Assembly (NCBI GenBank): GCA_011033025.1
Contig: WFMF01000093.1
Span: 62,001 to 126,000, forward strand
From: Beroe forskalii
Taxonomy: Eukaryota > Ctenophora > Nuda > Beroida > Beroidae
Direction: 5' to 3'
Length of the DNA stretch: 64,000 nt
The first letter of the stretch is position 1; each line of letters opens with the position of its first letter. Below are positions 1 through 64,000 of this stretch, piece after piece. The notes under the pieces are model-generated. The model had not been told where the DNA came from, ran no database searches, and saw nothing but the letters and a program-made list of their open reading frames with translations. Position numbers and translations under genes: made by a program.

Positions 1-312
1 GATACTGATTTAACAGTGTATTCACCTACGTACATGGTGCCACACAATTGAAAATTTCAAAAGAATCCTCATTTCTCGAGGTGGCGACACCTGCCTAATT
101 AAGAACTGATGTCTACAGATGAAGTGGATGTTGACCCCTGCTGGGTCCTGTTCATGTGACCTATAGTCTTTGCATGCATAGAGCAAACCATACACCCAAT
201 CAGCCCTACCACACAGTCTCAATCTTTCCATCCTTGCATGCTAGACATCTGTAGACGTCATTTTCTTGATACTGCTGTCTGCTATTCATTCCGTTCTTTG
301 CTCTGACTCTCT

Positions 313-433
313 TTGCCTTGACTGTGGTTGCCTTGACTGTGGTTGCCTTGATTTTGGTTGTCTTAACTCTGGTTGCCTTGACTCTGGTTGCTTTGACTCT
401 GATCGCCTTGACTCTGGTTGCCTTGATCCTGGA
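313..433. repeat. 15-bp minisatellite (GTTGCCTTGACTCTG)
   Basis: About eight imperfect copies of GTTGCCTTGACTCTG. Because 15 is divisible by 3, frames stay open on both strands and give spurious repetitive peptides. No gene is inferred in 1-854 otherwise; it holds only this repeat and AT-rich DNA. Confidence 0.8.
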
Positions 434-854
434 AGATTGGGGTTTGACTATGGTTGCTAATTGACTCTTGATGTTGTAAAGTACCTTTCTTCCAGTACCT
501 TTCCCCAGCATTTAACAACCTTAGACATAATGAAATCAAGTCCTTATTGTGGAATGTCTCCTCTAAAATCACTCCAAATCATACTGTTACAGACATGAGT
601 ACAAAAATAATAATAATAAAGCACACATTTTTAACCCGCTTAACCATAATTAAGAAACTTAATTCTCTCGGCATCTAAGCGGTAACTGTTAAGTGACATT
701 TTGCATCCTTTTGGATCCTTTTCAATGTATATTGTTAATTGATTGTAGATCTAACTCTTGTAGATTGTAAAATGGGATACAAATTTGATTAACTTGTTTC
801 ATTGATTTACTTGTTTCATTTAAATTATTTATCGAACTTACTAAGTATTATCAG

Positions 855-927
855 GCATGGCATGGACATAGATAGTACCAATGCTTATATTGAAGATCCT
901 GAAGAAACATATGATACTCCTATTCAG
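855..927 (+). CDS. First recognised coding exon of the adaptor-like gene
   Basis: A TTATCAG acceptor ends at 854 and a GTAATA donor begins at 928. The likely start ATG is at 862; an earlier ATG at 857 runs quickly into a stop. The 22 codons from 862 are acidic and contain two tyrosine motifs (AYIEDP and TYDTP). The exon ends in phase 0 and joins the next exon at 1338 without a break. Whether another coding exon lies upstream of this window is unknown. Confidence 0.6.
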
Positions 928-3900
928 GTAATAAAGTAAGATTATTAAAGTATGTTCTCTTCAAGTCATACAGTGATCATTTGAAGTACTGTAAAATATT
1001 TTATGATGATAATTGAAGGTGAATAAAATGATTAAGTTAAAGAATTTGACTCAGTATAATGATAGAAATTTCATCAAAATGACAATTAAATTATAAAGAA
1101 ACATTTCAATATAGTGTGTTCTAAAAATGAAATGAAACCCTCACACTATACACCACTATTAAACTTACAGTTTTGAGAAAAAATATCACTTCTTCAGGAG
1201 CTCTACACAAAGTGTGACACAACATTTTCAAATTCTATTATATTATTATATTTATGAAATGAACTGTGAATTCAATCTGTGCTTTTCTCTCGTATTAAGT
1301 GGTGTTTACCACTAAGAATGTTAAATTTTTCTTTCAGATAAAGGGGCTAGCTGGTCCATCTGTTCAACACCAGAGCGCTCCTGCTCTTCAGTCCTTGCCT
1401 GTCCAATGTGACCAGAATATCCACAGCAGTGCCCCTAATCTCGAAAATGATGCTATTCATTGTGATGTTCTCTTTAAGAATGACAATGATACTCCAGCCA
1501 ATATTTGGCATGAAAAACAAAATTTCGAAGATGGGTTTTACATGAATACTTCATTGCATGCTGAGAGCAGAGTAATGTCAAGAAACAACTCTCTTGCAGA
1601 GATGGATTATTCATCAAGGAGTATTGTAAGCCAATCAACTTCTCAGGCTGAAAATGTGAACCTTCCAAATGAAGCTGTAACTTTTCATACAGAAAGACAT
1701 TATATGGCACCCCCTTCAGTAAGTAATGATGACCAGAACCTAGTGAGAGATGAGGGCAATGAAACCCCTCACATGGATGATGATGGTGCTTTTTATGATG
1801 AAATTCCTGTTGATAATAATCGACCTAGTGAAGATGATGAAGGAATATTATATGATGAGATCCCTACCATGGATGGAAATTCTGAACATGATCTGTTAGT
1901 TCAGCCACCTACACCAAATAATGTCATTGAAAGAGTTGTTGCTGCCAGAGAACAAGCTAATGCCTTTTATGATGAACCATCAAAATCAGAGAGTTACCAG
2001 GGAAATCTTCCACTCTTACACCCATCTAAGATAAGGCATGTCACACCAACAGGATTTTCTATTAATGCTCAAGCAAATTCTAATGCAAATGATAATCCAG
2101 CTTTTTACGATGAACCTTCAAAAGTAGATGACAACCATGGAAGTTTGCCTCCATTACCTGTTGATAATGATAACCATAACATTAATGCTGATGCTATAGA
2201 GGAATCATTTTATGAAGGTATTAATGACAATGAAATTGGTGACCTATATGAAGGTCTTGGTGATGACAACTTTTATGAAGGGTTGGAAAATTCCACTACT
2301 CGGAATGAAGATGGTGAAATGAATGACTTTTATGAGGGAATTGGAGAAGTCAGTGAAGAAAATGAAAGAAAATTCAGTTTAAGTACACAAGAAGATGCAT
2401 CTTTGAAATGCTTAATTGATTCTCTTGGAAAAGCTGATACACCTTATGTACCTCCAAAACCACCCCCTGTGCCTTTAAGAAATCCGTCCAAAGCATTCAA
2501 ACCTCTGCCAGACATACCACAATACCAACCATTTGATCCTGTCATAAAATACACCAAAATGTCGCCTACAGCTGAGGACGCACCCTGTTTATCCCCTGTC
2601 ATCAATGAAGTTATTCAGTCTAAAATCGCATCTGATGGGCAAGCTAAGATGTTGTCTCCAAGTCCCCCAGAGGCCTCTGATGGAAGCTCTGTCAGCAGTG
2701 AAGGGTTTTATGATGGAATTGATATGGCATCAGATGAGGATGAGGAGGATGATCAGATGGATGAGAAAAATGGGTTGACAAGATCTTATTCAGTTACACT
2801 GCTAAAGGTTAGGTCCACTTCCTAGGTTTTAATAAGTATCCAATAGGGACTCAGTACTAGTAAAGTAATAGGCATTTTTCGAATGTGAGTTATAAATAAT
2901 CATCTTTATAGAACTTTTGAAGTATTGCAGTGAATTTTAAAATCATGATTATAAATTCATAGCATTCAATCTAACATCTTTGTCTTACAGAAGTCAGTCA
3001 AAAACACTCGTCACAAGACTGCTCAACACATTGAACACTGGAAAGATGCAATATCTCATTCGTTAAGTGCAAAGAGATCCAAGTGGAAGGACAGCAAGAC
3101 AAGGAGTGAGATCAAGACCGTTTTCAAGGAGACAAAGTAAGTCGCTATTTTGTACTTGAATCTCTGGAGAAATTTCTTGGTCTTTTGATAGTGATTCTTT
3201 GAAGTAACACTAACCCTAACTAACAAAAAATGTTATATCTGACCATTAAGCTTCTTGTAACTTCTCTGCAGGTGTATTGAATTGGTAACCTGATTTTGGA
3301 GGTTTTATCATAATACAAATTTGCACAAGCTATGCAATATGCATCTATCAACATTTTGCTTGTACTGTAATCGGTACATGTGCATTGTGCCTATCATATA
3401 CGCCCAGTGGTAAAGTTGCTTGGATGGTTGCCAATCCTGGTTTTGGGCAAAACAACTTGGTTGCATGGCTGTGATGGGCGAATGAACCTTATTATATGAC
3501 TTTTAATGCTAATACAGCACAACATATTATGGGCTATGGCCTATGACGCTTCAGTGTGTGGACTTGTGGATGGCAATTAAATTTTGTGTGGTTCTTACTT
3601 TTTGCCAACTAATCATTTAAAAAATAATCACGGGCAGGGCCGTAATTCTCAATTTTGAGTTGGGGGGGCTGGGCGAGCGAAGCGAGCCCAGGGAATTGGG
3701 TCCAGGGGCGGAGCCCCTGGCGGCAGGGGTCTGGGGGCGCAGCCCCCAGCGGGGTCCAGGGGCAGAGCCCCTGGCCGGGGGGTTAGGGGGGCGGAGCCCC
3801 CGGAAAATTTTTGGGTTTTTCAATGTATGAGAATGAATTTTGGGCTACAGAAATGGGTAAGAATCGTGAAAATTATGAGTCGTATAAAATGGTACTTTAA

Positions 3901-6900
3901 CAAGTCTTGAGCAATTTTTCATGTTAAAAACCGTGTGCAGACATATTGTGCCTCATAATCCTCCTTACCCAACTGATGACCCATTGTTAGCCCAGAGCAC
4001 TTGCTTGTTTTATTAAGGCGTTAGATTAATATGAACATCATTGAATCTTTTTGACTTCCCCAAGATATCCCTGAGGCTGAAGGAGTCCTTGATTATTGAG
4101 AGCGAGCTCCAGATGGTGGACAGAGTGTCTCCTAACCATTGGGCGAAACGGTCTGCCCAAAGTACACAAGCAAGGCACCCCACTCCGCCCCATCATTAGC
4201 ATGACCGGTGCATTCAGCCACCGTTTCGCCCAATGAGCCAATGGTTAGAAGACACTCTATCCTCCATCCGGAGCTCGCCCTCAATCATTAAATCTTTTTT
4301 ATTCATTCGAGTTTGTCACTTGCATAAATCTATGAGCATGTTATGAGCATGATATGAGCACGATATTTAGTTATTCCTTTCCTTGTTATTATTATTTTTG
4401 CCTACTTACTATGGAGACATGGATTTATTACAGCACTTCTGTACTGTGGTTTGTAGATAAACAAGAATTGCGCCTGCCGGAGCATTTCTTGTGCGTTGTT
4501 GATTGTTCCCGTATGCAGGCGCTTAATTTCCTGTTCCCTGGGGCTGGTATTACTATTAGAACACGCTGTCATTTGACCATTGTCCGTCTTATTTACTGAC
4601 ATAGTGAGTTGACGATAAAGCATAAAAGTGACCTCACAAATCAAGACCTCACAAATCGCGGGCGTACACCTACGGGAAGTGTGACACCTACGGGAAGTGT
4701 GACATCGCAATACTAACATCATTGAATCAATTTTATAAATATTCCTCGTTATGCGGGCGCTATATACATTTCTATCGCCTACAAGTTTGATATAGCGCGC
4801 GGATCCAAATATCACGTGGGCGATTTCGTTTCACGTGTCAAATGTTCTTGCAGCGCGTTCCCGCCATTTCATAGAACTCTTTGAAGATTCGTTGCGCGCC
4901 GTTCAGAGTTTCATAACTATGATCACCATTTTGGTTACGCGTTAAATTTTCTTTTGTGTTGCGTTGCAGATATCGAACCATTGCAATGTTCGCTTATATT
5001 GTACCCTTAGTCTTAGTCTTAGTAAAATGGCCAAGGTCGGTTTAATCAACCAGGCCGGTGGCAGCCATGCAGAGCAAGGAGACTTCCCTATACACTAGGC
5101 CAAGGGTGTGAACTCCTGGGTGGTTTTTAGGCCACCCGACTGCCGGGTTATATCCTGGGCTGAGAGCAGAACCCCATCCTGGACCACACAGGTCTGAGAT
5201 TCCACCAACGCCCCTGGCTTCAAACGGACTGCAAAGCAAGTCGGGGCTTGCCTGCAGATTAGGTCAGCTATCAGCCGAAGGTGGCTATGTACCACCTCCC
5301 TTCGTCTAGTGGATCACAGGGTGGCCTGACCCAACCAGACTGTGTAAATCATATTCCCATCGATTGGGATTTAACTGGGCTCAATGGGCAAAGCCCAGTT
5401 CCAGGATACTGCCTGGAACAGAAGGAAAGTACTGTTGATATTGATTTAAATGTTGTTGTTGTCGTTATATTTGCTGTTGTTGCTGTTTTGTTGATGTTGT
5501 TTTGGGCAGAGCATGGGTTCTTTGACTATAATTTGACGTTTCCTTGATCGGCTCAGGTAAGCCAAACATATATAAAATGGTTAAATTATATTCTTGTGTT
5601 TGAGAAAAGAGAATTTGAAAACACATTATCAAGCTGACAGTGAGGCGAAAATATCGAAAAAAATATGAACATGTAGCGTTTTAAGCCTTTTTATAACTGT
5701 AAAAGCAAAGTGTAAATTGGAAGCAGCCTACTAGTTGTGTGTTTAGTGGGACCAGAGCTACATTACAAGTTACACGCATGAAAATACTCGCAGCATTATA
5801 TCATGAATTATAAAACCGTTATCAGTGAAATACCTTTATAAAAGGCTGAGTTTGATACACAAATTACACGCAGGTGATTCAGAATTAAAATAGACACATA
5901 AAATCTTTTAGGAATAAGATAAGCCGTATAAAAACTTGTAATATACGTTAGTGTATAGATCCATGATGATCAACAGCTTCAGGGAAATATCTTCTCAAAG
6001 ACATTACATTCAAGTTCAGTTAATACTCTGCTTTTGGTATGAGATTTAGGTAGGTTGAAGTTATATATTTTATTCTCTAAACGTCTTTCAGGAGAGTGCT
6101 AGCCAGTCTTCGATACTATGTGTATTGCTGTTTCATTTGAACAGAATACAGGGTCTAGTCTAGCATTTTGGACATTAGAAATTTTCCTGTTAGGGAAGAT
6201 CCATGAAGGTTGTTCATTAATCATGATAACATTGCTAAATCAGGTTTATTGGGGAGTTATCCTTTCCATATGGCAGCAGTATATCATATTTGATTAAATA
6301 GTCTATAATATGTGTAAGCATTTGTTGCTTGACGGATTTTGTGAGGTAATGAGACTTAGCTGGTTTGAAGTACAGAGTACCCAGCAGGTGAGGGTGATGA
6401 AAGTGGGGGAAAAGAGAAGAGTTTACTTACTGGTTCTTGCAGAAAGTTGGACAGTTAAAGGGGGTGAATAATGCAACCAGGGGTCCCCAATGTAACTGCT
6501 GCTTCCAGAAGGAAACAAAATAAATCTTGCTGCAAAGGTACTGAGGGACTTTGGGAGGGATTTGGATCCCTCTACTACTTAGCTGTATGAGGTGGGAATC
6601 TCATCAGGGGTTTTTGAGAAGCCTTTGAAAGTTGGGGGGAGGAAGTCATATTGGATGTTGTGTTGTACAAGTCGAGTACTGGTCTGTCCATGTTGCTACA
6701 GTATATAGTATGTATGGGTTGATAATCTCTTTGAGGATAGACTTGGTTAGTGTACCTGTATTATAATGGATTAAGTAAAAATATCAAAGCAAGATATGTA
6801 GAAAGATTGGGCAAGGGTGGTTATAAAGTAAAATTAAATACTTACGAGGGATTTGGTAGTGAGGTTTAAATGATACTTAGCTGGTGAGTGGTACAAGAGA

Positions 6901-9900
6901 GTACCCAGCAGGTGGAAGGTGTGGATGATACCAACTGCATGGGGAAGTGCAGTTGGCACACTCGGGAGGGGGAGGTGCGTGAGGCCCCAACTGGAACAAT
7001 CCAGGTCCCTGCCCCTATCATGATACAATCGCGCTTCTTCTATCAATTAGTGTCACATCGCAATATTAACATCATTGAATCAATTTTATAAATCTTTGTT
7101 CTTATGCGGGCGCTATATATTTCCCTCTCCTAAAAGTTTGAACTGACGCGCGCAGATAAAAATATCACGTGGGCGATTTCGTTTCACGTGCCAAAGGTTC
7201 GCGCGCGCGAACCTTTGGCACGTACCCCGCCTTGATATTTTCAAAATTGAGATACACAATATAGGTATTAATTACTGACCAAGATTAAAGATTCAGATAT
7301 ATTATCATTGTTATCAATCATGAAACTGAGACAAACTCTCATGTTTTACTTTCCTCTAGTCAATTCTTTATATCATTCATAACTGATGGCACTAATACTG
7401 CCCATTGTAAATTGGCCGAATTGCCGCTTACTTAAAAAAAGTCCAAATGGCTGTGTGATTGAAATCCCAATCTGACTGATTACGTGAAAGTGATTAAGTT
7501 TTGATTTTATGATTGAAGAATTGTTAAATTTTGATAAAGAACATCAGCATGAACAGAGCATTGAACTCAAATACCTACGCGTAGCCCAGTTAGCTAGCTG
7601 CAGCCCATAATGCGAAGGATGCCACTACGCAAGCTACTCTGAGTGATATTATAAAAGGCAGTTGATCGAAAAAGTGACATGCATACATACACATTACATA
7701 CCAAATTTCGTCGCACCACCTATTTCAGATTTAACAGTACGTAAAAAGGTAGTATACACACAACCCCCACAAAAACGATCTCTGCTAACCTATTCTCAAT
7801 GCCTTTTGTAAAACAAAAAACTTGCCAGGTGGGAACAGGAAAAAATACTATGATGAACCTACAAACTAACGCCCATGAAGAGTTGATATGATGTTGAAAC
7901 CTTCACAATTGCGAATGATGCATCAATATCATTCCCCATTCAATGGGCAAACTGTAAAGATCAGTAAATTTGGAAATTTTAATAGGGAGTTAGACTTTTT
8001 TTTTGAGTCAGTTCAAAAATCTTGGGGGGGCTTCAGCCCCCCTAGCCCCCCCGGGAATTACGGCCCTGATCACGGGACACTGGTCAGTGGCTAAATATTA
8101 TCACGTCATGATTAAAAGTTTACGTCTGCCTGCCTCTATGTTTTGTAAATGCTTTACATCCAGTAATCCGCACATTAATTCGATTTTCATAGTCCCTCTC
8201 TCCTCCCTTTGAAACACGAATCATGCCGGTAATGCGTGATCTAGCTTTCATTTTCTTTGATGTTGTACGAGGTGGTTGCCAATAACTTAATTTACTTCTC
8301 AGGACAGCTATCCTGCTCAAGGATACCTATCCTGAGTGGAAGTAGGAGGTTGTGCAACCTAACGTTAAAGTAACAAATAAATTCCATGCAACGTGAAGTG
8401 GGACTGTAGTGGCAAGGAAGTTGATTGAGTCACGAATATTGAGTATGCTGTACCAGTAAAGGCAATGATACGGATGATAAATAATTATGAAGGATATTAT
8501 GTGATTTTACTTTTATATAAGGGGTGAGAGGAAGGCTACTGGAGAGAGCCACTGCTCCCAGCTCCAGTACTCAAATGTCAAGTGATGTGCTATGAATGAA
8601 TATAATACAGAGCAGATTAGCTAGATAAATCATAGATAATTAGGAATTTTTGATGGAGATTTTTTTTTGAATTTGTTGCATTGTTGACCAAGAGTTGTTG
8701 CCCAACTAGGATACCAGGATAGGCTACTTTTTACCACCGGGCTTTTACGGATCAATGTCATCAATTCATTCGTTCATTACTTCATGCTCCATTGCTCCTT
8801 GATAACTTGGCATGAATGGCCTACTTAGAATCAAACATGATATGCATATTTTGATAAATCATAGACACCTTGGTTCCGTTTCTATGAAAATTTTAATGAG
8901 GAGTGAGGAGTCTTTTCTTTTTAATAATTCTTTGCAAAATTATAGGCATGAGTCAACGTTGAATGATATTCCATGTTTTCAGAACGAAGGCAACTGAACT
9001 GAAAGCCAACACAGAAACTATGTACAACGTTTTCCAGAGGAGGGCCAGCAAGTCCTGGAAGAAATCATCGAAACGGAAATCACTCAAATCCACCTCAGGA
9101 GATGTGAGTTATCTTTTACTTTATTTTGAAGGTTTTACTTCTATTCCAACAGAAGCACGGCCAATGACAGGAATCGAAGGATTCAAGTGAATCAAGCCCA
9201 TGGCGGTTAAGGAAGTGTAATCCATACTTTTTCCGCCCGAGACTTCGCTGCAATGGGCACAAAATAAATATAAGAAAATAATGATTTTTTCGTGACATCA
9301 ATCTGCAAGAATTTTCTCCAACTCTGCACTTGAACTCAACATGGTCGCTTAAGTAACACTATGTGTTGAGCAGCCAAAGAATGGTGTGCTGTCAAATTGA
9401 GATTTTTAGATAGTTCTCATGAGAGTTAACGACCTTGAAAGTACCGTCCTGCACCGTAATATGACCATTTTTTCATTACTGAACTGTGTAGAGTACTGTT
9501 AAAACATCTCATGTCCATCAGTTACAAGGGACCTGCACTGTACAGTGCTGTACTCTCTGATGTAGAATGTATGACGCATTCTTACACGAATTCCATTATA
9601 CCATACTCGTAACATAAAATAATTTTATCCGAGCTTATCAGCATACTTTACATCCCAATTCAGTTCATGACGTTTTACAACCTTTTGAAATAATGACGTC
9701 ACCAATTCGTCCAGGTGTCCTATCTTGCTATGCAGGTTACAGGTATATTGCATCTTCAAATGTACTTGCCTTTCATATCGGATGATTTTATCTGTCTCGG
9801 GTTTCTCATGCAAATGTCTAGAACACTGCTGCTCGTAATGTTTGAGGTTTTCACGTTTTATTTTAGTAACAAGCTGAGTCGACGTATTATACGACCTTCT

Positions 9901-12900
9901 TACATTTCACAGTTTGTGTAACATATTATATTATCTACATTTTATTGGAATTTTCTCCCGATTGTTCTTTGTACAAATCACGTCAAAATGTAATTAATCC
10001 ATTTTAGAAATACCTCTTCCTTATTATTTTATTATTCATTTATTTATAACAGTTCGATTGGTAGTTAAGATGTTTCGTGTTTCATAAGTCCAGAACAGGC
10101 GTGTTTTGTATCTAAGTGAGCCTTTGCTTGTTGCTTGTTGTGAGCCTTTTGTCACTGTAGGATGGAGTTCCTCAGCAGTTTGCCTGTGGTCCGGTACATC
10201 AGGAGTTTTTCTTCCCTGGGGGACCACGAGCCTCTTGTGCCCCGAGATGAGCTGACCGAGGATTACCACACTTTCCGTTCTCTCAACTTGAAGGTTTAAA
10301 GGTGTTCTATGTACTAGATCATAATTAAGGAAAGTGAATTATTCATGACCAAACACCTTTAATCCCTCTCACTTTGAGAAGTGTGCAAATACCGCCGAGA
10401 CCGAGTTGAGGTGGTTGCACAGTTCTTCTTATGATTAGTCAGCGCAGGTACGAGGTGTCGAGGTACTACTGTAATAGGCGGTAATAGGTGCTAAAGGAAA
10501 CTGAAATTCAGGTGATCCAACCGGATTTTGAGGCGAGCACAATCTCTGATTTGTAGTCATTAAGACTTAAAGATTATAAAGAAGTTAAGAGTAAATTGAG
10601 AGGGTAAATACTGTAGTTCTAAAATTCAAAACCATTAAATTAAGAGTAAATTGGGCAGATAAGTACTGTAGAGTGTAGTCCTGATTAATTTACTAGTTGT
10701 GGAGTAAGTTAATCCGGGGGGGGGTAAGGCAAACTTTGGCAAACTTTGGCAAACGCTTCCACTTTTTTTGGAGTTTGCCAAAAAAAGTGTTTGCCAAAGT
10801 TTGCCAAAGTTTGCCAAAGTTTGCCAAAATTTGCCAAAATTTGCCAAAAATACCCAAAAATTTTTGCAATTTCTGATTTCTTGTCCACAGTTCATAAAGG
10901 ACGTGTGCATAATGGTTTTCAAAGGAGCTGAATCGATATCCAATGCTTAATTTTCATTCAGACCTTCCCCTTCGAGGCTTTACGCCTGGACCTTCCCTCT
11001 CCAAGCACCATACTGTTTACAAAAAGGCATCCTAAGGCTGAAGGACCAGGGTTAGAAATTTCGAGAACATTTTGGTTCGAGAAAAGAGATGTTTATAATT
11101 CCCAGGCATGGATTCATGTATCTACTATCTACTTATCTTTAACCAGTTCATCAGTTAACGTATCTTCGGCAAAATGGTACCACAGGAACATGACCAAAAT
11201 TAGCCTGCATTAGTATCCATGGGGCCATAGGCTGAGTGTAGGATAATTTCAAAAATTTGCCTCCATTGAGGCTAATGGTTGCAATAGTCTAATTTTCGAA
11301 AAAAGCCTCCACTCAACCTCTATGGAGGCTAAAATTTTGATTAAGCCTCCACTGAAGAATAAGCCTCCAATAGCCTCCACGGAAACTGAAATATAACATT
11401 TTCGTGGAGGCCTAATGGAGGCTAGTGGAGGCTATTTGGAGGCTCACTGGAGCCTTAATCAATTAGCTAAAACTGGTAAAATGTGCACTAATTTAGTAAT
11501 TTGAAAAACAATTTATAGATACATAGATTTAAACTTTCAGATAGCTCCAAATATCCTCCACTGTGCTCCACACAGCGTCAACTAGGAACCAATCAGCCTC
11601 CACTAGGCTCCACCCAGCCTCCACCAGGCTCCAACCAGCCTCCACTAGGCTCCACTTAGCCTCCACTGGGCTCCACACAGCCACCACTAGGCTCCACCCA
11701 GCCTCCATCAGGCTCCAACCTGCTTCCACTAGGCTCCACTCAGCCTCCACTAGGCTCCACACAGCCTCCACAAGGCACCACTCAGCCTCCACTAGGCTCC
11801 ACAGAGCCACCACTAGGCTCCAACCAGGCTCCACCAGGCTCCAACCAGCCTCCACTAGGCTCCACACAGCCTCCACTAGGCTCCACTCAGCCTCCACTAG
11901 GCTCCACTCAGCCTCCACACAATCTCCACTAGGCTCCACTCAGCCTCCACTCAGCCTCCAAGAGGCTCCATCCAGCCTCCACTAGGCTCCACTCAGACTC
12001 CACCAGTCTCCAGCCAGCCTCCACTATGCTCCACTCAGACTGGCTCCACTAGGCTCCACTCAGCTTTCACTAGGTTCCACACAGCCTCCTCTAGGCTCCA
12101 CTCAGTCTCCACTAGGCTCCATTCAGCCTCAACTAGGCTCCACTCAGCCTCCACTAGGCTTCACACAGCCTCCATTAGGCTCTACACAACCTCCACTAGG
12201 CTCCAGTCAGCCTCCACTAGGCTCCACTCAGCCTCCACTAGGCTCCACACAGCCTCCACTAGGCACCACTCAGCCTCCACTTGGCTCCACAGAGCCACCA
12301 CTAGGCTCCACCCAGCCTCCACCAGGCTCCACTCAGCCTCCACTAGGCTCCACACAGCCTCCACTAGGCTCCACTCAGCCTCCACTAGGCTCCACTCAGC
12401 CTCCACACAATCTCCACTAGGCTCCACTCAGCCTCCACTCAGCCTCCAAGAGGCTCCATCCAGCCTCCACTAGGCTCCACTCAGACTCCACCAGTCTCCA
12501 GCCAGCCTCCACTATGCTCCACTCAGACTGGCTCCACTAGGCTCCACTCAGCTTTCACTAGGTTCCACACAGCCTCCTCTAGGCTCCACTCAGTCTCCAC
12601 TAGGCTCCATTCAGCCTCAACTAGGCTCCACTCAGCCTCCACTAGGCTTCACACAGCCTCCATTAGGCTCTACACAACCTCCACTAGGCTCCAGTCTCCC
12701 ACTAGGCTCACTCAGCCTCCACTAGGCTCCACACAGCCTCCACTAGGCACCACTCAGCCTCCACTTGGCTCCACAGAGCCACCACTAGGCTCCACCCAGC
12801 CTCCACCAGGCTCCAACCAGCCTCCACTAGGCTCCACTCAGCCTCCGCTAGGCTCCACACAGCCACCACTAGGCTCCACACAGCCTCCACCAGGCTCCAA

Positions 12901-15900
12901 CCAGCCTCCACTCGGCTCCACACAGCCTCCACTAGGCTTCACTCAGCCTCCACTTGGCTCCACTCAGCCTCCACTAGGCACCACTCAGCCTCCACTTGGC
13001 TCCACAGAGCCACCACTAGGCTCCACCCAGCCTCCACTCGGCTCCACACAGCCTCCACTCGGCTCCACTCAGCCTCCACTAGGCCCCACACAGCCTCCAC
13101 TTCTATAAAGTGAAGGCTGAGTGAGCCTAGTGGAGAGCCTGGCCACCCAGCCTCCACTAGTCTCTACAAAGCTTGTAGGCTTCCACACAGGCTCCACTAG
13201 GCTCTACACAACCTCCACTAGGCTCCAGTCAGCCTCCACTTGGCTCCACTCAGCCTCCACTAGGCCCCAATCAGCCTTCAATCAGGCTCCAATAGGCTCC
13301 ACTTAACCTCAACTCAACCTCCACACAACCTCCACTACTAGTGAAGGCGGAGTAGAGCCTAGTGTAGAGTGGTCGGAGGCTGAATGGAGCCTAGTGGAGC
13401 CTAATGGCTCTACATAGACTCCATTAAACTTCCACTGGGCTATGAGCAGCCTCCACTACTAGTGAAGGCTGAGTGGAGTCTAGTGTAGAGTGGTCGGAGG
13501 CTGAATGGAGCCTAGTGGAGCCTAATGGCTCTACATAGACTCCACTAAACCTCCACTGGGCTATGAGCAGCCTCCACTACTAGTGAAGGCTGAGTGGAGT
13601 CTAGTGTAGAGTTAGTGGAGCCTAGTGAAGGATGAGTGGAGGCTGAGTTGAGCCTAGTGGACCACTAGGCTCCACACAGCTTCTACTAGGCTCTACAAAG
13701 CCTCAACTAGGCTCCAATCACTCTCCACTAGGCTCCGCACAGCCTTCACTAGGCTCCATTCAACCTTCACTAGGCAATTAGCATTCTCAACATGTCGGGT
13801 TATGTTGCATGAATACATGGAAACTGGCCAATGGTCACGGTGGGGCCTTACTATTGATTTTATGCTGCAGAATCAGACTTATGTAGCGAGGATGCTTCGG
13901 TTTTAGGGCTTCATAGAACAGTTTGATCGGACTACTTAGTACTTAAATGCATAAAACTTAAAGTAAGAGGTAATGAAATATCGTATTTGTTACTGTAGCC
14001 TTCTACTCTATTCAATGTGGATGTAGTCTCAGTTACAGCTTCTGGATAACGTCAAAATGTGAAACAGACCTTGGGAATCGATTCAGCACCTTTTAAAAGC
14101 ATATTATGGGTACCTAAAGTGTTGCCAAAGTGGCTAAAAAGGTGTTTTATTTTTGGCAAACTTTGGCAAACTTTGGCAAATGCTTCCACTTTTTTTGGAG
14201 TTTGCCAAAAAAAGTGTTTGCCAAAGTTTGCCATAGTTTGCCAAAGTTTGCCTTACCCCCTCCCCTAATCCGTAAATTCCCCCCAGGACTATTAATTTAC
14301 TAGTTCTGGAATGAATTAATCTGTGTATTCTCCCTCAGGACGGAACGCCAGGCACTGCTATAGAGCTCGACACGAGTACTGAGCTGGAAGAGCCGCCGTG
14401 CAGGAGCGAGGACTTCAGAAGCATCAACAACGAAAACGTGAGTACAAATACCCTTCAAATACCCTTCACTTTAACGACAATGCGAGAGCAACTTGAATAT
14501 GAGTTAGTTTCATCAGGAATTAAACAGGAATTGTTGAACCGCAAGACCAAAGGTGCCTTAAACTTCTGTTTGGACAAAATATAGATTGCGTACATTCGTC
14601 ATATTTGTGGCGTAGATTCAAAACTTCATAACACAGTGCAAAGCTTTACACGCGAGTGCTCCTTTATAATATCAGTTAAGTCCGGTCACGGCGGAGTATT
14701 TGGGAGTTTTGGTGTAGTGGCATCGAGTCAAACTGTACACGGCCGATTGGTCCATGGAATTGAGTAGAAGTCATCCCCGTACAATGATATCCAAATGTAC
14801 AATCGTTGTCAGTTGCAGTACCTGCCCATCATTGGTCCACGTGCATGCGCGGCGCGCGCGATAAATCAAGCTCATAGGAAAGGGAAATTAAGCGCCACCA
14901 TACGGGATCAACGGACAGCAGGAAATGCGCCGGCAGGCGCACTTCGATCCTGTTTGGTATGATTAAATGCAAAACAACCAGTTCAATGTTGAAAAGGGAC
15001 TTTCTCCTAACTAACAATAACCTTTACGTGTTCACTTGTATTATAGAGGGCGTACCAGAGGTATTTAAAGTTTCTAATTGTAACGCTGGTTGTACTTGAA
15101 ATTTAACGAAAGGATACGAGTTTTTTTACTTTAGTGAGATGCAATATAAACTACAAAAACAAAGGTATATTTTATTTAATGACGACTAAAACGAATGTCA
15201 TAATAACAATTTCTTGTTTTTTTGAAAAGTTGAGTTGTAGAACTAGAATGCAGATCCCATTTAATTCAATGCAAGAGAAGATCATACTTTGCAGTGCCTA
15301 AATTTTATCAGGAAATGAACATTACATGCCATTACACACTTTTTCAAGCTAGTGGGGGCCAAACCCCCCTAGATTTTTTCTTGAGGGAGCCTTTTGAAAA
15401 CTAAGGGGTTTTGAATTTTCATTTTAATCAAATTTTTCATTAAAAGTCCACTAATTTTGCCTTTCAACTACAATCATGATTATGTTTGCTTTGATTCTGA
15501 GGAGATGGATTTTAAACTTTTAAGGAAACTTCAGTTTATTTGAGCTTGACTTTATACTTTAGACGGTACTCCTGTTGAAATCTAGAAATCAACCCTTGAA
15601 TTTAGGCACTGCAGACAGAGTTATGAACCAAAGACCAAATTATGCGTATCTTCAAAAATCATTACCAATCATGATGTGTGATTTTAATTCAAATGACTGC
15701 CTTCATGGTCCAGATATGGCCAAGGAAACCCATACAATAGTTCACTAATCCTCATGTTTACTTCACGTGTATCTGTCCCTTGTGACTGCGGTTGGTGAAG
15801 TTGTTGTTCCTGGTGCAGAGGTAGCGGTAGATGCCTTTTGTGGTGATCTTCCTGGGCCCCAGGTCGAAGTAGGTGGCAGCATCATCCAACTCATCCATAT

Positions 15901-18900
15901 CCCCGTGATTCTGATAGTGAGTGTGGTAAGCCAGAGCCATAAGGTCCTCCTTCTTCAGTCCCATGAAGTTGATGTCGTCACTGAGGATGACAGGGTAGTT
16001 GCAGGCGTAGCAGCCGTGCCCCTCCTCCTCCCCCTCCTTCTCCCAGGTCCTCTCTCTCAGCAGGACCATGTTGCTCCTGTCCGTTCCTGCCCGTCCTTGT
16101 CCAGCATTATTCCCAGGGTTGGAGTTAGCCCCCGTCCACTGAGCGTGTAGGTAGTCCCCTCTGTTCATCTTCAGGATGTTAGGTTGGAAGTCGTACTCCA
16201 CTCCGGGATAGGTCTGTACGATGTTACCTCGCTTACCTCGCACATTTAGGTTGTGGATAACAGCGTCAGCAGGGATATCAGCCGGCCTCTTCCTGATCTC
16301 GAATACGTGGGTCCTGTCTTCGAACGTTCTCCCGAACTGGTTTGTGTTGAGGGTCACCTCCAGATCGAGTTTCTTGTTATGTTCTTTGTTCTCGAAGTTG
16401 AAGACCTCAACAACAGGGATCCTGTTTGAAGTAGTATCCTCTGTCGTTTTCTACTGGCAGACCGTGCATGGTGGCGATGTCAATTTTAGTTGGTTGGTCG
16501 TCTGCCTCAGCATTGAATTCGTGGTTGATTGGCTCCACGAACCTGTTGTTCGTCATTTCCCCGGAGGTAATGTTGTACCTGAGTCTCATGACGCAGTTCT
16601 TGTGGATGATATCATCAGGCACAGTCCATTGGTAAGAGTTCATGTATCCTCCCTTGTTGTTGCCATGGTGATTGTCTCTTGACCATGGTGACGCCAGACA
16701 GTCTGGTGCAGCACTGTTCCAGGACCCAGTCTCAACCCACTTTGGGGTGACCATTTCCCCACCATGCTCCACTTGAGTGCTCTCACAGGCTTCCTTATTG
16801 TTCATCATGTGGGCCTTCTGACCCTTAGCTTCCTTGAAAGCGAGGAAGTTGTCTGGGTACTTGCAGTATCCCTTGTTCTTAACGTTCTGTGATTCCTTCT
16901 TGTAGTAGTCGCATCGTTCTGGCTCGTTCGTAAACACAACAATGTCCTGGGGGTAGTAAGGAATTAATTCCTCAACACCACAAATCACAATGTACTGGGG
17001 AATAATAAGGGCTAAATTCCTCAACCATTTCGTGGACTTTGCAAGAAAAGTCCGGGAAATAGTTTTGATCTGAATATGTATGTATGTATGGAGGGTTTTG
17101 GGATCTCATTCATTGGGGAATGGGGATTCTATTGCGGGTTAACCTACCCTCCAGGGAGTGGGGTGCCAGTAAGGGTAATAATCCCTCTCCTCCGGGCACT
17201 CATACCCCCTTCTGTTCCCGTTATTGTTCTGTCTGGTGCTGTGCGCCTCCTCTTTCATGTTCTGATCAGCAGTGTAGAGCCCCTTGTTCCGTTGTCTGGC
17301 CCGGCATTCCTTGTAGTACTCGTAGTTCTCGTGCATTCCGTATCTTGGGGGTTATTAGTTCTTATGCATTCCGTATTTGGGAGGGGGGGGGGAGTTTTTG
17401 GCACTTCTGAGGGCTGTTGTCAAGCATTTTAACTTTTAAATGAGTGGGTCGTTATACTAAGGTCGTAATATTGTGGTTTACATGGTCCCAAATACAAGTT
17501 TTAATGAGTGCAATACACGTTGATATCGTACAAAGTGTATCACACTTTTTAGACTTCCTAATATAACTCACTCCATATCGTTGTTGCAGTCAGCCCTATC
17601 GCACTGAAAGCGGTTCTCTGGTATAGTGTTGGTGGTGGTACCGTCCCTTACTAGATCCCCACACATGTACTGTACCACTAGCTCACAGAAGTTGTTAGGG
17701 TTACCACACGAGTGCTGGTTAGTCCTGATGTGATAAAGAGTTATTTAAGGTTATTTAGGTGTTCATAGGTTCATGATCTGGTTAGTCCTGGGGAGCGGCC
17801 AAGTTGGGGTTACCACAGAGAAGGGGGGTTATGTTAAGCACGATGTGGTTACCCAGTTAAAGCACTAGAAGTTTTGATCAATGACTTATCAGCGCACGTG
17901 GTTATTTAAGGATGGTTCACTCTAAATTGGGGTGAGTAAGGGGCGTAGAAGGAGGGGAAACGAATGTAGTTTCATGAACTCAATTTCCACTTTAGAGCAT
18001 TTTAGGTGCCTGGTGCATTTAGGGTCAAGAATGCATTTAAGGTTCATTTATGGTGCATTTAATAAGGTTCATCGGGGGACTGGTCATTGACCCTTATAGC
18101 TAAGAACACTCACCACTCTATCTCGACTTTAGAACCGGTGTAGTAGTACAGGTTTCCCTGGTTATACCCACCTCGGTTGTTATTCTGCGAGTCAAACAAC
18201 CGGTTTGGAGACAGTTAGTTGAGTTAAAATATCCATCGGTTGATTCTAAATATTATTGTAAATCACTTCTCTGAACTTTATTAAATTTTCGTTAAGTTCA
18301 CAATTCAGATTCAACCTATAGGCATAAGACATTGAAAATTTTCAAGTATCATTAAAACAAATAAATCCTTGTTGATTTAAAGGGATCCAGTATTCCAGAA
18401 GTGAGTTACGATTTCAAATAAACAACTTGTCTTACTCTATCAAGGTTTACATGCTTTAGGTTAACAAGGTTTAGGTTTACAAGGTTTACAAGGATTACAA
18501 GGTTAACAAGGTTTAGGTTTACAAGTTTACAAGGTTTAAAAGATTTACAAGGTACCACCTCAAACTACAAACTCACCGGTTACCGTTATTCCTCGCTCTG
18601 CCCTGCTCATTAAGTCGGTTATTGCTGCCCCTCGGTCCTTGCAGATACACATCACCCTGCACAGTGACCAATACAACCAATAACAGCAGGAGAATCATCT
18701 GGCAGGAAGAGTGGATGGGATTAGGCAAGATCTGAGTAAATTCTATATTCCTCTTATCAAATGTTGCGAACTCGTTTGGAGAAATAAGCGATTATTTATC
18801 ACTTTTCGAGTTCGCATTAAACAAGCTCGCAACATTTAAGAGGAATATCAGAATTTACTCAGATCAGTTGAGGCAAAGGGAATCTTGAGTATAACCTTGG

Positions 18901-21900
18901 ACTCTTGAGTATAGCCCTGGACTGAAGCAACAAGGTCACTATATTCAAGCAATTAACATCAACTGGTGGCGATTCACGGCAGAACCTGCAAGCATGGCAT
19001 ATCTATCTACTCATCTAACACTAATCAAGCAAATATATTTGTTGTTCCTTCAAATATCAAAAGAATGAACTGATCAAAGCTGAACTGATAATTCTCTACA
19101 GGAACATTAAGAAAGAGCAAAAGAGACATTTCAAGTTTGTTGGTAAGGTGCAGCAACACATGTTTGGGACGGACACCTCGTACTTGAGGGCTCAGAGAAT
19201 TTTTGCTCAATTCATCTGACTTAAAGCAGTATTATCTCGAGCGGTGATAGAATCAAATAACTAATGGATCGTGCGTTATCTAAAATGGTCAAACTCGGCC
19301 AAAAACTCCTCGTTTGATAAACCCCCTTCCGTTAGTTAAGTTGTAAATCGCTCACTGGTCGGAACAAACTACAGCATCCAACAAGACGTTAACGATAAGA
19401 ATATTACCAATTATTATAACGACAGCTTATATTGCTACAATTGCTGTAAAATAGAACGGAGACTAAAAGAGCTGTTTGGAGAAGTCATAACATATCCTCA
19501 GTATAGCGCTACAAATTGAATGGCCCCACATCCCTTGTTCCTCGGTAAACTACGTGTGAACTCGTGATACGCTCATTGTGATACGACATTGTGAAACATG
19601 TCACGTGCACAGCTCATTTAGTCACGTGATGCGTTGTCAAGGTCACGTGTTGCTCTGTCAAGGTCACGTGCTCTTTAACGAGACAGCCGCTCCTTTTAGG
19701 TTTCTATGGCAACCAACTCAAGACAAGCAAAAGCTTTCCCCTGAATGGGTGTGCTTTATGAAGTTTTTATGTTTTGTTACGTTAATAAAAGCATCACAAA
19801 AAACGTCTTTGTAGTTTGGGAGGGGGTAACGAGGACCAATTCCCCCGTCAATAGCTCCGGCTAATTACGTTGACATTTGACGTGGGCTGCGACTGAATGA
19901 CATTTACAGCTTCCAATGGCTATTCGTCGTGCGGCTAATCAAAGTCAGAGATAAGATGGAAATTCTAAAATATGAAGGAATTTTGATCATTAACTGCTCC
20001 TTCGATGCCCCTCTTTAACCGCGAATAGTGGCGCCCTTGGGTCACACACCAGGCAAAAAGGTGGCGCCCTTGGGGCACAAACCAGACAAAAAGGGGCAAA
20101 GAGGAGGGCGAAAAGGGGACAAAGAGGAGGGCGAAAAGGGGACAAAGAGGAGGGCGAAAAGGGGGCGTCGACTGAGCAGTCAATGACCAAAGTTTTAAAA
20201 GATTATTAGCACCAGCGACCAGCGCAAACTATCATGATGATAATATACTTTATCCACTCTGCAACAAGATAAAAAGTGTTAAGATGATATTTAAATACAT
20301 GGAAAATTTTGCCACATGACCTAGGGTTACCTAGGTATTGACAAAAAGGAAAGTGACAATTATCTTCCAAAAAGTGTGCAACACTAACTTACGTGGATGC
20401 CCGTAACTGGGGAGGGGAAACTTTCGGGTGGTCAAAATTTTGAGGCGGGTGAGGTAAAGCACCTGGGAATGCAGCCCGGATTATCTGATGTTACATTTCA
20501 CACTCAGATCCAGTCACTTGTACTGTACCAAATTGGCACAAACTTTCATGGTTTTGGTTTCAGTCGAGGGTTCCCGAATTATCACCAGCCCTGTAGAACA
20601 CCTGGTTTTATTCAAAATAATTCACCAACAGTTTTCTAGTGTAATATTAAATTGATTGTCAACGAGTTTCCTGTCGCTGTACGATGATATCATCATACAG
20701 CGACGTGTATCCAAAACGGATACAAGGGCTCCCCCTACTTGCCAGCCCCATTCGTTGAACTTCTTACTTTCTTAGAAAAACTTTGCCAACACTGGAACTA
20801 TGAGACTTGTTAGGCTTACAGACTGATGCAGTGGCATTATACAACCAGTGATGCTGTGGAAGAAAAGCATCGCCTGTAGCTACCTTGCTTCCAATGATTC
20901 AGCACCTACTGCAGCAAGCAATGAAACCGCATCAGAGTCACGCAAACCCTTGTCTAGAAGGCTACCGGCTCTGGCATCTCAATATTGATTTTTCAGCTCG
21001 TATATCCAAAACGGATACACGGGCTCCCCCTATAGGCCAGCCCTATTAATAATTCAACACTCACTGCAGTTATCAATGAAACCGCATATAAGGGTCACGC
21101 ACTGCATGACGTATACGTCACGTGACTGCCAAGTATTCCCATGTGACGTATACATCACGTGACTGCCTTGGTATTCCCATGTGACTCTATGCGTGAGATA
21201 AGAGCGGTGGTGTACATTGTAACCTGACACACTGATACACCTGATAACACTTCATGTTGTTTATCTCTTGTTTCCTTCCGCTGTCTGTACATCACTTTAC
21301 TGCACCCCATACTGTTTATCTCTTGTTTCCTTCCGCTGTCTGTACATCGCTGCAGTTTACTGCACTCCATGAGTCCTTGCCAAGCTTGTAGCGGACTCTG
21401 TACACTCAGTTTTTTAAAAAGAAACTTATTGAAACTGCAGGCTAGAGGTCGTCTAATTTTCTGCGATTTTGGGTCGAAAACTGTCTTATCCAGTTTCTTA
21501 GTTCTTGGCATGAAATCTTGATAATCCCAAGATGTACACTGTACAGTAAGTTTCAAATTTAATCCTGCAAGAAGTGATGTCAGGGTATTTGAATCATAAA
21601 TCAGTGAAGTTTCTTAATTTTTGGGGATTTTACTCCAAATTCTAAGGCTAGGTTTGCATCTTTCAAAATCCTATGCTCAGTTCCATAACAACAGTTTCTT
21701 AGAAGACAGACTGAATGTATCTATATCGGTAATTCGACGAAAGTTCGAAATGATAATCTGAGCTGATCCCGGCTGATAAACTTGTTCGAATCCAGTCGGT
21801 TCTGACCTAAGTTCGCTTCCGCTGTGCAATGGATTGTTTTCGTTGAGAGCCTTGTAAATACTCTTTTTCCATCGTTTTAGAATTAAGGATTAGAATTAAG

Positions 21901-24900
21901 GATTAGAATTAAGGATTATAGTTGGAAATGGCCCTTAAGGTTTTCAATAAATGTTTTATTATTTCGATTCGGCAACGAGGTTTAAGATTTAAAGCTTTTT
22001 ACCTTATAATTTTTTAGTGAATTCCAGTAGTATTTAAAACGACTCCAATTCCCTAAAACGTGATTATTAGGCTGTGAATTCTGATGCCTCTTACACAGCT
22101 AATCAGCTATAATAATTCTGTATGTGTGGGTGTCACATAGTTTTACAAAACATATTGTAGCTTAATTAGATTTCATAAAATATTATGCAAAATGTACTGA
22201 AATATTCAATTCTATGCAGAACTTTCACCTTCGTGAGCCTTGTAACTAAAAATAAGCTATGGTGGACAATGATAATCATGATAATTTTCATAGTTTACAC
22301 TCCCTGACACGTGTAGAAACATAGCTTTACACAGAAACATTGGTTATTGAATAGTTGAATATGTCCGCATTATGCTAGGAATAGTATGCTAGCGTATAAT
22401 GTTACTTCTCTACTTCTGTGGTGTGCAGATAACAATATTATTGGTAATTATAAGAGTAGTTATCAGATATTCTAGACTTCTAGAGATGGTTCAAGGAGTT
22501 GGATTAATGGAACTTAACTTTTCAGTCTACTAGGCAACCTCTAGTTCACATCCCTCTGAGGCTTGACAACGTGCAATAATAAATAAGTAAATACCTTACT
22601 TTTTCCGGCCGTGACACCAACATCTGGTCCTTTTTAAGGGCCGAACCTCTCGATTGGTTTTGGAAATGGGATATTCTCAGAGGAGCGTCCTGTAAACTTG
22701 TATGTGCAAAACACCGGCATAAGACAAAGTTTAATTTCTAAGCAATATCTGACACAATTTCCACTACTCCTCCTTGCCAATTGTATTTCTACATACCACA
22801 ATAGAGAAGTGCTGCAATATGATCACTCCATGTCATTAAGTAAACAGTAAGTACTGAAGTGTACAAACATTGAACACTAGAAGACGTAATACCTTTATGG
22901 GGCTCTATGACACATACACACTTATTTCCTTGATACTGTACTCTTTTGACTAGTTTGTTTATTGGTCTATGATGTAATATCTCATTAGAGAGGCTGTTTA
23001 ACCCACATACACACACATACAGACACACATACACAGACACACACCAACATATTTTAGAAATGGAAAGGGGACTGTTTCAGGAATGAAAAGTCTTTCAACA
23101 GGCCACGGTGTTCAGTAGTCCACATCAGTCCACAGTTACATCTGAGCTTAAAAATTCTATGTTTAAAGCTGCCTCTTCTCCGTATACACTATACACACAT
23201 ACAAACACATACATACACACAAACACGTACACAAACATACACACATTCACATTCCCTTCCTTGATGTGATCCTGATCTGATTACCCACCCCTCCATGACA
23301 AACATCATATATCATCGAATTATTTGGTGTCCCGTGATGTTGATATAATTTAGATTGACCTGTCCAAATTAATGAGAGTTTATTGAAGGAGTTGACAAGA
23401 GCTGATGATCTGTATCTCATTCCCCATACACCCTAAACAGGATAATATGAAAACACCAGCCCACTGATCAAAACGTACATTCCTAAGAACAACTAGCTAG
23501 CAGACGTTAGACGGCATTGAGAACATGCTGACTCAGCATGTTCTCAACCATAAAACAATGGCGTTTGGGGCAGTGACTTCCCCCCGTTACCCAGTACCCA
23601 CGACCAGTTTATCATGCGTGTTATAAGATTTGTTGAGGCGTGTAAGCGTGCCCACAGTACATTTCAAATTGACCAATCAGACGCAGATTGACTGTAAACA
23701 CGTGCGCAGATTGGTCTGTAATCTTATAATGTCATTAACGTATCCCATCAGGTATACCGGTGATCAAAACGTTTTGATTTTCTCAGTATACACATAACTC
23801 ATAACTTCATAAGATACTAAACTGATTAAAGGTTAACTTGATTTGTCATGTTTAGATTGACTTGATCACATACGGCCCTGATTGAGTTATCAACTGGCTT
23901 ATTAGTAACTGAAATAATGCCAATATTGTAATCAAATGAAGGGGAAAATGAATTAAATCACATCACATAATCCAAATTAAACACTTTTGAATAATCACTA
24001 TAATCAAGTTATTGCGAATATTACATCTATTACTTCAGTATTAAAACACACAATTAATCACTTTTAAAACTTTTGATACAGTACCTACACAAAATATAAA
24101 AAATATAAAATAACCCGCATAAATTTTAATTAAATCTGGTTTTGAGAATGTTTAAATATCACTGCAACTTTGTTCTGTGTTTTGTAGATTAATATACATC
24201 GTCACCTTCAAATCAAAAGGTGATAACTTGAAAAGTATAGTTTTGAGATAATCGAAAAAAACTAATTTTCTTCAAAACTAATGGTCAAATGTTCTCAACT
24301 TATGGTTTTTGAATAGTATGTAATAATGTAGTATGATCAGATAATGTTTTCACTCCTCCCGATGTCCACCCAATTAATTACAATTAATTAATTAATTGAA
24401 AAGTTGACAGTTATCACCTTTGGTCGAAACTTTAATTTTAAAAATGATTTGAAGAGGTGATATCTCTAATTATAACCTTTTGAATTACTTTTTCTCCTAC
24501 TAAAGACAGCAGTATTATCACATATTATATTGAGTTATCACCTTATTGCCTTAAATTCCATAATTTCAAGATATCAAAATGTTCTTGAATTATTTAAAAA
24601 CTGATATTTGAAGACGACATCCTTTTGTTATTTTCTTCGGTTCTTATTTTATTTTCAAAAAACACTAAAATTATAAAGTTTCATGAAATTTAATGACATC
24701 ATTACGAAATTTCACGATTTTTAGCGCCTTTGTAGTGATTTTAAGAAAAGAAAGCCCTATTAATTTTCATTTAGCCCCTTTCATGATACTGTTCACAATT
24801 ATTTTGTACCCTAAAATCCTTATTAAAGTATTAAGTTTCAAACTCAAATTGTGGCTGCTATTTAGCTATTTGTGTGAGTTCATCAAACTACTTTTCGGTA

Positions 24901-27900
24901 GTACTATGTACCATACTAGCATAAAGCTTTGACATGTCATGTCTGCTTGAAATTACATATTTCAAACTATTCAGAAAGTATGGAAGTAGAAACACTAAAC
25001 ACCATCTAAATTAACAATATCATCATGACGTCTTGAGCAAACTCCGTGCTTTATTGAGGATTTACACATTCCTTTTATCAGTCACAAAAAATACCACTTT
25101 ACATCTATCAAGTTTTACTTGTTACTTTGTTTTTTGTGAAGAATGGCCAGAAATTAACATTTTATTTTATTTAACAAACTGACAACCATAGGGATAAAAT
25201 CGTGTGTTTTTCGGTCAGATATGTGGTTCTGATCATGGTTAATACCACTGTGGTCATCTTATTATTACAACCTATATGTCATTCCAATTGATTAAATCAG
25301 AAAAAATCCTCCAAATCAGCAAATCATCCATTCATCGTAGAAATGAAATCGTGGCTCCTTGAATTTCCTATTAGTAATTTCCTAACTTGCAGATTCCAAA
25401 TAAGGCAAAAATATTTTAGTAATAGAGCAATAGTACCCTAATCATCAATCACTACAGCATTGTTTACAGGTACTCAATTTTAAAACAAATGGGTGACATA
25501 ATAATGGAAATAATTTGGAAAATGCATAACTATGTCATACTCCAAGTTGTCAAAAATGAACTGTTGGCACTGAAAAGAAATGTTTCACCTCGATACTTCT
25601 CTATATTATTGCTGACCAATGCTCACGAAAGCACGTCAAAAACTTCCATATACTGTTAGTACCTACTCTGAAATTACTATAATAGGTATTTTTAGATTTC
25701 CTAGACGAATCTTTGATACAACAGAGGCACATTATAGTACTTAAAACATTCTTACAATTTCTTATTTCTCAAATTGAGAAACCTAAATATGTGAAAAATT
25801 ATTTTCAAACTGGGTTATAACTCAAGTTATAACCTGAAAATTAATAGAAAAAAGCAAACAATCTTTCAAAAATAGGGTTATAACTGGAGTTATAACCTTT
25901 TTTCGGAATTTTGGACTGTTTTATTCGTTACTAAAAAGGTGATATGTTGAGTTATAGCCCTATAAAATTTATTTTATTATTTCAAATTATTTTAGGAGGT
26001 AATAACTCGGGTTATAACTTTTTGGCAAAACTTTCTAAAAAAATTTTGTTGCTGATTTTGCTCAAATCACTTCAAAATTTCACTCACGGGTGCGCAATGA
26101 GATTCTGAATCACTTGGTAAGGTTTTTTTGAAAAGGTGATAACTCGAGTTATCACCTTTTGATTTGAAGGTGACGACATGTAAAATAACACGATGATTTT
26201 AAGAGATGTCGACCAGTAGACGCATTAGGAAATGGAAAGAGAGGTTTTCCTCCATCAGTAATTCGCCTCCCTCCAATTCAAGCGATGAGGAAGATACTAA
26301 CGTCCTTATCAATAAGGTAATTAATTAGGTAATAAGGTACTTGTTTTGATAAGTCGCAGATAAGACGTAACCAGTCTTTCTCTCAGTATTCAGACAGTAT
26401 ATTGACAGAATTTATCAAAATTCTATCTCCGAACTCATGCTGCATCACAACGCTCCTAGTTTTTCCAGATATTTTCTGTTTATTATTTGTCTGATCGAAT
26501 CTAATGTATTTCTGTTTGGTAAGAATTCGATTTTCCCAAGTTTCCTCTTCCTCATGATTAAATGACTGTTATCAAGTCCATACACACTACACATTCACCC
26601 CACATTCACCCCAAACACACCTGCACAGTAATTCCAGATGTGGCCACCCAAGGCAGTCGTTCAGAAGCCAGAGTTCTTGAATACTCCCTGTAACCCTGAA
26701 TTGTGGTCCTGTGGCGTTTGTCACATGAACAATGGGAAAAACCACACAGGGCCTTGGGTTGATGTTCTTTTGTTCATGTTCAATGAACATTTATTTCCGG
26801 TCACAAACGAACATCAACACGAGGGCCACAACACTCAACACGAAGAACCCAAGAGGAATGAAGATGCCCTGATAAGCCTTGGAGAGCGAGTAATTATTCC
26901 AGAAAAGCATCTTGCCATCATGTCCCCAGCAGTGGATCGAGTCGTACTGGTAGATGGTCGAGTTGATCCTGTTCCACTCCCTCTCCACTATCGCCTCATT
27001 GTCAAGGTAGCCGCTGGTACAGATCGGTACCATGAAACAGCCCTTTGAGACGGAGGTGACGTCTACATGGAAGGTGCCAGGCACTCCAGTTGGATCGACT
27101 GATCCATTACCCAGGGTCTTGTAGTAGGTTCCCTTGATGGTGAGGCAGGGGTAGAGGCTGTGACAGGTGGTGTCTTCGTCACCACAGTCGCACCTGTAAA
27201 GTGGGGTGTTAGGGAAGTGGAATGAGCGAGTGATAGGGAATCGGAGTGTTAAAGTGGGGGTGTTAGGGAAGTGGAATGTGCTAGTGATAGGGGTGTTAGA
27301 GTGTGCTAGTGATAGGGAAGTGGAGTGTTAATCGGGTAAGGGCTTGTTCCCCAGTTTTCCAACAGTTGAAGTTTTACAGGATCATGCCATGGGAAGGAGG
27401 AGCTAGTAGAGACATCAATGGTTTTAATAAGTCCTGTGAATCAGAGGCTCTGATGCACATTTACTCACCTCCCCCCCCAAAAGATACAAGACCCCTCCAT
27501 AAACTGAATTTCAAACTCGGCGAACGGGCCGTGAGTTAAATAGTAGTTATGATATTCACCTTATAACGGGCGCAGTGTCCATGTCCACTATTTGGTCCGC
27601 CACCACACACAACCCTGGTTTGTACTTCGCTCCATGGAAGTTAGGTTTAGACACCAACACCCCACAGATTACCAGGGCTAGCAGGGACCCTACTCCTACA
27701 GTGAGGGCTGAGACGAAGAGGAGACAGTCACGACATCCCATAGTGTCCTGTTGTTAGATTGGAAGTTTTTAAAAGGGGGAGGGGTTCACCCCTGATATAT
27801 TGAAAATCACACTTTTGGGAAAATCCCCTCAAATCCGCTCAAATTATTGGCATATATCCTGGCAAAACGGCATTTTCATATCCCAATATCGTGATTTCTC

Positions 27901-30900
27901 AAATACCAGGTGTGATCCCCCTAAGAACTTGCGTTGCTGTAAATAAATCAACGAGGTGGTAGCCGAGTGATTTTATATTCAATAGCGATCACTTAAATTC
28001 TCAAGCCACACGATAAATGGTAATCGTAATAAGTCTAATAATACACAAAATCAATACACGAAATGATTAGAAATGCAATACTGTCTCAATCGTTTGAATA
28101 AATGTACAAAACTACAAAATATACAAATCATGCACTATCACACGCATATCACTGATACTAATAATATGCTACTGTAAAGCTTTATCGACAAGATAACTTT
28201 ATGCATTTATAGTCTGTATTCAGTGTAATTAGCACTGTTAATTGAAATTTTAATTGACATGATCAATGCATAAACTCTAGACGATAAAATTTAAATAAAT
28301 TTATTCCATGAGCCAGGCGCTTATATCTGCTGAATGCTCGGTGAAGGGATGAATAAAGGCCTTCTCGACAGGATTTTATGCATCTGTCATTGAAATTAAG
28401 GTTATACTGGCAATTTGACACGATTAAGGTGTATTGTGTAAACATCTGTCTGATGGTTACATAAACCAAAACTACGCTCTTTTTAATGTGATTGTCCTCG
28501 GCCCAGTGGAATAATTTTAAAAAGTGGCTGGGAATCTGTAACTAAGAGTAAAAAGAGGCTTTTTCAGCTTTGGGTAAGGACTAGCTGGTTTTGACATGTT
28601 TTCACTAAAATGACCGAAATTTAAAAAAAATAAGTTCAATTGCTGTTAGAAACAATAGAAACGTGCAAAATGTTTTTCATTGAATATGGTAATTATTTTA
28701 AAATGTTTATGATGGCTATTTAGATAGTTTTCACTAAAAGTTTGACCAAAGTCAAACACAAGGAAATACCGCGGCTGGTTTAGAATGCGGTGGCTGGTTT
28801 AGGAATGCGGTGGCTGGTTTGGGAATGTGATGGCTGGTTTGGGAATGCGGTGGGGAATGCAGCTGCTGGATTCGGATTAGGCACCGGGAAAGGTCGATTA
28901 TGGTATTCAGCTCTATGAATTTCATGATTTTGAGTTCATCAATTACAGAATGTGTCCAGAAAAGCTTATTTCGTTCGAATTTAAGCTTTTTTTCGATTTC
29001 TTATTTGGAAATTTGACTGGGAATCTAATTCCTAAATTCCCCATATTATTCCACTGGGGTCCTCGGGAATGAATGATTAAAATGAAATAATCAATGCATC
29101 TGCCCAATTAGAATACATACGAGGTAAGCTCTATCAACCTACAACTCACGTATACGAAGAGTAAAACACACCTCGAGTAGGCTATAGTATGACAACTAAG
29201 AAAGGTAGAAGGCACTGTACTATACAAGTCAGTACAAGTCACAGGACGTAGTTCTCACTAGCGTGTGTGTGTGCTTGTTGATTTGTTGGTTTGAAGAGTA
29301 CACATATTTTCTGAAGGTATCGAGACAAATTATCGTAGCTGTTGAAATAGCATGCCTCTTCAGACATTTCTAAGTGTCGTGAAGTCTATGGGATATGTAT
29401 CATGATAGAGGAGACATCTTCACAAATGTCAATAAATACTTATTTAGACTATTTTATAAATTTTTGTCATCGAGATAATTGTATAATTTGATGCGATTTT
29501 CAGTACCAGTTGAAGGTTGTACATGCCTGGTATGCCACAAGTCAAAATTACGTGTTATAATACCTGACCTTGTTTTAAATAAATGATGTATTACGAAGTA
29601 AAATAAAATAAATCTGTTAAAAGTGTTAAAAACTTCAAATCATCGGTGTGTCTGCAGTAAAAAGGATCAACATGTATAAACATGTATGAAGAAAGTTTTT
29701 AGTTCGCACGCAAATATTGCATACGGCTTTTTCTGAATTCTGAAAGATCGTAACTATTAAAGTTCGAAACTATATTAATAAAGTTCGAGTATTCATTACC
29801 TCACGTGATTTCCTTTGAGTTCGATATCAAATAAACCAATCAAACGGTTAAATCTGACCGTGGGGTTGGTCCATTTGGTATAGTGCGAAAAGGCGTGGAT
29901 TCACCTAGCTCTGCACCGATTTCAAATACGCGAAGTATAGATCATACACACCCTATCAGCCAAGTCTCAAATGATTAGTGATTACGTTACACGTAATTGC
30001 AACAAATAGTAACCACAGTATTTTGTTAAAACTTCTAAAATTAAGTAAGTAAAATCTGAACTTTAACATAGTCTCCAATAACATATCCCAATAGCTATAC
30101 CTAATACCAGAAAACACAGGGGTATGAAAATACCCATGTAAGCTTTAGAGAGCGAGTAATGCATGGAAAAGTACATAGCCCCATCGTATCCCCAGCATTG
30201 AAAATACTGCTGATCCTTGACCCTGTGGAAGGTTTCCTCCCAATACCACTGTACTAGCTCCTTATTGGAGACAAAGTCAGGGGTGCAGGTTGGCACTCCG
30301 AAACATTGCTCTGAAACGGCAGAGTAGTCAGAGTGGAAGGTTCCAGGAACACCAGGCACATCAGTGGAGTCTGCGTAGTAGACCCCTTCCACGGTTATAC
30401 AGGGGTAGTAGGTCGAACAGATGGATTTTTGGTCTTTTCCACAGTCACACCTAAGGGAAAGTAGGGATATGTTAGGAAGTTCAGTTGTGGGATCTAGAGT
30501 CGTGATTCAAGGATAGAATTGACAACGATATTTTGAAAAGTCTTTTGGAATTATTCAACTTATCGGTATAGGGTACATGAAATGTCACAAATTCAAACAC
30601 TACATATAAGCATATTTGTTTTACAAGATCAGCTGAAACCTCCTTAACAAAGTAACAACCCACCTGATAAGTGGGGCAGAGTCCACATCCACCTCTCTAG
30701 TTGTCATTTCACACACTCCCTCCTTAAACCTTGCACCGTGGAAATTAGGCTTTGAGAGAAGGATAGCACAGAGAACCAGTGCTACCAGAGAGCCGAGTAT
30801 AAGGTTCATGGAGACGATAAACGTTGCTAACTTGCAGTAGTAGCCCATCCTCAACTGTTAGGTTATTTAGGCTTTATAAACGTTGCTAACTTGCAGTAGT

Positions 30901-33900
30901 AGCCCATCCTCAACTAGGCTCTAGGTGTATCTGGGTTAAATCAACCTCAGGTTCCGACAGGGCCCTCAGGTTCCGATGTAAGGCTCTTAAAATCGCCGGC
31001 TGAGTTCAAAACAATCTGAGTGCAAAAAAATCCTATCTCCATTTTTTGTGTACAGCCTCCTGAAAGGCCCCTCTACCCTTTAGAATCGATTTCAGTATCA
31101 TAGCATGCTATTTAGGCATGTTATACAATTTAGAAAATTATCTTAAATCCACCTTTTAAATATTTTGAGTGTAAGAAAAGCCTAAGGTACCTTAAGATAA
31201 TTGATGGATTGATATGCAAAAATAATTGATTCCAACTAAGGAGATAGGATACTTTTATCCTTGACAAGTATCCTATCTCCAGTCATGTTAGAATATTTTT
31301 GTCAGTCGTTCTACTTAAAACTTATATTAAATTTGGAGATAGGATACCTAGATGCAAATACTTTTACACAGCATTGTAATACGTAATAGGGCTATTATTT
31401 TCCCATTAATATTGATACTTAAAAGCTTACTTTTAACCTAAAGCTTAAAAAGACTAGGTACGGTATGATTACTCAATCTATATGCCAATAAGCATCATGG
31501 AAAAGACAGGGTATGTTCTTTTTTAAGTTTTAAAAAGGTTGCAGGTGTAACCTTGTTCTTGGATAATGAGACTGGGGCACTTCGATGGGTCTTTTATTAA
31601 GTGTTGTGCCTTGTGGTACAGCCAGGTTATCAATCTCTCCTGAGGCTTATATAGTTATATCACTCGACTTCACCAAAGGGTATTCAAGTAAATGACCCCA
31701 CTCGAATGGCACCTCGTGGAATTAGAACTGGTAACCCACTCTACCTCAATTCATAAGTAGTTCATGAGGGAGAGTGTCGTGTTAGCAATCAAAAGGTTGC
31801 TGATTTGATTCCCACCCTGACTACTGTGCTAAAGGAGAGGGCTCTTACCTACAGAGCCACACGGTTCACTCAACTGTGGGCGACTGTAGCCCAAAAAATC
31901 TAGCCCAAGATCCCAAATTTAGAGTAGGGTATGTTTTTTGTTGTTTTTTTTGGTTTGGATTTTTGAACTTTTCGGTCATTTCACACCAATGTGTTTTTTG
32001 TGTAACGCATATGTTCTTATCACCCCTTCATATTTGGTCCAATCTCATTCCCATAGGGAAGATAAGGCTCAGACCGAAGATAAGTTTTCAAATTTCTCAT
32101 ACAAAAAATGAACCCAATCTGAGGATCATCTTCGCTTTCGAGTTTGATCTATTTCTTTTCCAGACGCAGCTTAGTTTTAATCAGAATTATTTCTCTTATT
32201 TTGAGAAATAATTAACCGGATATATCCGAAGATTATCATCACCTTGGGTCATACATTGATTGATGCTCGGCTTAAAAAGGAGCATGTATTGAAGAGTGTG
32301 TTTTGATAAACAAACTACATGAGTCCAAAGATTATTATCTCTTCTAATCTTAGCGAAGATGAATTGAGATATTGTAGACATGGCAGTGGAGCCAAAAATC
32401 TGGCTCCACATGTTTGAAAGCAAACTCCAAAATTTGAATACAAAACAATGATATTTTCTATCTAACAACAAACCGAAATGAGGACCACAAAATCATATCA
32501 GGGGGTTAATTTAAGTTACTTAGGATGTCTGGCTTCTGGTGCTGCCGCCCCAGACCCCTGCTCGTCATAATTTTCTGAAACTGAGTCTCATGTCATATTT
32601 GGACAACGATGTTATGTTCTTGTGACGTCTGGCTTCTGGGGGCAGCTGCCCCCAGACCCCCGCTTGTCCTTATATTCTAATCATTTAATATTGTAATTTT
32701 TCCTTGCCTATGAGGTCTAAAACCAAGCAGAAATAAATCTTATCAAATCATATTGGCTGAATTTTGTGATCAAAGGAAGCAGGTCTTAGAAAAATCACAA
32801 ACTATTATGGTTCGGATCTAATTTTTTGGATACAGTATGGGGTTAAATGGCTCAAAAATGAAAGCTGAAAACCCGAAGATAAACTTTCAATTTCGGGAAG
32901 ATAAGGATAGTGATTTTCAATTAATATGAACCTATGGTTCTTATTGATACTCAATGGTTTCCAATCATTACAGAAGGGTTAAATCAATATTTTAAGGACT
33001 TTAAATTACCATTTTAGGAGCATTTTAAGAGCCCTCAGTGCTTTTTGATAAGGATCAACGGAAAAACATGATATAGCACGGGACCTTGGTCCAACAGTGA
33101 TTTGATAGGAACAGCAAAGGATCAAAAGGTGTCGAATCAGACGATACTGGTCTAAACAAGAGAGACGGTATTTGGCCAGAAGATCAGATCAGAATGACCA
33201 GTGGGTTACGTGATCAGCTAATAGTCAGCAGTGGGACAGTCAAGAAATACCAACTGGGTTATCAGCTAAGTGTTGTAAACTTGCCACCAGTGGTTTCGGC
33301 AAGATCAGAAACGCATGTAGGTCAGGTAGGATTGGGAGTCTCAGGTAGGGTCAGGAGACACCAGCTGTAGGTCAGGTAGGATCAGGACACGCCAGTTAAG
33401 CAGTTATAGGTCAGGTAGGATCAGGAGACGCCAGTAGTTCACTTACGATCAGGAGACACCAGTACACAGTAGTGAGAAGGTCAGCTTGACCTGGCCAGGT
33501 AGTATCAGAAGACACCAGCTGTAGGTCAGGTAGGATCAGGACATGCCAGTTAAGCAGTTATAGGTCAGGTAGGATCAGGAGACGCCAGTAGTTCACTTAG
33601 GATCAGGAGACACCAGAAGGTCAGGTAGGATCAGGAGATGCCAGTAGGTCAGGTACGATCAGGAAACGCCATTTGATCAGGTACGATCAGGAGACACCAG
33701 TAGGTCAGGTAGGATTAAGAGGCTCAGGTAGGATCAGGAGACACCAGCTGTAGGTCAGGTAGGATCAGAGGATCAGGACACGCCAGATAAGCAGTTATAG
33801 GTCAGGTAGGATCAGGAGACGCCAGTAGTTCACTTAGGATCAGGAGACACCAGAAGGTCAGGTAGGATCAGGAGATGCCAGTAGGTCAGGTACGATCAGG

Positions 33901-36900
33901 AGACGCCATTAGATCAGGTAGAATCAGGAGACGCCAATAGGCCTGGTAGGATCAGGAGACACCAGCTGTAGATCAGGTTGGATCAGGACACGCCAGTTAA
34001 GCAGTAATAGGTCGGGTAGGATCAGGAGACGCCAGAAGTTCACTAAGGATCAGGGAGACACCGTAGTTAGGTTGGATCAGGAGACGCCAGTAGGCCAGGT
34101 AGGATCAGGAGATGTCAATAGGTTAGGTAGGATCAGGAGATGTCAATAGGTCAGGTTGGATGAGAAGAGGCCAGAAATAGGTCAGGTAGGATCAGGAGAC
34201 GCCAGTAGATCAGGTAGGATCAGGAGATGCCAGTAGGTCAGGTAGGATCAGGAGACGCTAATGGCTCAAACAGATACCTATTCAAGTGTCACTAGTTAAA
34301 CGTAGGTCACGCAAGAAGTACCAGCTGGGTCAACACTCAACAGGAAAGTGTCTGTGGCTGTCACATATTATGGTCAATGGTCAGGCTATGGTCGAAAGTC
34401 AGAAATTAGGGCAGGTAAGAGTTGCCAGTAGGCCAGATAAGATTCGTCAGTAGGTCAGGTAAGAATCGTCACTAGACAGGTAAAAAGTCGCCAGTAGTTC
34501 AGATTAGATTCCTCAGGAGGTCAGGTAGGGTCGTCAGTATGTCAGGTAAGAGACGCCAGTAGGTCAAGTAGGAGGCGCCAGGAGATCAGGTTACAGTTTC
34601 CAGTGGTCCGATGGGCAGCTGGGTCATGGGGAGTAACCAGTCAGTGAGCCATTCAGGCAACATGCACAAATTGTGCCAGGTCACGATTTGGTCAGGTTAG
34701 AGTCACCACCTGAATCGGTTAAGGGTCATCAGTAAGCCAATAGGTCTGGCAAAACTCATCATTCAGTCAGGCGATAGAGCAAGAGGCCCTAGTTGGTCAG
34801 GTCAGAGTCACCGATGAATTTGGCAAGAGTTCCAAAGCTTGACAGCACTCAGCAGGTCAGCCAGGAGTGACAGACGATTAGGCAAGAGGTCCCATTGAAC
34901 AGGTTATAGCCACCAGTGAGTTAGGCAAGAGTTACAAGCTGGGTCTGGCATAAGTCACCAGTCACTGAGGCAAGAGTCAACAGAAGGTCATCAAGAGTTT
35001 CCAGTTATTGTACAATATTGTACATTTCACTGTTAGGTGATACCTTAGCCCTTCAAGCTCTGGAAGCATGAAATGACCGTATCAAATAAACTTTAAGAGC
35101 CACTGAATGTAAAATATAAGTTCAAAAACAACTGATTCATTGGAAAAAGCCCCAGAAATTAATAAAATGTAACCCAAAAACCTAAAAAACCAAAAAAAAC
35201 CTAGCCCAAGAATCGAAAAATAGGGTAGGGCTAGGTTTTTTTGGGCTACAATCCCCCAACTGTATATTAATTGAATCTTGCCATAGGTGATATTCTATAC
35301 AAGTCGAGTATACTAACTTACTAACTCCAAAATAATATACTCAGAACAGTGACTGTTTTGAATATTTCTCATTTTTTGACTATCTTAACTCCATTTGTTT
35401 CTTTCTTTTAACTCCGACTAATATCATTGAAATCATAACTCTGATTATTCTTAAATCCACAAATATCCTATCTCCAGAGATAATTAGAATACTGATTATC
35501 CTAACTCAAATACTATCATTAAAAATCAGTAAATTTGAACTATCCTAAATCCGCAACTATCTTATCTCCAAATAATTAACAAACCAATTATCCTAACTCC
35601 AATTTTAAAAAATTCAAATGCTGATTTTCCAACCTGCTTTAGCATTGATAAAAAAGCAATGATTGAGATCCATAGACAATAACCCAATATAAAATAATAG
35701 ATGCTAAAAAAATTTCCAATCAAGCAGTATTGGAGGATAATTAGTTTTTTTGATTATCTCGAAAACTAAAAGTGGGTGGAGATAAGATAGTTGGATATAG
35801 GATTGTTTTGAACTGGACCGGCGAAATCAAATAATGCATAATTTAGCTTCAAAAAAGACTTCTTAATTCTTACGACAACAGACAAAATGCACCGAAAAAG
35901 ATTAAAAAATACCCAACTTTTCCATTAATAAACAGATTAACTCGGATTAAATACTTAACCATGAAAACTGATCCTAAGTTGATGATAATTTCTTGGACAA
36001 ATATTATCAAAAACTAAAAAATGTTTAATCAACTTAGTTACAGAACGATTAATTATAGTCCATTATCATGCTGATAAAAAATACGAGTAATAACAAGATA
36101 TCTCACTTAACGCAGGTGATGCCGAATGAATCTGAAACTCTCATTTCCCAATGTGGCGACATCTGAATCAGAGTACTCAGTACAAGCCAATTCTAGATAC
36201 CTGAATAATGTCCTCAAACGTAATAAAATAAAACAGCCCTTTATATTTCAGTTTTACTTGTAAAAGTTTAAAAATGTCCTCAAAATAGTAAAGATTTACA
36301 AGATAATAATAAATATTATTTATAAGATTCATCACCAAAAAGATTTTTTTATAATGGCTTAAATCTTAACATTTTAAAATCACAAAACCTAAAACTTTAA
36401 TAAGTTAGCAAATATAGAATTTTGTTGTGTTTGATCAATCATCAAGCTGCAAAGCAGCTGATCAAAGGTATCCTCTACACTTAGAATATTTCATCACCAT
36501 CTTAGGAACAAAACCCCAACACCAATACCCACAACCATGCAAGCAAGTGGTATGAAAACCCCCATATACCCCTTAGCCATTGTATAGTCCATCCATAGGT
36601 AAAGCTTCCCATCCTTTCCCCAACACTTAAACTCCCCCATATCGTCCAGAACCTTGTACATTCTTGTCCAGATCCTCTCCACCAGCACTTGGTTGGACAC
36701 GAAGCTGCTCGTGCAGGCAGGGACCACAAAGCACTCCTTTACAAGGGACTCGTAGTTGTAGTGGAATGTTCCAGGGAGGAAGTCATTGCTCCCATCTTCC
36801 TTGTATAACCCTTCTACTGTGATACAGGGGTAGAAACTCCGACACTCCTCATCTCCTCCACCACAGTTACAACTGAGAGAGGGGAACATTCGGGGGGGGG

Positions 36901-39900
36901 GGGGGGCGTTGGGGCGGGGGCGGCGACCAGTATCATCTCCTCCACCACAGTTACAACTGAAGAAGTCAGATGTGTGGTGTTCAGTATTCAGTGTAATTGG
37001 TGCTTTAGTGGGAGGGAAGAGATATGCAAAAGGCTACTTTGAGAAAGTAAGAAAGCTACTTAGACTTGTAAATTGGAAATAGCTGCAACAGAGATATACC
37101 CTGAGAAATGAAAAAAGATTAACAAGAGGTGCTCATGAGGAATAAACCAAAATGAAGACAATTTAAAGAGAATAAAGCCAAAGAAGGAAGATGAAGAACA
37201 AGGAAGGAAACGAAGACAATAACAGAATAAGGTAGCAAAGAGAGGGTGTTGTCAATCATGTTACCTTTCAAGCGGTGCTGCATCATAATCCATATCCTCA
37301 GTTGTTGTTAGTTGGCAGGTGCCAGCTTTGAACTTCGCCCCATGAAAGTTGGGCCTGGAAATGACCACGCCGCATATAATGAGTGAGATTGTACCGCCTA
37401 TGATCAGGAGCAAGGATGTAGTTAAGAGGGAAATCTTGCACCAACCCATTTGACCCATGATGACGGATGTCAACCTACATTGATAGACTATTGTTATGAG
37501 TTGAACCCTGAAGGTTTTTCTTGTAGTTTTAAAATTTTCTATTGTCTATTTCCATTATCAATTGAATATAATATTATTATGAATATCTTCCTTATACTGT
37601 AGTAAATTAGCTAAGTACTAAATAATACTTTTCGTCAAAGACAAAAACAAAGAATATTGTAAATTACATAGAAATTGGAAGATATAATGTAAATAGTATT
37701 TAAAAAGTCATAAATTCAACAAAGCAAAGAGTTAATTGCAAAACAGTTACCTATTGAAATACTAAAATCTTTCTTGAAAACGCCTCTCATAAAACTGAAA
37801 TTTCAAGAAATTGTCTTCAAGTCCACTGACTCATAAAAAAACCCAGCGACTATAAAATCTAAGAGTCAAGCAGCAAGCTAAAGAAAGAAAACCCAAAAAC
37901 CAAACGCAAAGACTCCGCCTATTACTAAGAAAGCAAGGGGTATAAACACCCCCATATACCCCTTAGCATTGGAGTACTCCATCCAGAGGTACATCTTACC
38001 ATCATGTCCCCAACACTCGAACTCCTCGGAGTCCTTCAGGGACTCGTAGACTCTGCCCCAGTACCTTGGAGGGGGGTGACATGTGTAATTTTGCATATGT
38101 GAGTAATTGAGGCATTTTAAAGGGAACTCAAAAATCATTGGAATGAATTATATATGAGTAATTTGTATCGAAAATACAGAATTTGTTCAAAAGTCATCAA
38201 CATCAGAGAAATACCCAGTACCTCTCCACCATCGCCTCGTTGGAGGTGTAGCTTCTAGTGCAGGGAGGTATCACGAAGCAGCCTTTGGAGAGGGCCGAGT
38301 AGTCCCAATGGAAGGTTCCTGTTAGAGAATTAGAGATGTAGTCGAGGGAAGGGATGGTTAGACATTAGCTATAAGGTAAGGGTTCTAAAAACATAATTAT
38401 TTCATAAATTTATCTAATTCTAAACTACTAAACGGGGGATGGATCTACAAGAGATCCTAACAGAGTCCCTAGCACGGGACCTCCCTGTTGCCCTGATGGA
38501 AACGAATCTTTTACAGTTTTACCTCTCCAGGACATAAATCTATCAGAAATAGTAAATAACAATCAACTACTATTACAACAGTTCCGTTCACTGGATCCGA
38601 ACCAATGCCCCCTTCCCGGAATGTGCCCTTGATCACGACACAGGGATAGTAACTGTCACAGACCTTCTTACTGCCATCATCAGCACAGTCACACCTGAGG
38701 TAAGGATTGGAGTGAGCGTGTACCTGCACCAGGGCTACCACTTAGAAACATGATAAGTTGTTATATATTATCATACATTGGTTACCTGTTTATAGTCGAA
38801 TCTTTGTCGCTGATCTCTGTAGTTATGAATTGACAAGACCCTGGTTTGAACTTTGCCCCGTGGAAATTGGGCCTGGACACCAAAGCCCCGCATAGGATCA
38901 GTGCAAGTAGGGAGCCTACTATCAGGACCAGCACAATGGAGAACGCTATTAGCTTATCCCGGCCCCAACCAGATATCACATCCATCACTTGAAACGACAT
39001 CTACATTTGACGACTAATTACTTCCTTAATAGTGCAACTGCTATATATTTTGGTATGTTTTGTTGCAAAACTGTTAAAAACGATTACTTTTCGAAACAAC
39101 TCTTATTAGGATATATGTTCATCACTGTAGTGGTTGCAGTATTAGTATGTAATATGGTTCGTAATAATGGCTCGCCCCTTCGGGGCTCGACATGATTACT
39201 CACCGTATTACTAAGTTACTACACATGTCTTTCAGTCTATACCATCTGGACTGTTCATAAAATTGTAATCAAATTTATAGCTGAAATTTAATTCAGTCTT
39301 TCAATTTTAAGTTTGTAAGAAAATTGTTCTGGAAGCCATTTAATCTGTACAATATGCCGAAAAGTTCTTGAAATTTTGTTTTAGTTTTTTGACGACCATT
39401 TCTATCTCATTTATGAGCAAATCCTGAAATGTGGCCATTAAATTGAGAAATCTGTTATCAATAAACAATTGATATGTTCAGATCTCCATCAAATAATTGA
39501 AGGTGTCTGACAATAGCCAAAATAGATGATAATCATTGAGTGACATTTGGGGTCTCCAAGTGGTGCCCCCGTTGAGACTTTGAGAAAAACAAGTGTCAAA
39601 TACGCGTACAAACATTTTACAAACTTATAAACGAAGTACAAAACTAAACGAGCTCCAGAAAACGTCCATTCCACAAGAGGAATGTGCAGTTGCGGGTGAA
39701 GCTGCAGGAAACTGTATATTATTATTTTTGACACGAGAAATTATATAGCTATATAACGTAGAGCTGTAACGCATATTATTGAAGTTTTGAAGCTATTGGC
39801 ATCACTTTAACCTGTCAAACTTTCCTCACTTCCCATGACACTTCATATTAGATAATGTGTCTAAACTTCCAGCTATTCTACGGTAACTTTTTACCTCATG

Positions 39901-42900
39901 TATGCCAACTTCTTCTGCAGCCTCTTCCTAATCACATGAAATGTGAAGTTATGTTGCTTCAGTGTAATTGAGCTGCCAATTCCAGTGTTTAAGTTTACAA
40001 TATTATCCCTGATTTCCATTGCTTTGCACTGTAATATAGAAGTTTCACGATGTGAATATCTAAGTAAAGTGTGGAGAGGTATTCAGAAGGGGGATCAGTC
40101 AGCTTCGGGGAATTGCATCATACAGCGTTCTGATTGGTCGAGGATTTGTATCATATAGCGTTCTGATTGGTCGAGGATTTGCATCATACAGCGTTCTGAT
40201 TGGCCATTGGCCAAGCGCCTGTGAATTTCTCATCACGTGTTAATCACGTGGCAGTCACTTGACTACTTGGCTGCCAGTGACAGAGTCATGTTAACGGAAC
40301 GATATCATCTACTGCATTAAACTTGTCAGTTGCAATTGATGGCTGTTTCTATTGTGGCAAAATACTGCGCAATTTGGTCCAATATTAATATATTATTCGA
40401 CAAGTTCCTGTACTAGCAATTCTATTGTTATCGTTTCTGAAAAAATATATTCGACAAAAAGCTCGGTCACAAATATATTGAGCAAGGTAACAAAAATTTG
40501 CGCATTTGCGTGTGGCTGGAAATCCACACATAAAAATACTTAAAAATCATGATCAAAAGTAATACTGTTATAGAAAAAATAGGAGAAAATGACGGAAAAG
40601 TAAAGCGCAAGTTGATCTACCTTCATTGAATGTTATTACTTAGTATGCACTATGATACCAATGCAGTTTGCACTGTCGTTTTAACATAACATTACACGTC
40701 CACGTGCCACTCCATACAAGCTTTAAAGGCAGCTTATCAGAATGTACTTTGACAAGTTAGAAAAGGTTAATTGTGAGTTAAAAAAGTGTTGTGCAAACGT
40801 GTACGAATTCAAGACCTTGTATTATGTATGTACACTGCTGAAATTTTGTGAGCAGACGACTCTGGCTGCGGGTCTGCCTTAGAATTCATTAAAATCCACT
40901 TTAACTTTTGGTGGACGTCAATGAACCAACAGCGGACTTTTTGAGAGTCCACTGCCGAGTATTTGGTCCCCTGCGGAGTCCGGCGAATGAGTGCCGGTAT
41001 CCAAGGCGAACTTGAGTTCACTGGAACTCTGTCACTGGCGGAATAAAAAATCCGCGGTGGAGGTTTAATTAAATGTCAGGAAATCGAGAATTCTTGTCGT
41101 ACGCAATGCAGCAGTCAGCAACATAAGATAAATAACCCAGCACATGCTTGGTCCATTTGGGATTTAACATCCGGTTGAGACCCATGGGGTGAGGGTCTTT
41201 ACCAATATGGACACCAGGCACTGTGTCTATGTAGGTATTGTTATGGTCTAATATCAGAGGGTTCTATAGCTGAAGGGTATGCCACGTTTCACTGTGTACT
41301 GTGTATAATACAAGGTGTAAATGGGTGATAATTAGTTGAATAAACAACATGTACAACCATACCATACACATTATGTAAACATAAACACAGCTTGTGTTTT
41401 ATCTATAATGACAGCTGCCTATCGATAATTGATGTATGAGTTTATAGTAAGTTTATAATTTATATAGTAAGTACATAATATTATCATTACAAAATACACA
41501 AAGAAATAAACAAATAACGAAGGCCAGCAAACACATACATAGATGTTTTCATCACTTCGAAGTATGTTCACTATTTCATGTATACATCAAACTAAGACAG
41601 AATATCACAACTAAACATAACATACATACATACATAAATACGTCCTGAAATTTGTGGATATCAATACTGGGCCCTGGGGTCTCCTAGAAAGTACATGAAC
41701 ACTTATAATATAGAACTATAGGTCGAAGGAGTATCCTAATACCACATATATGTAGTGAGCGCGAAGCGCGAACTATATATAGACGCATTATTGGCCGAAG
41801 CGAAGCTGAGGTCAATAATGGTTTGTTTTGGACGAGGCGAAGCCGAGTTCAAAACAATGTGGTATTAGGTACTCCTGAGACCTATGGTGATATTACATGG
41901 CGAAACCACAAAAATTAACGTGCTAAAAATACGTAATAACGTGAAAAATAAACTTTGACAAGTAGCATACAGCCGTCAGACAGGTTGATGTGTAAATTTA
42001 CATCCGGGCCGGATCAGAACAAATTAGTGCTAAATCGTTGGTGGTGTGTCTTGCAGGAAGAATTACAGATTTTGCCATCAACCCACTGCTGTAAATCTTG
42101 ATAATGACGTCACTCTGAACATTTTGTTCATCGTGGAATATATAAATTCTATTACCACAGAATGCAGATCTATGTTTGTCCCATCCAAATTATGCAAATT
42201 CGATTGACACTTTACTGAGTTGCTATCATATAAGGGTTATAGGTTCGTTCCCGACCCTATAACCCCAGAAAATCCGGGGTTATAGGGTCGGAAACGACCA
42301 TATAACATGGGGTTATAGGGTCTGACCGACCCTTTAATATAGAAATACCCCGATGTATATGGTAGCAAATAAGGGCTTATGAGCCATGTAATATATAACT
42401 ATAGGACAGCATTGAGATGCATATTAGTGCATATTGTACGAGGCGAAGCCGAGTTCAATATGCACAATATGTATCGAAATGATGTCCTATAGTTATATTA
42501 TAGGGTGAGCAGAATATAAGTATGCATAAGCATGCATAATATGCATGTGAAAACTGAGGGAACCTTATAATATAATATAAACAAGAAAACCGTTGAATAG
42601 TACAAAAAAATCATTTAACAATACAAACGAGGACGTACACGTAAAAGCTGTATTAGTTTAAGCTAGCCTCCCTGCTATAAGATGAATATATAAAGTGTAC
42701 TTCGCCTCATGGGTGATAGGATATACAATACATTAGTTTATACATCACCTACATTTCAGTGAGTTCCAGCTTACCATTAGTTCTTTTATTATCCACAGAC
42801 ACATGTGGCATTGGCGCGCGCGGCGCGGGTTGACTCTTGGTGAGTTGACTCAACCCGTGCATCAACTATTTCATGGAGATATTAGCTACGGGCAAACAAA

Positions 42901-45900
42901 GATACATGCGGGTCAAATTCAATATTTAAATAAGGTTATAGTTTACACAAGTCAAATTCAATGAAATTATAGTTTACACAGAGTTTGTGATTTGATTACA
43001 GCAAAGTGTGTAGGTAATTTGATAAGAGCCGGGTTTCATCTGAATAATTACAAATACAATTACTGACTGACATCTTAGACTGGTAGATACGCTAGAGAAA
43101 AGTTGTGTTCATGAAGAGACCTCTTTACTTCTTTAATTGTTCCCGTACTTAAACATGAACAAGGGAACGTGTACCGTTCAGCGTATCAACTTACCCACCA
43201 GGACATTGTCCAATCAGCGTGCGAGATGGTTGTTGACCCGCGGCCTGAATGGTCAATGTCATGACCATGTAAGGATCCTATAGAAAAACAATACAAAACT
43301 GAAGACAAAATTGATAATGAAAAACTGATCGTGTGATCATTAGCTGCTTGTTCATTAGCGAGGAGTTGAACTTGCGAAGATTTATGATATACACAATGTA
43401 CAATGAACAATGTACAATGTACGCGGTGCTAATGTACAATATACATTGTACAATGTACAATGCAAATGGTGTAATAGTGTAATGTACAATTTACAATGTA
43501 CATGGTCTTAATGTGCAATCTTACAATGTACAGCAGTCCATTACATGAAATGTTCTTTGCATAAAACATGAACAATCCGAACAAAGTAGGATATCAGATT
43601 TGTGAACTGTATCATCAACTCCGCAAACATCGAGTGGACATCTAGACGAGCATCACCCCCGCAAACTTCCAAATGTACACTGATCAACACTGATCACGAA
43701 CTACACGTCACTAGTCAAAGCTACTGCTAAATTTAGAATATTCAGATTTCAGACTGATTCTTAAATTATTCAGATTTTAGACTGATAACTGGAAATATTC
43801 ACAAATTCTCTAAAATAATATGAAGGACGTTGTGTACGTTGTGTATGTAGATGAAATTAAATTCAAGAATGTCACACGACAGCCATTTCAACTTTACGTA
43901 CCACAGCCAATGCATCTTAAATTGTATTGCAAAGCTTTAAAAAGGTTTTTAAAGTTTTTACTAATCCACTACAATTTTTAAAGGTGTAGTTTGTACAATA
44001 CATTGCAAGTCACGTTACACAGTATACACGCCGTATCAGTGTACAAAGCACAAAAAAGAAAAGGAGAGTGGGAGGAAATACAGGAATACAATACTTGAAA
44101 TGAAATTTAAGTTGATTAGATTAAAACATCAAGTCGTATATCCAATGCATATCGAAGTCATTAATTTGACAATTTGTGATATGAATTATAATACCTACGT
44201 TATTATCGTGTGTGGCGCCATTGTGGCGCCTCCTTCAGTGATGTTACTGCAGTGGTGTCACTGTGGTGTCACTGCAATGGTGTCACTGTGGTGGTGTCAC
44301 TGCAGTGCTGTCACTGTTGTGTCACTGTGGTGTCACTGCAGTGGTGTCTCTGCAGTGGTGTCACTGCAGTGGTGTCACTGCAGTGGTGTCACTGTGGTGA
44401 CACTGCAGTGATGTCACTGTGGTGACACTGCAGTGGTGTCACTGCAGTGATGTCACTGCAGTGGTGTCACTGTGGCGCTGCATTCAGTTACCCCACCCCG
44501 CGTGGCTGGGTGTCTGGGAAGTGGGGTCAGTGGGAACAGTGGGAGTGGGGTCAGTGGGAACAGTGGGAAAGGTGGGAACAGTGGGAAGTGGGATCAGTGG
44601 GAAGTGGGAACAGTGGGTATTGCTCCAAAAAAGTGCTGACTCTTGGATTATCTTAAGATCCATTTTGGTTTGAAACGGATAAATTTGCAACAGCTTCAGA
44701 CGAACTGTAATTCTAAGTAACATCTCTATCAAATTTAGAAATTTCTAGAGCTAGCCTTCAAAGTTTCTATGTTTTTACAAGTTTTCCCCTTTCAGGTTGC
44801 AAGTAGTGTTGGGAGCAAGTATTACGATATGGAAGCTTCAGGGAGCAGTGATCACAGGTAAATTGTTGTACCATATTGTGTTGGATTGGAATGCTCTATG
44901 TTCTAACTTTCTGAATAAATGTACAATGTATAACAAGATTGGAATGTACTATGTTTTAAATAGATTTACAATTTAAAATGTACAATGTATAACAAGCAGT
45001 GTGTATTGTGAACATGGTTTAGTTTCCAATCTAATACTCTAATAGAGTGTACAGTGTACAGCAGCTTTTCCCTGATAATTGGTGCTTTTCAGCGTTACAA
45101 TTTTGCACTGTATAACTTTTTCGTGCTGGTTGAAAAGATGTAGATACTGCTATTCTGGGGGGGGGTATTCTTCTTCACCAGTCAACCTCCATCACCCCTG
45201 AGCCTCTTCTTTCACCCCCTCACTTCTCACCCCACAACCCTCCCATTTTCCCCTTTCAACCTTTCCTTGCCCCTTCCTTCCCCCTCTCTTCCCCCTTTAG
45301 CACCCCATTTTCTCCTCTCTTCCCCCTATAAACCATCTATTCCCCTTTTAACCCTCTTCCCCCTCAGATCGTCTCTGACCAGTGAGCCACATGCTCGTGT
45401 CCGGAGCATGTCCACTGACCACGCCCTCACACCTTCATCTGCCGGTGGAGTGGCGAGTGGGGGAGTGGCGAGTGGGGTGATGCATCCTGATAACTCTATG
45501 GTGGTGGTTATTGATCCTCTGGCAAGAAAACTATCCCACGGTAAGAAGCCCCCATCTACTTTGTTTGCGAGCTAGAAATTTTCTTGATTTTCAATGATCT
45601 GCTGATTTTTTCCTGGGTTTGATAAGCTTCAATGAAAATGAAATGAAATATTTACTAGGAATATTGAAAATATTAATTGAAACATACAAAATATTATGAT
45701 ATTTTCATCTGAAATAAAAAAGTAACCAATCACTGTGAAATCTCAAAGAAATAACTCAACAGTGCAATCTTTTTATCATAAGACTGATTAATTAATTTGT
45801 GATTAACTAGAATTAACCACGCTCATTACAGACCTGTCTGTTCATGAAGAGCTGGGGAATGGAGCTGCAGCTGTCGGTAAGAGAATTTAAAAGCATTAGG

Positions 45901-48900
45901 GGCCATCCATAAAGGACGTCCGCAAAATTTTGGCCATTTCAGACCTCTCCCTCCCCCGGACGTCCGCATTTTTCTTCAAAATCTTTTGGGTCATCATTTT
46001 TGGCAACAAAATTTCATGATTTTCTAGTGAAATAGCCGTCAAATCGCCCAAAACTTCCATGAATTGCGGACGTCCGCATTTGGCCAAACACCCCCTCCCC
46101 CTACGTCCGCAAACGTCCGCATTGGCCAGACTCCCCCCTCATTGCGGACGTCCTTTATGGATGGCCCCTTATTTCACTCTGGTACAAAGGTGATTTTTGA
46201 AGTAAAGTTATTAGGTCCTTTCTGTTGCGTTTTCGTCACTTTTCAGTTCAAGCCTTCTTGAGGTCACATTATACAGTAGCTAGCCGGAGTTAAAGGAGTA
46301 AAGGGGTCGGGTCGCATTTTATATTAAACCCTCCGCAGGTTATTCCCCTCTCTTGTGCGTGATAAATTAATAGACCCATAACTTGATAAATTGTTCTAAG
46401 GTAGTAAGGTATGAGAATGGGCTCATTGAATGAAATAGGACAGCACAGCACCAAATGTAAAATACTAGCAACACGCCAGCAATTAATGAAGTAACGAGTA
46501 CTTTATTAACCTAAAGAACCACATCGTTTGCGTTTGTACTTGTACTATTGAGTCAAGAGAGGATCGATAAAGTACTTATTAGCCAATTTTGAGGGTACTT
46601 GTAGGCGTGCAATAATAAGTAATATTGCACTCCTCACATTGGCTAATACACTAAGAGCATGGCAAATGGTCATGACGCTAATGAAATTATTGCACTCGGC
46701 TTCGCCTCGTGCAATAATTTGGTATTGTCGCACTCGGCCTGCTCCTCGTGCGACAATACAAATTATTGCACTCGGCTACGCCTCGTGCAATAATTTCTAT
46801 TAGCGCATTCCCAGCCATGCTCTAAGCGTATATTAATGCGACCCAATCCAAGACAGCACCTAAAGTACTAGCACTAAGACACAGCACAACACAAGTGTGT
46901 GTCAACAACTAACTCCCTTGACAATTCTACTGCAGCAAACATACTAAACTCTGTGTTATTAACGTTCAATAGATAAAATCCAAAATAATGATCATTTTGA
47001 TTCTGTGGCAGGTATTTAAACTGTAAGACAATTAATTGACTGACTTTTTTAGTTCCGATTCTTTAACACGGAACATGAATATTGGATTTGTGATGTTGGG
47101 GTGGGGGGCGGGGGCTAAAGTTTTGAGGGCTTAATGAATTTTGCAGGTTTATAATTTTTTCCAAGCTATATTGGATGAAACCCTCCGTAGACCATTTTGA
47201 ATGAAATAAGCCCGGGAGTCAACTTTTTCAGATTGGGCTCGCCCCATTTTTCGGTTACGTCCTTTTTCCTGTCATCGCACGATCTGAAATGAGGCCGCCT
47301 TACGGGAAAAGAGCTGTAGTTGTCAAGGAGTGATAAGTATTATGTTTATTTCAGACGGTGCCCCAGATCAGAACAACGTAGGAATTGCTCTTCCTCCAGG
47401 TAAACTGATTTAATTGGAAGTTCTTGAATATTAATTACCAGTTTTTCATCATTTTTGTAAAAAAGAGAAGAAAATTACTCCTTAGTTCGCATAACTAAGG
47501 AGTATATTCATTGAAAATATTACAACAACACGACGTTTTAATTTTTACAATTGAAGATGTTCGTAACCACTCTACTCGTCCTATTTCTGATTAAATTGAC
47601 GAAGAAATCCCTATTCTACACACCAGTTCGCATAAGATATCAACATATTATTATCGCTTGGTCTGGAGAATCCATGTTCAAATTAGCTCGAATAACTCAC
47701 AGTAGAAATACTCCACAACAGTAAACGCGCTGTAATCCTGGATTAGTAAATATTAATCCTGGATGATTTGGTGTAAGCGTAGTACTTTAGTTAATGTGCC
47801 AGGGCTCATGATTCAGTGGTTAAACGAATTACCACCCGTTGCTGTGAACGCGGGCTGCTGCTTTGAACCGTGAAGCATTTTTTTGGACCTAGTCTGGATC
47901 TGGTGCATGCAAAACGAATTGCTTGATACTCTGCAATTTTCCTGTCTTCCAGTTAGGCTTTCTGGCTTCAGCTTTGCGCCCCAATAGTAGCTAGTTGGTT
48001 TTATTGAAACCTTCTACTGTGTGTTCCAAAATGTTCTTAATGAGTCGCAAAGTTAACTCGTATTTCATTGAAAAGAATATATAAAGATATAACAGTCTAA
48101 GGGGTCACCTATTTTCAATGCAGTAGGTATAATTATTCAACTTTGGCGCCCTTCCTACTATCGATTCTTCCCAGTCCATTGAACTCTTCCACTAAATGGT
48201 TCTATGAGGGCAAATTTAGAGCAAATTAGTGGATTATTAGATTGCTTGATACTCTGTGCGCCTCAGAGTTTTGTTACAACAGCGATCAATGTATATCATT
48301 CTGAAGTTTAAAGCCGTGCGAGACGCACTAACATGATTGTACTCTTAATACTTTAATAGAGGGTCCCGGGCAACCCCGAAAACCCCCGAGTGGATATTAT
48401 AACAGTTGGAAAATTGGGGTTTAATTTTTCGGGTTCCGTTGTTATCAATGAACTGTAACACATTTGATAGCTATACTAGTATTTATAGATTTTGACCCCG
48501 CTGTTCCTGTCCAAATCCCTAAAGGTCAGGAGAATAGGAGATGAAGCACAAAGCTGCAATTTTCCTGTCTTCCAGTTAGGCTCTCTGGCTTCAGCTTTGC
48601 GCCCCCCAATAGTAGCTAGTTGATTTTATTGAAACCTTCTACTGTGTTTTGCAAAATGTTCTTAATGAGTCGCAAAGTTAACTCGTATTTCATTGAAAAA
48701 GAATATATAAAGATATAACAGTCTAAGGGGTCACCTATTTTCAATGCAGTAGGTATAATCATTCAACTTTGGCGCCCTTCCTACTATCGATTCTTCCCAG
48801 TCCATTGAACTCTTCCACTAAATGGTTCTATGAGGGCAAATTTAGAGCAAATCACCAAAAAGAGGTCAATCGCATAAAAAGTTTTCGCATGTTGCAAATT

Positions 48901-51900
48901 ACCATTTTTCTGCGGTATGATTGTCTTATTTGTGGCACATTTGTAGTTTCTATGGTTTGCTGCGAGGATTCAACGGAAGGAGGAATTCATATTTACTTTA
49001 GTTAGTGGGTTATATAAAAAGATAAAATGCGGACAATTTTGATTTCAATGAGCTTGGATTCAAATCTGTTGCCCATCCTTCCCCGAATCTTAACTTTTTA
49101 TTAGAAAACCATTGTTCATGAGTTCTTCTTATTTACTGTTATTTGACCTCGCCAAATCTGCAATATTTTTTCTTTCGTCCATATTCAAAGCCTGTGCAAA
49201 TATTTCGTAATTTCCTTACGTTGCACCCCTAACCCCTGTAACGAAAATTGCATCAATGACTTCATTCAATTTATTGTAGGTCCTGCTGACTTTACATTCA
49301 ATCAAATAAAAAAATGCCGGGTTTTCTCGTCAACTAATAAAGTAATAAAATTCTAGAATAGCATAACACATTGACGTCTAATACCTTATTAACCGATTAA
49401 CTGATAAAATAATAAAATTGGCAGATGAAATTTTTCATCTTCCTATAGCCTTATACCTACTCAGCTAGAATAAATACCGACCAGATAATTAAAAGTCCAT
49501 TCCTACTCTTCAACTTGCTACTCGCTGTAAGACTGTCTTTGCTGACACATACTCTTCCCCTTTGTACTTAACGACAGCAACGTAAGCTCTTCCGAAGTAG
49601 ATGATGCTGAACTTCTTGGTCGCTTTCCGGGAGAGAACCCCTTTCTTTGGCTTGGCTGGCTTGCAGTACGCTGTTTTACCGTTATACAGCTCGCAAATAC
49701 TTGCGCTCCTCTTAGGCAGCTTCTCCCCGCTCTTGACCGTCACTGAGAACTTGACCTTGCAAGGTTTTCCCACTGTACAGGAAACCGATGTTTTCTGGGG
49801 AGATACTTCAACTTCTGGCTCTACCTCTGGCTCTGTTTCTGGCACTATTACTGGCTCACCTGAAATGATGCCGATTGTTAAAGATCTGTTGCGACCTAGC
49901 GAGAAATCAAAGTGGCATGCACTAATATTCCCGCCCTGGCCAGGGCGGTAACCCCCTGCATATCAGAACAATAAAAAGAAAAGAAGAGTCGAGAGCTATC
50001 TAGATCGATTCGTCGTGAAATTGTATACTTTAGGTCAACCGTTCTTATTGATACGCGTATAGTTAGATCGCGCGCTCCAGTAACGTAACCGGCCAGGGCT
50101 ATAAGTTAGAGAATTCAGTGTCACAGAAGTTTGATATTAATAATATATAATTACAATTAATTGTTATATATTACTATATTTGATTTTATTGATATTGATT
50201 ATATATTGAGATTTATTCTTATATCTGATTTATATAACGGTTATTTCACCGATTACTTTTATAGGTGATGTTTCAACTTCAGCTTTGACCTTTTTCCTTT
50301 ACGAAGATTGTTTCATTTCTACTCATTGATTCTAAGCCAACTCGGATTGAAGTTATAAGGTTATAACATTAATAATATATAATGAATAATATATAATTAA
50401 TGATATATAATTACAATAATTTATGAAGATAATTTGGGACCCAATTTAAAACGATGATATCTCAAGTTCCACAAGAAAATGATATATACAGGTATACAGG
50501 AGATTTTCGACTTGGTTACGTTGAAATGAGTTCAAATACGACCAATGCACGTGAAATAAGAAATTAGATCTGGGTGTTACATTTCAGCACGGGAGTTCAC
50601 GTGGAGGATTTGTAGAAATTAATAAAATTATCAATTTTAGTAATTCCAAGTTAGAATAACGTAGTTTTGGACTTCGTCAGGGTGAGTTATGTGTAGGGGG
50701 GTCACATGAAAAATCAATTTGGACGATTCCCCACAAAATTGGTACCAAAATGATCAGCACGATGAGTTCTTTCGAACAAGCTAAGTTTTATTGACCAATT
50801 TGATGATTTGAGAGAGTTATAGGCTGCACGTGGACAAGGAGCCGCGCTCAAAACGTGCAACGCCAAAATTTCGCTTAAAATTACGCATATCAATCGTCCT
50901 TACAAAAAACGCGATTAAATGGAAAATCATCGCTCAAACTACAAGATAAAGCATGGAAATCATAGCTTGATCATTCTTCTGACGTTCCTCGAAACATTCA
51001 GGGCAATACATGATGTGGAAGAAGAGTTATCAATCTTCAAAGTCAACTGGTCAAAATTTGGACGTATTTTGTTCATAACTCGGCTCAGGATAGACGTAGA
51101 ACAAATCTGAAAACACTATTTTATAGCGCGCAAGCGCCCCCGTGCATTCCCACAGCGCGCGCAATTCTAAATGTTGAAACGTAGCACTTGCGCGCTGATT
51201 AGTTTCGTTGTTTGGGCATATTTTGTCAATTTCGCGTGTCGCAGTGAGAAAATGGGTTTTGTCAAATTTCTATCATCCCCATTTTTTAATCGAATCATCA
51301 TGAAACTTTCAGGAAAGTTGAAAAACATAAAACACAGCCTTTCGGACTAAATTTTTTCTGAAAATCGAATTATGAGACGAGATATGAGCATTTGTGTACA
51401 TAAATTTTGTGAAATGCCTCATTTTTGGCCATACTTTCCGTTAGAAGCAAAATTTCTATGGCATATATCCAAATTTCAGACAAAACCCATTTATACCTTT
51501 TGAGTTATAGGACACTTTTTTAGACTTGCGTGTGGGCAAGTAGCGTGGGTTTTGACTACGTGAGGGCAAGTAACGTGGGTTCAAATTGCGTTTGGGCAAG
51601 TAAAAAAGTAACATGGGTTCAAACTTCATACATCTGTCAAGATATCACCACCAAAACCGTTGGACGGTTGGTCTAGTAACCCTCCGCGGGTTTGGATGTG
51701 ACAACGGAACCTGAAAAGGTTCGATTTGGACTGACCACATCCAAACCTGCGGGGGGTTACTAGACCAACCGTTGAACGGTTTTGGCGGTTATTTCAATAG
51801 TCAATAATTCATCTGGTATATAATTCCTACAAATTAAGATGTCGTCAGATTGTGACATAATTAATCAGTAAATACCGTATATCATAAGATATAACGTGAT

Positions 51901-54900
51901 AAGTATGTCATTGAGCCCCCCTCAATATAGACTTACCGACACACTCATTGACAGAGTATGTTTTGTATATTGTAACACTGTAGGTATTTTTCTCACAGAC
52001 ATCTTCTGCTTCTTTGCGCAAGAAGGTGCAGTAAAAGTTAAGAATTGCCGGAATTGCCTATAATAACCACTTCACAGTCGGTAACTTGTTTACACTGTGC
52101 CCTGCAGTCTGCTACTGAGGTGCCTCGGTAATTACTAATGTAAACTTCCTCCAACCGGGGCCCACAGCTACCCTCCCACAGCAACCCACAGGTTTCTCCT
52201 GAGGATAATAAGCTTGTGTTTAGTCTTTTTATACCTGCATCAAGTCAGGTTTTGTATTATGCTATTTTTTCCCTCTCCAATTACTTTTTTGTTTTACAAA
52301 AAGGCAAATGAGAGGGTTATCAGAGATCGTGGTTTGGAGGATTTTGGGACAATTTGAGTATACTACCTTTATCCGTACTGCTAATTCTGAAAAGTGCCCG
52401 GGTGGGGGAGAAATCTCCACAAATGGGGGAGAAATCTCCACAGATGGGGGAGAAATTTCCACAAATGGGGGAGAAATTTCCACAAATGGCGTAAGAAATC
52501 ATGCAACTGCTCCTTTATAATATCAGTCAAGTCGGGGTATTTTGGAGTTTTTGGTGGAGTGGCATCGAGTGAAACTGTACACTGCAGTTAGCTGACAGGA
52601 ATTTGGGTTCAATGCTCAGGTCATTCTAACCTTGAAATTGATTCTTTTTAAAACCTTGCTAGATCGATTTCATCGAATCTTTTCACGATAAAATAATGAA
52701 TTCAAAATATTTATCGATTTTCACAGTTTCGATTGGAGTTTGAAACATTTAGTCTTTTATCAGCTTGAGCATCTTGATCTAACTGGCAATGAATTAATGA
52801 TTTGGATGCGACGATGGATCATGATGATTGGTCCAAGTAATTGAGTAGAAGTTATCCCCGTACTTATATGCAAATCTGCAATCTTTTTCATTCCGGTACC
52901 TGCCCATCATTTCTATTTTCATGTTCATTGTTTATTGACCTCTTGTATTAATGCAAATAAAGGAGTCAGGATGCAACAATAAGGTGCGACGGCTTGATGT
53001 CAACAACAAAGAAAATGTAACGCGTAACAAAAATGAACCCTTTGGTTATGAAGCTGGGAACGGCGCGCAACAAACGAATCTTCAAAGAGTTGTACGAATT
53101 GTGGTGATTGCGCGCGCATAGATTTTGCCACGTGCATCCGGATCGATCATTCGCCCACGTGCATGCGTGCGCTAAATCAAGCACATAGGAGAAAAATTAA
53201 GCGCCTGCATACGGGAACAGCGGAAAACAAAAAAGCACCGACAGGCGCAATTCTTGTTATACTATCATGATAGTCCAAGTAGGGCGAGTACAGTCAGTGT
53301 TATAGAGTTATAGCGTTCGATTGGACCCGCAGACAGAGATTTTGAATGCGTTAAATAATCAAATAACGATTATTGCTTGGGTTGAGGGTTCTGGGGTTAT
53401 CCTTTGAGAGATAATGACAGAGATAGCATTTATGATTACCTTCTACGAGTTTTACATAGCAAGTCTGTGCGGACTGTCCATCCCCCACCACGGGTGCATG
53501 GTAGGTTGCACACGAAGTCCTGTCCATGACCACCCCAGTGCAGGTTGCGTCATTGTCACATCGCTCTACGCACGCAGTGTCTTTGTAGAAAGTCGGAGTG
53601 GACAATCTCTTGCCGTCCAAAGACGTGCATTCACCGACACTCTTCTTGTACCCTGCAGCGCTTTTTCCTGAAAGAGGCGACTTGGATGCATTCAAAGTAC
53701 GCCTTGGTAACTTCCTCAAAACTATCCCTGACCATCCTCCTGTAACTAGCTACACTGCAACTAACAACAACTCTTTATTGGATTGGTCAAGCCAGTCGGG
53801 TGGCCTTCGGAAGAAGTTGACGACCCTGTAGGGTCCTAGGCCTAAACAGATCAATAAGGTTTAAGGTAAGGTAGAATGCAGCTCATAATTAAACAACATA
53901 GTTATTCAGGTTTGTTAAATTCGTGACATAAAAGTCGTGAAAAAGTATGACGTATTGGATCCTGGAGAAAAGTACGCAAATTTTTCTTTAAATCAAGGCA
54001 AGATAATATGTCAACACCAGGTCTGAATAGAGGTTGTTAAATACATGGTTCTCAAATGCGGCAAAAATACGATTCATATTTTTTCTCAAAATTTCTGGAT
54101 CTAATAATCATGATTATTGCACTCCAAAAAAAATCCGGCAATTTCCAGTACAAATACGTATCGTATTTGAAATAGAATCAATCATAAAAATTAGTCAGTT
54201 AAAATGCATCGCTCAACGTTTATGGTCTAAATTTTTCTCGCAATGTGTGCAAAAACGCCGTGGACAAAACCGTCGCGCGCAAAAAACGTTGACGATATCA
54301 AAATTTGATTGAGCCGGTAGCGCACTACGCACGTACTTTTTCGCGTAGGTATTTAACAACCTCTTTTCAGACCTGGTGACTGGTGTTGACTTTTCTTGGA
54401 CCGCATACTTTTGAAACAAGTACTCTTTTTTCCGCGTAAAATTTTGATATCATCAACATAGGGGTTGTGCTCAAAATTTTTCACGCATGGCATCGCATTG
54501 AAACTTTGAAAATACAATTTGATCATAAAAGTTGAACGATACACTCCCAAAAATACGGTAATTTTCAGTTGAGGTGCGCACGATAAATTTTCGCATGGGC
54601 ATCGTGAATAACGACTCGTTATCTAGCCCTCCGTCAATCAAGCGATCTGCACACATGTGCAAGCTACCGCGGCCCAGACGTCTAGCCCGTCCGTCATTTC
54701 TATCGCTTCACATATTGATGAAGAAAAACTTTACAATACTGACCTATAAGCATTAGCACCGTCAAGGTTAGAATCAGTACCCGCTTAGTCGTCATTGTTA
54801 AATCTAAAACCTCTAAATTATGCTAGGGTTAAAGAGAATCAAAAGAGAAGTGTGCAAATGAAATTGGAGAAATTTGAAATGTGCCTGGGATTCAACCTCA

Positions 54901-57900
54901 TCAAATTGGAGCATTGAATTATTCCATGTGGCCAAGCAGCAGTTAAATTAGGACCGTTACCGATTGTAAATAAGTCCGTTTAGGTAAATTATGTATGGGG
55001 AGACTGGGAGAGGGGTTTCGGATAATTGAGCTCCACTTTATTATAACAAATACAACAATTCTAAACTTTGTTATAAAGTTATAAGGGGGCGGTTTCTATT
55101 CATAACTTTATAATGATTGAGCTACGTGTTATTGTAACAAATACAACAATTCTAAACTTTGTTATAAGGGAGCGGTTTATATTTATAACTTTACATTGAT
55201 TGAGCTACACGTTATTGTAACAAATTTAACAATTTTAAACTGTGTTATAAAGTTAGAAGAGGGCACTTTCTAAAGATTGAGCTACACGTGATTGTAACAA
55301 ATACAACATTTCTAAACATAACATAAGTGGGGCAGTGCAGGGGCGTAGCCAGATTGTTGAAAAGGAGGCGGAAAAGTTACATTCAAAACCTGTTGAATGA
55401 TTTATTTTTCTCGGCTCAAGGCTCTCATTATGACAAAATGAACAAAATTTTCGCAATTTCTGTCCTAAAAGGGGGAGGCAGCCGCCTGTGTCGCCTTCCC
55501 CTGGCTATGCCCAGTGTGCACGGACAATGGACATGTTTATACTGTTAATGGAGGGGCCCAGGCAACCACGAAAACCCCCAGTGGATATTATGAGAGTTGA
55601 CAAATTGGGGTTTAATTTTTCGGGTTCCAATTTCCATCATTATCAATGAACAGTGTAACACATATTTTTATCGCTGTATTTGCAGATTTTAACCCCACTT
55701 AACCTCTAAGTATTTTTTGAAAAGAAAAAGTTATATGGGGATTTGTTTTTCGGGATTTGGTTTTAGGTGCTGCCCCCTTTAAAATTTCAGAATCGTTCTC
55801 GCTAGACATCCTGAATACTTCATGTCTTTGTGCGATACTTTGCCCCTTAATTGTGTAGAATTAAAAAGATGTGATCATAGCTAGATCAAGGAAATGAGGG
55901 ATCAGTTTGAGTCATAGCTTAATCCAGAAGATGAGGTGATCAAACTTTGAATCAAGGATATAGTTACATTACACAACTACTTAACATGAAAACTATTTGA
56001 GTGTGGAAACTTTCCGAGATATTTCCAGATCCAGAGACCACCTTCAATCCTTGAGCGTGATAAAAGACTGTCTGTTCAAAAAGATATGCTTTACCTTACA
56101 CTATTGCTCTAGAACTTGGCATGCAACATTTGGTTTGATTTGAACCCCTCGTGTCTAGTTTGACATGCAAATACTAGAACTGCAACACTCCATGTCCTGA
56201 TGTGGTCATTTGCTAATTGCTAAATTTCAATGAATTATGATTGAAGGTCAGTGGAGCTTTGTGAAAGTGCTAAATACAGTGAGGGAGAATGTCCCTAATT
56301 CAACCATTACCAATTAATCACACGTAGTGGCCGATTAGATCAAGAAAACAGTTATTGCACAACAGTGAAAGTATCTATTCATGTTATTTTATGTGATTAT
56401 CATGATAGCTCCGAGTGACCCTTTGTACGCCCTTCAGAGCACTCGTGTTTTTTTTGGCCTTAAATTGTTTTAACACCATGGATTACTTCTTCATTAAATC
56501 GGGCATGGCTCTTTCATAAATCTATAAGCATGATATATGTTTTCAGTTTACTAATTATTATTTTCTGCTTTTCCTACTAACTATTGAGACACGGATGATT
56601 GCTGATCATGATTAGCACTTCCGTACTGTAGTATGTAGATAAAAATAAGTTGGTGCTGAAACCTCAACTAGTGTACTGCTTATTTTCATATTTTTGGGAA
56701 CAGGTTCTATTCGGACCACGGTGTATACAATACTCCAAGGCTCTCACATGATGTCTATAAATAGCAGCCATCTCCAGCAACATAAAATGCGATAAAGTGA
56801 ATGAAATCAGGCTGAAACAAGTACCCCTGGTACTAAAATGCAGTGTAACATTGTTATGCAATGCGATTATGCAGGGTAACCTGATACGATTGTCAATTAA
56901 TTTACTCCATGTTAAATAATGTAGTGCAAGTGTTTCTCTGTACCCAGGAGCGTAGAATGGGTTGGAAAAACTTTCTATGCAAAGGTATTCACCTTTATGT
57001 GTGATAAAAAGCCACTGTAATTGAGTAATTACCAAGTTCCACAAAAAGGTAACTTTTTATATGCAATAGCTGCATACATGTTTTAATTTATTAATGTTAC
57101 AATTTTTACATGCGGAAGAACAAAACGATTTGTTTTAAATGATACAAAACAAACAGTGAAAATACTAAACAAAGCAACTGTAGAAATGGAGCTTTTAAAA
57201 TATTTATAAATTTCCTGAGGTGTCTTCTCGTCAGGCTTTTGCGCCCAATTGAATTGCCCACTACTGCAGTAGAATGACCAATATCATTATGAATTTATCA
57301 TGACCTAATAATAATCTAACAAGATGTATACAAGGATTGTATTACATTATCAGATCAATTATTCTATTTATTATCCGATCATTGATGGCTCCTCGGTCCA
57401 CCATGGAGTAAATATCTTAGCTGTTTGTTTTATGGTTGTACACGGGGTGAGGGGTCGGTGTTCTCCACTGGTGTTGTTTTCTGATCAGACTGTCACAGTG
57501 CGATATAATCACATGCACTGGAATGTTGCACGTGGGAGGGAAACATCCAGCGATCACAGTTCGGATACACGAGTAAAGAGTCTTGTGTTTCTTTTATGGC
57601 TTCATACGATCCTTCCAGCCTTCCTTTAGGCTTTTCCGAGTTTCTAATTTCCCGCTCACGATTTTACAGTTTTATCGGTGTTTTTACTCTGGGTAGTGGG
57701 TTCTGTGTGCCGTGTGGGCTGCTATTTTTAGCTTGTTCAAGAGCTCTTGACCAATCAGCGTGCGAGTTTACAATGATCTTTCATTCTGATTGGTCAATGT
57801 CAGGGGGCTCTGACGGTAAGTTTATCATATGGTATGCCGCCGATATTACTCTAAAAGCTGGACTTTGTTTTGTACTTCTATACTTCACAGTAGATCAGCA

Positions 57901-60900
57901 GGAGGTCCCGTGCCGGGGACTCTGTTTGCATCTCTCGTGGATCCATCCCCTGTTCAGTAGTAGTCTATACTTCTACAGTAGATCAAATTAAATGCCACCC
58001 ATACTCCATATCTCAAATCCTTGCTCAATGGATTGCTAAAGACTCACTATGTGGATTGCTGAAGACTCACTATATGGATTACTAAAGACTCACTATATGT
58101 CCTACACTGAGGGATATCATTGGACTGTATGCACTGTAATCCCTTTGGCAAGACGCCAGCTGCAGACCCTCTATTGGTATCTCCCTGTGCGGTGTATTGT
58201 GCTGTGTGCTGTTTGTACTTAGGTAGGTAGTGTATTCTCAATAGTTTAGTTTGTACTTTGGTATTGTATTCTCAATACTTTAGTATAGTTAATGTGCACC
58301 TGTTTAGCAGAGAGTTGAGGCGTGTTTCAGCTGCAATGGTATGTTTTATTTAATTCATTGTGTGTTTAAACCACTAATGACTACGTTAGGGCTTTTAGCG
58401 ATCTGTAAATTCAATGAATTTTGTTCCTTTATTTCTGTGGCCCTGGTCATCTGGCATAGCATTTGGTTGTGAAAATAACCATCTGAAATCGGCTACTTGG
58501 AATTTATTGTTCTTATCAGTTATTTTGGCATTTTAAATTTTCTCTCTTTCATTCATTGCCGCTGGCTCATTCTCATTGTGTCTGATTGTACCCAGAACTC
58601 GCTCAATTAATACACTGTTTCTCTAATTGATACACTGTTTCTCTAATTAATACACTGTTTCTCTAATTGATACACTATTTCTCCTCTGACATCTGAAAGC
58701 TTTTCTATTGCTTGCTAAACTTGTTGAGTTGCTTCCCTCCTGTCAGAACACGACACTTGTCAGTCAATTGACATGCTAACGAAAACAAACAAATCACAAT
58801 CGCTCAGAGATATGCGTGGGACTCCTACTTTTTCTTTGTTTTATTTTATTTCTCATCATCGTAGCTATTTTAAACGTTTGTTTTGAGTAAATAATTGCTT
58901 GTAAAGTTGTAAGAAAGTAAGTATACTATCAGCAAATCAACAGGAATTGCCCATAGGATCTGAATAATATCTCCAGTCTACTCTACAAGTATTGACTTCT
59001 TTATATATTGGCACATTCCATAATAAATTATTGAGCACTTTTCAGTATTCAGTACATCTATCATTCGTACCTTGAAACCTTGTGAAATATTAAGTGACTT
59101 TCTGAGTACCCGGAACATAGTTTGTAAGTTTTTATGGTCCATTTTACAGACTTCGTATTGTACAATGTACACTTTGTATTATCTTATTATCGTTTGGAAG
59201 TAAATGTATAGTTAGATCTCATACATTGGTCATTGTAAGATTGCAGCAGTGTATACCATGCTACGTTGTGACGCTGATGTTAGCACTATCTAGCTATCAG
59301 GGCTTCTAACACTATCATGACTAAAACTTCCTGTCTCACTTATCACTTGGTTTTAGGGTTTTCTGAATAAATCGCATTATTATGTGTTTAAAAAAGCCAT
59401 GATGTGTGCTGTATTTGCGGCAATATTCTATTAGTCATGATGTATACATACAGTGTATTCGCGCCAACAGCCTTCCTGTTCCTGTTGAAGCTCAAATATT
59501 TTGTGATATAAGGGTTTAGTCCTTTGTAGGAGTTGCTTTGTTGGGCAGGAAATAGGAATTGCCATTTTCATGTTCCCGTTTGTCATTATTTTTGTTATTC
59601 ACCTTTTTGAAATGTCATTGCCAGAAACGTTTATGAATTCGTTAATAGACGTTTGCTGTTCGGCTCGTGGCAACTTTTCCCTTTGCCGTCGTTTGCCATA
59701 AAAGCTAACTTCTCATTGCAAGCACTCAAAAGTGAGCTCGACTCCTTGTGTTATGTGCATTTAATGGCATCATTGTTATAGCTTAAAGTAGCTCGTAGAT
59801 GAGTAGATGATACATATTCTTTGTAAGCCCTGTATAAGTTCTTCTTTATTCATGGCATGATCAACACGTGAAATAACATTTTGCTGAGAAATCAGTATAC
59901 TCAGATGGCATGTAACCTGAAATCAAGCAGACATACAACTTGAAATTATGCAGGCATGCAACCTGAAATAAACCTGAAATTCCTGATTAAGAGCATGCTG
60001 CTGTATTGTGTAAAGGAGGAGGTAAAGGAGGAGGCTGCATTATTCACACATTCTCCTCCTCATTTGATCGTTGTATTGAGCTTGTGTGGAGTATGATCTT
60101 CGGGTTGACGATGAGGCGTCACATAAACGTAATACGTGTGGTCTGATATATCTAGTTTAATCTTAGGCAAGTTTCAAAGTTTCTCATTAGAAATTGGTAA
60201 CATGTGATGACCAATGACCAGTCGGCCGATTCACCCTTAATGATAGCTGTCGAATAGCTGCATATATGCAGCTATTTGGCCAAATAGTGGCATATATGAC
60301 ATCTTTTTGAAACTATGCCACAATACTAAGATGCAGCAGAGATGTAATAAAAATGATTATCCTTTTCACAAAAGTAGCCATTTATCTACAAGTAGCAAAA
60401 AACCGCTTCAGTCTACCGACAATCGATAGTGAATTATAGATGGTTTTATACGCCCTATCACTAGTAAAAATTTGAAAAAGTGATTCCATGTTAAATTGTC
60501 CTAATGTCTGTTTTTATGTGATTGTGTCTGCGAAATTTGTTTAATATTAATTGTCATTAATCTAGGGAATGTTTAAAACAAAGCTGAAGCTTCAAGCTGT
60601 TAAGAATTTTCTAAAAATTGATTTTTCATCATCAAGGTTGGCATAAATTGATTTTTCCATATTTTATGTGGTCAAGAAATTTATGTGATTGTAGGAGAGC
60701 CTACCAAAATGATTTAAAATTGATACTATCCATTATGCCTTGAAATTAAAGACTAATTGATGCTTGGAAGATACTTACATTAAGAATAATTCCCGCTTTT
60801 TGTTAGAATAGTGTCATATATGCAGCTATTTACAGATTTCCTATTTTTGCTGAAAATCGGAACCCATTTCCTCTGGATAAGTATATTGCACCTTCCTTGC

Positions 60901-62942
60901 ATAGATAAGAGTATGACCAATCATTTGGAACCCGTCTTAAAGCAGTGCCGAGTTGTCCAGTGTGATCCTTCATGAGTATCAAATGTTTCTAAATAGTGTC
61001 ATATATGACACTTTTTGTGCAAACTGTTAAATAGAGTCATTTTGCTATTTATTTTCATCTAGGCGTGTAAAATTTTGTTGAATAAGGTTCAGTACTGAAT
61101 AAACTTACATACTGGGCAATTTTTAAGCTCATTCCAATTTAAATCATATCTATTATAAGGCAAAATATATAGTGAACTACGATCATTTTCTTTAATTCTT
61201 CGAATAACAACTATAAAACAAACTGACAGCCATCCAGCATGGTTCCAATGAATAGTTAACCAACTTTGTATGTTATTGTAATCATTTTTCGATGCTTACA
61301 GCTATTATTGATCCAACAGCAGGTTGAATTTTTACAAAAAGTGTCAAATATGACACTTTTTTGAAACAAATTGACTTAAATGTCTCGTTATAAGACTTTT
61401 TCAGGTGATAATTGTTGAATATTATTTGTAACATCCTAGGTTTTGATTTGGGGATTCATTACAGAATCTAAACAATTTTCTTAGCCTTCCTGATAAGAAA
61501 AAGTGATTTGAGCCTTCAGAAAATTTGCCATATCAATCTAGCTATATCTCAGCCCAGCTTTGCACAGTCTTTATAAGTTTGGTTCTATTTCAAAGCTGCT
61601 GTTTCGTAGAAAACGTTAAAATAATATTCAGAGGCTCTCCTAGCAATTTTACCAATTAAATTTAAGCTTTTTCAGGTAAAAATACCAAATTTTCAGAGGT
61701 CTTCATGAAAATTGGCCGATATCTCAATAACATTAGCATGAATGCCTCTATGGAAGTTTCCAATCGTCTCACAGGGCTCTTGTGGACAACTGATAAGTTT
61801 TTCAGAGACACAAATAGATTTTATTGAAAGTTATGGCACTTAAATGATGGTGTCATTGAAATTGCAAAAAAGTGTCATATATGACACTATTTGGACCCTT
61901 TCTTCAGGAGGCATTCACAAAAAAAGTAGCCATACTGGGTGTAAAATAAGCTATTGAAGGCATCAAGTATATCCTGAATTGAGCTTGGAAGGAATATTGG
62001 AGGCTCTCCCACTTTTTGGCTTATTTTAACAAACAAACTCCTAAAAAATTTTATTTTTTCGAAAAAATGAAAATTTGGTCATTTTTTGATGCTTCACTGT
62101 GAACAGAGTTGAATGAAAATCAAAGAAAAAATCATTGCTGCTTGAACTTCAAGCCTTCTACTACTACTGTAAACAACTCCTGATGATTCCAGAAGTTGAA
62201 ATCATTTCTAAAATTCAACTTGAAAACAATTGGGTAAATAGCTGCATATATACAGCTATTTGCTAGACACTTATCATTAATATACCTTAAACACACCCCA
62301 AATACTTATTAAATGACCTGAGCGTGCCCCTTGGACGCCCCCTTAATGCACCCCATTATATTTCGCAGCTCTGTGACTGTAGATATAACAGAATTGTGAT
62401 TATCAGTAGATCTGCTTTGTCATTGGCTTCTGAGTTCGCATCTGCTCTCTCATTGGCCAGCTCCGGGATACGTGTGATAATTATGTGTATTTGTTGTGTT
62501 CAAGGAATGATTCCTTGATCTCTTATAGTTTTGTTCTCCTGATCTCTTTACATTTATTGTAGCGTTTGTTTAGTATCCTTAAAGCTGTTCTGCTCACTTG
62601 ACATAGAATTTCCTTCGCTGTCAGCCAATTCAGCACTCAATTAAACAAATATTCCTATCACCACATTACATAGCTTGTCTGGTAACTGTTGATAGTGAAT
62701 TCATTGAATCATTGGAATTTTTTGTTGCACGACGGCATCCTAATTTCTATGACAAACAGTTTTACGAACTACATCGCATGTTTACGAGCTTTGCTACATC
62801 GACGGAATATCAGTTTACCCACAGCACGTTGAGTTTTGAACAATCAGCACGTAGGACTGACATGATGCTGGGCGCTGATACTGTAATAGCGCATGGTATT
62901 ACTCCATCACCAGTACAAGGAATGAGGTATCTCAGCCTGTAG
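862..62942 (+). CDS. Large multi-exon tyrosine-motif adaptor-like gene (span of all exons)
   Basis: This is an inferred gene model. Exons are 855-927, 1338-2807, 2991-3136, 8983-9103, 10161-10293, 14339-14437, 44796-44857, 45368-45540, 45832-45876, 47355-47399, probably 48489-48524, and terminal 62674-62942. Splice phases agree at every join except entry into 10161, where one exon may be missing or an alternative start used. The product would be roughly 890 residues, with no membrane segment or catalytic domain that I recognise. The N-terminal part is acidic and full of Y-D-E-P / Y-E-G motifs plus a proline-rich stretch; the middle is Lys/Arg-rich; the C-terminal part is Ser/Gly-rich. Inferred role: cytoplasmic scaffold bound by SH2 and SH3 proteins. 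Introns of 30 kb and 14 kb hold antisense genes. The 3' exons could belong to a second gene; RNA reads spanning the 14437-44796 and 48524-62674 joins would decide. Confidence 0.5.
1338..2807 (+). CDS. Main exon: repeated Y-D-E/Y-E-G tyrosine motifs and SH3 ligand
   Basis: This 490-codon exon is bounded by a CTTTCAG acceptor (1331-1337) and a GTTAGG donor. The protein is acidic and low in hydrophobic residues, so probably disordered. Aromatic motifs recur: FYDEIP, LYDEIP, FYDEPSK twice, FYEGI, LYEGL, FYEGL, FYEGI and FYDGI, spread over about 300 residues and always preceded by Phe or Leu. Y-D-E-P fits the YxxP ligand of Crk-type SH2 domains; Y-E-G-I/L resembles other SH2 sites. A later stretch [10 protein letters not shown] followed by KPLPDIP fits SH3 ligands. 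The end is a poly-acidic DEDEEDD segment. By family logic this is a multi-docking substrate of tyrosine kinases; no homologue is recognised, so the role is inference. A downstream in-frame stop at 2823 lies in the intron. Confidence 0.85.
2991..3136 (+). CDS. Basic exon of the adaptor-like gene
   Basis: The TGTCTTACAG acceptor and GTAAGT donor are both strong. It enters in phase 0 and leaves in phase 2, giving 48 residues rich in Lys, Ser and His (for example [18 protein letters not shown]). The contrast with the acidic upstream exon suggests a separate helical, basic segment. No domain is recognised. Confidence 0.75.
3655..3805. repeat. Cluster of five GC-rich hairpins
   Basis: In otherwise AT-rich DNA, five short hairpins follow each other: GGGCGAGCGAAGCGAGCCC, CCAGGGGCGGAGCCCCTGG, CTGGGGGCGCAGCCCCCAG, CCAGGGGCAGAGCCCCTGG and GGGGGCGGAGCCCCC. 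The preceding CAGGGCCGTAATTC also abuts a related, shorter, inverted hairpin at 8020-8068. Probably a dispersed foldback family. Confidence 0.7.
4097..4290. pseudogene. Penelope-like reverse transcriptase relic in an inverted duplication
   Basis: On the plus strand from 4150 the frame reads [20 protein letters not shown], then AFSHRFAQ. The (Y)GLPKxHKxGxPLRPI motif is typical of Penelope-like and related reverse transcriptases. The continuation appears twice: directly at about 4221-4290, after an 8-base insertion-type duplication, as [11 protein letters not shown]; and inverted at 4049-4150 on the minus strand as [11 protein letters not shown] then [13 protein letters not shown]. So a fragment of under 100 codons sits at the centre of an inverted duplication with arms of about 55 bases. 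It is inactive. Confidence 0.65.
4470..4545. repeat. Dispersed repeat, CGCCTGCCG...GTATGCAGGCGC type
   Basis: The segment with AATTGCGCCTGCCGGAGCAT and TGTTCCCGTATGCAGGCGC recurs in inverted orientation at about 14861-14960 and 53171-53262. It contains the palindromic pair GCGCCTGC / GCAGGCGC. Probably a small interspersed element of unknown class. Confidence 0.55.
4697..4838. repeat. Dispersed repeat, copy 1
   Basis: TGACATCGCAATACTAACATC through GGGCGATTTCGTTTCACGTG (about 140 bases) recurs with substitutions at 7050-7190 in the same orientation. The second copy continues into a long GCGCGC palindrome (7190-7220). Nature unknown; it includes GCGGGCGCTATATA and ATCACGTGGGCG motifs. Confidence 0.6.
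7050..7220. repeat. Dispersed repeat, copy 2, ending in a perfect palindrome
   Basis: This is the second copy of the 4697-4838 repeat. Its end, from 7186, is ACGTGCCAAAGGTTCGCG followed by its reverse complement, a perfect palindrome of about 36 bases centred near 7203. Confidence 0.6.
8015..8070. repeat. GC-rich hairpin related to 3655-3805
   Basis: GGGGGGGCTTCAGCCCCCC is followed by TAGCCCCCCCGGGAATTACG and GCCCTG. Read on the minus strand it starts CAGGGCCGTAATTC exactly as the cluster at 3636, so both belong to one dispersed family. Confidence 0.6.
8983..9103 (+). CDS. Lys-rich helical exon of the adaptor-like gene
   Basis: The acceptor is CATGTTTTCAG and the donor GTGAGT. The first base completes the phase-2 codon left by 2991-3136, so the frame continues cleanly into a Lys/Ser-rich stretch ([19 protein letters not shown]). 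It ends in phase 0. The intron before it is 5.8 kb and contains the dispersed repeats described below. Confidence 0.7.
10161..10293 (+). CDS. Exon of the adaptor-like gene, possibly an alternative first exon
   Basis: The frame opens with ATG at 10162, one base after an AG (10159-10160), and encodes 44 residues including [19 protein letters not shown] and [14 protein letters not shown]. It ends in phase 0 at 10293 (donor GTTTAA, weak) and fits the next exon at 14339. Its entry does not fit the phase-0 exit at 9103. Either a small intervening exon was missed, or this is an alternative first exon starting at the ATG, or there is an indel. Confidence 0.5.
10731..10855. repeat. TTTGCCAAAG inverted tandem repeat, copy 1
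   Basis: Ten-base units ACTTTGGCAA, then after GCTTCCACTTTTTTTGGAG the inverse TTTGCCAAAG, about 6 copies. A second version at 14151-14258 is inverted relative to this one. Flanking TAATTTACTAGT sequence lies before this copy and after the other. Confidence 0.75.
11540..13780. repeat. 2.2-kb minisatellite, 21-bp unit (AGCCTCCACTAGGCTCCACTC)
   Basis: Around 100 copies of a 21-base unit built on CAGCCTCCACTAGGCTCCAC. A higher-order duplication repeats about 270 bases (11934-12205) at 12417-12690, a 484-base offset. Beyond 13100 short blocks flip orientation. As 21 is divisible by 3, frames stay open on both strands (a WSLVEAE heptad on one) without evidence of coding. A flanking stretch at 11230-11450 carries related GCCTCCA palindromes. 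Confidence 0.9.
14151..14258. repeat. TTTGCCAAAG inverted tandem repeat, copy 2
   Basis: The same core (GCTTCCACTTTTTTTGGAGT flanked by inverted ten-base units) as 10731-10855. Together the two copies bracket the 21-bp minisatellite. GGAATCGATTCAGCACCTTT just upstream (14072) matches inverted AAAGGAGCTGAATCGATATC at 10920. Confidence 0.75.
14339..14437 (+). CDS. Symmetric 33-codon exon of the adaptor-like gene
   Basis: The acceptor TCTCCCTCAG and donor GTGAGT are strong. The exon is 99 bases, phase 0 at both ends, acidic, and includes [20 protein letters not shown]. The next phase-compatible exon found lies 30 kb downstream at 44796; the intron between them would contain DD3-3 and the KCNMB-like cluster on the other strand. 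Confidence 0.65.
14640..14990. repeat. Interspersed element, copy 1
   Basis: GAGTGCTCCTTTATAATATC, TGGCATCGAGTCAAACTGTA, ATTGAGTAGAAGTCATCCCC and GTACCTGCCCATCATTGGTC follow in the same order and strand at 52505-53262, where the unit is longer. The end carries the inverted CGCCTGC repeat. The shared order argues for one interspersed element with a deletion in this copy. Confidence 0.55.
15758..18698 (-). CDS. DD3-3: DD3-3 family secreted protein (one +1 frameshift)
   Basis: Five exons: 18698-18577, 18200-18114, 17724-17572, 17343-17148 and 16946-15758, about 581 residues. It begins with a signal peptide ([14 protein letters not shown]) and [17 protein letters not shown], then [54 protein letters not shown] and [15 protein letters not shown]. 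These are hallmarks of the DD3-3 family known from Dictyostelium and non-bilaterian animals; molecular function is not established. Many paired cysteines fit a secreted protein. Exons 2-5 use GT-AG sites. Intron 1 has a good GTGAGT donor but no AG at the acceptor and is flanked by a 7-bp direct repeat. In exon 5 the run GGG at 16416-16418 (CCC in the sense strand) has one base too many: the frame FKQDP must shift to continue VVEVFNFE. This could be a sequencing indel or a real lesion. A MITE lies 31 bases before the ATG and an E-box array about 0.9 kb upstream. Confidence 0.9.
18729..18865. mobile_element. 137-bp MITE in the 5' flank of DD3-3
   Basis: Imperfect terminal inverted repeats of about 40 bases start GATCTGAGTAAATTCT at 18729 and appear inverted at the right end (18865). 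AGGCAA occurs at 18723-18728 and 18871-18876, a possible target duplication if the right end extends 5 bases. The ATG of DD3-3 is at 18698, so the element sits in the 5' UTR or core promoter. Confidence 0.7.
19600..19670. promoter_or_regulatory. Four GTCACGTG E-boxes at exact 21-bp spacing
   Basis: GTCACGTG occurs at 19600, 19621, 19642 and 19663. The period is exactly 21 bases, two helical turns, and the 13-base spacers differ, except that the last two end TGTCAAG. CACGTG is the core bound by bHLH-zip factors of the USF/MITF/TFE class. It lies about 0.9 kb upstream of the DD3-3 start codon, so may be its promoter or enhancer; that link is inference. Confidence 0.5.
20035..20165. repeat. 23-bp and 40-bp tandem repeats
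   Basis: GTGGCGCCCTTGGG-type units (2 copies), then about three and a half copies of GGACAAAGAGGAGGGCGAAAA(GG). Apparent peptides here are frame artefacts. Confidence 0.7.
20688..21180. repeat. Diverged duplications with CACGTG/GTATAC units
   Basis: TCCAAAACGGATACA(A/C)GG and the following CTCCCCCTA..GCCAGCCC occur at about 20709 and 21005. From 21108 a 45-base unit with GACGTATAC(G/A)TCACGTGACT and TATTCCCATGTGAC is repeated twice. The CACGTG cores resemble those at 19600. Confidence 0.6.
21236..21372. repeat. ~60-bp tandem duplication
   Basis: CTGTTTATCTCTTGTTTCCT TCCGCTGTCTGTACATC followed by TTTACTGCAC(C/T)CCAT occurs twice in tandem. Confidence 0.7.
22990..23245. repeat. CA-rich microsatellites
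   Basis: ACACACATACA tracts at 22998-23045 and 23185-23240. The stretch 21380-24190 holds nothing else beyond AT-rich DNA; no exon could be supported there. Confidence 0.7.
24200..26175. mobile_element. 1,976-bp palindrome-rich inverted-repeat element
   Basis: The left end begins CGTCACCTTCAAATC at 24200 and is repeated inverted at the right end (26175) over 29 identical bases. ACAT flanks both ends (24196-24199 and 26176-26179), a 4-bp target duplication. Inside, variants of a 22-bp palindrome made of GGTGATAACTC or GGTTATAACTC and its complement recur: 25813, 25876, about 25998 and a perfect one at 26135, with half-copies near 24215, 24414, 24456, 24531 and 25938. No credible coding frame is present, so it is non-autonomous. 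Confidence 0.75.
26206..26316 (+). CDS. Probable alternative first exon (37 codons)
   Basis: ATG at 26206 opens 37 codons, starting basic ([16 protein letters not shown]) and ending acidic ([13 protein letters not shown]), followed by a good AAG|GTAATT donor. Exit phase 0 fits the exon at 44796, so it could start a short isoform of about 245 residues. The ATG lies only 31 bases after the end of the palindrome-rich inverted-repeat element 24200-26175, so that element may supply the promoter. It could also be the first exon of an unrelated gene. Confidence 0.5.
26791..27741 (-). CDS. KCNMB-like (BK channel beta-subunit-like) protein, copy A
   Basis: Exons 27741-27560 and 27193-26791 (GT-AG, phase 2) give 194 residues, the size of KCNMB1/2. 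There is almost no cytoplasmic N-terminus; segment 1 (about residues 8-30) is followed by [15 protein letters not shown], an extracellular loop of about 130 residues, then segment 2 (about 168-190) and CDRK. The loop carries Cys in the order GLC, CDC, C, YPC, GCF, PxC, CWG, eight in all, matching the eight-cysteine loop of KCNMB2/3. YPC-L-T-I, a loop CF-x-V-P-x-C and the G-I-F-I-P-L entry into segment 2 also match. Family role: modulating Ca2+-activated Slo1 channels at the plasma membrane. NST and NYS are possible glycosylation sites. Assignment is by pattern, not by search. The intron holds short tandem repeats. Confidence 0.7.
28769..28855. repeat. 20-bp tandem repeat (GCGGTGGCTGGTTTAGGAAT)
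   Basis: Four to five imperfect copies of GCGGTGGCTGGTTTGGGAAT in the gene-free stretch 27760-30060, which otherwise shows only AT-rich DNA. Confidence 0.7.
30063..30848 (-). CDS. KCNMB-like protein, copy B
   Basis: Exons 30848-30664 and 30450-30063 (GT-AG, phase 2) encode 190 residues. The start is the ATG at 30848 ([12 protein letters not shown]), aligned with the MG starts of copies A and C. Layout: membrane segment 1, [75 protein letters not shown] and membrane segment 2. Eight loop cysteines are conserved with the paralogues. About 54 bases upstream a partial copy of the start-codon region recurs (30876-30915), giving a second ATGGGCTACTACTGC that soon meets a stop. The 4.8 kb repeat element 30994-35823 begins about 150 bases upstream of the ATG. 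Confidence 0.7.
30822..30915. repeat. 54-bp tandem duplication over the copy-B start codon
   Basis: AAACGTTGCTAACTTGCAGT AGTAGCCCATCCTCAACT occurs at about 30822 and again at 30878. On the minus strand both carry ATGGGCTACTACTGC. The upstream one ends in a stop after 14 codons and may act as a short upstream frame. Confidence 0.75.
31871..35262. mobile_element. Nested element with TAGCCCAAAAAA inverted ends
   Basis: The left end reads TGTAGCCCAAAAAATCTAGC (31885 on) and the right end is a similar inverted sequence (35198-35262), about 35 imperfect bases. It lies wholly within 30994-35823 and encloses the 28-bp minisatellite. No target duplication could be fixed, so the boundaries are approximate. 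Confidence 0.45.
33290..34620. repeat. ~28-bp minisatellite (GGTCAGGTAGGATCAGGAGA)
   Basis: Units of roughly 26-30 bases built on GGTCAGGTAGGATCAGGAGA plus CGCCAGTA repeat for 1.3 kb, decaying to about 35000. A higher-order block (TTAAGCAGTTATAGGTCAGG and a GTAGTTCACTTAGGATC unit) recurs near 33390, 33550, 33790 and 33990. No unique spacers occur between units, so it is not a CRISPR array. Confidence 0.8.
36494..37458 (-). CDS. KCNMB-like protein, copy C
   Basis: Exons run 37458-37265 (or from ATG 37449, which aligns better with the MG starts of A and B) and 36872-36494; phase-2 GT-AG intron; 187 residues from 37449. Visible: MGWCKISLL, membrane segment 1, [78 protein letters not shown], membrane segment 2 and FLRW. 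The exon-2 acceptor CTCTCTCAG is followed at once by a serine codon completion. Upstream of it are a 16-base G run and GC-rich stretch (about 36891-36926), then a partial copy of the exon-2 5' end with its own TTCTTCAG (36929-36965). That partial duplicate could act as an alternative acceptor. Confidence 0.7.
37878..39000 (-). CDS. KCNMB-like protein, copy D, with two extra introns
   Basis: Exons 39000-38786, 38694-38585, 38318-38222 and 38064-37878 join without frame error to 202 residues. It has about 20 N-terminal residues ([16 protein letters not shown]) before membrane segment 1, then [84 protein letters not shown] and membrane segment 2. Exons 2-4 together equal the single exon 2 of copies A-C, so two introns are specific to this copy. 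Intron 3 (38221-38065, 157 bases) is GT-AG and flanked by a 10-bp direct repeat. Intron 2 (38584-38319, 266 bases) has no GT donor in frame; the best reading is GA-AG inside a shared GGAAC. CCAAT-box repeats lie about 1.1 kb upstream. Confidence 0.7.
40115..40205. promoter_or_regulatory. Three ATTGG (inverted CCAAT) boxes at 33-bp spacing
   Basis: A 33-base unit GCATCATACAGCGTTCTGAT TGGTCGAGGATTT is repeated nearly three times (40115, 40148, 40181). Each holds CTGATTGG, the inverted CCAAT box bound by NF-Y, spaced three helical turns apart. CACGTG follows at 40234 and 40245. It lies about 1.1 kb upstream of copy D; a role in its promoter is inference. Confidence 0.45.
41728..41875. mobile_element. 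Nested foldback with GAGGCGAAGCCGAG stems
   Basis: Outer arms GGAGTATCCTAATACCACAT (41728) and its inverse (41852-41875) enclose three smaller hairpins: GAGCGCGAAGCGCGAAC, GGCCGAAGCGAAGCTGAGG and ACGAGGCGAAGCCGAGT. A similar unit lies at 42390-42495. Confidence 0.6.
42390..42495. mobile_element. Foldback with GAGGCGAAGCCGAG stem
   Basis: AACTATAGGACA(GCATT) at about 42397 pairs with TGTCCTATAGTT near 42482; the centre reads TGTACGAGGCGAAGCCGAGT. Same stem as in 41728-41875 and 46680-46800. Confidence 0.55.
43385..43535. repeat. TACAATGTACA simple repeat
   Basis: Irregular repeats of ACAATGTACAATG. Related TGTACAATGTATAAC units occur at 44920-45000. The rest of 39001-44100 shows foldbacks but no gene I can support. 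Confidence 0.6.
44234..44475. repeat. 14-bp minisatellite (TGGTGTCACTGCAG)
   Basis: About 15 copies of TGGTGTCACTGCAG with a GTGGTGTCAC variant, immediately followed (44515-44610) by G-rich GTGGGAACAGTGGGA repeats. It lies in the intron just before exon 44796-44857. Confidence 0.85.
44796..44857 (+). CDS. Exon of the adaptor-like gene ([11 protein letters not shown])
   Basis: The acceptor CCCCTTTCAG and donor GTAAAT bound 62 bases, phase 0 in and phase 2 out. The product contains a YYDMEAS tyrosine motif in a Ser/Gly-rich context. A 14-bp minisatellite and a second G-rich tandem repeat sit 190-560 bases upstream in the intron. Confidence 0.7.
45368..45540 (+). CDS. Ser/Gly-rich exon of the adaptor-like gene
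   Basis: A long pyrimidine tract (about 45180-45367, almost entirely C and T) precedes the CCCCTCAG acceptor; the donor is GTAAGA. The first base completes the Arg codon left at 44857, and the exon exits in phase 1. The product includes a duplicated [11 protein letters not shown] segment and then [14 protein letters not shown]. The frame remains open for 11 codons into the intron and should be cut at 45540. Confidence 0.7.
45832..45876 (+). CDS. 15-codon exon of the adaptor-like gene
   Basis: This is a 45-base phase 1-1 exon between GCTCATTACAG and GTAAGA; joined it reads [17 protein letters not shown] 270-bp Harbinger-type MITE begins 23 bases after the donor. Confidence 0.6.
45899..46168. 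mobile_element. 270-bp Harbinger-type MITE
   Basis: Ends GGGGCCATCCATAAAGGACG at 45899 and its inverse at 46168 are nearly perfect over 28 bases, flanked by TTA (45896-45898, 46169-46171). A TWA target duplication and a G-rich tip fit PIF/Harbinger MITEs. Internal GGACGTCCGC palindromes recur. It lies in the intron just after the mini-exon 45832-45876. Confidence 0.75.
46560..46825. mobile_element. Compound foldback of CTCGGCTTCGCCTCG units
   Basis: ATTATTGCACTCGGCTTCGC CTCGTGCAATAAT, then GTCGCACTCGGCCTGCTCCT CGTGCGAC, then another ATTATTGCACTCGG unit, enclosed by CTAAGAGCATGGC / CCATGCTCTAAG-type arms. Each unit is itself a hairpin. Confidence 0.55.
47355..47399 (+). CDS. 15-codon exon of the adaptor-like gene
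   Basis: Also 45 bases and phase 1-1 (acceptor TTTATTTCAG, donor GTAAAC), encoding [16 protein letters not shown]. It matches the preceding mini-exon in length and phase, so these exons can be skipped or included without frame change. Confidence 0.6.
47808..47892 (+). repeat. tRNA-like head, probable SINE fragment
   Basis: ATTCAGTGGTTAAACGA resembles a pol III A box and GCTTTGAACCGTGAAG a B box, about 50 bases apart. No cloverleaf is complete, so a tRNA-derived SINE head is likelier than a tRNA gene. Confidence 0.4.
48359..48500. repeat. Dispersed repeat shared with 55544-55700
   Basis: GGG(C/T)CC(C/A)GGGCAACC then TTGGGGTTTAATTTTTCGGG and ATTTTGACCCC recur in the same order at 55544-55700. 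Nature unknown. Confidence 0.6.
48489..48524 (+). CDS. Candidate 12-codon mini-exon
   Basis: Bases 48489-48524 would encode [13 protein letters not shown] in phase 1-1, between TATTTATAG and GTCAGG. It fits the pattern of the two previous mini-exons. However, it lies at the edge of a dispersed repeat (48359-48500) whose other copy at 55544-55700 carries a degenerate version with a stop, so it may be fortuitous. Confidence 0.35.
49510..54795 (-). CDS. Secreted protein with two PAN/apple-like modules (one +1 frameshift)
   Basis: Exons 54795-54744 (signal peptide [18 protein letters not shown]), 53667-53440 (module 1), 52198-51937 (module 2) and 49955-49510 (C-terminal part) are joined only by phase-1 introns, the pattern of shuffled extracellular modules. 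Module 1 has about six cysteines (GEC, TAC, ERC, ATC, TSC, QTC); module 2 reads [17 protein letters not shown], then [14 protein letters not shown]. Spacing resembles PAN/apple domains, which bind protein or carbohydrate. The last exon has a low-complexity [13 protein letters not shown] linker and a Cys-containing beta-rich-looking domain with no recognised family. In module 2 the frame meets TAA at 52040-52038; reading one base later restores the family pattern, so one extra base lies near 52038-52045. Whether that is a sequence error or a broken gene is open. Other small exons may be missing. Confidence 0.65.
51651..51785. mobile_element. 135-bp foldback element with 50-base arms
   Basis: The left arm 51651-51700 (CCAAAACCGTTGGACGGTTG onwards) pairs with 51736-51785 with only a few mismatches, leaving a loop of about 35 bases that itself contains AACCTGAAAAGGTT. 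It lies in the intron between the last two exons of the PAN-like gene. Confidence 0.7.
52405..52490. repeat. 21-bp palindromic tandem repeat
   Basis: Five units of ATGGGGGAGAAATCTCCACAA, each with a GGAGAAATCTCC or GGAGAAATTTCC palindrome. Peptides such as EISPPFV from either strand are artefacts of the 21-base period. Confidence 0.75.
52505..53262. repeat. Interspersed element, copy 2
   Basis: This is the longer copy of the 14640-14990 element, sharing four blocks in order. It lies in an intron of the PAN-like gene. The 3' end holds CCACGTGCATGCG and the inverted CGCCTGC segment. Confidence 0.55.
54013..54388. mobile_element. ~376-bp MITE in the first intron of the PAN-like gene
   Basis: AACACCAGGTCTGAATAGAG near 54018 pairs with an inverted copy at about 54345-54388 (AGGTTGTTAAATAC shared). 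The right arm carries an extra short stretch near the tip. Similarity may extend outwards (AAAAGTATG motifs at 53943 and 54408), so a larger element is possible. Confidence 0.55.
55024..55325. repeat. ~92-bp tandem repeat, four copies
   Basis: Units begin ATTGAGCTACACGTTATTGT AACAAATACAACA and contain AACTTTGTTATAAAGTTATA. The four copies start near 55025, 55117, 55198 and 55277. The rest of 55520-60240 is AT-rich with small repeats (58028-58101, 58600-58683) and no supported gene. Confidence 0.75.
55335..55511. mobile_element. Short MITE with GCAGGGGCGTAGCCAG ends
   Basis: GCAGGGGCGTAGCCAG near 55337 and an inverted CTGGCTATGCCCAGTGTGC near 55501 bound about 175 bases. This type of GGGCGTAGCCAG terminus is seen in dispersed animal MITEs. 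No coding content. Confidence 0.5.
58600..58683. repeat. 20-bp tandem repeat
   Basis: Four copies of TAATTGATACACTGTTTCTC with few substitutions. A 23-base repeat (GGATTGCTAAAGACTCACTA TGT) occurs three times at 58028-58101. Confidence 0.8.
60241..62276. mobile_element. 2,036-bp palindrome-rich inverted-repeat element
   Basis: Left end TGATAGCTGTCGAATAGCTG at 60241 and a matching inverted right end at 62276 (imperfect, about 45 bases). TTAA lies on both flanks (60237-60240 and 62277-62280). Palindromes with a CATATATG core recur: 60253-60276 (perfect, 24 bp), 60283, 60807 (a hybrid of two types), 60995, 61337, 61871 and 62238. Two arm types exist, GCTGCATATATGCAGC and AGTGTCATATATGACACT. No coding frame is seen. 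Confidence 0.65.
62674..62942 (+). CDS. Terminal coding exon of the adaptor-like gene
   Basis: After TTACATAG the frame is open for 88 codons to TAG at 62940-62942. It enters in phase 1, matching exits at 47399 and 48524. The product includes [18 protein letters not shown], again with F-Y-D / F-Y-E motifs as in the main exon, and ends [15 protein letters not shown]. The sequence is composition-balanced, unlike the surrounding AT-rich DNA. Poly(A) signals follow at about 63204 and 63276. It could instead be the last exon of a separate gene. Confidence 0.5.
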
Positions 62943-63275
62943 AATGTACTAATTACTTATTTGTGAGTTATACTCCACAATATGATCCAGAGAGCAGCAA
63001 GATCGGTTTAATAGTTCCTCATTCCTCTTCTATAAGTCTATAGCTGTACTTTACTGTGCTAGGTTTAGCTTCGATCATAGTACTACTATTATACTTTATG
63101 GGTAGATAGTTTTTAAGCTGTGTACTTTCCATATTAGATACTATACGTAGTTCTACGTTCTTCTATTTTCGAGAAAAAGTTTATTATTTACTTGTGGTTA
63201 TACAGGAATAAATTCACTGTCATATCTTCATTAATCTTTAGCAATGTTTAAGTATTTAAGTTGCATTATTGCTTC

Positions 63276-63281
63276 AATAAA
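63276..63281 (+). terminator. Candidate poly(A) signal
   Basis: AATAAA occurs 334 bases after the stop codon at 62942 in AT-rich DNA; a second AATAAA lies near 63204. Consistent with the 3' UTR of the plus-strand gene. Confidence 0.4.
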
Positions 63282-64000
63282 GCTTAGATTTGTTTTTTGA
63301 TATCTTGAAGGCTGGTAGATTTTGCTAAGATACTGTCTCTGCCATGTAACATGTAAGATGATAATATCTTCACATTCTTACTTTCTTAGATCTTTAGCAA
63401 GGTTTCAGCTGTTCATTTGTATTTTGTAAGATCTAAGATGATCTCTCACTGGTTACATGGTGGTTTATATTCGTTAATAAAAGCTTTACGTATTGAGATA
63501 CGGCAGGTATTTTCCATGTTAGAAGCAGTGAAAGGCTCTGTAGTTCTGTTACTTGAGAATCAGCATATAGGCTTATACAATTAGTATCATGGATGTCTTT
63601 TGTTTGCTTTTTGTTTGTTTTTCTTTGCAGTTTGCATGTTTTGGGAGAAACTACCATTCGACACTTCAACTCCATATCTTTATTTTAAATGTAGATTTAA
63701 GAACTTAAGTAGGATACCTAATTCTGATAAAATGATGAAGAATCACAGTATAAATTAATGATTCCCTTGCAATGTATGAATGAGCGCAATGTTAAGTATG
63801 ATAGTGTACTGTTAATTATAAGTTATACAATGTCATCACTGTCACTCTAACATTCTCACAATTCTGTCTTAGAATGTCACAGATAAAAGTAGTTCCTGCA
63901 ATGTTACGTCATTATCATAACTTAGCATGGCGAACTTCAGCTGTTAAATCGTTTTTATATTCATTGCGGATCCCTACTACTCGCAGCCTTACATTCCCAA

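Follow-up and report, generated by a model that had tools for sequence, protein, structure and literature searches.

Intron gain by transposon insertion is well established; the literature covered here comprises PMC9860276, PMC3443670, PMC4202315, PMC12124190, PMC3296678 and PMC7789003. In the model drawn in Figure 1b of PMC3443670, a transposon enters an AGGT site, the site is duplicated and an intron results. For introners, PMC9860276 applies a strict criterion of at least four introns that are similar to near both borders and reside in unrelated genes. A single case is described from Drosophila, where intron 3 of Dsec-GM26034 was made by the retrotransposon Doc1053 (PMC3296678). Introns of Daphnia are explained in PMC4202315 by the repair of staggered double-strand breaks, which is accompanied by direct repeats of 4-12 bp.

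Here we analyse an intron in one of four KCNMB-like genes (A, B, C and D) on the minus strand of the window, that is, the whole 64,000-nucleotide stretch under study (G000:C1058:62001-126000, from a genome of 216 Mb in 1,134 contigs). The genes of the window are spliced, which marks it as eukaryotic.

Results

An inverted duplicate of gene D, here called D', lies outside the window at a distance of about 69 kb (G000:C1058:167730-171219, L002). Spliced D passed the cut-off of the profile for the beta subunit of calcium-activated K+ channels (PF03185 CaKB; 31.4 bits, cut-off 25.1, residues 23-188) in a profile search for which the protein was built with the D' donor for intron 2. Searched as single ORFs without exon 1, paralogues B and C scored 24.9 and 17.8 bits, below the cut-off, and for A no family was reported at E 0.01. 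With an E limit of 1, spliced D matched no PDB chain. Immediately 5' of the start codon of D (39027-39213) sits a dispersed repeat, about 187 bp long, which is missing from D'; 237 first-look candidates were obtained for it in the genome, and the 40 that were scored showed mostly 79-88% identity. The features of the locus are compiled in Table 1.

Table 1. Features of gene D, its paralogues and the D-specific intron, in window positions.
Feature	Position	Strand	Remarks
Paralogue A, ORF without intron	26791..27327	-	
Paralogue B, ORF without intron	30063..30506	-	
Paralogue C, ORF without intron	36494..37033	-	63% identity to D, residues 1-83 of a 90-residue query
Gene D, exon 1	38786..39000	-	
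Second D intron, absent from A-C	38319..38584	-	holds a SINE-like repeat
62-bp core of high-copy SINE-like repeat within intron 2	38424..38485	-	
Gene D, exon 2	38585..38694	-	3' end set from the D' donor; D has GA in place of GT
Gene D, exon 3, upstream of the putatively transposon-derived intron	38222..38318	-	
D-specific intron, 157 nt, GT-AG, phase 2 (AG|G)	38065..38221	-	D' counterpart 154 nt
Probable target-site duplication AGGTACT, donor side	38217..38223	-	gives AG|GT donor; length read against the family's 6-7 bp
Transposon body, about 150 bp: the element's left end with its terminus on the acceptor side, probably internally deleted	38067..38216	-	from alignment; best matches 38215-38068
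Terminal repeat of the element, GGAGGGGGGTGACATGTG	38068..38085	+	exact family terminus C1058:100071-100085 = window 38071-38085
Probable target-site duplication AGGTACT, acceptor side	38060..38066	-	gives AG acceptor and first coding bases
Gene D, exon 4 with stop codon, downstream of the putatively transposon-derived intron	37878..38064	-	

An earlier note on this DNA had claimed that copy D is split by a 157-base GT-AG intron and that a 10-bp direct repeat lies across its donor and acceptor. Both claims were confirmed. The intron reads GTACTG...CCAAG on the minus strand (38221-38065), within the context ...GAGAGGTACTGGGTATTT...CACCCCCCTCCAAGGTACTGGGGCAG..., and the repeat AGGTACTGGG is found at 38223-38214 on the donor side and at 38066-38057 on the acceptor side. 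Removal of the 157 nt restores the coding sequence exactly and regains the frame of the paralogues, as had been stated for the excision of the intron plus one repeat copy; the unspliced reading into the intron ends at a stop after five codons. Paralogues A, B and C, said to be uninterrupted at this position, indeed each have an exon that stays open between the cysteine motif (RCDC or similar) and the stop codon, and C is the most D-like of all paralogues after D' (63% identity). The statement that this single exon is split in D held for the intron at 38065-38221, but was incomplete, since D is split twice (38584-38319 too).

Direct repeats of the form AGGTN6 with a spacing of 60-500 bp were counted in the window, with 60 first-order Markov windows as control. 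The Markov windows contained 0.28 such repeats on average and 2 at most, versus 131 in the actual window, where 126 fell inside the tandem array at 33.3-34.6 kb, 2 more inside the array at 11.5-13.3 kb and 3 outside arrays, D among these. Taken alone, the direct repeat of D is weak evidence for insertion. Both arrays are long: the one at 11544-13324 has a 21-bp unit with several frames open, the one at 33341-34566 a 28-bp unit (TAGGTCAGGTAGGATCAGGAGACGCCAG).

The check that the earlier note had proposed, a search of the genome for further copies of the intron sequence, used the intron, extended by four bases at either end, as query. It returned 37 matches: D, D' and 35 others dispersed over many contigs, which showed 71-80% identity and reached at best from 38215 to 38068. 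Besides D', nothing more than 80% identical to the intron copy came out of this own-genome search. Of the 39 rows obtained with a 501-bp query that included both exons, two were D and D' at full length, two were short stretches of paralogue C and 35 were confined to the intron, except that one of these extended five bases past it. Since the intron body has 35 other genomic matches, the best of them outside D with an E value of 3.4e-27, chance is ruled out for the D-specific intron.

The matching sequence represents one end of larger dispersed elements. Their terminus GGGGGGTGACATRWG occurs 38 times in exact form in the 216 Mb, two of these in D and D', and the reversed control of this pattern 0 times. 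Most copies start with a G run followed by TGACATGAG; some have GGGGGGGATGACATG and a few are without the start. Judged by these matches, the body of the D-specific intron is a transposon and belongs to a mobile-element family. The tandem-duplication model, which the earlier note had also offered, did not hold, since the body consists of transposon rather than exon sequence; it matches the dispersed family, and on C1058 its only matches are in D and D'.

The far end of the elements, CATGTCACCCCCCCC, was found by comparing the copies on C558 and C25. It is the inverted form of the start, and a search with it recovered further copies. Paired copies, of which 14 measured 3.9-9.6 kb, have the inverted termini GGGGGGGGTGACATG and CATGTCACCCCCCCC. 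Comparison of the left and right flanks revealed target-site duplications of 6-7 bp in 12 of the 14 valid pairs (ten of six bases, two of seven bases). Fifteen putative pairs had been compared, but the one on C675 was mis-paired across opposite strands and was left out, giving 12/14 instead of 12/15. The two misses have an incomplete right terminus (C625) and an incomplete left terminus (C802), and three of the ten six-base duplications (C603, C461 and C293) require one base of the terminal run to be counted. Family copies are rich in tandem repeats, with large internal ones in L068-L070 (C558, C25). No transposase was recognised by eye among ORFs of at least 110 aa in the parts of elements read (L064-L070).

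Terminal inverted repeats (TIRs) combined with a near-fixed length of the target-site duplication characterize TIR DNA transposons and MITEs. Going by their ends and flanks, the members of the dispersed family are TIR DNA transposons that make 6-7-bp target-site duplications. The copy in D retains the acceptor-side terminus, and its donor side holds at most a 6-base remnant of the terminal repeat. Without a second intact terminal repeat, it is therefore not a complete MITE as it stands.

A non-LTR retrotransposon with 5' truncation had been suggested by one common and one variable end (26 of 30 loci, which were chosen for the terminal motif). It was rejected on account of the inverted termini with 6-7-bp duplications at the true far ends, and at the variable ends no duplication was flush with both ends. 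When variable ends were compared, 11 of 17 copies had only scattered matches of 5-7 nt, and 3 of 26 copies had a match of at least 8 nt, all of them 1.2-1.5 kb distant; the one in L056 is part of a longer repeat in its flank. Among the short or one-ended copies on C181, C378, C872, C858, C613 and C639, inspection by eye disclosed no D-like border of a further intron; the C613 copy runs to the end of its contig.

At the acceptor-side border of D, the element terminus GGAGGGGGGTGACATG (plus strand) adjoins AGTACCT with one T between. On the donor side, an element-internal position about 157 bases in is followed by CCC and then by AGTACCT. The exact 10-bp repeat exceeds all 12 family duplications; given their length of 6-7 bp, a 10-bp target-site duplication was rejected as the main reading and retained as a rival only. 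Because the right end of the family is a C-run and its duplications measure 6-7 bp, we take the duplication in D to be, probably, the 7-bp AGGTACT (AGTACCT on the plus strand), with three extra bases that agree by coincidence. The CCC would be the rest of the right terminal run, and the target also has CCC there, so that the repeat looks like 10 bp. An overlap of the same kind, between terminal run and duplication, is seen in the copies on C603, C461 and C293. The donor-side letters are AT-ACCC in D and ATGTC-C in D', and loss of three bases from the right terminal repeat ATGTCACCC could yield either.

AGGT-containing duplications thus border the intron on both sides. That it was born from an internally deleted TIR transposon inserted at AGGT is, in our view, very probable. 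An internally deleted, non-autonomous copy would have entered an AGGT site in the coding exon of D, with its left end facing the acceptor; the deletion would have started near position 157 of the left end and reached into the right terminal repeat. The 7-bp duplication AGGTACT would have put AG|GT on both sides, one duplicate providing the donor GT and the other the acceptor AG, and this origin of the splice sites holds under the 7-bp and the 10-bp readings alike. Just before the acceptor, the terminal C-run of the element (gene strand) would form the polypyrimidine tract. A TTACTCA motif, which ends 35 bases before the intron end, stands where the branch site belongs and may act as a splice signal. 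The donor GTACTG is weak compared with the GTRAGT consensus. Splicing would take out the element with one duplicate and leave the coding sequence unchanged. At the level of sequence, the transposon identity, the terminus at the border, the direct repeat, the absence from five other paralogues and the conserved coding flanks are demonstrated.

The most serious alternative, unlikely as we consider it, is a staggered double-strand break in the exon that was repaired with a transposon-end fragment as filler, where fill-in of 10-nt overhangs gave the 10-bp repeat and no transposition took place. The exact repeat of D, which goes beyond the 6-7 bp of the family, would fit this course of events, as would the donor side that ends at an element-internal position, and staggered-break repeats of 4-12 bp are reported for Daphnia introns (PMC4202315). 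However, the insert ends on the acceptor side with the element terminus, at most one base from the repeat, and random capture would make this a coincidence. Moreover, the repeat common to both sides in D' is only AGGTACTGG, and the donor-side letters of both copies can be taken for remains of the right terminal repeat.

We regard it as highly improbable that D already had an intron of its own here and that the transposon entered it afterwards. Only a few bases separate the element from either splice site, and the repeat crosses both exon-intron borders; similarity to both borders is the filter by which PMC9860276 excludes such cases. Secondary insertion does seem to occur in this gene, as intron 2 contains a SINE-like repeat that occupies only part of it. 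This second intron (38319-38584) is found in D and D' but in none of A, B, C, C239 and C469. Its SINE-like repeat is about 130 bp long by eye, with an approximate flanking repeat, and gave 273 first-look candidates in the genome, 40 of which were scored. The rest of intron 2 had no scored match outside D and D' except short extensions of the SINE-like repeat.

Comparison of the exons of D with those of D' gave 24 synonymous against 2 nonsynonymous changes (p=2.8e-14 versus neutrality, under which most changes would be nonsynonymous). For exons 3-4 the ratio is 8 to 0 (p=2.6e-6) and for exon 4 alone 3 to 0 (p=0.007). Since the exons changed almost only synonymously, D and D' are probably both spliced and functional; with a stop after five codons in the unspliced reading, selection on exon 4 would not be expected without splicing. 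The chance that copy D was broken by the transposon and is no longer a gene appears very slim. This early stop and the GA at the intron 2 donor of D would agree with a broken gene, but the predominance of synonymous changes since the D/D' split, in exons 3-4 as well as overall, and the GT-AG borders at all three introns of D' argue against it.

At the donor of intron 2 (38583-38584, minus strand), D has GA where D' has GT, and an in-frame GT is located 18 bases upstream of it in D. Copy D may use this upstream GT, splice differently from D' or be decaying; unlike D', it might be mis-spliced at intron 2.

A protein search of the genome identified seven family loci, namely A, B, C, D, D' and one each on C239 and C469. 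The D-specific intron is present in D' and absent from all five other paralogues found (A, B, C, C239 and C469); the intron in A-C lineages that the earlier note had named as a refuting result was not seen among the paralogues. In the tree, the C239/C469 pair is separate from the other five loci and the order among A, B, C and D is not settled; a single switch of intron state is enough (support 75/88; 74% of 200 bootstrap trees). That the intron was gained and not lost is strongly supported, and so is the proposal that it arose on the lineage of copy D through an insertion leaving direct repeats, with five of five other paralogues intron-free and a body from a TIR family. Loss is untenable in any case, because the intron body is a transposon. 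Intron loss is common in general and the paralogue tree does not order A, B, C and D, but an ancestral intron is almost certainly not the explanation: it must be gone from every one of A, B, C, C239 and C469, and this reading offers no reason for the transposon body, for a terminus located at the splice site or for the direct repeat.

D and D' are 92.5% identical over 1,327 bp and have the D-specific intron in common, with differences at 5 of 154 aligned bases. As read from these two copies, the gain preceded the D/D' duplication. Alignment with 14 family copies showed 36-48 differences from the intron in about 160 positions (a few flank bases included), and its nearest relatives are 20-23% different. 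The gain had been called recent, which these results do not support. In a nearer subfamily, eight copies had only 7-11 differences from L035 in about 195 positions, flanks included. With the intron far from the family copies and the nearer subfamily tight, the element of D stems from an older wave or from another subfamily. At synonymous sites of exons 3-4, 8 of 56 differ between D and D', above the intron rate (Fisher p=0.007); six of these eight are in CpG contexts, and the difference was therefore not read as constraint on the intron.

Discussion

Since transposon insertion is a well-established source of introns, the D-specific intron represents a new, clear case of a known mechanism. It resembles the model of PMC3443670 in the insertion at AGGT, the duplication on both sides, the splice sites taken from the target and the unchanged coding sequence. 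It differs from the model as drawn there in that the insert of D appears internally deleted and that splicing of D is predicted from sequence.

With the introners described in PMC9860276, D has in common a non-autonomous DNA transposon as source, with TIRs and target-site duplications, and with those of Florenciella in the same paper the co-option of both splice sites from the insertion site. In contrast to these introners, D is a single event, common to D' by gene duplication, and the paired family copies measure 3.9-9.6 kb. The earlier note had mentioned introner-type insertions. In the strict sense of at least four such introns (PMC9860276), introners were not found by our searches, which give lower bounds: only D and D' were recovered, and these are gene duplicates.

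The intron of Dsec-GM26034 (PMC3296678) is likewise a single intron made by one transposon insertion, with recognisable target-site duplications and in an animal. Its source is a retrotransposon, however, and one duplication lies 15 nt beyond the intron. That insertion, as described, kept the frame and added sequence, whereas the coding sequence of D is exactly restored. The Daphnia introns share with D the direct repeats across exon-intron borders, but the account in PMC4202315 names potential sources for only four inserts; in D, the body could be identified as a transposon end, and the terminus of the element lies at the border.

Short derivatives of the family that land at AGGT in the right orientation might become introns as a rule, the end of the element being a ready-made 3' splice region in which the TTACTCA motif is followed by a C-run that abuts the target-site duplication. 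We consider this quite improbable. If true, the family would be a young or under-detected introner family with further derived introns missed by our searches, and the second private intron of D might be another early product.

In the D-specific intron, one genome displays the source family, the insertion site, the direct repeat, the likely origins of the splice signals and intron-free paralogues, together with evidence of continued selection on the gene. This makes it a good case for how a large element is reduced to a splice-competent intron.
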